The notes under the pieces: generated by a model
What the model saw: only the letters and a program-made list of their open reading frames with translations
The model's database searches: none
Told to the model about the DNA's origin: nothing
Translations under genes and position numbers: made by a program
In this document: positions 1-60,360 of the stretch, one piece after another
Layout: the number at the start of each line of letters is the position of its first letter
Position numbering within the stretch: position 1 is the first letter of the stretch
Assembly (NCBI GenBank): GCA_017882715.1
Contig: JADGOY010000004.1
Span: 1-60,360 of the forward strand
DNA from: Nakamurella sp.
Lineage (GTDB): Bacteria; Actinomycetota; Actinomycetes; Mycobacteriales; Nakamurellaceae
DNA length: 60,360 nt
Direction: 5' to 3'

Positions 1-1
1 G

Positions 2-211
2 CGGGGTCGTCAACATGTCTGCCGTCTCGACCCGGCCCCGCTGGCGTCCGCGTTCGCCTGGCTCCGCTTCTACGAGCGCTTCTGGAGCGACCGACTCGAC
101 GCCCGAGAGCCCCTGTTCACCGTCGACGCCAACTCGGTCGACGCCAACTCGGTCGACGCCCGCTCGGTCCACTCCCACTCGGTCCACTCTCGTCCACGAG
201 AGACTGGATGA
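2..211 (+). CDS. ArsR-family transcriptional regulator, C-terminal fragment (5' end outside window)
   Basis: Reading from base 2 gives a stretch (RLDPAPLASAFAWLRF, then FWSDRLDAREPLF) that looks like the C-terminal helix region of ArsR-type winged-helix regulators that often sit beside SRPBCC/Aha1 genes. The DNA-binding part lies before the window. After this region the frame runs into pentapeptide repeats (VDANS, VDANS, VDARS, VHSHS) made by a 15-bp tandem repeat and stops at 209-211. A second frame (15-311) stays open across the same DNA and ends in a helix-like tail containing WDDVLGKLAASVA, so a frameshift or a lost partner gene is possible. The family call rests on a short segment and is moderate. 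Confidence 0.45.
   Translation, partial: RGRQHVCRLDPAPLASAFAWLRFYERFWSDRLDAREPLFTVDANSVDANSVDARSVHSHSVHSRPRETG
122..190. repeat. 15-bp imperfect tandem repeat (about 4.6 copies)
   Basis: Units begin at 122, 137, 152, 167 and 182 (last partial). The first two are identical (gtcgacgccaactcg); units three and four diverge. The period keeps the frame and adds a pentapeptide per copy to the ArsR-like tail. Confidence 0.9.
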
Positions 212-321
212 ACTCGCTGCGGCGATGCCAACCGTGGCCGAGAACATCGGCCCAAGCTGGGACGACGTGCTCGGGAAGCTGGCCGCCAGCGTCGCGGCGG
301 TCAACCGATGATGCCGCGCCC

Positions 322-382
322 AAGCCTCACCGCCCAAGCCTCACCGCCCAGGCCTCACCGCCCAGGCCTCACCGCCCAGGCC
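322..382. repeat. 14-bp tandem repeat (4.4 copies)
   Basis: Copies of a(a/g)gcctcaccgccc start at 322, 336, 350 and 364, followed by a five-base partial copy. Because 14 is not a multiple of three, each copy shifts frame, which argues that this tract is non-coding or a decayed 3' end. Confidence 0.9.
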
Positions 383-834
383 GGCGCAATCGTCATCGGC
401 CCCGGTAGCCATCATCGAAGTCATGCGCATCAGCTGGGACCGTCCGGAAGACGCGGCCTATCCCGCAGCGCTGCCGTGAAGGGCTCTGTGGTGCGTTCCG
501 TGGACACGTCCATGGCCGCGTCGCCCCTCAGTCAAGATGGTGCGACTGAGCGCCTTTGCGTCCGCAACAGACGAAGGTACCCTTCCGGGCGGCGTAAGGA
601 AGACCTGTCGGGCGACATGATTGACGGCTTCCGCGACTGACAATCGCCGGTTGCGCCCTCCTTACTGGGTGACTGCCCGGTTCCGGTCGTTGCCGGCGCC
701 GGTGTCACCTTCGAGTTCGGCGGCCTTGGATCCATAGAGGTATTCGGGGTGTGACACCCACGAGATTGTGCGCTCATGACGGAATACCAAGATTTCGGTC
801 TTCTTCGCCTGTCCACTGATCCGGGCGCATGAGC
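383..834. other. Interval without a recognisable gene
   Basis: Short frames exist, including one ending at 479 whose last residues include VMRISWDRPEDAAYP, but none resembles a known family or has a convincing start. The interval holds the region downstream of argH. I see no tRNA, terminator with U-run or mobile element in it. Confidence 0.5.
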
Positions 835-3527
<2,693 letters not shown>

Positions 3528-3644
3528 CTGGTGATGCTCACTTCCTCGTCGGGTACTGCTTGGTCGGTCTTTGCGAAATGATCGTCGTTCTGGGACCGGG
3601 GACGACCCGTCGGCCCTGACGGTCCCGGATCGGTGATCATCGTT

Positions 3645-5119
<1,475 letters not shown>

Positions 5120-6382
5120 TCAGCCTTTCTCGGGATGCTTGGCGTCGTTGACGGCGGTCGCGGCGGTGTCCAGGATCGCCGGCAGCGCGGTGACGAACGC
5201 GTCGGCCTGGTCCTGCGTCAGAATCAGCGGCGGAGCCAGTCGCAGTACATCGGGCGCCGGGGCATTGATGATGTATCCGGCGTTCCTGGCGGCCAGAGCC
5301 GTTGCGGAGCCGATGTTCTCGGTGAGCACGATGCCGAGCAGCAGACCCGCGCCGCGGACGTGGCCGATCAGCGGGTGCCCGAGATCCTCGACACCGGTGG
5401 CGATGTGCTTACCGAGCGCTCCGACATGATCGAGCAGGCCGTCACTGTCGATGGTTCGCAGGACCGCGAGAGCGGCAGCGGCGCACACCGGGTTGCCGGC
5501 AAAGGTAGAGCCGTGCTGACCGGGTTGCAGCAGGTGCGCCGCACCCCCGATGCCGATGGCCGCACCGATCGGCATGCCGCCGCCAAGTCCCTTGGCCAGG
5601 GTGATCACGTCCGGAACGATGCCGGTCGTCTGGTGCGCCAGCCAGCTGCCGGTGCGCCCGATGCCGGTCTGCACTTCGTCGATGATCAACAGGGTGCCGT
5701 GTTCTGCGGTGATCCGGCGGGCGGCGGCCAGGTACCCGTCGGGCGCCGGGACGACCCCGGCCTCCCCCATGATCGGTTCCAGGAACACCGCGGCGACGGT
5801 GTCGTCGACGGCCTGCTCGAGCGCCGAGATATCGCCGTAGGGAACGAATTCCACTCCGGGTGGCATCGGCTCGAAGGGTGCCCGTTTGGCCGGCTGGCCG
5901 GTCACCGCCAGGGCTCCCATGGTGCGGCCGTGGAACGCGCCCTCGGCCGCGATGATCCGCGGCCGGCCGGTGCGGCGGGCCATCTTGAATGCGGCCTCGT
6001 TGGCCTCGGTGCCGGAGTTGCCGAAGATGACCCGGCCGTTGTCGCGGACGCCGCTGATGTCCAGCAGCCGTTCGGCCAGCTCGATCACGGTGGGATGGGT
6101 GAAGAAGTTGGACACGTGGCCGAGGGTGGCGATCTGCTCGGAGACCGCCCGCACCACGGCCGGATGGGCGTGACCGAGCGAATTGACCGCGATCCCGCCC
6201 AGCAGGTCGAGGTAGTCGCGGCCGTCGACGTCGGTGACCACGGCGCCTGATCCGCTGACGAGTTCGACCGGCGGGATCCCGAAGTTGTCCATCAAGGCGT
6301 GCGACCAGCGCTCGGCTGCTTGTTCGTTGCCCGAGAGACGTTGCGGCGCAGGGCTGGTCGGGCTGACGGCAGGAGCTGTCAA
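5120..6382 (-). CDS. argD: Acetylornithine aminotransferase
   Basis: PLP-dependent class-III aminotransferase converting N-acetylglutamate semialdehyde to N-acetylornithine, and possibly also acting in lysine synthesis. Visible motifs are the [13 protein letters not shown] segment that contacts the cofactor and the PLP-lysine region [13 protein letters not shown]. The 420-residue length is normal, with a short variable N-terminus. The ATG overlaps the argB stop (ATGA) and the stop lies 3 bp before argF. Confidence 0.95.
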
Positions 6383-7307
6383 GACGGATCCTCCAGGTGC
6401 GGGAGGACCATCGTGCCGACGCCCTCCGTGGTGACGATTTCCAGCAGCACCGCATGCGGCACCCGCCCGTCGATGACGTGGGCGGCCGCCACTCCCCCGC
6501 GGACGGCCCGCAGGGCGCCCTCCATCTTGGGGACCATTCCCGATTCCAGTGTGGGCAGCAGGGATTCCAGCGCTTCGGCGGAGATCTTGGACAGCAGCGA
6601 GCCGCGGTCCGGCCAGTTGGCGTAGACGCCTTCCACGTCGGTGAGCATGACCAGCTTCGCCGCGCCCAGGGCGATGGCCAGCGCCGCCGCAGCGGTATCA
6701 GCGTTGACGTTGTGCACCACGCCGTCGACGTCCGGCGCGACGGTGGACACCACCGGGATCCGGCCGGCGTCGATGAGATCGAGCACGGCGCGCGGGTTCA
6801 CGTCGACGACGTCGCCGACCAGCCCGATGTCGGTGGCGACTCCGTCGACCAGTACGTCGCGGCGGGCGGCAGTGAGCAGTTTCGCGTCCTCACCGGACAT
6901 GCCGACCGCCAGCGGGCCGTAGGAGTTGATCAACCCGACGAGTTCCCGGCCGACCTGTCCGACCAGCACCATCCGGACGATGTCCAGCGTGTCCGGTGTG
7001 GTCACGCGGAAACCACCCTTGAACTCCCCTTGCAGGCCAAGTCTTTTCAGCATGGTGCTGATCTGCGGTCCGCCGCCGTGCACCACCACCGGGCGGAGCC
7101 CCACGGTGCGCAGGAACACCATGTCCGCGGCGAAGGCGGCCTTGAGCGTCTCGTCGGTCATCGCGTTGCCGCCGTACTTGACCACCACGATGGCGCCGGC
7201 GAAACGGCGCAGCCAGGGCAGCGCATCGGCGAGCACCTCGGCGCGCTGCTGGGCGCCCTCGAGCTCGGCCGGCCGGCGGGCTTCGATGTCACTGAGATTC
7301 GTGGTGC

Positions 7308-7311
<4 letters not shown>
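6379..7311 (-). CDS. argB: Acetylglutamate kinase
   Basis: Phosphorylates N-acetylglutamate, usually the arginine-inhibited step in organisms with a cyclic pathway. The 310-residue product has the kinase glycine loops VVKYGGNAM and VVHGGGPQI, and an N-terminal helix of the kind found in arginine-sensitive hexameric enzymes. The frame stays open far upstream into argJ; I choose the ATG at 7311 because it gives [12 protein letters not shown], overlaps the argJ stop (ATGA) and yields the family length. Confidence 0.96.
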
Positions 7312-9541
<2,230 letters not shown>

Positions 9542-9561
9542 TCATCGTTGCCGATCAGGTG

Positions 9562-9589
9562 AGTATACAGGCCTCCGCATGATCATTCA
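9562..9589 (-). promoter_or_regulatory. Candidate argC promoter with overlapping ARG box
   Basis: On the minus strand the sequence TGAATGATCATGCG (9589-9576) resembles the 14-bp ARG-box palindrome bound by ArgR: one TGAAT half-site, a GATC centre, and a half-site matching three of five positions. A TATACT -10 hexamer lies at 9567-9562, so the box covers the -35 zone, as expected for repression by ArgR encoded in the same operon. This is a motif judgement, not a measured site. Confidence 0.55.
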
Positions 9590-10059
9590 TCAGTCGCGGA
9601 CGAGTGCCGTGTCCCGATGAATCGCTCGGCATCCGACGTGGCGGCGAGATCGGCCAGCTCCGGATCCCCGAAGACACCTTCCGGGTCACGAAATCGACCC
9701 TGTTTCGGGCGTGCACCTGGCTCCACCCGGAGCGGCACCGACCACCGGCGACGGGATGACCCCGGATGATCTGCCCGAGGCCGCCGTCGCCCGGCTGTTC
9801 GAGCACGTCGGACCGGGGGGCGGGGTCGGGGCCGGGTCAAGCGACTGTTCGATCCGGACAACATCGTCCGGTCGATGCACGTCACCTGGGACGACACGTC
9901 ACTGAATGATCGCTGACCCCAGCTCGCCGGGGGTTTGTCGCCGCGCAGTCCCGGGCTGCCGTCGCGCGGGTGGGCCGAAGGGCCCTGGCGTCGTGGTCGT
10001 GATGCGGTCACTGTGAGATGACACAGGGGGGCGTCGGCGTGGCGATCGGAGTTCGACGA
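9590..10059 (+). other. Divergent interval between argC and kinase; possible frameshifted ORF near 9756-9916
   Basis: A plus-strand frame beginning MTPDDLPEAAVARLFEHV at 9756 runs into a G-run (about 9813-9835). The next frame ends in RLFDPDNIVRSMHVTWDD at 9916. Both pieces have coding-like composition and could be one gene broken at the homopolymer-like run, but I do not recognise a family. The rest of the interval shows nothing clear apart from the argC promoter end. Confidence 0.25.
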
Positions 10060-12801
10060 ATGTCTTCAACGGCGCCGACAACAGCCAGGGTGCGGGCTGG
10101 GGCCGGCGGCCCACGCGGTGATCCGGCGGCCGGCATCATCGTCCTGGTCGCGGGTCTGCTGTGCGTCGCCGCAGGCGTGGTGGTGATCGCGGGGTGGTTC
10201 TGCCGGTCCACCGACCTGCTCCGCTGGCCGGGGTCGGACAACCCCATGGTCTTGTCCGCAGCGTTGGCGCTCGCGGTGACCGGGGCGGCGCTGGCCACGC
10301 TGTCCCGTGGCTGGCACCAGCTGATCCTGCCGGCTGCCGCCCTGGATGTCGCGCTGAGCACGCTGGTGCTGGTGGGACGCACGACAGGTCGGGCACTGGG
10401 TCTGGATGACCTGTTCGTCACTGCCTACCTGAGCGGCCCGCCCGACAGCGGCGGTCGAATGTCGATGAACACGGCGGTGTGCTTCGTCCTCGTCGCCGCG
10501 GGCCTGCTGGCATTCGCGCCGTGGTGGCCGTGGCCGGCCTCGCGCGCGGCGGTGTCGGCTGGGGCCGGATCGCTGATCGCTGCGATTGCCATGCTGTCGC
10601 TTTTGGGACACGCCGCCGGGTTGTCCGCAGCTTACGGATGGGGCGACGAGGTATCGATGGCGGTGCTCACCGGCGCTGCCATGCTGGTGATTGCGGTGGG
10701 GCTGCTGGTCCTGACCTGGCTACGGTCCGACCGGGCTGGTCAGTGGCTCGCGATGCCCGCGGCCGCGCTGATGCTCGGTGCCGCGGTGCTGGTCTGGCTC
10801 GCCTTCACCGGCACCCAGGACCCGAGTGGACTCATGAACGGGCCGAGCACGATCCGTGCGGTGACCATCCTGGGGCTGGTCACTGCCGCCCTGGTGGCCT
10901 TCGCCGTCTGGATGGCTCTTCGGGCCGAGCACGCTCGGATGCTCGCCGCGGCCGGTGAGTCCCGCCTCTTCCAATTCCTGGACGCCCTACCGGTGGGCGT
11001 GTCCATCAGGTCGGCGGGCGGTCGCGCCTATTACGCGAACGACGAGGCCCAGCGAGTGCTCGGCCCCATCAGCCCGGAAACAGTCGAGGGTGGTATTCCC
11101 GAGGCTTACCAGGCTTATGCCGAGGACACCGGGCTCATCTACCCGCACCAGGAGACGGCCCACGCAAAGGCCAGCCGCGGAGAGCGGGCCCATTTCGATG
11201 ACATGGAGATCCGCCGTCCCGACGGCAGCGTCATTGCGCTGGAAGTGTGGGGCAGGCCGATCTATGGCCCGACCGGGTCGGTCGACTACACGATCGCCGC
11301 GTTCACCGACATTTCCGACCGCAGGGCGGCGCAGCGGTCCCTGTCGGATCAGGCCTCGCTGCTCGATCTGGCGAACGACGCCATTTTCGTCTGGGATGCG
11401 GAGCACAAGATCTCGTTCTGGAATCGCGGTGCCGAGCACACCTATGGATTCACCCAGGACGAAGCAATCGGTCGAGTCCCGTGCGAACTCCTGCGCACCG
11501 AGTACCCGGCTCTCCTGGCCGACATCGAAGCCGAACTCGACGCCTCCGGTTCGTGGCAGGGCGAGCTGGTCCAGGGCCGCCGCGACGGGCAGCGAATCGT
11601 GCTGGCCAGCCGTTGGGCCGGCCGCAGGGCGGCGCCGGACGGGGCACGCGTCGCCACCATGGAGGTCAACCGGGACATCACCGCTGACCGGAACGCGGAG
11701 CGATATGCCCGCAGCCTGATCGAGGCCAGCCAGGATCCATTGGTGACAATCAGTCCCGCTGGGAAGATCACCGACGTCAACCAGGCCACCATCCGAGCGA
11801 CCGAGGCGCAGCGCGACCTGCTCATCGGGACTGATGTCGCCGACTTCTTCACCGAACCGGACCGCGCCCGAGCCGCCTACCGGCAGGTGTTCGCCGACGG
11901 TTTCATCGTGGACCGTCCACTCGCGATCCGCCGCAAGAACGGCGAGGTCCGCGATGTGCTGGCGAACGCGTCGCTGTACCGGGACGCCGGCGGGGCGGTG
12001 CTCGGGATAGTCGCCACGGTCCACGACATCACCTACCGCAAGCGGGCAGAGCAGGAAGGGGCCCGCCGCGCGGTAGAACTGGAACGGGCGAACGCCGCCC
12101 TGGCTCGCTCCAACGCCGAGCTCGAACAGTTTGCCTACGTTGCTTCCCACGACCTGTCCGAGCCGTTGCGGGCAATTTCCCGACCGCTGTCCCTGGTTGC
12201 CCGTCGCTACCAGGGTCAGCTCGACGAGCAGGCGGACGAGTTCATCGGGTTCGCGGTCGACGGCTGCGAGCGGATGCAGAGCCTCATCGACGGCCTGCTG
12301 GCCTTCTCCCGGGTGGGGCGGCTGCAGGACGATTTCGTTCCCATCGCCGCCGAGAAAACCGTCAACGGCGTGTTGAACGCGCTCGGCCCGAGCCTGCACG
12401 ACACCCACGCCACCGTGACCGTCGCCCCCCTGCCGGTCGTCCTGGCCGAGCCGACCCAGCTGACCCAGGTGTTTCAGAACCTCATCACCAACGCCGTCAA
12501 ATTCACCTCCCCTGACGTGGATCCACAGATCTCGGTGTCGGCAGCGCCGTGCGGCACGGGCTGGCGCTTCACCGTGAGCGACAACGGAATCGGTATCGAC
12601 CCGAGGCATCGCGAACGCGTCTTCGGAATGTTCAAACGCTTGCACGGCAGCGACGAGTACCCCGGCACGGGTATCGGCCTGGCTCTGGTGAAGAAGATCG
12701 TCGAGCGGCACGGCGGACAGGTCGGCATCGACGACACCACCGCCGGGACCGGGTCCCGCGTCTGGTTCACCCTTCCTGCTGCAGCGGGAACCCACCCATG
12801 A
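10060..12801 (+). CDS. Membrane-bound multi-PAS sensor histidine kinase
   Basis: Senses an unknown signal and phosphorylates partner receivers. The N-terminal third (about residues 20-290) has roughly eight hydrophobic segments forming a MASE-like membrane sensor. Three PAS regions follow (about 300-425, 430-545, 550-660). Then come a HisKA dimerisation domain with the phospho-acceptor motif FAYVASHDLSEPLRAI and a HATPase domain with NLITNAVKF, DNGIGID and GTGIGLALVKK. The motif style is that of phytochrome-like kinases paired with Rcp1 receivers, although no GAF or phytochrome domain is seen. I prefer the ATG at 10060, preceded by GGAG; an in-frame ATG at 10018 is possible. It overlaps the next gene (ATGA). 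Confidence 0.9.
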   Translation: MSSTAPTTARVRAGAGGPRGDPAAGIIVLVAGLLCVAAGVVVIAGWFCRSTDLLRWPGSDNPMVLSAALALAVTGAALATLSRGWHQLILPAAALDVALSTLVLVGRTTGRALGLDDLFVTAYLSGPPDSGGRMSMNTAVCFVLVAAGLLAFAPWWPWPASRAAVSAGAGSLIAAIAMLSLLGHAAGLSAAYGWGDEVSMAVLTGAAMLVIAVGLLVLTWLRSDRAGQWLAMPAAALMLGAAVLVWLAFTGTQDPSGLMNGPSTIRAVTILGLVTAALVAFAVWMALRAEHARMLAAAGESRLFQFLDALPVGVSIRSAGGRAYYANDEAQRVLGPISPETVEGGIPEAYQAYAEDTGLIYPHQETAHAKASRGERAHFDDMEIRRPDGSVIALEVWGRPIYGPTGSVDYTIAAFTDISDRRAAQRSLSDQASLLDLANDAIFVWDAEHKISFWNRGAEHTYGFTQDEAIGRVPCELLRTEYPALLADIEAELDASGSWQGELVQGRRDGQRIVLASRWAGRRAAPDGARVATMEVNRDITADRNAERYARSLIEASQDPLVTISPAGKITDVNQATIRATEAQRDLLIGTDVADFFTEPDRARAAYRQVFADGFIVDRPLAIRRKNGEVRDVLANASLYRDAGGAVLGIVATVHDITYRKRAEQEGARRAVELERANAALARSNAELEQFAYVASHDLSEPLRAISRPLSLVARRYQGQLDEQADEFIGFAVDGCERMQSLIDGLLAFSRVGRLQDDFVPIAAEKTVNGVLNALGPSLHDTHATVTVAPLPVVLAEPTQLTQVFQNLITNAVKFTSPDVDPQISVSAAPCGTGWRFTVSDNGIGIDPRHRERVFGMFKRLHGSDEYPGTGIGLALVKKIVERHGGQVGIDDTTAGTGSRVWFTLPAAAGTHP

Positions 12802-13277
12802 CCAACGATTCAGGGACGCAGATCCTGCACCGGAACGCGCATCGACCGCTGGCAATCCTGCTCGTCGAAGACAGCCCGGCCGACGCGGCCATGACCGTCC
12901 ACGCGCTGCGCGAGGGACCCATCGCCAACCAGGTGCACGTCGTCCGAGACGGCGAGGCTGCGATGGCGTTCCTGCACCGGCGGGGCACCTACGCCGCCGC
13001 ACCCCGACCCGACCTGATCCTGCTCGACCTCAACCTGCCTCGGAAGGATGGCCGCGAAGTCCTGGCCGAGGTCAAGGCCGACGACGACCTTGCGGTCATC
13101 CCGGTGATCATCCTCAGCACATCGTCGGCCGAAACCGACGTCCTGCGCGCGTACCAGTTGCACGCCAATTCCTTTGTCTGCAAGCCTGTCGGCTTCGACG
13201 ACTTCCTCCGAGCTATCCGCGGCATCGAGAACTTCTGGCTCACCCTCGTGCAGTTACCCGATGCAACCGCCCGATGA
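12798..13277 (+). CDS. Single-domain response regulator, Rcp1-like
   Basis: A 159-residue receiver domain with the acidic pair in LLVEDSPAD, the phospho-acceptor aspartate in LILLDLNLPRKDG, the switch Ser/Thr region (IILSTSS) and the conserved lysine in VCKPV. There is no output domain. This is the Rcp1 type that works with phytochrome-like kinases as a shuttle or sink. The ATG overlaps the kinase stop, so it is the direct partner of the upstream kinase. A short N-terminal extension (about 17 residues) precedes the receiver. Confidence 0.92.
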   Translation: MTNDSGTQILHRNAHRPLAILLVEDSPADAAMTVHALREGPIANQVHVVRDGEAAMAFLHRRGTYAAAPRPDLILLDLNLPRKDGREVLAEVKADDDLAVIPVIILSTSSAETDVLRAYQLHANSFVCKPVGFDDFLRAIRGIENFWLTLVQLPDATAR

Positions 13278-13431
13278 CGAGCAGTAGCGTCGGCCCCGGC
13301 ACGCTGAACCACGCTCGATCGACAACGCGGAAACCGCGCATGATCCCCGCGCCGATGTGCATATCGGCGCATGGTTCAGGGACGTTCGACTCTGCCGGGC
13401 GCGCGCTGAAAGGTGCTGTGGTGAACCAGTG

Positions 13432-14136
13432 ATGGTCGAAAAGTTCCGATCCCCTCGCACCACGGCTGCCGCTGACGCGATGGGCGACCAAGCCGACGCC
13501 GGGTCCACCGCGCCGGCCCCGCTCCGGATCTTGCTTCTCGAGGACAGCCGGGCCGACGCACGGGTGACCGAGGAGGGGTTGCGCGACTCCGACGACCGCA
13601 TCGACTGCGATATCGCCGCCACGCTGAGTGAGGTTTCGGCGCAACGCCTCGAACAGGTCGACTGCGCCGTGGTCGACCTGGGTCTGCCGGACGCGAGCGG
13701 CCTGCAGGCGCTGCGCAGGCTGCGCGAACTGTCCCCGGAGTTGCCGGTCGTGGTGCTGACGGGGCTCGACGACGGCGCGACCGGTTTGGCGGCGCTCAGG
13801 CTCGGCGCACAGGACTACCTCGTCAAGCAGCACGCCGACGGCCACTCGGTCGCGCGGGCGATCCGCTTCGCCGTCGAACGCAAGAGACTGCAATCGGCCC
13901 TGGACCTTCAGGCGCTGCACGACCTCGACCTGCACGACGATGTCATCCAGCGCCTCTTCGCGATCGGCCTGGCGATGCAGACCACCCAGCGGAGTTCGGC
14001 GCAACAGCCCGCGGTGGCCGTCCGGATCAGCGATCACATGAACGATCTGCAGCAGGTCGTGCAGAAGATCCGCAGCACGATCGCCGACCGTAAGCCCGAA
14101 CCGGACCGAGAGCACCCACCGTCCACCACCGAATGA
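13432..14136 (+). CDS. Response regulator: receiver domain fused to a DevS-like DHp (HisKA_3-type) segment, no ATPase domain
   Basis: A 234-residue protein. The receiver (about residues 30-150) has LLLEDSRADARV, the phospho-acceptor in CAVVDLGLPDASG, VVVLTG and the lysine in YLVKQHADG. It is followed by a helical segment containing LHDDVIQRLFAIGLAMQ and later ISDHMNDLQQVVQKIRSTI. This matches the phospho-acceptor helix and second helix of DevS/NarX-type kinases, including the candidate histidine, but no HATPase domain follows. It could act as a phosphotransfer protein. The start could be GTG 13429 or ATG 13432; an AAAGG lies upstream. A 154-bp gap separates it from the preceding receiver gene. 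Confidence 0.85.
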   Translation: MVEKFRSPRTTAAADAMGDQADAGSTAPAPLRILLLEDSRADARVTEEGLRDSDDRIDCDIAATLSEVSAQRLEQVDCAVVDLGLPDASGLQALRRLRELSPELPVVVLTGLDDGATGLAALRLGAQDYLVKQHADGHSVARAIRFAVERKRLQSALDLQALHDLDLHDDVIQRLFAIGLAMQTTQRSSAQQPAVAVRISDHMNDLQQVVQKIRSTIADRKPEPDREHPPSTTE

Positions 14137-14152
14137 CGGGGCAGGCCGGCGC

Positions 14153-15274
14153 TCACTGACTCGACCGGGTCGCCACATCTGTTGAGCCAAGGGCAATATG
14201 GCTGCGCAGTACCTCGGCGGCACGGTCGACCTCGCGCTCGCCGGTGCACAGGTGAAAGGACAACCGCAGCTTGCCGGCGCGCACCGCGGCCACAACCTGC
14301 GCGTCTCGCATCGCCCTGGCGGCCCCGTCACCGACCTGCACCGACACGATCGCCGAATCACCCGGCGGGAGTCCGACACCGGCCCGGAACCGATTGGCCA
14401 TACCCAGCGAATGGACATGCAGTGCGTCGACGCCCAGCTCGGCAAGCCACCGGACGGCGGGGTCGGCGGCCACCCAGGCGAACCACGCCGGGGAAACGTC
14501 GAACCTGCGGGCGTCGGCCGCGAGCCGCAGCGGCCCGCCGTAGATGCTCTCCCAAGGCTCCGCTCCGGCGTACCAGCCCGCGGCGATCGGGACCAAGTCG
14601 TCCCACATTTCGGGCCGGGCCGTGAAGTAGGCGGTTCCCCGAGGCGAGAGCAACCATTTGTACCCGCCGCAGACGGTGTACGCGAAGCGGCTGGCATCCA
14701 TCGGCAGCCAGCCGGCCGCCTGCGTGATGTCCAGCAGCACCCGGGTGCCGGTTGTCTCGCAGGCGGAGCGCAGCGCATCGAGGTCGGTCAGCCGGCCGTC
14801 GGCCGATTGCACCGCCGAGACCGACACCAGGGCTGTGCGCGTGGTCACCGCGTCGGAAATACCCTCCAACGGCACCTCCCGCACCGTGATGCCCCGGCCG
14901 GACTGGGCATGGAACGGGAACAGGATGCTGGTGAAGTCACCCGACGCGGTCAGCACCTCGGCGCCCTCCGGCAATGACCCGGCAACCAGCCCTGCGAAGA
15001 CCGAGACCTGGCTGCCCACAGCCACTTGCGCGTCGCTCACCCCGACCAGCCGAGCAAAGGACGACCGCGTCGCGGCGACCGACGTGTCATAGGCCCGAGC
15101 ATCGGCGATACCCGCCCGCCAATCGTCCATGGACCGCTGCAGCGCCCGCCAGCTCCGCCGTGGTGGCAGGCCGTAGGTGGCGGTGTTGAGATAGGTCACC
15201 CGTGCGTCGAACTCCGCCCTGGCCGTCGCCATCGGTTCGAACTCGGCTGCTGCGGGAATTGGCGTGTTCGTCAT
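14153..15274 (-). CDS. Aminotransferase class-V-fold PLP-dependent enzyme
   Basis: A 373-residue fold-type I PLP enzyme. LLDITQAAGWLP supplies the aspartate and glutamine that contact the cofactor, and GGYKWLLSPRG holds the PLP lysine. This resembles isopenicillin-N-epimerase or cysteine-desulfurase-like members of the class-V family, but the active-site loop of true IscS/NifS is not evident, so the substrate is unknown. It stands alone, convergent with the signalling module (16 bp between stops). I see no partner gene that would fix a pathway. Confidence 0.88.
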   Translation of the reverse strand: MTNTPIPAAAEFEPMATARAEFDARVTYLNTATYGLPPRRSWRALQRSMDDWRAGIADARAYDTSVAATRSSFARLVGVSDAQVAVGSQVSVFAGLVAGSLPEGAEVLTASGDFTSILFPFHAQSGRGITVREVPLEGISDAVTTRTALVSVSAVQSADGRLTDLDALRSACETTGTRVLLDITQAAGWLPMDASRFAYTVCGGYKWLLSPRGTAYFTARPEMWDDLVPIAAGWYAGAEPWESIYGGPLRLAADARRFDVSPAWFAWVAADPAVRWLAELGVDALHVHSLGMANRFRAGVGLPPGDSAIVSVQVGDGAARAMRDAQVVAAVRAGKLRLSFHLCTGEREVDRAAEVLRSHIALGSTDVATRSSQ

Positions 15275-15374
15275 CCAGCCATCGTGTCGGATCGTTCCGC
15301 GCGGTGACAGGCCACTTTCGATTGGCTGGCCCGGCGCGGCGTCCCGCGCGCGTCCAGGGCCGTGAATCGGCCGG

Positions 15375-16514
15375 TCAGCAGGAGTGAACCAGCAAAGGCA
15401 CCAACTGCTCGGCTGCGGTGAGCGAACCGTGTTGACCGATCAGCCGCAACACCTGCGGGGTCGCGGTGCGGGAGTCGACCAGCGCGAACGAGTCGATACC
15501 GGCGACGAGCACGTCACCCAACCGCGGGCGGACCCGGTCGTCGACGGGCCCGAACCAACCCGCGTCGATCGCCTCGTCCCTGGTGTGCACCCAGGCACGG
15601 TCGCGGAATGCGTCCGCGAGCCGAGCCGCGACCCGTTGCGACTGGCCCGGCTCGCAGTACGCCTGGGCGAACCTGGCTTCCCCACCGAGGATCCGAACGC
15701 CGAGGGACAGCTCTGGTCGGTCTGCCAGGTCGACCCGGTCGGCGTGCGGCACGTCGACCATTCCGTGGTCAGCGGTGACGATCAGCACCGTTCCGGTGCC
15801 CAACCGGCGGGCGAGCCTGGCCAATTCGCGGTCCACATGGCGCAACTCCCGGCGCCATTGCGGTGACCGCCAGCCGTGCGAGTGGCCGGCACCATCCAGG
15901 TCCCCCCAGTACAGGTAGACCAGGCCGGGACCGGGCTGGGCCAGCGCTGCGACGGCGATGTCCACCCGGGAGTACAGCCGCTTCGCGCCGACGAAGCCGC
16001 CGCCGCGCAGCGCCGCCAGGGTGAGTCCGGAGCCGTCGAATTCCGGGTTACCCACCTTGGTCACGGCCACCCCGCGCGCAGCCAGCACCTCGAACACCGT
16101 GGGGTGCGGCTGCCACGCGAGCGGGTCCGTGCCCGGGTCCCATTTCAGCTCGTTGAGCAGCACCCCGCGGCCCGGATCCATCACCTCGTAACCCACCAGC
16201 CCATGCCGGCCCGACGACAGCCCCGTGCCGAACGAGCCCATCGACGTCGCGGTGGTGCTCGGGCATCCGACGCTGAGCTCGGTGCTGCCAACCAGCAGCG
16301 AGGTGAGGAACGGCGCATTCCTTGCGGCCTCGTCGAGTAGCAGCCGGCCGAGACCGTCGATGACGACCACGCAGACCGACGTGGCGTTCGGCACGGTGAC
16401 GGCCGGGCCGTCCACCGCAACACCCAACGCCCTGGCGGCACCCGGGAGCACCGCCCCGAGGCTCGTCTCGTCGTAGGCGGGGACGACGGGAGCCGAGTCC
16501 CGACGGCAGCTCAC
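15375..16514 (-). CDS. Alkaline-phosphatase-superfamily phosphodiesterase / nucleotide pyrophosphatase-like protein
   Basis: A 379-residue protein of the type I phosphodiesterase/nucleotide pyrophosphatase family. The N-terminal metal motif lies in VVIDGLGRLLLDEA and the catalytic threonine in STTATSMGSFGTGLSSG. Further metal ligands are in YLYWGDLDGAGHSHG and VTADHGMVDVP. No signal peptide is obvious. The start overlaps the stop of the upstream DUF5998 gene (ATGA), a pairing I recall as common in actinobacteria. The natural substrate is unknown. Confidence 0.88.
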   Translation of the reverse strand: MSCRRDSAPVVPAYDETSLGAVLPGAARALGVAVDGPAVTVPNATSVCVVVIDGLGRLLLDEAARNAPFLTSLLVGSTELSVGCPSTTATSMGSFGTGLSSGRHGLVGYEVMDPGRGVLLNELKWDPGTDPLAWQPHPTVFEVLAARGVAVTKVGNPEFDGSGLTLAALRGGGFVGAKRLYSRVDIAVAALAQPGPGLVYLYWGDLDGAGHSHGWRSPQWRRELRHVDRELARLARRLGTGTVLIVTADHGMVDVPHADRVDLADRPELSLGVRILGGEARFAQAYCEPGQSQRVAARLADAFRDRAWVHTRDEAIDAGWFGPVDDRVRPRLGDVLVAGIDSFALVDSRTATPQVLRLIGQHGSLTAAEQLVPLLVHSC

Positions 16515-17098
16515 CGGCTATACGCGACGGCCGTCATCGACGACAATGCCTTGGCGAAGGCGACTCCATCGGACAACGCGGCGTCGCCCTCGGCGTCGGC
16601 GCTGATCCGCAACGAGAGATCGTCGGCGGTCAGGCTGCCGGTCATCCCGTGGTCGGCCTCGCACTGCGGATCACCGCAGGTAGCCGGCTCCAGATCGATC
16701 CTGGACACCGCACCCCATCCGATGGTCAGCGTCAGTTCCCTACCGAGCGCGCCCGGACGGTACTTCTCGGGTTTGGACACCACGTGGGTGACCATCACGC
16801 TGCGCACCGCGCTCAACGGGACCGACTCGCTGGTCGCGATCCCGTGGGCCTCGTCCCCGTGCTCCTCGTCGCCGCTGTGGTCGTCGGCGTGCACGAAGAT
16901 CAACCGGCTGCTCGTCAGTACCACCACCGACAGGTGCCGGCGGATGGTGTCCATGTCGAATGTGGTCTCCCCGTGCACCAGGTGAGCAAGCACGTTCTCG
17001 CCGGCAAGGGCTATGTCCAGCACGTCCGCGACCAGCGCGGGGTAGTAGCCGGACTTCTCGATCTTCCTGACGAGCTCGGGCGGTTGTTTCAAGGGCAT
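16511..17098 (-). CDS. DUF5998 family protein
   Basis: A protein of about 195 residues of the actinobacterial DUF5998 family, recognised by KIEKSGYYPALVADVLDIAL, the HGETTFDMD segment and a Cys/His-containing stretch CGDPQCEADHG. An internal acidic stretch (DDHSGDEEHGDEAHG) lengthens one loop. Function is unknown. Translation is coupled to the downstream phosphodiesterase gene. The start is uncertain: ATG 17098 gives MPLKQPPELV; a GTG at 17122 in the same frame has no better ribosome site. Confidence 0.85.
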   Translation of the reverse strand: MPLKQPPELVRKIEKSGYYPALVADVLDIALAGENVLAHLVHGETTFDMDTIRRHLSVVVLTSSRLIFVHADDHSGDEEHGDEAHGIATSESVPLSAVRSVMVTHVVSKPEKYRPGALGRELTLTIGWGAVSRIDLEPATCGDPQCEADHGMTGSLTADDLSLRISADAEGDAALSDGVAFAKALSSMTAVAYSR

Positions 17099-17211
17099 GA
17101 GGACATGGTGGCACTCCCGCACCGCTCACCACGAGTCGGAGCCATCCGTTGTGGATAGCGGCGTCACCTTCGGTGGCCGGATCCGGCCGGCACACGCTCC
17201 ATCATGGAGGC

Positions 17212-17628
17212 GTGAATGCTCGAAATCCGCTCGTACTGGCCGAGGGTGTCGGGACCGGGGGCGAGCGCTGGACACTCACCACCGACGGCTCAGGGACCCG
17301 CCGACGAACCATCGTCCAGGTGGTGGAAACGGACGGACGTCGCTGGGGCGCCGGATTCGGCGGTCCCCCACTGCCACCCGGTCACCGGCTGGCCACCCTC
17401 GTCGGCCGATCGGGTGGCGGCGCGCATCTGGTGATCGTGCGCGTCGCTGCCGACGTGCGAGCCGCCGTCGCCACCCTGAGCGACGGCACCCGCGAGGATC
17501 TCCGCCTGCACGGTGATCCGACCGAGTTCGGCGCACGGGTCGCCGTGCTGGTCTACCCGCCCGAACTCGACCTGCATCGTCTGGTGCTGCTGGACGAGTC
17601 CGGCAGGGAGCTGCCGGACGCGATGTGA
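17212..17628 (+). CDS. Hypothetical protein
   Basis: I do not recognise this 138-residue protein. It is rich in beta-like stretches (ERWTLTTDG, HLVIVRVAADVRAAVATLSDG, VAVLVYPPELDLHRLVLLDESG) with no signal peptide or membrane segment, and looks like one small beta domain. The GTG at 17212 is only one base after GGAGG, closer than usual, so the true start is uncertain. It converges with pheT (10 bp between stops). Confidence 0.6.
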   Translation: MNARNPLVLAEGVGTGGERWTLTTDGSGTRRRTIVQVVETDGRRWGAGFGGPPLPPGHRLATLVGRSGGGAHLVIVRVAADVRAAVATLSDGTREDLRLHGDPTEFGARVAVLVYPPELDLHRLVLLDESGRELPDAM

Positions 17629-17638
17629 CTCGGTCCGC

Positions 17639-20164
17639 TCAGCGCAGGCTGGCGCCGACCCGTTGCGCGGCGACCGCGACGGCGCGGTCGCGGACCGCGG
17701 TCGCGTCGGCGGCGGTCAGGGTGCGATCCGGCGCCCGGACGACCATCGAGAACGCCAGCGACTTGTGCCCGGCCAAGACCTGGTCGCCGGTGTAGATGTC
17801 GAAAAGCCGGACGGATTCGAGCAGCTCGCCGCCACCGTCGCGCAACGCCTGGAACACCTCGACCGCCGGCGTCGACGCGTCGACGACGACTGCCACATCC
17901 ACGTGCACCGGCGGGTACGGCGAGATGACCGGTGCCACCGACGGCCGGCGCTCGGGCAGCGACTCCAGGTTCAGCTCGACGGCCGCGGTCCGCGGCGGCA
18001 GGCCGAGCCGTTCGACGACCGCCGGAGCCAGCTCACCGGCGAAGCCGACCGGCCAGTCGCCGACCCGGATGCTCGCGCAGCGACCCGGATGCCACGGCGC
18101 CTGCTCGGCGGCAACCACCCGAACGTCGGTTCCGGCCACCGATCCGACCCGGCGGGCGAACTCGATCGCGTCGGCCCACGTCGCCGGGCGCCCATCGCCC
18201 CACCAGCCCGGCCGATCAACCGAGCCGGCCAGCACGATCGCCAGATGCCGGGGCTGCAGCGGCAACGCCGCGTTCAGCACGGCGATATCGGCGTCCTCGG
18301 GCCGGTCGCTGATGCCAACCGGCGGCGGCACGGGCGCGTTGCTCCTGGGCAGGAACACCGGGCCGATCTCGTACACCATCAAGTCACGAGTACCGCGAGA
18401 GATGTTGCGCAGCACAGTGTCCAGTAGGCCGGGCAGCAGCGTGGTGCGCATCAGCGGGCGGTCGGCGTCCAGCGGGTTGACCAGCGCGACAGGTCGGCGG
18501 CGACTGTCATCCGGGTCGAGTCCGAGCACGTCGAGATCAGCGGTGCCGATGAACGGGAACGACAACACCTCTGTCAGCCCGGCCGCGGCGAGGTCCGCAC
18601 TGATCGAGCGTTCCCGGCGCTGACCCGCGGTGAGCCCGGTGCCGACCGGCGCGAGGGGCAGCACGGCCGCGATGGAGTCGTAACCCTCCATCCGGGCCAC
18701 CTCCTCGACGAGATCGGCGGGACGGGACAGGTCGGGTCGCCAGGTCGGTGCCGTCACGGACAACGACCTGGCACCGTCGGTGCCCGGTTGGCCCGCGGCA
18801 TCCGTGGCCGGATCCAGGACTGGATCGGTGACCACGCAGCCGACCTGCTCGAGCCGTCGGAGGATCACCTCCCTCTCGAACGGGCGGCCGGTCAGCCGCT
18901 GCGGCTCGGCCAGCGGCAGCGTGATCGTCGCCGGCGCGAGGGGATCGCCCGCCACATCGGACCGACCGACGATCCGCCCCCCGGCGTAACGCACCAGCAG
19001 TTGCGCCGCCAGTTCGGCCGCCGCGGCCGCGATCGCCGGATCCACCGCCCGTTCGAAACGACGGGACGCCTCGCTCGGCAGCCGGTGACGGCGGGCCGTG
19101 CGGGCGATCGCCGGCGGATCCCAATAGGCCGCCTCGATGACGACATCGGTGGTGGCGGAACTGATCTCGGTGGATTCACCGCCCATGACTCCGGCCAGCG
19201 AAATCGCGCCGGACTCGTCGGCCACCACCAGGTCGTCGATGGCCAGGGCCCGCTCGGACCCGTCGAGGGTTTTCAGGGTCTCCCCCGCGGACGCCCGGCG
19301 AACGGTGATCCGACCGGTCAGCCGAGCCGCGTCGAAGGCGTGCAGCGGCTGACCGAGGTGCACCATCACGTAGTTGGTGACGTCCACAGCGAGCGAGATC
19401 GACCGGATCCCGGCGGCGGACAGTCTGCGGCGCAACCAGTATGGCGACGACGCGGTTGGGTCGATACCCGTCACCCGGACGGTGACGAATCGGCCGCAGC
19501 CGACGGGGTCGGCGATCGTCACCGGCCAGCCGCCCTCGGCACGGTGCGGCAGTTCCCGCTCGGCGGGATCGGCGAACGGCAGGTCGAACGCCGCGGCGAG
19601 TTCGCGAGCCAACCCGCGGATCGACAACGCATAGCCACGATCCGGCGTGATCGACATCTCGATGACGGTGTCGTCGGCGCCGATCAGCAATCGTGCGTCA
19701 CTGCCCACCGTGGCGTCCGGATCGACGACCAGAATCCCGTCATGATCGTTTCCGATGCCCAACTCCCGGTCCGAGCAGATCATGCCGTCGGAGATCCGGC
19801 CGTAGGTGGCGCGGGAGGCGATGGAAAATCCGCCAGGCAGCACGGCACCGGGCAGCGCCACGACCACCTTGTCGCCCGCGACGAAATTCGTTGCTCCGCA
19901 GATGATCCCGCGGGGGTCGTCACTACCGTCCGGACCGTGGCCCGAACCGACGTCGACCGAACAGAACCGGATCGACTTCTTCGGTCCGGTGAGCTCCTCG
20001 ATCGAGAGCACCTGTCCGACAACCAGATCACCCGTGGTCGCCGGTACCGTGTGCAGCTCCTCGACCTCGAACCCGATGCGCAGCAATGCGTCCGAGACCT
20101 GCTCCGGCGACGTCCCGGCGGGCAGCTGGAGAACCCCGGCCAGCCATGCCAAAGGCAGCCTCAT
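17639..20164 (-). CDS. pheT: Phenylalanyl-tRNA synthetase beta subunit
   Basis: Large subunit of the heterotetrameric enzyme that charges tRNA-Phe. The 841 residues show the N-terminal OB-fold tRNA-binding domain (VGQVLSIEELTGPK), the B3/B4 editing region, B5, the catalytic-like core (PFIGTADLDVLGL) and the C-terminal anticodon-binding FDX-ACB domain (YPPVHVDVAVVV through AGHKSLAFS). It starts 2 bp after the pheS stop, so the subunits are made from one transcript. Length is as expected. Confidence 0.97.
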   Translation of the reverse strand: MRLPLAWLAGVLQLPAGTSPEQVSDALLRIGFEVEELHTVPATTGDLVVGQVLSIEELTGPKKSIRFCSVDVGSGHGPDGSDDPRGIICGATNFVAGDKVVVALPGAVLPGGFSIASRATYGRISDGMICSDRELGIGNDHDGILVVDPDATVGSDARLLIGADDTVIEMSITPDRGYALSIRGLARELAAAFDLPFADPAERELPHRAEGGWPVTIADPVGCGRFVTVRVTGIDPTASSPYWLRRRLSAAGIRSISLAVDVTNYVMVHLGQPLHAFDAARLTGRITVRRASAGETLKTLDGSERALAIDDLVVADESGAISLAGVMGGESTEISSATTDVVIEAAYWDPPAIARTARRHRLPSEASRRFERAVDPAIAAAAAELAAQLLVRYAGGRIVGRSDVAGDPLAPATITLPLAEPQRLTGRPFEREVILRRLEQVGCVVTDPVLDPATDAAGQPGTDGARSLSVTAPTWRPDLSRPADLVEEVARMEGYDSIAAVLPLAPVGTGLTAGQRRERSISADLAAAGLTEVLSFPFIGTADLDVLGLDPDDSRRRPVALVNPLDADRPLMRTTLLPGLLDTVLRNISRGTRDLMVYEIGPVFLPRSNAPVPPPVGISDRPEDADIAVLNAALPLQPRHLAIVLAGSVDRPGWWGDGRPATWADAIEFARRVGSVAGTDVRVVAAEQAPWHPGRCASIRVGDWPVGFAGELAPAVVERLGLPPRTAAVELNLESLPERRPSVAPVISPYPPVHVDVAVVVDASTPAVEVFQALRDGGGELLESVRLFDIYTGDQVLAGHKSLAFSMVVRAPDRTLTAADATAVRDRAVAVAAQRVGASLR

Positions 20165-20166
20165 CG

Positions 20167-21654
<1,488 letters not shown>

Positions 21655-22218
21655 ATGTCGTGGCTGGAGCGGTTGACAACGTCAGCAGGCTCGCTCTTGC
21701 GATCGCTGCGTGGCACGCCCACCGCTCCCAGCCCATCCCCCACCCCCGCTCCCACTCGCGGCGGCAGCCGTCCGCCGGCCACCGGCACCGAGCTCTCACC
21801 GGGCCGCTCCGGTCCCGGCGCCACGGTCGAGGTCGATCCCCGGCAGATCGGTCCGGTCCGGATGAGCTATTCCCCGGCCACCGACGGTGACCCCGATCCG
21901 GGCGAGATCGTCTGGACCTGGGTGCCGTTCGAGGAGCGTGACGGCCGCGGCAAAGACCGTCCTGTGCTGGTGGTGGCGGCGGAGCGGGGCGGCAGCTGGC
22001 TGGCGGTGCAGCTGACATCCAAGCAGCATCAGGGTGACGTCGAGTTCGTGGCGATCGGTGCCGGCGCCTGGGATTCGACCGGGCGCCCGTCCTGGGTGAA
22101 CATCGATCGGGTCTTCCGGGTGTACGACGGGGGCATGCGCCGTGAAGCGTGTGCCTTACCGGGCGCGCGGTACGCCACCGTCGAGCAACGGTTGCGACAG
22201 CGCTACGGCTGGCACTGA
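21655..22218 (+). CDS. PemK/MazF-family protein, no antitoxin gene adjacent
   Basis: A 187-residue protein. Residues 1-70 are a basic start followed by a Pro/Ser/Thr-rich linker (TPTAPSPSPTPAPT). The remainder is a PemK/MazF-like barrel with PGEIVWTWVPFEERDGRGKDRPVLVV, AVQLTSKQH and PSWVNIDRVFRV. MazF-type proteins are usually mRNA interferases paired with a small antitoxin; no antitoxin-like ORF lies on either side, and this long actinobacterial subfamily is commonly found alone, so a toxin role is not established. It sits on the opposite strand inside the otherwise conserved rplT-trmH-pheS order. Confidence 0.8.
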   Translation: MSWLERLTTSAGSLLRSLRGTPTAPSPSPTPAPTRGGSRPPATGTELSPGRSGPGATVEVDPRQIGPVRMSYSPATDGDPDPGEIVWTWVPFEERDGRGKDRPVLVVAAERGGSWLAVQLTSKQHQGDVEFVAIGAGAWDSTGRPSWVNIDRVFRVYDGGMRREACALPGARYATVEQRLRQRYGWH

Positions 22219-22641
22219 ACGACGACGCTGCCCGGCGGGTACCGAGCCGAGCGCCCCGGACAAATGTTGCCCGGCGAAAGGCGCCGACAACTCCCGAGCA
22301 ATTGTCGATGCGCCCGCATGATGGTCCCGAACCAGGCGTATCCGCCCGACTATGCGCGACCCGGGCCAAGAACGCGATTCCGCGCCGGCTGCCACCGGCC
22401 ACCGCTCCCTGCGATGCCAATGGTTTCGTTGTGAGATTCATCCCGGCGTCGGCATGCATTTGCCGGCGTGCACAGGGTGGCGCATGTTTTCTGGTAGAGG
22501 TAACACATGATTGTTCGTCAACCGAACTGCGTGATCCCAATTCCGCCGATCCGCGCTCATCTCGTGGTGGCTGGCGATGCCCTCGAGTCCGTTCAGACCG
22601 AGCGTCCTGCGTCCCCCGGCGCACCCCGTGGCGGACGCGGG
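22219..22641 (+). other. Intergenic region upstream of lipoprotein gene
   Basis: About 420 bp. The reading frame of the lipoprotein is open back to 22507, but a lipoprotein signal must be N-terminal, so this part is probably untranslated. It contains a locally AT-richer stretch around 22480-22520 (ttttctggtagaggtaacac) that could hold a promoter. No other gene is seen. Confidence 0.35.
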
Positions 22642-23154
22642 ATGCGGGCCACGGCACGCACCGTCGTCGTCGGTGCCGCGGCGGCGGCATTGGCGGTGGC
22701 ACTGGCCGCCTGCAGTTCCAGCACCAGCCCCAGCACGTCCTCGTCCACGGCGGCGTCCTCGACCGCTGCGTCCACGGTGTCGTCATCGGGGTCCTCCGGC
22801 TCGACCAGCTACCCGGCCGGCAAAGAGCAGGTCTGCCAGGCCCGTGACCAACTGAAGACCTCGATCTCCGCACTGACCAACCCCAGCCTCCTGGTGGGCG
22901 GCGCGGCCGCGATCAAAGCCGCTGTCGACCAGGTCCAGACCGACCTGAGCTCCCTCGTCAGCGCCGGCACACAGGATTACGAACCGCAGGTCAACGCGAT
23001 GCGGTCCTCGCTCCAGGAACTGCAGACCGCGGTGGGCAACCTGGGCAACGGCAACATGACCGAGAACCTGCAGGCGGTGGGCAGGGCGATCGCCGCGACG
23101 GGAACAGCGTCGGGGGACTTGTTCACCCAGCTGAAAGCCGCCTGCGGTTCCTGA
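22642..23154 (+). CDS. Putative secreted lipoprotein
   Basis: A 170-residue protein starting MRATARTVVVGAAAAALAV, a lipoprotein signal peptide ending in the lipobox ALAAC, so the mature protein should be lipid-anchored outside the membrane. A Ser/Thr-rich linker (about 45 residues) follows, then a helical domain (residues about 65-170) with heptad-like helices and two cysteines (CQAR near the start, KAACGS at the end) that may form a disulfide. I do not recognise the domain. I chose ATG 22642 because only this start puts the signal peptide at the N-terminus. Confidence 0.75.
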   Translation: MRATARTVVVGAAAAALAVALAACSSSTSPSTSSSTAASSTAASTVSSSGSSGSTSYPAGKEQVCQARDQLKTSISALTNPSLLVGGAAAIKAAVDQVQTDLSSLVSAGTQDYEPQVNAMRSSLQELQTAVGNLGNGNMTENLQAVGRAIAATGTASGDLFTQLKAACGS

Positions 23155-23328
23155 ACCGGCTTCCCGGCCGAACCCGGGCGCATTGTTGCGTCCTGATGAG
23201 CTGGCGTGACCCTGCGCAGCGGTGGTCCGACTGCGCGGGCGGGCTCCGCGAGCTGGCCAATCGGCCGGTTGCCCGAGCCCATCGGAGCGTGTCGTCGCGC
23301 CGGCCTCGCTGCGCAGATCGCTGAACGA

Positions 23329-24255
23329 TCAGGCGTCTGCCTGGACGCCCAGGGAACCAGCCGTCCCGATGGCCTTCGCCTCGCTGGCCGGTGCCTTGCT
23401 GACCGCTGCCTCGCTGACCGCTGCCTCATCGGCGCCATGTCCGGCCGCCCGGCGGTGTGCGCCGGCACTGGCGTACAGGCAGATCGCCGCGGCCGTCGCC
23501 AGGTTCAGCGACTCGGCCCGGCCATAGATCGGCACCCGCACCGATTCGTCGGCGCGGGTCACGACGTCTTCCGGTAGCCCATGAGCCTCGGAACCGAACA
23601 GCCAGGCGGTGGGGAGGTCGAGGATTCCGTCTGCCCCCGCCCTGTCCAGATCGAGCGTCGCGGTGCCGGTGGTCGCCAACACCGACAGGCCCGCCTCGGC
23701 GAGCGCGCGGATGAGCGCGACCGGATCGGTCACACGCACGACCGGCAGGTGGAACAGGCTGCCGGCCGACGCCCGTACGGCCTTGGGGTTGAACGGGTCG
23801 ACGGCGTCACCGGCGAGAATCACCCCGTCAGCGCCGGCCGCATCGGCCAGCCGGATGACGGTGCCGGCGTTGCCGGGGTCCTTGGTTTGCACCAGCACGG
23901 CCAGCAGCTGCGGGGACCCTGCCAGCAACGCGGTCGGTTCGGTGTCCGGGATCGCGCACCGCACGACGATGCCCTGCGGGGTGACTGCATCCGACAGCGC
24001 GGCCGCCGCCCGCTCGGTCACCTGGCTGACCTGGACGCCGGCCGCGTAGGCCGCCCGCACCAGGTGCACATGCTTCGCGGCAGCAGCCTCGGTGACGAAC
24101 AGCTCGAGGATCGCGCCCGGATTCTCCCGTGCGGAGCCGATCGCCTCGGTCACCGCGGGCGCCCCTTCAGCCAGGAACTCCCCGGCCTCCGCGCGGCGGG
24201 ACCTGCGCAACAGGCGGTGCGCCGACGCGATCCTGGCCGAGCGCTCGGTGAGCAC
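23329..24255 (-). CDS. TrmH/SpoU-family RNA 2'-O-methyltransferase
   Basis: SPOUT-fold SAM-dependent methyltransferase acting on rRNA or tRNA ribose. The 308-residue protein has an N-terminal substrate-binding domain (FLAEGAPAVTEAI) and the SPOUT core with GNAGTVIRLADAAGADGV, the SAM-knot motif AWLFGSEAHGLP and RVPIYGRAESLNLATAA. Its place after rplT matches the tsnR-like gene beside rplT in mycobacteria, suggesting rRNA as target. The C-terminal 30 residues are repeats (EAAVS, EAAVS, KAPAS) from a 15-bp DNA repeat and are not part of the fold. Confidence 0.9.
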   Translation of the reverse strand: MLTERSARIASAHRLLRRSRRAEAGEFLAEGAPAVTEAIGSARENPGAILELFVTEAAAAKHVHLVRAAYAAGVQVSQVTERAAAALSDAVTPQGIVVRCAIPDTEPTALLAGSPQLLAVLVQTKDPGNAGTVIRLADAAGADGVILAGDAVDPFNPKAVRASAGSLFHLPVVRVTDPVALIRALAEAGLSVLATTGTATLDLDRAGADGILDLPTAWLFGSEAHGLPEDVVTRADESVRVPIYGRAESLNLATAAAICLYASAGAHRRAAGHGADEAAVSEAAVSKAPASEAKAIGTAGSLGVQADA

Positions 24256-24340
24256 CGATTCGTCCGCGTCGTCAGCGGGCGTGACGGCTGTGTTGTCGGC
24301 GGACGACCAGGTGGTTCCGGACCGGGCCCCGGCAGCAGAG

Positions 24341-24369
24341 CGCCCGGCCGGTGAATCACCGACCGGGCG
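24341..24369 (-). terminator. Strong hairpin after rplT
   Basis: A stem of 7 bp plus 5 bp with one C-A mismatch and a 3-base loop lies 23 bp downstream of the rplT stop and before trmH. There is no U-run, as often in actinobacterial intrinsic terminators. It could stop or attenuate the infC-rpmI-rplT transcript before trmH. Confidence 0.6.
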
Positions 24370-24392
24370 TCGACGGGGGGCAGGATGCGGGC

Positions 24393-24803
24393 TCAGGCCG
24401 CGTCCTCGGCGTTGGCACTGGAACGATCGGCAGCAGCGTCGGCCACCGGCGGTACGGCCCGGCGAGCGACGGCAACCAGCGCGGCGAAAGCGGTGTCGTC
24501 ATGCACTGCCAGCTCGGCGAGCACCTTGCGATCAACCTCGACACCGGCGACCTTCAGACCCTGCATGAACCGGTTGTACGTCATGCCATGGGCACGGGCC
24601 GCGGCGTTGATGCGGGTGATCCACAACTTGCGGAAGTCGCCCTTGCGCTTACGCCGATCGTTGTAGGCGTAGTTGAGCGAGTGAAGCATCTGCTCCTTGG
24701 CCTTGCGGTACAGCCGCGAGCGCTGGCCGCGGTAGCCGCTGGCGTTCTCGAGAATCGTTCGGCGCTTCTTGTGGGCGTTGACCGCCCTCTTGACCCGTGC
24801 CAC
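24393..24803 (-). CDS. rplT: 50S ribosomal protein L20
   Basis: Early-assembly protein of the large subunit that binds 23S rRNA. The 136-residue product starts (V)[17 protein letters not shown] and contains [21 protein letters not shown], classic L20 motifs. Start is the GTG at 24803 with an AGGTG upstream. The last 25 residues (after [11 protein letters not shown]) form an Ala/Ser/Asp-rich tail longer than in E. coli L20, as is common in actinobacteria. It follows rpmI by 108 bp in the infC operon. Confidence 0.97.
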
Positions 24804-24911
24804 GGGACACACCTGTCTTTCTGTATCGAACCGGCTGTGCTGACGCCGGCGGGGACGATCGGGATCTCAGTCGTCGGCGGCCCGGACAGGGCCGCCCATG
24901 GTGTCGGGTGA

Positions 24912-25106
24912 CTACAGTCCGAGCATCCGGCGCACGCGCGGCACGTCGGCTTTCGACACCTCGGCCACGCCGTCCAGGCGCCGGGTACGGCTCGTCGGCT
25001 TGCCCTCCAAGTTGTGCCGTTTGCCGGACTTCTGGTGGACGATCTTTCCGGCGCCGGTCACCTTGACCCGCTTCTTGATCCCGGAGTGCGCCTTCATCTT
25101 GGGCAT
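24912..25106 (-). CDS. rpmI: 50S ribosomal protein L35
   Basis: A 64-residue basic ribosomal protein with the typical start [18 protein letters not shown] and the middle [17 protein letters not shown]. It lies between infC and rplT in the standard order. Nothing unusual. Confidence 0.97.
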
Positions 25107-25282
25107 CGCTGTCCCACCTCACATTTCGCTGCGTTTCTCACCCGGCCGGGGTGCCGGCGGGCGTGCTGGAACCCCGGTGCACCGACGCCTTCCGACCCCG
25201 TGGGTACGGGTGGTCGATCAGCGCCACGGCAGCGTGACCCTGGTACTACGTGACGCCGTGCCGGCCGGTCGGCCGGCATCGG

Positions 25283-25831
25283 TCAGGACGCCGCAGTGGC
25301 CGGCGCCGGCCGCGTCTTGACCTGCTTGTGCGGGGCCAAGACCATGATCATGTTGCGGCCGTCCTGCTTGGGTGCGCTCTCCACGAACCCCAGCTCCGCG
25401 ACGTCCGCGGACAGCCGCTGCAGCAACCGGAACCCGAGCTCGGGCCTGGACTGCTCGCGGCCGCGGAACATGATGGTGACCTTGACCTTGTCCCCGGCCT
25501 TCAAGAAGCGCACCACGTGACCTTTCTTGGTCTCGTAGTCGTGCGAGTCGATCTTGGGCCGGAGCTTCATTTCCTTGATAACCGTCAGGACCTGGTTGCG
25601 TCGGGCCTCGCGAGCCTTCTGCGCGCTCTCGTATTTGAACTTGCCGTAGTCCATGAGCTTGCAGACCGGCGGCCGGGCGTCCGGTGCGACCTCGACGAGA
25701 TCGAGGTCGGCCTCTTGTGCCAGCCGCAGGGCCTCGCCGAGGGAGACGATGCCGATCTGCTCACCGGCTGCTCCGACAAGGCGAATCTCGGGAACGCGGA
25801 TCCTGTCGTTGATGCGTGGCTCGACGCTGAT
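25283..25831 (-). CDS. infC: Translation initiation factor IF-3, predicted ATC start
   Basis: IF-3 keeps 30S subunits free and checks start-codon/initiator-tRNA pairing. The 182-residue product has the N-domain ([18 protein letters not shown]), the linker ([13 protein letters not shown]) and the C-domain ([25 protein letters not shown]). No ATG, GTG or TTG lies in frame at the expected position; codons ATC-AGC-GTC-GAG sit exactly where homologues begin, five bases after a perfect AGGAGG. IF-3 is known to start on AUU in E. coli and to autoregulate by rejecting it. The frame is open 354 bp further upstream, but that stretch has no IF-3 similarity. Confidence 0.95.
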
Positions 25832-25842
25832 TGAATCCTCCT
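25829..25842 (-). promoter_or_regulatory. infC ribosome binding site and near-cognate ATC start
   Basis: On the minus strand AGGAGG (25842-25837), then five bases, then ATC (25831-25829). This spacing is ideal and decides the start; the codon itself is near-cognate. Confidence 0.8.
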
Positions 25843-25864
25843 GGAAGACGGGTGATGAGGTGGT

Positions 25865-25906
25865 GGTCGACCTGTCGTGGTGGTCGACCTGTCGTGCTGG
25901 TCGAAC
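25865..25906 (-). repeat. 17-bp tandem repeat in the infC leader
   Basis: The self-complementary octamer ggtcgacc occurs at 25865 and 25882, and as ggtcgaac at 25899, exactly 17 bp apart. It lies just upstream of the infC ribosome site. In RNA each octamer can pair with itself or with its neighbour. Confidence 0.8.
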
Positions 25907-26001
25907 TCGTTCGGTCGGTACTGCCGGATGCTGCTCGATGTGCGACCGCTCCTCTGCCGGACGCCCTCGCGGTACCGACCGCTGGATCGGTACGACAAAG
26001 G

Positions 26002-26024
26002 CCCCGCGGGATGAGCACGCGGGG
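26002..26024 (-). terminator. Terminator-like hairpin in the infC leader (candidate attenuator)
   Basis: Perfect 7-bp stem CCCCGCG/CGCGGGG with a 9-base loop, followed on the minus strand by CCTTTG. It is about 170 bp before the infC start, so transcription from further upstream would pass it first. Leader attenuation of infC-rpmI-rplT is known in other bacteria; whether this hairpin terminates is inference. Confidence 0.5.
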
Positions 26025-26171
26025 TCCGAAAGAGAACAGCGGTCGACGCGCCTGCGAAGGCGCGCGTCATCGATGTGACCATCGATGGACCGGTGACCCG
26101 GCCGCCTTGCGGCTGCTCGGGTGGGAGTCGGGCTCCGCTTGCTCCCCCGCGCGAGCGGAGGCTGGTCGCAC

Positions 26172-26624
26172 ATGACAGGGTACACGCCCGTGACGAAGCA
26201 TCACGAATCACCATCTGAGGGCTCGACGAATCTGGGCTCGACGAATCTGGGCTCGACGAATCTGGGCTCGGGCCACGCCGATCCCGGGTCCGCTCCGCCC
26301 GGAATCGACCAGGACGTTCGAGACCTGGCGGACATCCCTGCGGTCGAGGTCATCTCCCGAGCGGTGGTGATGTTGATGAGCGCTGCGGCCGAGCAGCTGG
26401 GGTTGGCCTCCGATGACCCAGAGGCACCGGCGCATCGTGATCTGGATCAGGCTCGGACGTTGATCACCGCGCTGGCCGGGTTGGTGAACTCCACCGCTCC
26501 GGAATTGGGCCCGCATGCGGCCGCGTTCCGGGACGGCCTCGCGGCCTTGCAGGCAGCCTTCCGCGAGTACTCCGTTCATCCCGATGCACACGGCCACGGA
26601 CCTGGCGAGCGGGCGCCGCGCTGA
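26172..26624 (+). CDS. DUF1844 family protein
   Basis: A 150-residue protein. The N-terminus (about 45 residues) is low complexity with three STNLG repeats. The DUF1844 domain follows, with [37 protein letters not shown] and [19 protein letters not shown]. The family is small and helical, of unknown function, and is typically found next to infC in actinobacteria, here divergently transcribed from it. ATG 26172 is chosen; a frame extending to 26121 adds no similarity. Confidence 0.88.
26221..26265. repeat. 15-bp perfect tandem repeat (3 copies) inside the DUF1844 gene
   Basis: Three identical copies of gctcgacgaatctgg in frame, adding three pentapeptides to the non-conserved N-terminus. Confidence 0.95.
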
Positions 26625-27239
26625 GCTTCGGGTGGCGCACCGGGCGTGGTGTGCGATCCAGGCGTCCTGGTGGCCGGCTCTGCCAATCGGTGGTGCTGCT
26701 GACGAAGACACCTGATAGCGGGGACGGGCCGGCCAACACTCGGTTGCTTCGGATCCGGTGATCATTCCGGCGACGGTGTCGGCGCGGCGGGCCCGGATCA
26801 CAGCACTCCGGGCGGCCCTTCCAGAACAAAGAGTGGCCAAGATCACCATCACGATCGGAGTCGCGCCGCGGCGGGGACCGGATGCGTCGCAACACTCGAT
26901 CTGAACGTGCTGGTCGACCACTGGCAGACCGCCGCCGGACCGTCATCAGGTAGGTTCGCAGGCTGGGAAGTCGCTCTCCACCGCCTGGCCCAGCTCCTCC
27001 CGTAGCGGGCGCCCGCAGGCAAGCCGGCGGGCGCCCGCAGGCAAGCCGCCGACCCAACCGATACCACACGGAGGCGGGAAATCGCTGCTTCCGTTGCTAC
27101 AGGCTGATTCATCGACGCCACAGCCATATCCCGACCCGTGAATGGCCCGCGTCTCCTGCCGCCGGGTCGGTTCCCTCCTTCCGTGCCGGCTGTGGTGTGA
27201 GAGCCCGTTTCTGCCAACCCGATCTGCCAGAAGCGAATG
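26625..27239. other. Gene-poor interval with a 22-bp direct repeat
   Basis: About 615 bp. Coding-like pieces occur on the plus strand (for example ARITALRAALPEQRVAK, then VLVDHWQTAAGPSSGRF in another frame) but stops and frame changes break them, so a decayed gene is possible; no family is recognised. Positions 27005-27026 and 27027-27048 are identical copies of a 22-bp unit with a palindromic core (cgggcgcccg) that can form hairpins and may end transcription of the minus-strand gene beyond. Confidence 0.4.
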
Positions 27240-28384
<1,145 letters not shown>

Positions 28385-29785
28385 TCAGGCATGGCCGAGT
28401 CCGTCCAATTCATGACCCATTCGATCCCGCTTCGTCGTCAGATACCGCAGGTTCTCCGGGTTCTGCGAGACCGGCAGCGCGACGCGGCCGACGATCTGCA
28501 GCCCGTAGCCCTCCAGGCCGGCCCGCTTGGCCGGGTTGTTGGTCAGCAGGCGCATCGACCGGATCCCCAGGTCGGCGAGCACCTGGGCGCCGGTGCCGTA
28601 TTCCCGGGCATCTGACGGGAGTCCCAGAGCGAGATTGGCATCCACCGTGTCGGCGCCGGCGTCCTGCAACTCGTAGGCACGCAACTTGTCCAGCAGGCCG
28701 ATGCCTCTGCCCTCGTGGCCTCGGATGTAGAGCACGACGCCGCGCCCCTCGTTCCCCACCGCGTGTAGGGCGGCGTGCAGCTGCGGGCCACAGTCGCAGC
28801 GCAACGACCCGAGCACGTCACCGGTCAAACATTCCGAATGCACCCGGACCAGCACGTCCTCGCCGTCGCCGATGTCGCCGCAGACCAGCGCGATGAGCTC
28901 ACGGCCGGTCACGGTGCTGAGATAGCCGATGGCCTGGAACTCGCCCTGCGGCAGCGGCAGCCGCGCCTTGGCGACCCGCTTGATCTGCACCTCCCGAGCG
29001 CGGCGGTAGGCGATCAGGTCGGCGATGGAGATCAGCGCCAAATCGTGCTGACGCGCGAACACCCGTAACTCCGGCAGCCGGGCCATCGACCCGTCGTCGT
29101 TGACGACCTCGCACACCACCCCGACCGGTCGGAGCCCGGCCAGCCGGGCGAGATCGACACCGGCCTCGGTGTGCCCGGGACGGGTCAGCACCCCGCCCTC
29201 CCTGGCCCGCAGCGGGAACACATGGCCGGGTCGGGTCAAATCGTCGGGCGTGGCACCGGGGTCGGCCAGCAGCCGGATCGTCAGCGCCCGCTCCGCGGCC
29301 GAGATACCAGTGGTGACACCGTCTTTCGCATCGACCGAGACAGTGTAGGCGGTGCCCTTGCGGTCCTGGTTCACGTGGTACATCGGCGGCAGTTCGAGCC
29401 GCTCGCAGTCCGGACCCGTCAGCGGCACGCAGATCACCCCGGACGAGTACCTCACCGTGAAGCCGACCAGCTCGGGAGTGGCCAGCTCGGCGGCGAAGAC
29501 CAGGTCACCCTCGTTCTCCCGGTCCTCGTCGTCGACCACCAGCACGGCGCGGCCGGCCGCGATCTCCGCGATGGCGAAGTCGATGGTGTCGAACCCGGCG
29601 GCGGTGCGCTCGCGTGGCGAGGCAGGGCCGGGCGCGATCTCGTCCAGGTCGACGGGGATCCCAGCGCGGCCGAAGATCCGCTCGGCCAGCGGCGAATCGC
29701 CCGCATCGGTCCCACCGGAGGGGCCACGCGATGAGTACGGCGGCACGATCTCCGGTGATCCGGCGCCGAGGTCGACGGTCGTCAT
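28385..29785 (-). CDS. ribBA: Bifunctional 3,4-dihydroxy-2-butanone-4-phosphate synthase / GTP cyclohydrolase II
   Basis: Supplies both precursors of riboflavin. The N-terminal half has the DHBP-synthase acidic motif [16 protein letters not shown] and [10 protein letters not shown]. The C-terminal half has the GTP cyclohydrolase II zinc ligands in [15 protein letters not shown] and the loop [10 protein letters not shown]. The 466 residues include about 60 extra N-terminal residues before the first domain, lacking similarity. The ATG overlaps the ribE stop (ATGA). Confidence 0.97.
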
Positions 29786-30486
29786 GCCTGCTCCCGTTCC
29801 CGCACGGCCAGCAGCCGTTCGACGTACTTGGCGATGACATCGACCTCGAGGTTCACCGTGGCGCCGAGCGGCGCCGCGCCGATGGTGGTGGCGGTGCGCG
29901 TCTCGGGGATGATGCCGATGCCGAACTCGGCACCGTCGGGGGTGTCGGTCACGTCGGTCACCGTCAGCGAGATGCCGTCCACCGCGATCGCGCCCTTCGG
30001 CGCAAGGTACTTGGCCAGCTCCGGACCCACAGCGATGCGGATCTCGTCATATCCGGGGTGCGGGGTGCGCACCGTCAGCGTGCCCGTGCCGTCAACATGA
30101 CCCTGCACGATGTGGCCGCCCAGGCGGGTCGCGGCAGTGACCGATCGTTCCAGGTTCACCTCGTCACCGGCGCGCAACCGGCCGATGGTGGACCGGCGCA
30201 GCGTCTCGGCCATGACATCGACGGTAAAGGTGTCCGGGGACCTGTCGACGACCGTCAGGCACACCCCCGACACCGCGATCGAGTCCCCGTGAGCGGCGTC
30301 CGCGGTGACGGTCGGACCGCGCACTGTCAACCTCGCAGCGCCCGCGGTTGCAGGATCGGGGCTTGCTGCGCCCGCCGAGTCTCCTGCGGCTGCTGAGTCT
30401 GCTGCGGCTACTGAGTCTGCTGCGGCTACTGACACGATCTGTAGGTCGACGACCCGGCCGCGTTCCTCGACGATCCCGGTGAACAT
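29782..30486 (-). CDS. ribE: Riboflavin synthase (alpha subunit) with low-complexity insert
   Basis: Dismutates two lumazine molecules to riboflavin. Two lumazine-binding repeats are visible, the first starting [10 protein letters not shown] with [13 protein letters not shown], the second with [12 protein letters not shown] and [13 protein letters not shown]. Between the first strand and the rest of repeat one lies an Ala/Asp/Ser-rich insert (about residues 20-48) built from an 18-bp DNA repeat, absent from typical 200-residue homologues. I choose the second of two ATGs (30486) because GAGAGG is then six bases away and the protein begins MFTGIVEE. Confidence 0.94.
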
Positions 30487-30603
30487 GATCATCCTCTCCG
30501 TGCCGACGTCACGATTTCGACGCCGACGATCACTTCATACTCCCCTATCTACCCGCCCGGCCGGTCCGATGTTCCAGGCCCCCGACCGGGTCCTGGGCTC
30601 GGG

Positions 30604-31299
30604 TCATGCCGGGCCCGCCTGCGACGGCGTGGGCGGTGCCGGGCGGTGCCGGGCAGCGGTCGCCCGCAGCTGGGCGACGGCCGCCGCCGGATCCTGCGCC
30701 GAGTACACCGCCGATCCGGCCACGAAGCAGTCGGCGCCGGCCTCAGCGGCCTGCTCGATGGTGTCCGCGCTGATCCCGCCGTCGACCTCGACGAGCACCG
30801 TCAGATGGCCGGTGTCGACCAGCCTGCGGGCCTGACGGACCTTGGCCATCATGTCGGGCATGAAGGCCTGCCCGCCGAAGCCGGGCTCCACCGTCATGAC
30901 CAGCAGCGTGTCGTAATGACGCAGGGCCTCGACCCAGGCGTCCAACGGTGTCCCGGGCTTCAGCGACAGCCCCGCCTTCGCCCCGGCGGCGCGCAGGTTC
31001 GCGGCCACCGCGACCGGATCGGCCGCCGCCTCGGCGTGCACGGTGACGTTGTACGCGCCGGCTTCGGCGTACCCGATCGCCCACCGGTCCGGGTCGGTGA
31101 TCATCAGGTGGCAGTCGATGGGGATGTCGGTGGCCTTGAGCAACGACTTGACGACCGGCAGGCCCAGGGTCAGATTGGGCACGAAGTGGTTGTCCATCAC
31201 ATCCACGTGCAACCAGTCGGCGCCCCTGACGGCCTCGGCCTCGTCGGCAAGGTGGGCGAAATCGGCGGACAGGATGCTGGGAGCAATAAGCGGAGCCAC
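30604..31299 (-). CDS. rpe: Ribulose-phosphate 3-epimerase
   Basis: Interconverts ribulose 5-phosphate and xylulose 5-phosphate; ribulose 5-phosphate is also the substrate of RibBA. The 231-residue TIM barrel has [51 protein letters not shown] and the phosphate loop VEVDGGIS. The start is GTG 31299, ten bases after the rsmB stop; the upstream frame lies inside rsmB. Confidence 0.96.
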
Positions 31300-31309
31300 G
31301 TTCCCGAGC

Positions 31310-32884
31310 CTAGTCAGGGCGGGTGAGACCCCGGCCGGGTCGGTTGATCGAGACGGGCGCGGGCACCACCAACCCCGGGCGGCGCAGCAGCGCCAGGAAC
31401 ATCCCGTCGGTGCCCTGACGGTGCGGCCACAGCTGCACGGTCGGCCCGGCGCCGAGGTCCGGGACACCGGGCAGATACTCACGGGCATCGAGCAGCTCCA
31501 GGCCCGGCGGGCGCCGACCGATCACTCCCGCGGTCTCGGCCAGGTGCGGCGAGCAGGTGACGTACGCGATCACGCCACCGGCGCGCACCATCCGCGCCGC
31601 GGATTCCAGCAGCTCACGCTGCAGGCGGGTGAGCGCGGCGACGTCGCTGGGCTGACGGCGCCAGCGCGCCTCCGGGCGGCGACGCAGCGCGCCCAGACCC
31701 GTGCAGGGCGCATCGAGCAGTACCCGATCGAAACTGGCCTCGGGCAGGTCGGGGCGGCGGCCGTCACCGATGTGCACTCGCACCGGCAGCCCACGCACCG
31801 TGCTGCGCACCAGGTCGGCGCGGTGCGGGGTGATCTCGACGGCATCCAGCTGGGCGCCCCGCTGCGCCGCGAGCGCACCCAGTAGCGCGGCCTTTCCGCC
31901 CGGCCCCGCGGCCAGGTCGAGCCAGTGCGTGTCCTGGCCGTCGACGGCCGGCAGCGTCAACGCAGTGGCGACCAGCTGCGAACCCTCGTCCTGGACGCCG
32001 GCGCGGCCGTCAGCCACTGGCCGCAGCGCCCCGGGATCACCGCCGTCCAGGTAGACCCCGTACGGCGAGTAGGCGGCGGGTCGGCCACCGGACAGTGCGA
32101 CCAGTTCCGCGCGGTCGATGCGACCCGGCCGGGCCACCAGATGGACGGCCGGCGGTTTGTCGTCCGCCTCCAACGCCGCTTCCAGTTCTGGGTTCGTCGG
32201 CCCGCCACCGAGGGCGTCGCCCACCGCGGTGACGATCCACCGCGGGTGCGCCCGGGCGAACGCCAGGTGACCCTGCGGGTCGGTGCGCGCATCGGGAGCC
32301 AGCCGGTCGATCCAGGTCTGCAGGTCCGCCTCACTGACCCGGCGCAGCACCGCGTTGACGTACCCGGCGCCGCCCGGCCGCTCGCCAGCCCTGACCAGAT
32401 CGACCGTCGCCGAGACCGCCGCGTGCGGGGGGATCCGGGTGTGCAACAACTGGTAGGTGCCCAACCGCAAGGCGTCGATGACCACGCCGTCGAGGTCGCC
32501 GAAGGCGCGGTCACCGCAGGCTCCGATGACGCCGTCGAGCTGCCCGAGTGCCCGGCAGGTGCCGTAGGTCAGTTCGGTGGCCAGCGCGGCATCCCGGCCG
32601 GTGATGCGCCGCTGGGTGAGCAATCCCGGGAGCGTGAGGTTCGCGTAGGCGCCCTGCGATCGGACCGCGGTCAGCACGTCCAGGGCGACCCGCCTGGCTT
32701 CGTCCGGGGTGGGCGGTCGGCGGGTGGCCGGGCGTCGCGGTGGGCCGCTGGGACCACGTCGCTTGGTCCGGTCCGACTGACCACCCGCGGGGCGGTGCCG
32801 TTGCCGGCCGGAGTTGCCGCCCGCGCCGTGCGGACCCGTCCGCGGATCGTTGGGCGGGTCGCCCGGCGGGTTGGTCGGCGTCAT
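31310..32884 (-). CDS. rsmB: 16S rRNA (cytosine-5)-methyltransferase, RsmB/Sun-like
   Basis: Methylates a cytosine of 16S rRNA, m5C967 in E. coli. The 524 residues begin with a disordered basic Gly/Pro-rich stretch (about 60), then a NusB-like RNA-binding domain ([19 protein letters not shown]). The methyltransferase domain follows with the SAM site [13 protein letters not shown], the motif IV cysteine in [20 protein letters not shown] and the motif VI cysteine in [11 protein letters not shown]. The ATG overlaps the fmt stop. Confidence 0.95.
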
Positions 32885-33804
32885 CGGAGCACCTGCCCGG
32901 ACTCCGGTCGGACGCCGCGGGCCCAGTCGACAGCGGGCATCGGCCGGCGTCCCGGAGGCGTCAGCCTGCCGAGGTGGACCGCCGTTGTTCCGGTGCCCAC
33001 CAGGACTTCCTTTCGGGCGACCGACAGTTCACCGGCGGCCAGGCCGGATTCGCCGGTCGGTTCCACCGGACCGATGCCGAGCCTTCCCCACGGAGACCCG
33101 GTCCACGCGCCCGGCGCCGGCGTCAACGACCGGACAATCCGGTCCACCGCGAACGCCGGCACCGACCAGTCGATCTCGGCGTCCGCCGCCGTCACCTTCC
33201 CGGCGTAGGAAACCCCTTCGGCCGGTTGGGTTCTGGCTGCGATCGTGCCGTCCTCGATGCCGTCCAGGGTGGCCACCAGCAGGGTCGCACCGACCACCGC
33301 CAGCCGGCGCAGCAGCTCGCCGGCGGTGTCCCGGGCTCGGATCGTCTCTGTCACCACCCCGTAGACCGGACCGGTGTCCATGCCCTCCTCGAGCCGGAAC
33401 GTGCTGGCTCCGGTGATCTGGTCGCCGGCCCTGATGGCCGCCTGGACCGGTGCCGCGCCGCGCCAGGCGGGGAGCAGGGAGAAGTGCAGATTCACCCATC
33501 CGCGGGTCGGCACGGCCAGTACCGTAACGGGCAGCAGCACGCCGTAGGCGACGACCGCAGCGGCGTCCGGGGCGAGCGCCGCGAGTTGGTCCCTGAACTC
33601 CGGTGATCTCGCCGATTCCGGGGTGAGGATGGGGAGCGCGGCGCTGCGGGCCAGCTCGGCGACCGGCGACGCCGAGAGCGTACGGCCGCGCCCACGTCTG
33701 GCATCCGGCCGGCTGATCACGGCGGCCACCTCGTGCCGGGAAGCGAGCACCGCGGCCAGCGATGGCACCGCGGCTTCGGGCGTGCCGGCGAAGACGATAC
33801 GCAG
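32881..33804 (-). CDS. fmt: Methionyl-tRNA formyltransferase, predicted CTG start
   Basis: Formylates initiator Met-tRNA. The 307 residues include the family start [19 protein letters not shown], the catalytic loop [30 protein letters not shown] and a C-terminal beta domain. The codon where homologues have ATG (before RIVFAGTPE) is CTG at 33804-33802. An in-frame TGA lies four codons upstream and GAAAGG eight bases before the CTG, so no ATG/GTG/TTG alternative retains the N-terminal strand. The first GTG (33768) would delete the formyl-donor GTPE loop. CTG use is inferred and could also reflect a sequencing error. The expected neighbouring def gene is absent. Confidence 0.93.
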
Positions 33805-34058
33805 GGGATCGGCCTTTCAAGGATCGATAGGGTTTGCTGATCGAGTGATGTTCGGTTGGTCGTTGGTTGCTCGACTGGTCGTGGTGACCTGACACAGTGT
33901 GCGGGTGCGGAGCCCGACCGGGCCACACGGGTCCAGCGGTCGGGACCACCGCTCCTGGAGTCGGGATCCACCGCTCCTGCCCCGGCCGGCCTCGGCGCGA
34001 TACCCCTTGACGTGCATGAGGGCCGGGTTCGTCATGCCTGGATCGACGAAGGAGCACG

Positions 34059-34679
34059 ATGACCGCTGTCGCCCCTGACGGTCGGCCGCTGATCGGAACA
34101 GTGGTGCGGTTGGACCGGACGGTGCCCGGAGACGCCTCCGGATTGTTCGCGGCACTGGACGACGAACGGGTTTACGCCTTCGGGTTCGCCGGCGGGCCCG
34201 CTGGGCGCCCGGCCGACGAGGCCGCGATGTCGGCGATCGTGCACAGCGCGGTGACGGACTCGCAGCGGGGGCGGGTGGCGTACACCGTGCGACTGGTCGC
34301 GGACCGCGACCTCGGTCCGGCCGGAACGGTGGTCGGCACGTCCAGTCTGAGCGACCCGTCGCTGACCGACGAGCGCGTTCATCTCGGCTGGACCGGCTAC
34401 TCCCCCTCGGTGTGGGGTACCGCGGTGAACCCGGAGTGCAAGCTGTTGCTGTTGACTCATGCCTTCGAGGTGTGTGGGTTCGGCCGGGTCAAGATCCAGA
34501 CCGACATCGTGAACGCCCGATCGCAGGCCGCCATCGCGAGGCTGGGGGCGGTGCGGGAAGGGGTGTTACGGCGGCATCAACGGCGAGCGGACGGGACATT
34601 CCGGAACACGGTCGTGTTCTCGATCCTGATCTCGGAGTGGCCCGCCGTGAAGGCGGGCCTGCTCAGGCGGCTGCGCTGA
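34059..34679 (+). CDS. GNAT N-acetyltransferase, RimJ/RimL type
   Basis: A 206-residue acetyltransferase of the RimJ/RimL-like group: VRLDRTVPGDASGLFAAL at the start, GTSSLSDPSLTDERVHLGWTGY in the core, TAVNPECKLLLLTHAFEV near the acetyl-CoA site and VKIQTDIVNARSQAAIARLGA near the end. Such enzymes acetylate N-termini or small molecules; the substrate cannot be read from sequence. It is divergent from fmt and convergent with priA, and ends four bases before a perfect hairpin. Confidence 0.9.
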   Translation: MTAVAPDGRPLIGTVVRLDRTVPGDASGLFAALDDERVYAFGFAGGPAGRPADEAAMSAIVHSAVTDSQRGRVAYTVRLVADRDLGPAGTVVGTSSLSDPSLTDERVHLGWTGYSPSVWGTAVNPECKLLLLTHAFEVCGFGRVKIQTDIVNARSQAAIARLGAVREGVLRRHQRRADGTFRNTVVFSILISEWPAVKAGLLRRLR

Positions 34680-34682
34680 GGT

Positions 34683-34699
34683 CTGGGGCGGGGCCCCAG
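34683..34699 (+). terminator. Intrinsic-terminator-like hairpin after the GNAT gene
   Basis: Perfect 7-bp GC stem (ctggggc/gccccag) with a 3-base loop, three bases after the stop codon. No U-run. It may serve both the GNAT gene and the convergent priA. Confidence 0.5.
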
Positions 34700-34800
34700 C
34701 CGAGCTCGGTCGTCGACTCCTCGATCGCGCGGGATGCGTCATGGACATCGCCGTCCCGGCAAAGCGGGTTGCCCAGGGGATGCCGCCTGAGGATCCGCGG

Positions 34801-37095
34801 TCAGAAAAGGTCGGCCGGGTCGACCCGGATGCGTACGCTGCCCGACTCCTTCCGGGCCGACCGCGACGACGCGACGGCGTGGAGCGCGGCGCACAACGCC
34901 TTCCGCTGAGACAACGGCGCCCGAACGAGCGCCCGCAGCCGTGGACCGGACCGCTCGGCCGCGCCAGGCCCTGCGCCGTCCAGGTCGCCGACTGGACCGT
35001 GACCGGCCCGGTCGATCGCATCGCCCCGCCCGCCGGTGCTCCCAGCTCGTCCGGATCGAGTGCGTCCTTTCACCGCAGCGGAGTCGGGGGCCTCGGCCCG
35101 CGCCGGCTCCTCCAGTTCCACCGGCCCCAGCAGTTCACCGTCCGGCGGGACCGCAAGGATGTCGAGCGCCGCAAGGACCGCGGGTGCGTCACCCTCGATC
35201 GACGCCATCGCCACAGCCGGGGGGAATTCCAGCTCGCGTCGGGCCGCCAACTCTCGGGCCGCATGGCCCCCCGGGTCCCACCGCACCAGAGCTTGCACGG
35301 TGGGGAGCGACCCGTCAGCGCCGACCACCACTCGCCCACCCTCGCCGGCCGGCCGGACCAACGCTGCCGCCGCCATCCACCGGCGCAGCGTCTCTTCGGC
35401 CGCCCGCAGATCCGGCCGGGCCAGCATCGCGCTGCCGTCCAGCAACAAGGCCGCGCCATACCCGCCCTCGACAACCGGCTCCGCGCCGGGCGTCGCGACG
35501 ACGACCGCAGGCCCTTGCGGAATCGTGGCAAGCACCTTCGACCCGGCAGAGGAAATCACTGTGACGCCCGGAAAGGCTCGACCGAACTCTTCCGCGGTTC
35601 GCGCCGAACCGACCGTCATCGCCCTGATGTTGCCGAAACCGCAAGCAGCACAACGAAAGTGAGCTTCGGGCACACCGCACCAGCGGCAGCTCGGGGGCCC
35701 CGCACCCGCGGTGAGAGCCAGCGGCCCCCGACAGCGCCTGCAGAGCGCCTGACGGCGACAGCGCGCGCAGGCCACCGTGGGCAGGTACCCCCGCCGTGGC
35801 ACCTGCACCAGCACGGGAGAGCCACCGTCGAGCGCGGCCCGGCCCGCAGCGAAGGCGGCGGGAGAGAGCCGGGCATTCGCCGCCGCGGAGGTCGCCCCGG
35901 TCGCGAAGTCGTCCCCCGCCGCTTCGATGCGCGGCGCGGCCGCCCGGAGCCCGGCCCGTTCGGCGGTGATCGGATGGGCCCAGCCGGTGTCGAGCATCAG
36001 CTGAGCCTCAGCGGTGCGGGCGAAACCGCCTACCAGCAGGGCGCACGACAACGCGGCCGAGCGCATCATCAGTACCTCGCGGGCGTGTGGGTACGGCGCA
36101 CGCGGCTCGGCCAGCAGGTCGTCGCCGTCGTCGAAGACGGCAACCAGATCCAGGTCGGCGACCGGAGCGAAGACCGCGGCACGGGTGCCCGCAACGATCT
36201 TGACCGTCCCCCGGCGAATCGACAGGAACCGGCGGTATCGCTCAGCCGGGCCGAGGTCAGCGGCCAGCGTGATGTGCGGGTGGCCGTCCAGCACCGCAGC
36301 GAGCGCGACGTCCAGGCGATGCAAATCACGCGCGTCCGGCACGATGATCAGCGCACCACGACCGGCGCGCGCAGCCACGGCGGCCGCGTCCGCGAGTCGC
36401 GCCGGCCAGTCCTCGCCCGGAAGTGCCTGCCACACCGCTCGCGCGGGCCGGCGATCGCGGACCGCCGCCAGAAACGCCGGACCCGCCGGGTACCGGACCC
36501 ATGCCTGTCCCACCGCGCCGCCGGGTGATGGTGCTGGGACCGTAGACTCCGCCGCCCGGAACGATTCCGATTCAGCCGCCACGGATTCAGTAATGGCGGA
36601 TTCAAGCGCCCCGGATTCAGGCGCCCCGGATTCAGCCGCCGCGGATTCAGCCACCGCCGATACGGCCAGCGCGGATTCAGCCACCGCACCTTCGGCCTTG
36701 GCATGCCGTGGCGGCACTGCCAGCCGCAGCACGTCCGCGATCGTGCCGGCGTACCGGTCGGCGACGGCCCTGGCCAGATCGGCGACCTCCGCCGTCAGCA
36801 CGGGCTCGGGCGAGACGACCCGTTCGACATAGCCCAGCCGGCCCTGATGCTCTGTTTCCCCGAGCCGCGCCAGGACGTACCCGCCGACGAGCCGGCCGGA
36901 GAACCGGACCCGCACCCGTACGCCAGGGCGAGCCGGGGCGCTGTCCCGCTCGTCGACGAGATAGTCGAAGAGCCGATCCAGATGCGCGTGCGAGACCTCC
37001 ACCGCCACCCGGGCCACCGGCAACTCCACTGCCGGTCGCCGCGCCCCCGCGGCGGGCCGGCGTGCGCCGCGGGTCGCGGGGGATGCCGTTGTCAT
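34801..37095 (-). CDS. priA: Probable replication restart protein PriA (actinobacterial, Walker-less)
   Basis: PriA reloads the replicative helicase at stalled forks. The 764-residue protein has the N-terminal DNA-binding domain (VARVAVEVSHAHLDRLFDYL), a degraded helicase core, and the zinc-binding cysteine cluster (CARCRRQALCRRC, then CRWC and CAACG). No Walker A GKT is present, and the DEAH position reads DDGDD, as is known for actinobacterial PriA, so ATP-driven unwinding is unlikely. An insert at about residues 135-185 consists of AES-type pentapeptide repeats from a 15-bp DNA repeat. The C-terminus also has a Gly/Arg-rich insertion. Confidence 0.93.
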   Translation of the reverse strand: MTTASPATRGARRPAAGARRPAVELPVARVAVEVSHAHLDRLFDYLVDERDSAPARPGVRVRVRFSGRLVGGYVLARLGETEHQGRLGYVERVVSPEPVLTAEVADLARAVADRYAGTIADVLRLAVPPRHAKAEGAVAESALAVSAVAESAAAESGAPESGALESAITESVAAESESFRAAESTVPAPSPGGAVGQAWVRYPAGPAFLAAVRDRRPARAVWQALPGEDWPARLADAAAVAARAGRGALIIVPDARDLHRLDVALAAVLDGHPHITLAADLGPAERYRRFLSIRRGTVKIVAGTRAAVFAPVADLDLVAVFDDGDDLLAEPRAPYPHAREVLMMRSAALSCALLVGGFARTAEAQLMLDTGWAHPITAERAGLRAAAPRIEAAGDDFATGATSAAANARLSPAAFAAGRAALDGGSPVLVQVPRRGYLPTVACARCRRQALCRRCRGPLALTAGAGPPSCRWCGVPEAHFRCAACGFGNIRAMTVGSARTAEEFGRAFPGVTVISSAGSKVLATIPQGPAVVVATPGAEPVVEGGYGAALLLDGSAMLARPDLRAAEETLRRWMAAAALVRPAGEGGRVVVGADGSLPTVQALVRWDPGGHAARELAARRELEFPPAVAMASIEGDAPAVLAALDILAVPPDGELLGPVELEEPARAEAPDSAAVKGRTRSGRAGSTGGRGDAIDRAGHGPVGDLDGAGPGAAERSGPRLRALVRAPLSQRKALCAALHAVASSRSARKESGSVRIRVDPADLF

Positions 37096-37242
37096 GGGTC
37101 CTGGATATCAGACGGCACCGTCAGTCCCCGCGTGCCGCAACCGGCGTCAACGATCCCGCGCCGATCCGCGCAGTTGCGAGCGCAGTTGCGAGCGCGCTTC
37201 CGGCGCCAGTCAGTCGCGCTCCGCCGGCAGTGGGCGGCGGGA

Positions 37243-37258
37243 CGCGTCAGCTGACGCG
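37243..37258. repeat. Perfect 16-bp palindrome between metK and priA
   Basis: cgcgtcagctgacgcg reads the same on both strands. It is 148 bp upstream of the priA ATG and 103 bp upstream of metK's end coordinate, so it could be a regulator site for priA or a hairpin ending metK transcription. A 12-bp direct repeat (agttgcgagcgc) lies nearby at 37177-37200. Confidence 0.7.
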
Positions 37259-37360
37259 CGCGGATGAAGTGCTGTACTCCAGCCACACAGGTCCCAGAAA
37301 GGCGAAGCTCAGCCGCGCACGGGAAGTTGATCCGCGCGGGTAGGCGCGCGGGTAGGAGGG

Positions 37361-38572
37361 TCAGATGCCCAGCACGGACTTCAGGTCCGAAGCCCGGTCG
37401 GTGTTCTCCCAGGGCAGGTCGACGTCCGTGCGGCCGAAGTGGCCGTACGCGGCCGTCTGCGCGTAGATCGGGCGCTTGAGATCGAGATCGCGGATGATCG
37501 CCGCCGGCCGCAGGTCGAACACCTGCCGGATCGCGTCGGCGATCTTCTGCGGATCCACCTGCTCGGTCCCGAAGGTCTCGACGAACAGCCCGACCGGCGA
37601 GGACTTGCCGATCGCGTACGCCACCTGGACCTCGATACGGTCCGCGAGCCCGGCGGCGACGGCGTTCTTCGCCACCCAGCGCATCGCGTACGCCGCGGAC
37701 CGGTCGACCTTCGACGGGTCCTTACCGGAAAACGCACCACCGCCGTGCCGGGCCATCCCGCCGTAGGTGTCGACGATGATCTTCCGGCCGGTCAGGCCGG
37801 CGTCACCCATCGGTCCGCCGATGACGAACCGGCCCGTCGGGTTGACCAGCAGCCGGTACCCGGCTACGTCTATGTCCAACGAGGCGAGTTCAGGCTCGAC
37901 GACCTGTTCGCGCACGTCGACAGCCAGCAACTGCTCCAGGTGGATGTTCTCCGCGTGCTGGCTGGAAACCACGACGGTGTCCAGCCGCACCGCCCGGTCG
38001 CCGACGTACTCGATCGTCACCTGGGTCTTGCCGTCCGGGCGCAGGTACGGCACCGCGCCCGACTTGCGAACGGTCGAGAGCCCGCGGGCCAGCCGATGGG
38101 CCAGCGCGATCGGCAGCGGCATGAGCTCGGGGGTGTCGGTGCAGGCGTAGCCGAACATCAGCCCTTGGTCGCCGGCGCCCTGCTGGGACAGCGGATCATC
38201 GGAATCTTCTACTGTGTCACCTGCATGCGTCCGCGCCTCGTACGCCGTGTCCACGCCCTGTGCGATGTCCGGCGACTGGGAGCCGATGGCCACGTTCACG
38301 CCGCAGGACGCGCCGTCGAAGCCCTTGGCAGAGGAGTCGTACCCGATACCGAGCACCGTTTCCCGGACCAAGGTGGGAATGTCGGCGTAGGCGCTGGTCG
38401 TGACCTCACCGGCCACGTGCACCTGACCGGTCGTCACCATCGTTTCGACGGCGACCCGGCTCGAGGGATCCTGACGTAGCAGTTCGTCCAGGATCGTGTC
38501 ACTGATCGCATCGCAGATCTTGTCGGGATGCCCCTCGGTGACGGATTCGGACGTGAACAGGCGAGACGTCAC
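37361..38572 (-). CDS. metK: S-adenosylmethionine synthetase
   Basis: Makes SAM from methionine and ATP. The 403 residues carry [18 protein letters not shown] at the N-terminus, the hexapeptide GAGDQG (in [14 protein letters not shown]), the phosphate loop [19 protein letters not shown] and a normal C-terminus. Start is GTG 38572; an upstream open frame has no similarity. The gap to coaBC is 142 bp. I examined the leader for SAM riboswitch cores and did not see one. Confidence 0.97.
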
Positions 38573-38714
38573 GGAAAGGCTCCTACGGTGCGGCGGGCAG
38601 TGACCCGCGGGTGGGGAATGAGTGGGCAGGAAGGCAATGCGTGAGGACCACACCCCCAACCTGGTTCACACGCCATTGTCTCATTCCGAATCGGCTCCTC
38701 CTGGCGCGTTCGGC

Positions 38715-40034
38715 TCATCGATCTCGGGAGAGCCTGGCAGCTATGGCGTCGCAGACGGCTGCGGCAAGCACCGTCTTTGGTCCGATCGGGGCTTCGGCGA
38801 CCACGTCGGCCCAGTCGCCGGGACGATCGCCGGCAGCCAGGATGACGCCCGCGTTCTCGGCGACCTCGAAAGCCCGTCCGTCGTCCACCCGGTTGACCAC
38901 CAGCAGGTCGCAGCCCTTACGAGCGAGTTTCTCCCGGGCGTAGGCCAGCACGGACGCCGTCGGATCGGCCGAACCGTCGCCGGTCTCCGCGGCGAATCCG
39001 ACGACCACCTGCGGTCGGCCCGGGCTCGGCTCGGACAGTCGCGCCAGGACGTCCGGATTCTTGATCAGCGCCAGCGGCATGGGGTCCTGGCCGCTCACCT
39101 TCTTGATCTTGGTGGTGGCGGTGCTGGCCGGCCGGAAATCGGCCACCGCCGCTGCCATCACCACTGCGTCGGCATCGGCGGACAACTCGACCATCGCGGT
39201 TTCCAGTTCGCGAGCATCGGTCACCGGGACCACCGCCACGCCCGGCGGCTCCACCAGCGAGGCGTTGGCCGACACCAGGGTGACCTGGGCGCCGCGAGCC
39301 GCGGCGACCAGTGCGAGTGCGTACCCCTGCCGCCCCGAGGAGCGGTTGCCCAGGTAGCGGACCGGGTCGAGCAGTTCGCGGGTGCCGCCGGCCGAGATGA
39401 CGATCCGGCGCCCGATCAGATCGCGACGCAGGGCCTGCGGGTCACGATGCAGCAGATCGGCCAGCGCGGCGAGGTGCTCGGGCTCGGGCAGCCGCCCGGG
39501 GCCGCTGTCCGCGCCGGTGAGCCGGCCGACGGCAGGATCGACCACGACGACGCCGCGCGAGCGCAGGGTCGCGGTGTTCGCCACGGTGGCGGGGTGGGTC
39601 CACATCTCGGTGTGCATGGCCGGGGCCATCAGCACCGGGGCGCGGGTGACCAGCAGGGTCGCCGCCAGCAGATCGTCGGCCTGCCCGCCGGCCGCCCTGG
39701 CCATCAGGTCCGCGGTGGCCGGAGCGACGATCACCAGGTCGGCCTGCTGACCGGTGGCGACATGGCTGACGGCCGGGACGTCGGTGAAGACGTCCGCGGA
39801 TACCTTGTGCCCGGACAGCGCTTCCCAGGTGGGGGCCCCGACGAACTGCAGCGCGCTGGCGGTCGGCACGACGGTGACGTCGAACCGGTCGGCTCGCAGT
39901 CGGCGCACCAGTTCACAGGCTTTGTAGGCCGCGATCCCACCGCCAACGCCGACGACCACGCGGCCGCGTACGCCCGCGGTACCGGACGCAACAGGCACTG
40001 CTACGGCCGGTTCCTCGTCACCCGGCGCGGTCAC
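38715..40034 (-). CDS. coaBC: Bifunctional phosphopantothenoylcysteine decarboxylase / phosphopantothenate-cysteine ligase
   Basis: Two successive steps of coenzyme A synthesis. The N-terminal flavin-dependent CoaC domain starts [21 protein letters not shown] and has [13 protein letters not shown], the variant of the PAMN motif I recall in mycobacterial homologues. The C-terminal CoaB domain has [19 protein letters not shown] (nucleotide-binding/dimer region) and GFAAETGD. Total 439 residues. The ATG overlaps the rpoZ stop (ATGA). Confidence 0.95.
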
Positions 40035-40318
40035 TCGCCTTCGGTGTGCTCGAGCAGCCCTGCGTTGATCTCGCGGAGCGCGATCGACAGCGGCTTCTCC
40101 TTGGGCAGCGGCTCAACCAGTGGACCCACGTACTCGAGCAGGCCCTCGCCGAGCTGGGCGTAGTAGTCGTTGATCTGCCGGGCGCGCTTGGCCGCGTAAA
40201 TGGACAGCCCGTACTTCGAGCTGGTCCTGGTCAGCAGCTCGTCGATCGGCGGGTAGGTGATGCCGGCCGCGGCGATCGCGGCGGCCGTCGGGGTGCCGCT
40301 GTCGGCTGCAGTGCTCAT
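40031..40318 (-). CDS. rpoZ: RNA polymerase omega subunit
   Basis: Small subunit that helps assemble beta-prime. The 95-residue product has the omega fold residues [20 protein letters not shown] and [15 protein letters not shown], and an actinobacterial C-terminus ([15 protein letters not shown]). Start ATG 40318 has AGGAG upstream; a longer open frame lacks similarity. The 174-bp gap to gmk contains an unusually AT-rich stretch (40374-40405) with repeated ctgat units that may be its promoter. Confidence 0.95.
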
Positions 40319-40492
40319 CGCACAAGGCTCCTGGTTCGTCTGGGCCGTGCGGCTCGGTGCCGCCTGAAAAAGGCTGATCGATAAACTGATCTGATCTAAT
40401 CTGACCGAACAATCGTCCCCATAGCTCGACACCCGGGCGGGTCTGTTGGCCAGCCCATCCCCGCCGGCGCGAAACGGATCTGTCGGTCGCAC

Positions 40493-41128
40493 TCAGCCCA
40501 CGGGGGAGCCAGGGCGCGACCCAGTCATCAACTGTACCAAGCCCGCGGCGGCCGACTGGACATCGGTGTTGACCACACGGTGATCGAACTCACGTTCGGC
40601 GTCCAACTCGGTGCGGGCGGCAAGGAGTCTGGCCTGTCGGGTCGCCTCGTCCTCGGTGCCCCGCCCGACCAGCCGACGGGCCAACTCGTCGAAGGACGGC
40701 GGCGCCAGAAAGATCAGCACGGCCTCCGGGCCGAGCCCGGGCGCGGCACGCACCTGACGAGCGCCCTGCACTTCGATCTCCAGCAGGACGTCCTGGCCCG
40801 CCGCCAATCGCTGTTCGACCGCGTCACGCGGGGTGCCGTAGTGATTGCCGGCGAAGTGCGCATGCTCGAGCAGCCGCCCCTGCGCGACGAGTTCGGCGAA
40901 TTGCTCCTCGGTGACGAAGTGATAGTTGACCCCGTCGATCTCACCGGGACGCCGGGGCCTGGTGGTGGCCGACACCGAGTACCACAGGCCCGGCACCAGG
41001 GATCGCACCCGGGCAAGCACCGTGCTCTTGCCGACCCCGGACGGTCCCGACAGCACGAACAGACGCCCCCGCCGACGGGCGGCACCTGGGCCGGAGCCGA
41101 GCGATTCCGGCACCGACGGGGCGCCCAC
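40493..41128 (-). CDS. gmk: Guanylate kinase
   Basis: Phosphorylates GMP to GDP. The 211-residue product has the P-loop GPSGVGKS at residues 28-35, the GMP-binding SATTRPRRPGEIDGVNYHFV, and ILLEIEVQGA-like DVLLEIEVQGARQV. It lies 6 bp after mihF, the conserved actinobacterial order mihF-gmk-rpoZ. About 20 extra residues precede the P-loop strand. Confidence 0.96.
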   Translation of the reverse strand: MGAPSVPESLGSGPGAARRRGRLFVLSGPSGVGKSTVLARVRSLVPGLWYSVSATTRPRRPGEIDGVNYHFVTEEQFAELVAQGRLLEHAHFAGNHYGTPRDAVEQRLAAGQDVLLEIEVQGARQVRAAPGLGPEAVLIFLAPPSFDELARRLVGRGTEDEATRQARLLAARTELDAEREFDHRVVNTDVQSAAAGLVQLMTGSRPGSPVG

Positions 41129-41134
41129 CGTGGA

Positions 41135-41449
41135 CTAGTAGCCGAACTCGTTCAGCAGTGCTTGCCGCTGTCGCTCACCCAGCCCACGAACCCGGCGGCT
41201 GGGAGCGATCTCGAACTGCTCCATCAGCGCGGCGGCGCGCACCTTGCCGACACCCGGCAAAGACTCCAGCAGCGCGGAGACCTTCAGTTTGGCGAGGGCT
41301 TCGTCGGTCTCGGCGTCGGCGAGAACCTGCTTGAGGGTGGTGCCTCCCCGCTTGAGCCGCTCCTTGAGTTCGGCACGGGCCCGACGGGCGGCCGCGGCCT
41401 TCTCCAGAGCCGCAGCGCGCTGCTCGTCGGTCAGTTGGGGCAGAGCCAC
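41135..41449 (-). CDS. mihF: Integration host factor, actinobacterial type (mIHF)
   Basis: Nucleoid-associated DNA-binding protein found in actinobacteria and unrelated to E. coli IHF. The 104 residues start MALPQLTDEQRAAALEKAA (basic helix), then RAELKERLKRGG, and the helix-two-turn-helix SALLESLPGVGKVRAAALM ending GLGERQRQALL. Length matches mycobacterial mIHF core forms. Conserved neighbour of gmk and rpoZ. No pyrF precedes it here, unlike in mycobacteria. Confidence 0.96.
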   Translation of the reverse strand: MALPQLTDEQRAAALEKAAAARRARAELKERLKRGGTTLKQVLADAETDEALAKLKVSALLESLPGVGKVRAAALMEQFEIAPSRRVRGLGERQRQALLNEFGY

Positions 41450-41607
41450 GTCGGCCTCGCTTCATCGGGATGTGATGTGACTTGTCGCTGTCGTCTTGTC
41501 TGACCGGCTTGTTCGCCGACCACCGCGGTTCGTCGTGGACGGTCCGCATGCGAACCTACCCAGGCCCGACCGTAGCGGCAAACACCACCCCCGGGGTGCG
41601 CTGACCG

Positions 41608-42978
41608 TCATACCCGCATCCGCCCGACGATTCCGGTGTCGTAGTCGCCGGAGACGAATTCCGGGTTGGCCAGAAGTTCGGCGTGGAAGGCGAGATTGGA
41701 CTTCGGCCCGACGATCGTGAAGTCCTGCACGGCCCGGGCCGCGCGGGCCAGGGCCTGCGCCCGATCCGCACCGTGCACGATCAGCTTGGCGATCAGCGAG
41801 TCGTACGACGGCGTCACCGTGGTGCCCGCCGCGTACCCGGCGTCGACCCGGATCCCGTCGCCGGTGGGTTCCTGCCACTGGGTGATCGCACCTGGTCCAG
41901 GCAGGAACCGCTTCGAGTCCTCGGCGTTGATCCGCAGTTCGATGGCATGGCCGGTATGGGTCAGCGAATCCTCGTCGAAGCCCGGATGCCGGCCCGCGGC
42001 GATGAGCAACTGCGCGTTCACCAGGTCGATGCCGAGCACGGCCTCGGTGATCGGGTGCTCCACCTGCAGCCGGGTGTTCATCTCCAGGAAGAAGAACTCC
42101 GCCGGCGCCACCTGGGTGCCTTGGTCGTCGCACGCGGCTGGGCTCACAAGGAATTCGACGGTGCCCGCGCCCTGGTAGTGCACGACCTCTCCGGCGCGGC
42201 GGGCGGCGGCCAGCATCCTGATCAGCAGCGCGTCGTCGACCCCGGGCGACGGGGTTTCCTCCGCGACCTTCTGATGACGCCGCTGGACCGAGCACTCACG
42301 CTCGTCCAGGGCCAGCACGGTACCGTCGACGAGTCCGAGGATCTGCACCTCGACGTGCCGCACCCGGCGAAAGTACCGCTCGATGAACACCGAGGGATCG
42401 CCGAACAGCCGGCCGGCGAACGCGGTCACCTTCTCGTACTCGGCGACCAGCACTTCCGGCGAGTTGACGATGGCCATCCCCATCCCGCCGCCACCGGCCG
42501 CCGCCTTGATCATCACCGGGTAGCCGATCTCCTTTGCGGCCAGGGAGGCATCTTCCGCCGTGCGCACAGGTTCTTCGGTGCCGGGCGCGACCGGCACTCC
42601 GACCGATGCCACCAGATTCCTGGCGGCCACCTTGTCCGCCATGGCGGTGATCGCCTCCGGCGAGGGCCCGACCCAGACCAGCCCGGCGTCGACGACCATC
42701 CGAGCAAAGGAGGCATCCTCGGACAGGAAGCCGTAGCCGGGATGGATGGCCTGGGCGCCGGTGGCGACGGCCGCCTCGATCACCGCGCGCCGGTTGCGGT
42801 AGGACTGGGCCGGGTTCGCCGGTCCGATCAGCACCGCCTCGTCGGCCGCGGCGACGAACGGCAATCCGGCGTCAGCCTCGGAGTAAACGGCGATGGTGCG
42901 GATCCCCATCCGTTTGGCGGTGCGGATCACCCGCCCGGCGATCTCCGCGCGATTGGCCACCAACAGCGAGTCGAACAT
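41608..42978 (-). CDS. Biotin carboxylase (acetyl-/propionyl-CoA or pyruvate carboxylase subunit A type)
   Basis: ATP-dependent carboxylation of biotin on a carrier protein. The 456 residues contain the N-terminal domain (MFDSLLVANRAEIAGRVIRTA, HPGYGFLSEDASFA), the ATP-grasp region (MIKAAAGGGGMGM) and FFLEMNTRLQVEHPITEAV. They end at the C-terminal domain with no biotin-carrier (AMKM) segment. No carrier or carboxyltransferase gene lies beside it, so the acceptor is unknown. I choose ATG 42978 because GAAAGG is six bases upstream; ATG 42984 is the alternative. Confidence 0.92.
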   Translation of the reverse strand: MFDSLLVANRAEIAGRVIRTAKRMGIRTIAVYSEADAGLPFVAAADEAVLIGPANPAQSYRNRRAVIEAAVATGAQAIHPGYGFLSEDASFARMVVDAGLVWVGPSPEAITAMADKVAARNLVASVGVPVAPGTEEPVRTAEDASLAAKEIGYPVMIKAAAGGGGMGMAIVNSPEVLVAEYEKVTAFAGRLFGDPSVFIERYFRRVRHVEVQILGLVDGTVLALDERECSVQRRHQKVAEETPSPGVDDALLIRMLAAARRAGEVVHYQGAGTVEFLVSPAACDDQGTQVAPAEFFFLEMNTRLQVEHPITEAVLGIDLVNAQLLIAAGRHPGFDEDSLTHTGHAIELRINAEDSKRFLPGPGAITQWQEPTGDGIRVDAGYAAGTTVTPSYDSLIAKLIVHGADRAQALARAARAVQDFTIVGPKSNLAFHAELLANPEFVSGDYDTGIVGRMRV

Positions 42979-43088
42979 GCGCATCCTTTCGCCGGCCTCC
43001 CGGCGCACCTGTAGGCCGGGTGGATCGGGTCGACCTATCGTGATCGCCCCACGGTATGGACGCACGGTGACTGGTCAGCGATACCGCG

Positions 43089-44264
43089 TCAGATCGGCGG
43101 ATTGCCGGACGGTGGGTTGGACGCGCCGGACGGTTCCTGGCTCGCACCGAGCCCGCCTCGGTCCGGACGTCGCGCAGCGCCCGTCCGCCGCGGACCGACC
43201 CAACCGCTGTCCGACTCGTCCCACCAGGTCGACCCCAGCTCTTCCCGGATGAATTCCAGGCGGTCACCCCGGCGTTTGCCGACCATCGAATGGCTCCTGC
43301 CGTACAGGGTATACGGCCATCCCGATGGCCATCCAGACGACGAACCGCGCCCAGGGTGATGGCCGTCAGGTTGATCATCAGCCACAGGCAGGCCAGCACC
43401 GACAGGATCGGGATCAATGGCATGAGCGGCACGTCGAACGAGCGCTCGAGTTCCGGCGGGGTCTTGCGGAGCACGATCACGCCGGTCGACACCGGCGCGA
43501 ACGCGAACAGCGTGCCGACGATGACCATCTCCTCCAGCACACCGATCTGCGAGATACCCGCGATCACCGCGACCGCCGCGCCCACCCCGACGGTGATCCT
43601 GGCGGGAGTTCGGGTGTTGTCGTTGACCTGCGCCATACGTCGCGGCAGCAGGCCATCCCGGCTCATCGCCAAGATGATCCGGCTCTGAACGCGCTGGCCG
43701 GCGTCGCCTGGTCGCCCTCGTGGCTGCCGTCCGGCTGCAGCGGGCCGTTGTTCCAGGCCGCTGGAGGCGCGCGGTTCGGCGGGGCACGCTGGGCGGCACG
43801 AACGGTGCGAGGTCGACCGCGTTGAAGTAGAAGAAACCGACCACGACCACCAGCAATACCACGCCGATCTTGATCGCGGTGATGATCATGTTGGCCCGCG
43901 TAGAGTTTCGCCTCGGCCGAAAGCAGCCAGGTGATCAACGCGACGATGAGTATCGCTGCCCAGTCGAGGTCGATCGGTCCGAGCGCAACGGTGGTGCTCA
44001 GTGAGCCACCGAACTGGGTGAACAGGCTGCCCCAGACACGGCGACCAGGCCGCATGCGATGGCGGCGATGACGACGCGATCGAGACCGCCGGGCCCGCCG
44101 TCGTGGCCGCCGCCCGGGCGGTCAGGGTCATGCCGGCACCGATGACGACGGCGACGCCGAAGATCGGCAGGTCCCATGCCGAGAGGGCGCTCGAGTCTGT
44201 GGCCGGGTTCGTCGGTGTCCTTGATGGACTGTTCGACCGATTTCGTGCGCCAGGCAGATGCCAT
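43089..44264 (-). pseudogene. APC-family amino-acid permease, frameshifted and internally deleted
   Basis: Pieces of one cationic-amino-acid-transporter-like protein appear in different minus-strand frames. The start is MASAWRTKSVEQSIKDTDEP at 44264, followed by MTLTARAAATTAGPAVSI and VIAAIACGLVA. Next come an inner part (DWAAILIVALITWLL, then IITAIKIGVVLLVVVVGFFYF), a late part (AMSRDGLLPRRMAQVNDNTRTP, LMINLTAITLG) and the tail (VYTLYGR-like YTLYGRSHSMVGKRRGD). About three middle helices are missing and at least four frame changes are needed, so it cannot make a working transporter. Confidence 0.85.
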
Positions 44265-44406
44265 TGGATCTCCCATTCCGCTTCGACGACGCGGTGCTCT
44301 GCCCGTGCGGGCAGCGCCCGTGAGAAGAGTCAGGAGGAAGATTTCCGAAAATGCCATTGCCCAACGAGACAGCGGTGGGTGGGACCGATGTGCGCCGGGC
44401 CGGGCG

Positions 44407-45630
44407 TCAGCCCTGGAAGTCCAGACCGAGCGGCAGACCGTCGGTGGCCCGAAACACGGTGCCACTGCCGCTGATCCACACCGGACCGTCGGTCGCGGCC
44501 ACCCAGACCGAATGACCGCGGGGCGCCGTGATCTCGGCCCCCCGGCTGTCGGTGGCGACGATCTCACCCTGGATCGTCAGCAGCACCTGCGGCCCGAAAT
44601 GGGTGACTTCACGCTTCTCGCCGCGCAATTCCAGCCGCGCCAGCCGGAACTCCGGAGTCGGCGTGGGGTAGACGACATGACCGGCCGCCACCAGATCGCC
44701 GTGCAGCACGGGCACGTCGCCGGGAGCGAAATCCAGCACCTTCATCAATTCGGGGACATCCACGTGCTTGGGCGTCAGACCGCCGCGCAACACATTGTCC
44801 GAATTGGCCATGATCTCGATGCCGACCCCGGAAAGGTAGGCGTGCAGATTGCCCGCCGGCAGGTAAAGAGCGTCACCCGGCGACAGCACGAACCGATTGA
44901 GCAACAGCGAGGCGAGCACGCCGGGGTCGCCGGGATAACGCTCCCCCAGGGCCAGCGCGGTCCGGTACTCGATGTCGAACTCGGATCCGTCGCGCACTTT
45001 TTCCACGCTCGCCGAGAGCACCTGCGCGAGCAACGGGCCCAGCGTGGCCGGCGGGATGGTGATCATCGACGAGAACAGCGCCCTGGTGCCGTGGACGTCG
45101 GGTTGCCCGGACAGCAGTCCGAGGTAGTGATCCAGTTGCGGGACACCGAGCGCGCTGAGCAGCCGGACGGTAGCCTGCGGCTCCCGAAAGCCGCACAGCG
45201 TGTGGAACGGGGTCAGTGCGCAGATCAATTCCGGCTTGCGCGAGCTGTCCCGGTAGTTGCGGTTGGGCGAGGTACGCGAGATACCGGCGGTTTCCTCCGC
45301 GGCAAACCCCCGGGTCGCCTGTTCCACCGAGGGGTGGGCCTGCAGGGAAAGGGGCTCCTCGGCCGCAAGGACCTTGAGCAAGAATGGCAACCGAGACCCG
45401 AACAGCGCGTACGACCGCTCCCCCAACATGCCGATCGGATCCTGGGCGATCAGGTCCGCCAGTGACCGTTCTCCGCGTTCGTCGACCAGCGTCGAGGAAT
45501 CAGCCGGGTGCGCGCCGACCCACAACTCGGCCTGCGGGTGAGGCGACGGGCTGGGCGTCCCGAGGAGTTCCGCGATGGCGGTCCGAGAACCCCAGGCGTA
45601 CGGCCGAATCCGGTTGTGCATCAGCTCCAC
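44407..45630 (-). CDS. manA: Mannose-6-phosphate isomerase, class I
   Basis: Interconverts fructose 6-phosphate and mannose 6-phosphate, feeding GDP-mannose for cell-envelope glycans. The 407 residues show the type-I motifs PYAWGSRTAIAELLG, ELWVGAHP, the metal-binding LSLQAHPSVEQA and YLPAGNLHAYLSGVGIEIMANSDNVLRGG. The start overlaps the SIS gene by 10 bp. Together with manB upstream it forms a mannose-supply cluster like that in mycobacteria. Confidence 0.96.
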   Translation of the reverse strand: MELMHNRIRPYAWGSRTAIAELLGTPSPSPHPQAELWVGAHPADSSTLVDERGERSLADLIAQDPIGMLGERSYALFGSRLPFLLKVLAAEEPLSLQAHPSVEQATRGFAAEETAGISRTSPNRNYRDSSRKPELICALTPFHTLCGFREPQATVRLLSALGVPQLDHYLGLLSGQPDVHGTRALFSSMITIPPATLGPLLAQVLSASVEKVRDGSEFDIEYRTALALGERYPGDPGVLASLLLNRFVLSPGDALYLPAGNLHAYLSGVGIEIMANSDNVLRGGLTPKHVDVPELMKVLDFAPGDVPVLHGDLVAAGHVVYPTPTPEFRLARLELRGEKREVTHFGPQVLLTIQGEIVATDSRGAEITAPRGHSVWVAATDGPVWISGSGTVFRATDGLPLGLDFQG

Positions 45631-46826
45631 GAACCGGGCTCACTCTCGCTCCAGGCGCCCGGCGCGACCGCCGGCGACACGTGCTGCGATGAACGCCCGG
45701 GACGCCCCAGACCGTCCGGCAGATCGGCCGGCAGTCGGGCACCGGTGGCCAGGCCGGCGTAGAGCGCGGCGAAATCGAGCCTGTTCATCAACAGCACGGT
45801 GGACGCGAAACCCCCCAGCTCGGCCTTTTCGAGCCCGGGCGCAGCGGGGGGGTCCTGATCGGGCACTTCCTCCCGACCGATGCGGAACGCGCGCGGCAAC
45901 GCGGCCTCCAGGGCGGCCGAGAGCCGGGACGTCGCAGCGGATGCCTGGTTCGCCGGTCCGGACAGCAAAACCACGCTGATCCGCGGGGTCGGCTGGCCGC
46001 TCTCGTCCTCGAAGGGGTCGTAGAACACTCCGGCCGCCAAATCCGGCGACCCGCACCTGGCCAGCACCGACGGCGATCCGGCTGCCTCGCCCGCGGTCAG
46101 CACGGAGGCGGCGATACCTCCCAGCGCGGCCAGCGAACGGCTCCCGTAACCGGCCAACGCGTCCGCCACCGGGTCGGTCCCGATCAGCAGCGGGGTGCCT
46201 CCCACGAGGTGTTCGGCCAACGGCAGTGCGGGATTGACGAAGAACTCCGAACTCGGGTGGCAGGCCAGTGCCATGGCGTCCAGCAGTCCGGCGAGGGCCT
46301 CGAAGTCCGGCCGTGGATACAGCCCCGCGGCCGCGGCCACCGAGACGAGAATGGTCAGTCTGGCCGAACCGGCGAGCGCCTCCGTCACCGACAGCTGCGG
46401 CTCGAGCAGGTTGCCCGCCGCCGCGTCGGCCACCGGGCCGTCCGCCGACGATCGCACGAACACCGCAGCGCCACGCCGGGCGGCGACCGCGGCGGCTCGC
46501 GACGCGACCGTGTCGTCGATCCCGGCGGCGAACACCACCACCACGTCCAGCGGACCCACCCATGCCGGCAGGCTGGCCGCCCCGACGATCGGCGTCTGCG
46601 CCTGCTCGCCGATCAGCGCGATCAGCAGAGCCGCATCGACCGCGGCACCCGCGCCGACCACGACCAGGGCACGCGGGCGGCCCAACGGCGACAGGCCGGC
46701 CAACTGCTCCGCTGCCGATCGGACCTGCGCTCCGGCCAACGCGGCAGCGGGCAACAACGCGCCGCTGTCCGCGGCGATCAACGCGGCCGGATCGTGGAGA
46801 TCCGCTGCCGGATCGCCGTTCGTCAC
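45621..46826 (-). CDS. SIS-domain protein (phosphosugar isomerase-like)
   Basis: A 401-residue protein with two sugar-isomerase-like regions: RALVVVGAGAAVDAALLIALIG and LDVVVVFAAGIDD in the first, RISVVLLSGPANQASAATSRL in the second. It resembles the bifunctional phosphoglucose/phosphomannose isomerase C-terminal family, and a homologue sits between manA and manB in mycobacteria, so a role in phosphomannose handling is plausible but unproven. Start GTG 46826 overlaps the Trm112-like stop (GTGA). Very Ala-rich. Confidence 0.82.
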   Translation of the reverse strand: MTNGDPAADLHDPAALIAADSGALLPAAALAGAQVRSAAEQLAGLSPLGRPRALVVVGAGAAVDAALLIALIGEQAQTPIVGAASLPAWVGPLDVVVVFAAGIDDTVASRAAAVAARRGAAVFVRSSADGPVADAAAGNLLEPQLSVTEALAGSARLTILVSVAAAAGLYPRPDFEALAGLLDAMALACHPSSEFFVNPALPLAEHLVGGTPLLIGTDPVADALAGYGSRSLAALGGIAASVLTAGEAAGSPSVLARCGSPDLAAGVFYDPFEDESGQPTPRISVVLLSGPANQASAATSRLSAALEAALPRAFRIGREEVPDQDPPAAPGLEKAELGGFASTVLLMNRLDFAALYAGLATGARLPADLPDGLGRPGRSSQHVSPAVAPGAWSESEPGSWS

Positions 46827-47113
46827 CGGAGCACTGCGGAATCGACCGCCGTTCCGCCGAGCGTCGCCTCGTCGAGCAGCAGCACCGGGATCCCGTCCCT
46901 GATCGGGTACACCCTGCCGCATTCGGTGCAGGTCAGGCTCGGCGCGCCGGGGTCGTCCGGGGCGCCTGGGGTGAGTGGGGCGTGATGCTCGGCCGGGCAG
47001 GCAAGGACCTCCAGCAGCACGGGGTCCAGTCCCCAGTGCGACTGCGTGACGCCAGATCCCGGGTTCGGGTTCGGGTTGGTAATCGGGTTGGGAATCGGCA
47101 CATTCGGGGCCAT
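46823..47113 (-). CDS. Trm112-family zinc-finger-like protein
   Basis: A 96-residue protein. After an Asn-Pro-rich start (PNPITNPNPNPGS) come LDPVLLEVLACP and LTCTECGRVYPIRDGIPVLL, the Trm112/YcaR pattern with Cys39, Cys62 and Cys65; the fourth usual metal ligand of the first pair is replaced by AEHH. Such proteins are small partners of methyltransferases in eukaryotes and archaea; the bacterial role is unclear. It is coupled to the SIS gene. GAAAGG lies eight bases before the ATG. Confidence 0.85.
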   Translation of the reverse strand: MAPNVPIPNPITNPNPNPGSGVTQSHWGLDPVLLEVLACPAEHHAPLTPGAPDDPGAPSLTCTECGRVYPIRDGIPVLLLDEATLGGTAVDSAVLR

Positions 47114-47145
47114 GGCACGAGCCTTTCGCGGAGTCCTGGGGCAGT

Positions 47146-48564
47146 TCAGGTACGAATCAGGGCAAGAATGTCGTCGCGCAGCGCGGCCATGGTGTCGGCA
47201 TCCGGAGCCTCGACGTTCAGCCGGAGAAGCGGTTCGGTGTTGCTCGGTCGCACGTTGAACCAGCGACCTCCCGAGAGGGTGACCGTCAGGCCGTCCAGTT
47301 CGTCGATCTCGCCGCCGTGTTGCGCGGCCCACGCGCGGATGTCCAGCAGCTTGCCCGGCACATCCGTGACCGTCGAGTTGATCTCCCCGGAGTCGGAGTA
47401 TCGGGCGTAGGCGGCGACCAGTTCGGACAGCGGCCCCGGCTGCTCACCGAGACCGGCGAGCACGTGCAGCGCCGCCAGCATCCCGGTGTCGGCTCGGAAG
47501 AAGTCAGCAAAGTAGTAGTGCGCTGAATGCTCACCGCCGAAAACGGCTCCGGTGGATGCCATCTCGGCCTTGATGAAGGAGTGACCTACGCGGGTGCGGA
47601 CCGGCACACCGCCGGCCTCGGTGACGATCTCCGGCACTGCGCGGGAGGAGATCAGGTTGTAGAGGATGGTCGCGCCCGGATGCCGGCGCAGTTCCCGGCT
47701 CGCCACCAACGCGGTGATCGCACTGGGCGAGACCGGCTCGCCGCGCTCGTCCACCACGAAACAGCGGTCGGCGTCACCGTCGAAGGCCAGCCCGATGTCG
47801 GCGCCCGTACGGATGACTTCGGCCTGCAGGTCCACCAGATTGGCCGGATCCAACGGGTTCGCATCGTGATTGGGGAACGACCCGTCGAGCTCGAAGTACA
47901 TGTCCTCCGTGCGCAGCGGCAGACCGTCGAACACCGCGGGCACCGTGTACCCGGCCATCCCGTTGCCGGCATCGACGGCGACGTGCAGTGGCCGGATGCC
48001 GGTGAGGTCCACCAGCGAGCGCAGGTAGTCGGCGTAGTCCGGCAGCAACGCGCGCTCGGTGATGGTCCCCAGGGTGGCAGCCAGGTCGGGCGTGGCACCG
48101 TCGAGCAGTGCCTGCGCGTGATCGCGGACCCGCGCGAGGCCGGTGTCCAGGCTGATCGGTACGGCGCCGGCCAAGCACAACTTGATGCCGTTGTAGCGGG
48201 CCGGGTTGTGCGAGGCGGTGAACATGGCGCCCGGCAGCTGCAGCGATCCGGAGGCGAAGTACAGCAGATCGGTGGAGCCGAGGCCGGCCATCACGACATC
48301 CAGGCCCGCGCCGGTGACGCCCTCGGCGAAGGAGAGGGCGAGCTCCGGGGAGGACTCACGCATGTCGTACGCGATCACCACCGCCGGTGATCGATCCGCG
48401 ACGAAGCTGCCGAACGCGAAACCGATGGCCCGGGCGGCGTCCGAGGTCAGTTGGTCACCGACCAGGCCGCGGATGTCGTAGGCCTTGACGATGGCATCGA
48501 GCCTGATCGGGCTGGGCGCGCGGACTGTGTCGGAAACGCCGGGCGCGATGACCGAATACCCCAC
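47146..48564 (-). CDS. manB: Phosphomannomutase / phosphoglucomutase
   Basis: Converts mannose 6-phosphate to mannose 1-phosphate. The 472 residues contain KAYDIRGLVGDQL, the phosphoserine loop TASHNPARYNGIK, the metal loop AFDGDADRCFVVD, the sugar-binding GGEHSAHYYF and the C-terminal phosphate-binding RPSNTEPLLRLN. It leads the cluster manB-Trm112-SIS-manA. Normal length, ATG start. Confidence 0.96.
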   Translation of the reverse strand: MGYSVIAPGVSDTVRAPSPIRLDAIVKAYDIRGLVGDQLTSDAARAIGFAFGSFVADRSPAVVIAYDMRESSPELALSFAEGVTGAGLDVVMAGLGSTDLLYFASGSLQLPGAMFTASHNPARYNGIKLCLAGAVPISLDTGLARVRDHAQALLDGATPDLAATLGTITERALLPDYADYLRSLVDLTGIRPLHVAVDAGNGMAGYTVPAVFDGLPLRTEDMYFELDGSFPNHDANPLDPANLVDLQAEVIRTGADIGLAFDGDADRCFVVDERGEPVSPSAITALVASRELRRHPGATILYNLISSRAVPEIVTEAGGVPVRTRVGHSFIKAEMASTGAVFGGEHSAHYYFADFFRADTGMLAALHVLAGLGEQPGPLSELVAAYARYSDSGEINSTVTDVPGKLLDIRAWAAQHGGEIDELDGLTVTLSGGRWFNVRPSNTEPLLRLNVEAPDADTMAALRDDILALIRT

Positions 48565-48848
48565 CGAGTTGCTCCTGACTGTTCGGGCTGTGCTGGACCG
48601 TGCTCACTGCTGCTCACTCTGCTCATTGCTGCCGATCGCCGGCCCACCGGTCGGCTCCGATCGCTTCGCGTTGCCGGGTGCGACAACCGGTCGCAAACCG
48701 GGCCGGAACGTGCGAAGACCGCCTGATGGCGCAGACCCCGATAGCCCAGACACTACCGGCGACGGGAGCAGGCGCCGATCAGTCCGGCACCCTCCGGCGG
48801 GCGGCAAGCCGCCGCGCGGAGGTGCCGTCACCCTCGGGCGAGAGGCTG

Positions 48849-49199
48849 TCAGGAGTCGGGTGTGCGCAGCACACGAAGATGACCGCGCCGGCCGGTGCTC
48901 GTCGGCATCGGTTGGGCGGTCCGATCGGCCCGCCCGGCCTCGCGGACCGCATTGGCCAAGGCTTCCAGGTCGTCGGACAGGCTGGCCTCGTCGGCCAGTT
49001 CGCCGTCCGGTCGAACCACTTCCCAGCCGCGCGGCGCTGTCAGGGTGACGGCGTGGATGGCGCACAGGTCGTAAGAGTGCGGCTCGGCGGCGGTGGCCAG
49101 CGGGCCGACAACGGCCGTCGAGTCCCGGTAGGCGAAGGTCAACGTGGCAACGGCAGGGTTCGTGCACCCGCTCCGTGAGCAACGCCGCAGTCTGGCCAC
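48849..49199 (-). CDS. DUF3499 family protein
   Basis: An actinobacterial protein of about 116 residues with four conserved cysteines/histidines: RRCSRSGCTNPAVATLTFAY, then EPHSYDLCAIHAVTLTAPRGWEVV, suggesting a small metal-binding fold. The remainder is acidic and variable. The family is conserved between manB-type genes and whiB2 in mycobacteria, as here. The frame runs far upstream opposite the next gene, so I take the GTG at 49199, which directly precedes ARLRRCSRSGC; no strong ribosome site supports it. Confidence 0.85.
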   Translation of the reverse strand: MARLRRCSRSGCTNPAVATLTFAYRDSTAVVGPLATAAEPHSYDLCAIHAVTLTAPRGWEVVRPDGELADEASLSDDLEALANAVREAGRADRTAQPMPTSTGRRGHLRVLRTPDS

Positions 49200-49328
49200 T
49201 GCGGCACGATAACGCGCCGCGACCGGCGTGGCGTAGGCGGCGCGCCGTTGGGCGGTGACGCACTCCGGCGGGCGGCCGCCCAGGCTGCTGCGTCGACCCC
49301 TGGCGCGGACTTCTAGACTGGCCCCGTC

Positions 49329-49880
49329 ATGGCTGGTCACGAGTCCGTTCCGTTCCGGAACGCCCGGCCGCCGGCATCCGGTCGATCCCCGCGGGCGCGC
49401 CCTGCGCTCCCTCGCCGTCCGGTTGCGCTTCCGGTGCCGCCGGTGGCCGCCCGCCGCGATCGTCGTGGTCGTGGTCTGCGCACACCGCTGCTGCCGGAGA
49501 ACCTGCCCGCGTCCCGGACCCGCGCCGAACAATTCGACCAGGCCGTGCTGGAGGCGGTCGCGGAGCTGGAAGAACAGTGGCCCGGCAAACTCGACGCGCT
49601 CGATTTCGCGGTCGACGAGGTTCCGATGGTCCCGGCCGACGGCCCCGAACTGCCCGCCCCGGAGGTCGTCCTGGACGGCGGCGTGCCGCTGTCCAGGTTC
49701 GTACCGGCCGGCATCGACGGGCGCGGCCGGCCCACCAAGGCGCGCGTCGTGGTGTACCGCCGGCCGCTCGAGGCGAGGTCGACCGATTCCGGTGACCTCG
49801 CAGACCTGGTGACCGAGGTCTTGGGGGAGCAGCTCAGCGCGGTGCTGGGTGATCCGGGCGCCGACGCCGACAGTCCGTGA
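49329..49880 (+). CDS. Zincin-like (DUF1025) metallopeptidase-family protein lacking HExxH
   Basis: A 183-residue protein of the family annotated as minimal zinc metallopeptidases. It has an Arg/Pro-rich N-terminus, then RTRAEQFDQAVLEAVAELEEQW, DFAVDEVPMVP, VPLSRFVPAGIDG and ARVVVYRRPLEARS. Where catalytic members have HExxH, this protein reads LVTEVLGEQLSAVLG, with no histidine, so proteolysis is unlikely. It is divergent from DUF3499. Start ATG 49329 is plausible. Confidence 0.83.
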   Translation: MAGHESVPFRNARPPASGRSPRARPALPRRPVALPVPPVAARRDRRGRGLRTPLLPENLPASRTRAEQFDQAVLEAVAELEEQWPGKLDALDFAVDEVPMVPADGPELPAPEVVLDGGVPLSRFVPAGIDGRGRPTKARVVVYRRPLEARSTDSGDLADLVTEVLGEQLSAVLGDPGADADSP

Positions 49881-49890
49881 TCCCTTCGGG

Positions 49891-49950
49891 CGCGATCGGT
49901 CGGCTTCCGGCGCGATCGGTCGGCTTCCGGCGAGATCGGTCGGCTTCCGG
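49891..49950. repeat. 20-bp tandem repeat (3 copies)
   Basis: Copies of cg(c/a)gatcggtcggcttccgg at 49891, 49911 and 49931. They fill the gap between two convergent genes and end just before the YccF stop. Confidence 0.95.
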
Positions 49951-49954
49951 CGGG

Positions 49955-50356
49955 TCAGCTGACGGTGCGCAAGGCGTACGGATCGTCGAGTCGGACGATC
50001 TCCTTGCCCAGCGGCGCGATCGACACCGGTATCATCTTGAAGTTCGCCAGGGCCAGCGGGATGCCGATGATCGTGATGAACAGCACGATCCCGGTGACGA
50101 AGTGCGCGATCGCAAGCCAGAGGCCGGCGAAAATGAACCAGATGACGTTGCCGATGAACGACGGGGCGCCGGATGTCGGTTTGCTCACCACCGTTCGACC
50201 GAACGGCCACAGCGCGAACCCGGCGATCCGGAAGGAGGCGATACCGAACGGGATCGTGATGATCAGGATGCAGCAGACGATGCCTGCGAGGATGTAACCG
50301 ATTGCCATCCAGAAGCCGCACAGCACCACCCAGATGATGTTCAGCAGGAACCGCAT
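49955..50356 (-). CDS. YccF-domain membrane protein
   Basis: A 133-residue inner-membrane protein with two YccF repeats. Each has a hydrophobic pair: NIIWVVLCGFWMAIGYILAG and CCILIITIPFGIASFRIAGF, then NVIWFIFAGLWLAIAHFVTG and VLFITIIGIPLALANFKMI. A WPFGR-type turn follows the first repeat and APLGKEIV follows the second. Function is unknown. Start ATG 50356 (MRFLLNIIWVV) is the family start; 20 extra upstream residues in frame are not conserved. Confidence 0.92.
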   Translation of the reverse strand: MRFLLNIIWVVLCGFWMAIGYILAGIVCCILIITIPFGIASFRIAGFALWPFGRTVVSKPTSGAPSFIGNVIWFIFAGLWLAIAHFVTGIVLFITIIGIPLALANFKMIPVSIAPLGKEIVRLDDPYALRTVS

Positions 50357-50638
50357 ACCTGCGACGGTAGCCGCTCGGTCTACACCGGTTGGGTGATCGT
50401 GGCGCGGTTCACCCATGCGGTGGGCGGGTAGCCGGCGACTGATCGGCGGTCATCCGGCGCCCGGCCGGCCCATGGTTGCATTCCATCTCGACCCGTGACC
50501 AACTTGGCCTGCGGGCAAGAAGTATCGATGGGGTGAGCACCGCGGTGTCGCTACGTGGTCGCGGCGGTCCGGTCGTGCGGTCGGGTTCACCGGTTGCTGG
50601 ATTGACGGGCCCTGGTCCGGACGGTCAGGCTGACAGTG

Positions 50639-50884
50639 ATGATTCCCGATGCTGAACGCAGCGCTGTTGAACATGTCGCACAACGGCTTTCGCACCAATT
50701 CCCGGCCGTCGACCCCGCCGTCGTCAGGCAGGTGGTTAGGGAGATTCACCGTCGATTCGACGCTCATCCGACGCGAGAGTTCGTGCCCATCCTGGTCGAG
50801 GAATCGGCGCGGGACAGGCTCATCGTGATGCCCACCGGTCCGCTGCCTCGTCGTCGGGCGCATTCTGCTCCCGCGCACCATTGA
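50639..50884 (+). CDS. Three-helix-bundle dimerisation-domain protein
   Basis: A protein of about 81 residues with helices ERSAVEHVAQRLSHQFP, VDPAVVRQVVREIHRRF and REFVPILVEESARDRL. This matches the small actinobacterial family called three-helix bundle dimerisation domain, related in pattern to DUF3562. No catalytic residues; probably a regulator or adaptor of unknown partner. A GTG immediately before the ATG is an alternative start. Confidence 0.78.
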   Translation: MIPDAERSAVEHVAQRLSHQFPAVDPAVVRQVVREIHRRFDAHPTREFVPILVEESARDRLIVMPTGPLPRRRAHSAPAHH

Positions 50885-50892
50885 GGTGAGCT

Positions 50893-51315
50893 TCAGCAGA
50901 CACCGGGGGTGGGGTCATCACCACCGCCCCGCTCCGGATGCTCGTCGGTGAGCACCGCTGCGAGACCATCCGCCTGGTCGGCGGCGTCCGTGAGCACCGC
51001 CGCCAGGTTGTTCGCCTGATCCGCAGCCTCGGTCAACAAGGTGGCCAGCTTCTGTGCCTGTTCGTCCGGAAGCAGCGCGGCGGGATCCGGGTCATCGATC
51101 AACAGCGCAGCGGGGTCGGTCACGTGGACCAACGGGCCGATCACCTCGGCGATGGAATCCGCGGTTGCCCTGAGTTCCGGTGTGCCGTGTTCCAGCTCTT
51201 CGGTCGCGGCGTACAGGGTGTCCGCGATCGCCGGTTCGCCATCGATGTCGGGGATGGAGCGTTCGAAATGCTCGGGTCGGCCGGCGGCAGCTGACCCTTC
51301 GTCGGGGTAGGCCAT
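50893..51315 (-). CDS. Hypothetical acidic helical-repeat protein
   Basis: I do not recognise this protein of about 140 residues. It is acidic and Ala/Leu-rich with a degenerate 14-residue repeat: LATLLTEAADQANN, LAAVLTDAADQADG, then LAAVLTDEHPER. The repeats should form amphipathic helices or a short coiled coil. No signal peptide or membrane segment. It converges with the preceding small gene. Start chosen at ATG 51315 (MAYPDEGS). Confidence 0.6.
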   Translation of the reverse strand: MAYPDEGSAAAGRPEHFERSIPDIDGEPAIADTLYAATEELEHGTPELRATADSIAEVIGPLVHVTDPAALLIDDPDPAALLPDEQAQKLATLLTEAADQANNLAAVLTDAADQADGLAAVLTDEHPERGGGDDPTPGVC

Positions 51316-51385
51316 GAATGGATTGTGGCCCAAGACGGGGACCACCGGGAGATGCGGCGAGCAGTTGCGGACGCCAGCGAAAGGC

Positions 51386-51664
51386 TCAGCCCGCCGCGCG
51401 CTTCAGGCGCCGCCGCTCCCGCTCGCTCAGCCCGCCCCAGATGCCGAAGCGCTCGTCATGCGCCAGGGCGTACGACAGGCACTCGGACCGCACCTCGCAG
51501 CCGGTGCAGATCTTCTTGGCCTCCCGCGTCGAGCCGCCCTTCTCGGGAAAGAACGCCTCGGGGTCGGTCTGCGCGCACAGAGCGCGGTCATGCCACTCCG
51601 GCTCAGCGGCAACACTGGGCGGTATCGGAACGACCCGAGTGGTGGTCTGACCCAAGCTCGTCAT
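51386..51664 (-). CDS. whiB2: WhiB-family transcriptional regulator, WhiB2/WhmD-like
   Basis: Iron-sulfur regulator; WhiB2 controls septation or division genes in mycobacteria and streptomycetes. The 92 residues hold the four cluster cysteines (C30, C53, C56, C62), the turn GIWGG at 74-78 and a basic C-terminal helix ERERRRLKR. Its neighbours (DUF3499, Zincin-like gene, F420 genes) match the whiB2 neighbourhood of mycobacteria, which favours WhiB2 over other WhiB proteins. A GGAAAGG lies ahead of the ATG. Confidence 0.92.
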   Translation of the reverse strand: MTSLGQTTTRVVPIPPSVAAEPEWHDRALCAQTDPEAFFPEKGGSTREAKKICTGCEVRSECLSYALAHDERFGIWGGLSERERRRLKRAAG

Positions 51665-51938
51665 GGACCTTGTCCTTTCCGATGGAGCCAACCCACTGCC
51701 CAACGCTGTGAACGTGAACTGGCTGCCGCTGTCGCCGACGCGTTGCTGGCTTGGAACCCACCGGCGGTGGCCGGGTCGGGCTGAACGAGAACGCCTCGGC
51801 GAATGACATCGATGTGATTACACAGGTGTGTCCTGCCTCCCGTCAAGCTCTCCGGGGTGCTATATGCCTTGGGAATGGAGGTTGACTCGTTCGAGGCGCC
51901 GCCGACCCGGTTCCGTCACCACCGGTCACACTGAGGGC

Positions 51939-52676
51939 GTGGCGAACCGAACGGGCGGCAACTGGATCTTCCCTGCGGTGGTGGTGGCAACCGCCGGTGC
52001 CGGGATCGCCGCGCAGCGCGGGGCGACACCCGTCGGGGTTTGGGTGTTCCTCGTGGTGCTCGGCGGCTGGGTCATCACGTTGTGCCTGCACGAGTTCGCG
52101 CACGCCGTGGTCGCCCTCGCCGCGGGCGACACCTCGGTGCGCGCTCGCGGCTACCTGACGCTCAACCCGGCGCGCTACACCGATGTCACCTACAGCGTGG
52201 TGATCCCGATCATCCTGCTCGCGGTCGGTGGGATCCCGCTGCCGGGCGGTGCCGTGCTGGTCGAACCGGGACGGCTGCGCCGGCACTGGTACGCCAGCCT
52301 GGTCTCGGCCGCCGGCCCCGCGACCAACCTCATCGCCGGATTCGTGCTGGCGATTCTCGGCGCACCGCTGCTCTCGTATTTGGGCGCCGCGCTGTCGTTC
52401 CTGGCGTTACTGCAATTCGTCGCCGCGGTGCTGAACCTGTTGCCGGTACCCGGGTTCGACGGCTTCGGCATCCTGGAGCCGTACTTCTCCCCGCGCTTCA
52501 AGGAGCGCATCCGCCCGCTGCGCCCGTGGCTGCCGTTGGTCGTTTTCGCGATTCTCTGGTCGGTGCCCGGCGCCAGCAGCTGGATCTTCACCGCCGGTTA
52601 CCGACTGCTGGACCTGGCCGGAGGCAGCCGATCCCTGGCCCAGGTCGGCGCCGGGTTGTTCCGTTTCTGGTCCTGA
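51939..52676 (+). CDS. M50-family site-2 protease-like membrane metallopeptidase
   Basis: A 245-residue intramembrane zinc protease. The zinc-binding helix WVITLCLHEFAHAVVALAAG carries HEFAH and the third ligand lies in LLPVPGFDGFGILEP. There are about five or six transmembrane helices, with no PDZ or CBS domain, so it belongs to the short M50 group. Substrate is unknown. The frame is open to 51828, but the N-terminus there is hydrophilic; I take GTG 51939, which gives ANRTGGNWIFPAVVV, although GAGGG is only two bases away. Confidence 0.85.
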   Translation: MANRTGGNWIFPAVVVATAGAGIAAQRGATPVGVWVFLVVLGGWVITLCLHEFAHAVVALAAGDTSVRARGYLTLNPARYTDVTYSVVIPIILLAVGGIPLPGGAVLVEPGRLRRHWYASLVSAAGPATNLIAGFVLAILGAPLLSYLGAALSFLALLQFVAAVLNLLPVPGFDGFGILEPYFSPRFKERIRPLRPWLPLVVFAILWSVPGASSWIFTAGYRLLDLAGGSRSLAQVGAGLFRFWS

Positions 52677-52771
52677 CCTTCGTCAGGACAAGGCATGCTC
52701 AGACCGCTGGCCGCGACCCGTCGTTCAGGGCGCTGACCGTGGACCCGGTGAACTCGGGCTCGAGATCGACG

Positions 52772-53100
52772 TCACGGGCGGGACGGATATTCCGCCGTCG
52801 CTCGGACAACCCCCACATGCCGGGCCGGACCGTATTGCAGATGTTTGGTCCGCTCCAGCGTTTCTTCCAGAATGATCCGATTGGTGCGTTGCAGATCCGC
52901 GATGACGAGCAACGAAAAGCACAGCAACGACGCCACTGCCATCGAGGTGCCGAGGACCAGCGACTGGATGTGCCCGGACCCCTCGTCCAGCACCCAGAAC
53001 ACCCCGTATCGCAGGAAGGGGATCAGTCCGCGGCCACCAGGGGCACCGAGATGCCGGTGTTCCAGGCGGTGAAGTAGCTGGAACGCGGCTCAGTTGCGGA
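52772..53100 (-). pseudogene. C-terminal remnant of a membrane protein, probably a family-2 glycosyltransferase
   Basis: The minus strand encodes PFLRYGVFWVLDEGSGHIQ, then SLVLGTSMAVASLLCFSLLV and ADLQRTNRIILEETLERTK. This resembles the two-helix tail of polyprenyl-anchored GT2 enzymes. Upstream pieces (SSYFTAWNTGISVPLVAAD) are in another frame and end in a stop. No glycosyltransferase catalytic domain is present. A glycosyltransferase near manB/F420 genes would fit the mycobacterial neighbourhood. The family call is tentative. Confidence 0.4.
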
Positions 53101-53653
53101 CACTGAACGTGGGTGACGTGCCGCAGTCCTTCCCGGCGATCACCCGGCGCTACGGGATTTCGCTGCAGCTGATCGCGGCGTTCTGCCTGGCCATCATCGC
53201 CGACGACAAGCGTCTGCGGGAAGGCGACGATCACTATCGTCGGGATAGGCCTGATCACTGCCGGCGGTTCGGCATTCGGCTACCTGGTCTGGTAGCCGGC
53301 GATTCTGGTCTGATGCACGGGGGTTCCCAGCCCAGCCAGATACCGCCGAGAACTGCAGCGACCAGGACAGCCGTGGCAAGTCCTCGCAGCCGTCGCACCG
53401 CTCGGCGGTCATAGCCATCACCGCGGCATAGCAGGCACACGGTCGTCGACGGCACCGTCGCCGGGGAAATACCGCTCCAACTCCCTGCTCACGGTGCCGT
53501 CGAAGCAAGGACACCGCACTCAGGGTGCTGTCGAAGGGAGGACGCCGCCTCGCCGACACCGCCCGCTCTCCGTGCCGCCCACGCGAGCACCGCTTTCCGC
53601 GGGGCAACCCGGGATGCGAAGGGGGGCCCTCGGGTCTGGAAGGATCGGAAGCC
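53101..53653. other. Interval with scattered membrane-helix fragments
   Basis: Both strands encode isolated hydrophobic stretches (plus: ATITIVGIGLITAGGSAFGY ending at 53296; minus: GLATAVLVAAVLGGIWLGW about 53390-53334) without complete genes around them. This looks like decayed coding DNA between the M50 protease and fbiA. The last 100 bp carry the fbiA leader. Confidence 0.35.
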
Positions 53654-54763
53654 GTGAAGATCGCGGTCCTTGCCGGTGGTGTCGGCGGCGCCAAGTTCCT
53701 GCTCGGGGTGAAGGCGTATCTGGGCTGGTCGCCATTCGGCGCGCCCACCGACGAGGCGGCCTCCGACCGGCCCACCGCCCCCGACCAGCCCGCCGCGTCC
53801 GCCGCTCACGACCAGCCCGCCGCCCCCGACCCGTCCGCCGCGCATCGGGTCACCGCGATCGTGAACACCGCCGACGACATCCGGCTACACAACCTGCAGA
53901 TCTGCCCCGACCTCGACTCGTGCATGTACACCCTTTCCGGGGCCGCCGACCTGGACCGCGGGTGGGGTCGGGCCGGGGAAACCTGGACCGCGTCGGCAGA
54001 ACTCGCCGCCTACGGTGCAGAGGCGCCCTGGTTCTCGTTGGGCGACAAGGACATCGCCACTCACCTGGTGCGAACCAGGATGCTGGACGCCGGATACCCG
54101 CTGTCGATCGTCACGCAGGCGCTGTGCGAGCGGTGGCAACCGGGTGTGCAGTTGCTGCCGATGACGGACGATCGGGTGGAAACGCACGTCGTGGTCCCGG
54201 ATCCGGAGCCCTCCACCGCCGCGGCGGTGGAGGCGGCGCGGGCGGGTGGTCCGCCGCTGACGGCGCTGCATTTCCAGGAGTGGTGGATTCGCTACCGCGC
54301 GGCTCTGCCTGCGCTGTCCATCACGCCAATCGGCGCGTCTGACGCCAAGCCGGGCCCCGGCGTCGTGGAGGCCATCACGGAGGCGGACCTGGTCCTGGTC
54401 GCGCCTTCCAACCCGGTGGTGTCCATCGGCACCATCCTGTCCATCCCGGGCATCGCCGATGCCCTACGGTCAACCCGTTCGCCGGTCGTGGGGGTGTCCC
54501 CTGTGATAGGGGGCGCGCCGGTACGCGGCCATGCCGATGCGTGCCTGGCCGTCATCGGCGTCGTGTGCTCGGCCGAGGGCGTCGGTCGCCATTACGGCTC
54601 CCGCGCGACCGGCGGTATCTTGGATGCCTACCTGGTCGCCGAGGAGGACGTCGCGGACGTTCCGGGGGTCACGGTCGTCCAACGCCCGCTGCTGATGTCC
54701 GACCCGGACACGACCGCGGTGATGGTCGCGGCGTGCGCGGAGGTGGCCGATGTCCGCGTCTGA
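53654..54763 (+). CDS. fbiA: 2-phospho-L-lactate (or phosphoenolpyruvate) transferase of F420 synthesis, FbiA/CofD
   Basis: Joins the LPPG/EPPG moiety to the deazaflavin Fo, giving (dehydro-)F420-0. The 369 residues begin (V)[17 protein letters not shown], the CofD nucleotide-binding loop, and contain [30 protein letters not shown] and [17 protein letters not shown]. An Ala/Pro/Asp-rich insert at about residues 35-60 (DQPAAS and DQPAAP repeats) is absent from typical homologues of about 330 residues. Start GTG 53654 has GGAAG upstream. It overlaps fbiB by 14 bp. Confidence 0.95.
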
Positions 54764-56222
54764 AGGCCTCGCGCGCATCGTCGATCCCGGCGCAGCATCG
54801 CAGGTACCGGTTCAACTTCCGGCCGGTGTGCACATCCTGCCCATTCTGGGGTTGCCGGAGTTCCGGCCCGGAGATGACCTGGCCGGCGCCATAGCAGGCG
54901 CGGCGCCGTGGATCAGCGACGGCGACGTGCTACTGGTCACGTCCAAGGTGGTGTCCAAGGTCGAGGGCCGGCTGGTGCCCTCGCCCATCGACCCGGATGC
55001 CCGAGAAACCCTGCGCCGCAGACTGATCGACGAGGAAACGGTCCGGCTGGTCGCGCAGGTGGGCCGGACCAAGATCGTCGAGAACCGGCTGGGCATCGTC
55101 GCCGCTGCGGCCGGGGTCGACGCGTCCAATGTACACACCGACGAGATCGCTGTGCTGCCAGCCGATCCCGACGCTTCCGCGGCGCGGTTGCGCGCGGACT
55201 TCGCCCGGCGCGGGCGGGACGTGGGCGTGATCATCACCGACACCCAGGGCAGGGCCTGGCGGATGGGGGTCACCGATGTGGCCATCGGCGCAGCCGGGCT
55301 GCGGGTGCTGACCGATCATCGCGGTGACGTGGACGCCTTCGGCAACGAGTTGGTGGTGACGCAAGTCGCCGTTGGTGACGAACTGGCGGCGGCCGGCGAC
55401 CTGGTGAAGGGAAAGCTGGGTGCCGTGCCGGTCGCAGTCGCGCGCGGGATCGGGCGGCTCGTCGGACGGGGCCCGGCCGGACACGGCACGGCGGACGAGG
55501 CGCAGCCGCCCGACCAACTGGGCACGCCGGCCGGGCAGACCGGCACACATCAGACCGGCACCCATCAAACCGCGACGGTTCTGATCCGGCCTCGCGAGGA
55601 GGACCTGTTCCGGCTGGGAACGGACCTGTCCATCGTGCAGGGACGGCGCGAAGCGGTGCTGCTGCGGCGCACCGTGCGGGAGTTCACCGGCGATCCGGTG
55701 GACCCGGCGGTGCTGACGCGCTGCATCGACGTCGCGCTCACCGCGCCTGCGCCGCATCACACCGACCCGGTCCGATTCGTCTGGGTCCGTGAGCACCGCA
55801 GTGCCCTACTCGAGGCCATGCAGGCCGAGTGGGAGGCGGATTTGGCCTCGGACGGCTGGTCGGCCGACCGCATCGCGAGGCGGACCGCGCGCGGTCAGGT
55901 GCTGCGCGACGCGACCGAGATCATCGTCCCGCTGATCACCGGCGACGGACGGCACGACTATCCCGACGAACGCCGTCGGCGGGCCGAGCACACCATGTTC
56001 ACCGTCGCCGGTGGCGCCGCGGTGCAGGCCCTGTTGGTGGCACTGGCGGCCGAGGGACTGGGCTCGGCGTGGATCTCCTCGACGATCTTCTGCCCCGCCG
56101 TGGTCCGCTCGGTGCTCGACCTGCCCGGCGACTGGGAACCACTCGGCGCGGTCGGAATCGGCCACCCCGCAAGTCCTCTCGTTCCGCGGTCGGCGGCGAC
56201 CGGCGGTCGGATCATGCGGTGA
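54750..56222 (+). CDS. fbiB: Coenzyme F420:L-glutamate ligase fused to nitroreductase-like domain (FbiB)
   Basis: Adds gamma-linked glutamates to F420-0; in actinobacteria the C-terminal FMN domain also reduces dehydro-F420-0. The 490 residues comprise the CofE domain (about 1-245: [38 protein letters not shown]). A variable linker (about 250-285, with QTGTH repeats) follows, then the nitroreductase-like domain (about 300-490: [33 protein letters not shown]). ATG 54750 with GGAGG upstream, overlapping fbiA; its stop overlaps the NUDIX start. Confidence 0.95.
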
Positions 56223-56905
56223 CGGACGCTCCCCGATCAGCCGCGCCGCCGACCCATTGCGATCCAGCTGTCGTCGCCGGGCACGCCCGCTTGCATGCCG
56301 ATGTGCGGGCGGTATTGCGCGTGTGGCCGGCGCCCGACCATGCGCAGGCTGCCATCCGAGAGGGCTTCCTTGCCTTGCTGGAAGCCCGGCCGGACGCGAC
56401 GGCACGGTCCTGCGTGCCCGGTCATGTGACGGCGAGCGCGGTGGCGCTGTCGGCGGATCGGCGCGCGGTGCTGTTGACGCTGCATCCCCGGGTCGGACGC
56501 TGGGTGCAGCTCGGCGGTCATTGCGAGCCGACCGATCCGACCCTCGCCGCTGCCGCGCTGCGCGAGGCGCGGGAAGAGTCCGGCATTTTCGACCTGCACA
56601 TCGACCCCGTGCCGGTACACCTGGACATCCATCCGATCACCTGCTCGCTGGGTCGCCCGACGCGGCATTTCGACGTGCGATTCCGGGTGATCGCCCCTGC
56701 TGCAGCCGTTCCCACGATCTCCACCGAGTCCCTCGACCTACGGTTCTGGCCGGTTGCCTCCCTCCCGCCGGACACCGACGCAGGCGTCAGGACTGCGCTC
56801 CGGGCGGCGTTGGACACCCCGCTAGGCTCCGCACGCAGGCCGCACTGTCAGTCTCCGATTCCCGGCGTCGACACCCCTCGGCTCACAGCCGACGGTTCGC
56901 CGTAG
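56219..56905 (+). CDS. NUDIX hydrolase
   Basis: A 228-residue protein with a NUDIX box in [20 protein letters not shown] followed by AREESGI: the REUxEExGU core is intact. The preceding part ([30 protein letters not shown]) and following [20 protein letters not shown] complete the fold. The first 55 residues form an extra helical region. Start GTG 56219 overlaps the fbiB stop (GTGA), so it is co-expressed with F420 genes, as is common in actinobacteria; the substrate is not known. The C-terminal 30 residues lack similarity. Confidence 0.9.
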
Positions 56906-56962
56906 GCGTCCACAGCGAGATCGCGCCCCCCAACCCGACAACCATACCGAAAAGAGCGGACG

Positions 56963-57286
56963 TCAGCGTTGCGCCCGAATTGCGGCCGCGGCAGAGCCAG
57001 CCGATGAAGAATTCGAGCGGTCGGGGCTGGCGCCGGCCCAGGACGCCAACTGCCCCTGAGCCGGGAGCTGGGTGATGTCCCCGCCGGTCTGGGCGATGAA
57101 ACCTCGGTGAGGACCTGGCTGAAGCCCGGGATGCCTCAGCAGGTCCCGGGCGGGCAGAAAAGGCTCCATCAGTCCTTCGATCCGGGCGGACCGCGTCCCG
57201 ATGTCCTTGGTGTGCGCGTCGACACGGTCCTGGAGAAGGCACCCAGGTCGGCCGGCCACGCCGCGTCGGAAACAATCTTCTCCCAA
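56963..57286 (-). pseudogene. IS110-family transposase remnant (C-terminal transposase_20 region)
   Basis: The minus strand encodes DAHTKDIGTRSARIEGLMEP, then FLPARDLLRHPG, and, after a frame change, GFIAQTGGDITQLPAQGQLA followed by SWAGASP. This matches the helix-hairpin-helix-containing end of IS110/IS116 transposases (usual text: GIG-type hairpin, then TAxxLxSWAG). The catalytic DEDD part is absent. Frame changes and missing ends make it inactive. Confidence 0.65.
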
Positions 57287-57507
57287 CCAGACCGGCGATC
57301 AGTTCGGTCGGTGAGACTAATTGTCGGTGAGAGTAATTGAGGGTCAGGGGTTTTGGTAGGGTTCGGGTCTTGTGCTGCTGGCGCGGCCGACCGCTTCGGT
57401 GACGGTGGGTATGCCCGGGTTGACCGCGGCGTCGCGGCGGGTGGCGATCTCGTCCATTTGGGTTGGCAGAGGAACTATGAGTCGCCGGTACGCTCACATC
57501 ACCTTGT

Positions 57508-57563
57508 GCTGTTTCTGTCCAACGAACCAACCTGCGCTGTTTCTGTCCAACGAACCAACCTGC
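57508..57563. repeat. 28-bp perfect tandem duplication
   Basis: Positions 57508-57535 and 57536-57563 are identical copies of a unit starting gctgtttctgtccaacgaac. It lies between two insertion-element remnants and could derive from an element end or a replication slip. Confidence 0.95.
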
Positions 57564-57644
57564 GCCGCCGTGGGTTCGGACGGGGCGATGGTCGATGGGG
57601 GATTGTGTGGTCGGCTCGGTGACGGTGACGAAGTTGGTCGCCGC

Positions 57645-57965
57645 CGGTTTCGGTGACGGCGGTCCGGGCGGCTGTCTCGTCAACGATGGCCTGGTTCCGG
57701 GCGAACGCCGCGGTCAGGCGTTGATGGCGAGGTTGTTCACCGCCCGGGGTAGCCGCGGGCGGAGTTTTGGATCACGGTTGTCGCGTCCGCGCTGAACGGG
57801 TTGTCGAGGCCGGCGATCTTGAAGTGGTGGATGCGGTAGCCGGCGGTGTCGTCGCCGGTCATCCCGCCCGGTGCATGGCGGACGGAGATCCGTTGGTCCA
57901 GGACGGCCAGGACGGCCAGGACGAGGCGGTGCCGCAGGGTGGGTTGACCGATCAGGAGCGCGGCT
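57645..57965 (-). pseudogene. Transposition-helper AAA ATPase (ExeA/TniB-like) remnant, C-terminal part
   Basis: Three minus-strand frames together spell the end of an ExeA-type ATPase used by some transposons: LIGQPTLRHRLVLAVLAVLDQ, RISVRHAPGGMTGDDTAGYR with IHHFKIAGLDNPFS, then RAVNNLAINA, then LTAAFARNQAIVDETAARTA. The Walker motifs lie upstream and are missing. Two frame changes and a truncated 5' end show decay. Confidence 0.65.
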
Positions 57966-58082
57966 AATGGTCACCCGGAATCAATGTCGTGGTTGGTCGG
58001 TTGGGCCGCATTCGGCATGACTCACCAATCAGCAGGTCAACAGCCCCGCAGCCCAAGGAAACCGCCGCAAGTTGGGTTCAGA

Positions 58083-59060
58083 TTCCTGTTTGGGATCGGT
58101 GGCCGGCGACGACGTCGGCGACGGGCCAGTCGGTTTCGGTGATCAGGATCCGTTTTTCGACGTTTTCTTCCAACGCTTGGTGTCGTTCACGGACCAAGAC
58201 AACCGGCGGGCAGGGACGTCGCCGATGAGCTCCCAGTCGATGACGGCGTGCACCCAGGGACCGTGGGTGATCCGCTCGATTTCGGTGGCGAGCTGGTCGC
58301 GGGTGCGGCGGGTTTCCCGCGGGCCAAGGTCGCGGCGAGGTCGTCGAGTTGCCGGCCGACCTTGACCAGGGTGGTGTCGGTAGGGATCGGGCCTGATCCT
58401 CGCGCAGGTTCTCCGAGTGTGAGCACGACCCGCCGGCGCTGGCCGTAGAGGTCGCGGGGGGTGTCGATCGCGGTGACACCGGGAAAGCGGACGGTGTCGA
58501 CGGGGGTTCCGATCGGCGGCGGGCAGGGCGAGCAGGTCGGGGCAGTCACTCGGCGGCACGGACCCGACGAAACGCAGCCCGGACCGACGGAGGTGCTCGA
58601 AGCTGGCGTGGAGTACTGCCCGGCTCGAACACCACTGTCATCGACGCCGGTCCCACCGCCGGAGCCACCACCAACACCTCTGCCTTGACCGGTGGTGGCG
58701 CCGGGCGGGGCTGCGTAGCGGCGGGCGAGGTGATCGATCGGGGTGAGGAACTGGGTGACGTGGGGCCGGTTTCCCGGGTAGGCGTGCCAAACCAGCGGTA
58801 TCCCCCGGCCCGGGTGACGGCCGGGGCCAGGCCGACCAGACGCAGGTCGATGCGTTCCTGTATCGCCTTCCCGCGCCGCGCGATCGGGACCCACACGTTG
58901 GTGATGTTCATGTAGGTCGCGAAGTTCGTCATGTCAACGCCACACTGGAAGTATCCAGGTCGAACACCTCGATCATCCGGGCCGCCAACCGGGTCGAGAT
59001 GTCCTGCAATGCATCGGCGTTCACGGCGTGCACGGCATCCCAGAACTTGCGGTGGTCAAG
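58083..59060 (-). pseudogene. IS1634-family transposase remnant, multiply frameshifted and truncated
   Basis: In order on the minus strand: RKFWDAVHAVNADALQDIST, EVFDLDTSSVALT, a one-base frame change, TNFATYMNITN, IARRGKAIQERIDLRLVGLA, PLVWHAYPGNRPHVTQFLT, TVVFEPG, SFEHLRRSGLRFVGSVPPSD, DTPRDLYGQRRRVVLT, DTTLVKVGRQLDDLAATLAR, RDQLATEIERITHGPWVHAV and KRILITETDWPVADVVAG, stopping at RSQ. These are successive blocks of IS1634-type DDE transposases. The conserved C-terminal FGFRQLKD region is missing. At least five frame changes. Confidence 0.8.
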
Positions 59061-59074
59061 GACTTCCCGCTGAT

Positions 59075-59640
59075 CCTGGTGAACGGGTGATGGTGCTCGG
59101 CCATTCGCAGGGCGGCTGCGTGTCCGTGCTGTTCGCCCAGCGCCACTCCGGCCGAGTCGCCTGCCGGGTGCTGGTCGACGGTGGCGTGCCGCTGCCGGCA
59201 CCCGCGGGGACGAGCGCCGAGGCGCTCGTCGCGGCTCTGGGTCCGGCGGCCCAGCGGCTGGCGATGACCTTTGCGGATCAGGAGACCTGACGGCAGTTCT
59301 GGAGGGTGCACCCCGCGTTCGCCTGCGGCTGGAACGAGCAATCACCGACTACGTCGACTACGAGCTGGTCGGCGCACCCCCGAGCTGCGACCCTGGACGT
59401 CGGTGGTCGCCATGACCGAGGACACCCCCGATCTGTATGGCATCCGGAGCGGTGCTGACGGCGCTCGAGCACCTGCCGTCACCGACGATCTTCCTACGAT
59501 CGCCGAGGGGCCTACTGAACTGAATGACGAGCCCGGGCCGTCGCCGCCGCTATGGCAACGGCAGGAAAGGCTTCCCGCGCCGGACGTCCGAGAAGTGGCC
59601 GGGGTCAACCTCTACAGGATCCTGTTCGGTAAGGGGCGTG
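59075..59640 (+). pseudogene. Alpha/beta-hydrolase remnant, 5' end lost next to the IS1634 remnant
   Basis: The nucleophile elbow VMVLGHSQGGCVSVLFAQRH is intact, followed by RVLVDGGVPLPAP and RLAMTFADQET before a stop at 59290. Similarity continues in other frames (FWRVHPAF, ITDYVDYELVGAPP, RPWTSVVAMTEDTPDLYG, LEHLPSPTIFLRSPRGLL, GVNLYRILFGKG), the last being the region of the catalytic histidine, here N-L-Y rather than N-H-Y. The 5' part ends where the transposase remnant begins, consistent with an insertion. Confidence 0.7.
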
Positions 59641-59839
59641 GCCGCCGTGGAAAGCGCCGTCCTGGTGTCGCTGCGCCGGCGGGAACCATCGCGGTGATCG
59701 AACCAGCGACCGTGGCGCAGACCCAACGTGTCCGGCGCCAGGATGTCGCTGGTCAGAGTGACGCCCTCGATAGGACGGGAACAGTACCGAGAGAGTCACT
59801 TGCTGGCCGGCAATTCGACGATCTGACGAGGACAGAGGC

Positions 59840-60220
59840 ATGAACACGTTCAGACAGGTAGGGATAGCGATGGTCATCGCCGCTGCCTGCTCTGCGTGCG
59901 CGTCGCGGCCGGTTCCCGAATCCGTTACGGTTAGCAGTGTCGTTGAGACGCAATTCCAGCGCTTTCAAATAGATTGTCGGCAGCTGGATTCGCCACACCA
60001 GTTCACTTGCGATTACTCCGGACGGCTCCGGGCACATCCGCAGCCGGCCGCAAGCATTCTGCTCGGAGCGGGTTGCTGTAGCTCGGCAGAGTATGACCTG
60101 AAGTTCGGTACCACATCGAACCCGCTCGCTGCGGAAGGTGACAACCTCACACTGACGGGTAGCGATCAGACAGCCGAGTGGTGGCCGTCGGAAGGGGCGA
60201 CTTTCACCTTCGGGCTCTGA
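59840..60220 (+). CDS. Small putative lipoprotein / secreted protein
   Basis: A 126-residue protein starting MNTFRQVGIAMVIAAACSAC; a short hydrophobic core followed by a cysteine-containing AACSAC suggests a lipoprotein signal. The mature part is beta-rich with paired cysteines (DCRQ, FTCDYSG, GAGCCSS). I do not recognise it. Codon use appears less extreme in GC than the housekeeping genes, and it lies just beyond the transposon graveyard, so acquisition by transfer is possible. Confidence 0.55.
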   Translation: MNTFRQVGIAMVIAAACSACASRPVPESVTVSSVVETQFQRFQIDCRQLDSPHQFTCDYSGRLRAHPQPAASILLGAGCCSSAEYDLKFGTTSNPLAAEGDNLTLTGSDQTAEWWPSEGATFTFGL

Positions 60221-60360
60221 TCTGAGGAGTCGGTTTCTCGCACCGACTCCCTCCGCCAACGCGCGCACTGTCGTGCATCACCCTGTGGCGCCAGGCAACG
60301 TCCAATGCCCGTGGATGCAGCAAAGTAATTCGATCAAACGTGCCACTGACCCTTACAACT

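Follow-up and report, generated by a model that had tools for sequence, protein, structure and literature searches.

In Escherichia coli, infC starts on AUU and is autoregulated through the discrimination exerted by IF3. Genes that prefer non-AUG starts are reportedly the subject of a 2020 paper by Gvozdjak and Samanta, to judge by its title. According to published work, IF3 disfavours start codons outside the set AUG, GUG and UUG (PMC4611024), initiation complexes formed on CUG have lower stability and are inefficient at initiation (PMC11497404), and in E. coli the level of Fmt influences which tRNAs initiate (PMC7949028). CUG starts are rare in bacteria: 20 ORFs, or 0.024%, were counted in 69 genomes (PMC9845219), and the value given for switches from AUG to CUG is 3.2e-5 (PMC5622118). 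In PMC9845219, expression from a CUG-start reporter was undetectable both in tobacco chloroplasts and in E. coli, a warning not to take CUG for an efficient start. It is easy to discount such starts as noise in annotation, and gene callers limited to ATG, GTG and TTG must mis-call the fmt gene described here. A literature search returned no paper pairing "CTG start codon" with "methionyl-tRNA formyltransferase", and no CTG start of fmt was reported among the matches listed.

The window, by which we mean the whole 60,360-nucleotide stretch of Nakamurella DNA that was analysed, carries an fmt gene whose reading frame appears to begin on CTG (Table 1). Its protein passed the cut-offs of both PF00551, the N-terminal formyl transferase domain (122.7 bits, cut-off 26.1), and PF02911, the Fmt C-terminal domain (53.9 bits, cut-off 21.1). 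With NCBIfam TIGR00460, against which the query carried four extra upstream residues, the score of 194.2 bits fell below the curated cut-off of 201.5, which is an annotation threshold; this model still stood at the top of the six matched. Residues N105, H107 and D143, which we take to be the conserved Asn, His and Asp of formyltransferases, are invariant across 14 aligned rows, and the best solved relatives of the protein are Fmt chains, with the alignment running from residue 1. The window genome consists of 403 contigs and is 88.6% complete. Ribosomal protein L2 was not matched in it and IF2 was matched only partially, which fits this degree of completeness.

Table 1. Positions in the window of fmt, its start region, its neighbours and infC.
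Feature	Position	Strand	Basis and remarks
fmt, methionyl-tRNA formyltransferase	32881..33804	-	307 codons from CTG plus stop; Pfam domains; solved Fmt chains as best structural relatives
Proposed CTG start codon of fmt	33802..33804	-	Sequence; aligned place is CTG in 13/17 genomes of the genus
Shine-Dalgarno-like GAAAGG, 8 nt spacing to CTG	33813..33818	-	Sequence; best duplex energy with 16S tail -7.2
In-frame TGA ending the fmt reading frame upstream	33817..33819	-	Sequence
GTG, first canonical codon downstream of CTG and rival start; its use would mean loss of the first 12 residues	33766..33768	-	
rsmB-like 16S rRNA methyltransferase gene, next gene after fmt	31310..32884	-	Its ATG and the fmt stop share the sequence ATGA
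GNAT acetyltransferase gene, divergent from fmt	34059..34679	+	def not adjacent to fmt here
infC (IF3), ATC start 25831-25829 after AGGAGG 25842-25837	25283..25831	-	IF3 domains; second non-canonical start in the window

On the minus strand, the start region of fmt reads ATCGATCCTTGAAAGGCCGATCCC CTG CGT ATC GTC TTC GCC GGC ACG CCC GAA, with CTG at 33804-33802, and the frame closes on TGA at 32883-32881. The first-pass annotation had read this CTG as the apparent start, and had described a TGA four codons upstream, a well-spaced GAAAGG, and the lack of any ATG, GTG or TTG option that would keep the conserved N-terminus. The GAAAGG is present at the spacing listed in Table 1. The TGA is indeed there, although it is the fifth codon upstream and not the fourth: four codons (AAG GCC GAT CCC) separate it from CTG. 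None of these is ATG, GTG or TTG, and the first downstream option, GTG 33768, lies twelve codons on. The annotation had also proposed a check on the fmt codon of close relatives, and this bore it out, with CTG at the aligned place in 12 other genomes of the genus and in related families. The CTG start is thus well supported, by its occurrence in most of the genus and by the control genes considered below.

All 17 genomes of the genus could be read at this place, where CTG was found in 13, ATG in 3, GTG in 1 and TTG in none. A protein search of the window genome and 60 relatives gave a match in 60 of the 61 genomes; among the 30 loci that it returned, 29 were readable by motif and comprised 23 with CTG, 4 with ATG and 2 with GTG (window included). 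Wherever the codon in the genus is non-canonical it is CTG (13/13), a codon that accounts for 347 of the 549 leucine codons (63%) in the same 17 fmt genes; the chance probability of 13 out of 13 is about 0.003 if the rows are independent, which they are not fully. The ATG and GTG starts are limited to two branches of the genus and CTG is found across it, as mapped on a quick tree in which 36 of 93 inner branches are poorly supported. Pairing with the 16S tail was detected just before CTG in all 13 loci, with energies (-5.8 to -11.8) that fall within the range of the control genes; the profile is flat over adjacent offsets and locates the start only within several bases.

In total, 186 starts were read in 18 control genes of the same genus; all were ATG, GTG or TTG, 78 of them GTG and none CTG. 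At fmt, a codon is tolerated that is absent from the starts of all the control genes. These genes were anchored by conserved motifs near the N-terminus, without constraint on the start residue, at motif-fitting loci only (5 to 15 per gene). They took the place of an automatic start-column search in neighbouring gene families, which was noisy: many of the families resembled antisense or shadow frames, and the columns often fell inside genes. Several genes were left out of the 186. The pattern for rplC forced Met, and its separate alignment gave ATG in 15/15. The N-terminus of rpe is variable; the anchored place was GTG in 11 of 15 matches, and in a separate alignment 5/19 without a start at that place have ATG or GTG 2-6 codons upstream. 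The MSGDGRP gene gave 12 pattern matches, including one CTG and one ACG, that were judged doubtful, and ATG or GTG in 12/12 when aligned. The loci of rpsN (4), rpsM, rpoA and truB (1 each) all have ATG, as do all the infA loci read in the genus (about 1-4). The patterns for rpmJ and rpsO had no matches in the loci of the genus.

The start of infC is ATC in 11 of 11 readable loci of the genus, behind a strong Shine-Dalgarno sequence (median -10.3). Across the order, 48 of the 51 rows that matched the infC pattern have ATC, two have GTG and one is out of register; this pattern missed 99 of the 150 order genomes, including 16 of the 17 of the genus. The ATC of infC was considered as the reason why only some families have CTG at fmt, and was rejected, since families with a canonical fmt start share it. 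An altered initiator-tRNA stem was sought and not found in the genus: a loop with CAU together with a GGG/CCC stem is present in 17/17 genomes.

In the order sample of 150 genomes, the motif carries CTG in 44 and ATG, GTG or TTG in 92 others, and 14 match neither motif; these are counts of codons and not of proven starts. Family f16, presumably Geodermatophilaceae in view of what we take to be the family of Goekera, has CTG in all 17 of its genomes in this sample. In two of the 44 (G049 and G057), fmt probably starts on a GTG that precedes CTG by two or four codons and overlaps the def stop; a further one, G038, has ATG three codons upstream of CTG. The class sample comprised 296 genomes, 28 from the same order and 268 from outside it. 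Here the CTG motif matched the window genome and a single outsider (1/268), G337, which has ATG three codons upstream of CTG; the pattern demands the codons of RxxFAGTP and would miss a divergent Fmt. Among named fmt loci, the best 80 of 585 divide into 71 with ATG, GTG or TTG and 9 with CTG, the latter belonging to Goekera, Klenkia (2), Geodermatophilus (2), Modestobacter (2) and two Frankiales MAGs; these 80 include no Nakamurella. As a separate observation, a TAGGAT/TAGACT box lies 7-8 bases before the ATG or GTG of fmt in nine loci of Cellulomonas (L067, L069, L070, L077, L078, L098 and L129) and Janibacter (L100 and L131), in which fmt may be leaderless.

The arrangement of def and fmt outside the genus suggests how a CTG start may have arisen. 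In eight related families outside Nakamurella, the def stop and the fmt start overlap by 4 nt as CTGA. The N of such an NTGA is the third (wobble) base of the last def codon, and the start follows from it: CGA or CCA is accompanied by ATG in 6 loci, CAC, CGC, CTC or ACC by CTG in 28, CGG or TTG by GTG in 5, and CGT or CTT by TTG in 2, in counts that pool named and unnamed loci and include some genomes twice. Of 96 tree rows, 35 have the overlap, and the genus is absent from them. CTG was found in 26 of these 35, as against 6 of 44 non-overlapping rows outside the genus, an association with few independent changes behind it (3 pairs on well-supported branches and 9 on all branches). In the genus, def is upstream of fmt in 0/17 genomes, window included, and is located elsewhere.

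We infer an ancestral def-fmt overlap in Nakamurella. The stop of def would have overlapped the start of fmt as NTGA, with the first base of the start doubling as the wobble base of the last def codon; at high G+C, this base would often be C and the start CTG. Nakamurella would subsequently have lost the adjacency of the two genes and mostly retained the codon. A simple route to a CTG start would thereby lie in the wobble position of an upstream gene that overlaps it. The starts of def were examined at 27 loci: the N-terminus could be anchored at 18 and not at 3, and the remaining 6 lacked a core match. In 17 of the 18, ATG or GTG stands five codons ahead of the anchor; in L164 the scanned range contains no canonical codon. 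In the 17 def genes of the genus whose ATG or GTG start could be read (L165-L169, L172-L181, L186 and L187), a TAnnnT box lies 6-8 bases before the start, as we would expect of leaderless mRNAs.

The preferred explanation, to which we give a probability of roughly 0.72 as a whole, is that fmt is translated from an inherited CTG that originated in the overlap, likely with a low and IF3-sensitive yield. The sequences themselves show which codon is present, that it is conserved, that alternatives are absent and how the overlap determines the start. The ordinary initiator tRNA would read CTG as formyl-methionine, and the Shine-Dalgarno sequence would position the ribosome at this codon. Synthesis of Fmt in vivo would likely be low and sensitive to IF3, because CUG is not among the three codons accepted by IF3. 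The first-pass annotation had further suggested that a weak start could link the output of fmt to initiation fidelity. As a hypothesis this is plausible, and it gains from the ATC start of infC in the same window together with the discrimination of IF3 against starts other than AUG, GUG and UUG; a weak CTG start common to many relatives may tie the supply of Fmt to the strictness of the ribosome towards start codons. A more far-reaching proposal, which we consider rather unlikely, is that in Nakamurella, and perhaps in Geodermatophilaceae, infC (ATC) and fmt (CTG) form an IF3-controlled set that is read only when IF3 stringency permits, such that the supply of formylated initiator tRNA and the stringency of start-codon choice would be coupled in one circuit.

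A strong rival, which we hold to be a serious possibility at somewhat less than even odds, is that CTG is the true start and has no regulatory meaning, having drifted from the era of the def-fmt overlap and been tolerated since little Fmt is needed. It shares the start codon with the preferred explanation and differs from it on effect, and the confidences placed in the two overlap. Its strength lies in the first base of the start, which evolves within the range of four-fold sites (53% C): selection on this base was not significant, since it changed 3 times on the genus tree, compared with an average of 5.2 changes over 57 four-fold sites, 13 of which were as slow or slower. CTG is also not essential, as 4 of the 17 genomes have ATG or GTG. 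Drift is harder to reconcile, however, with the absence of CTG from the control starts and with its persistence at fmt without the def overlap. Moreover, GTG is only one step away and frequent among the control starts, yet it is found in 1 of 17 fmt genes, and TTG never.

It is quite improbable that CTG encodes an internal leucine and that fmt starts farther upstream, as it presumably does in E. coli, where we take the Leu place to be internal. Two of the Fmt chains aligned do have Leu at the aligned place with residues before it (5uai, residue 13; 3tqq, residue 3). An ATG or GTG also occurs 2-4 codons upstream in G038, G049, G057 and G337 and in 3 of the 13 CTG loci of the genus (G014, G015 and G016, with GTG or ATG at -3 or -4). 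In contrast, the other 10 of the 13 lack any canonical codon in the 15 codons upstream, and in G002, G007, G012 and G013 none occurs anywhere between CTG and the upstream stop; in the window, the nearby TGA leaves no canonical codon for such a start. The codons before CTG and the residues that they would encode are unconserved, codons 1-8 and 11-15 are near-invariant in amino acid with freer third positions, and no leucine codon except CTG stands at that place in the 17 genomes, all of which argues for the CTG start.

Initiation at GTG 33768 is less probable still. The first-pass annotation had named this codon, the first canonical one in frame, as the place where a proteomic N-terminus would speak against CTG. 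Its use would sacrifice the conserved RIVFAGTP stretch, and the codons preceding it are under coding constraint (amino acids kept, third positions varying). GTG is found at this place in 3 of the 13 CTG loci of the genus, and two of them, G002 (N. multipartita by inference) and G013, have no canonical codon between the upstream stop and codon 25. A sequencing or assembly error, for which the fragmentation and incompleteness of the window genome might speak, is the least probable reading and is refuted for the clade by CTG in 12 other genomes of the genus, some of them single-contig, and in several families; the CTG start is very likely a clade trait. The idea that a single-base error keeps TTG 33820 out of frame was also rejected, as the other CTG genomes share the frame and need no such fix.

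The retention of CUG at a single orthologue across most of a genus provides a natural experiment on whether bacteria put initiation-pathway genes on codons that IF3 rejects. Like E. coli infC with its AUU, fmt is a translation-initiation gene with a conserved start outside AUG, GUG and UUG. It differs from infC in using CTG, and in that Fmt acts on the initiator tRNA, so that an effect of IF3 would be a putative cross-regulation. The CTGA overlap of def and fmt in eight families is akin to the ATGA and GTGA stop-start overlaps of translational coupling, except that the start is CTG and that the fmt of Nakamurella stands without the overlap. As in the rare CUG starts of other bacteria, CUG would serve as a start at fmt, presumably read by the initiator tRNA; unlike those cases, a single orthologue, fmt, retains CUG in most of the genus (13 of 17 genomes) and in every genome sampled from family f16 (17 of 17).
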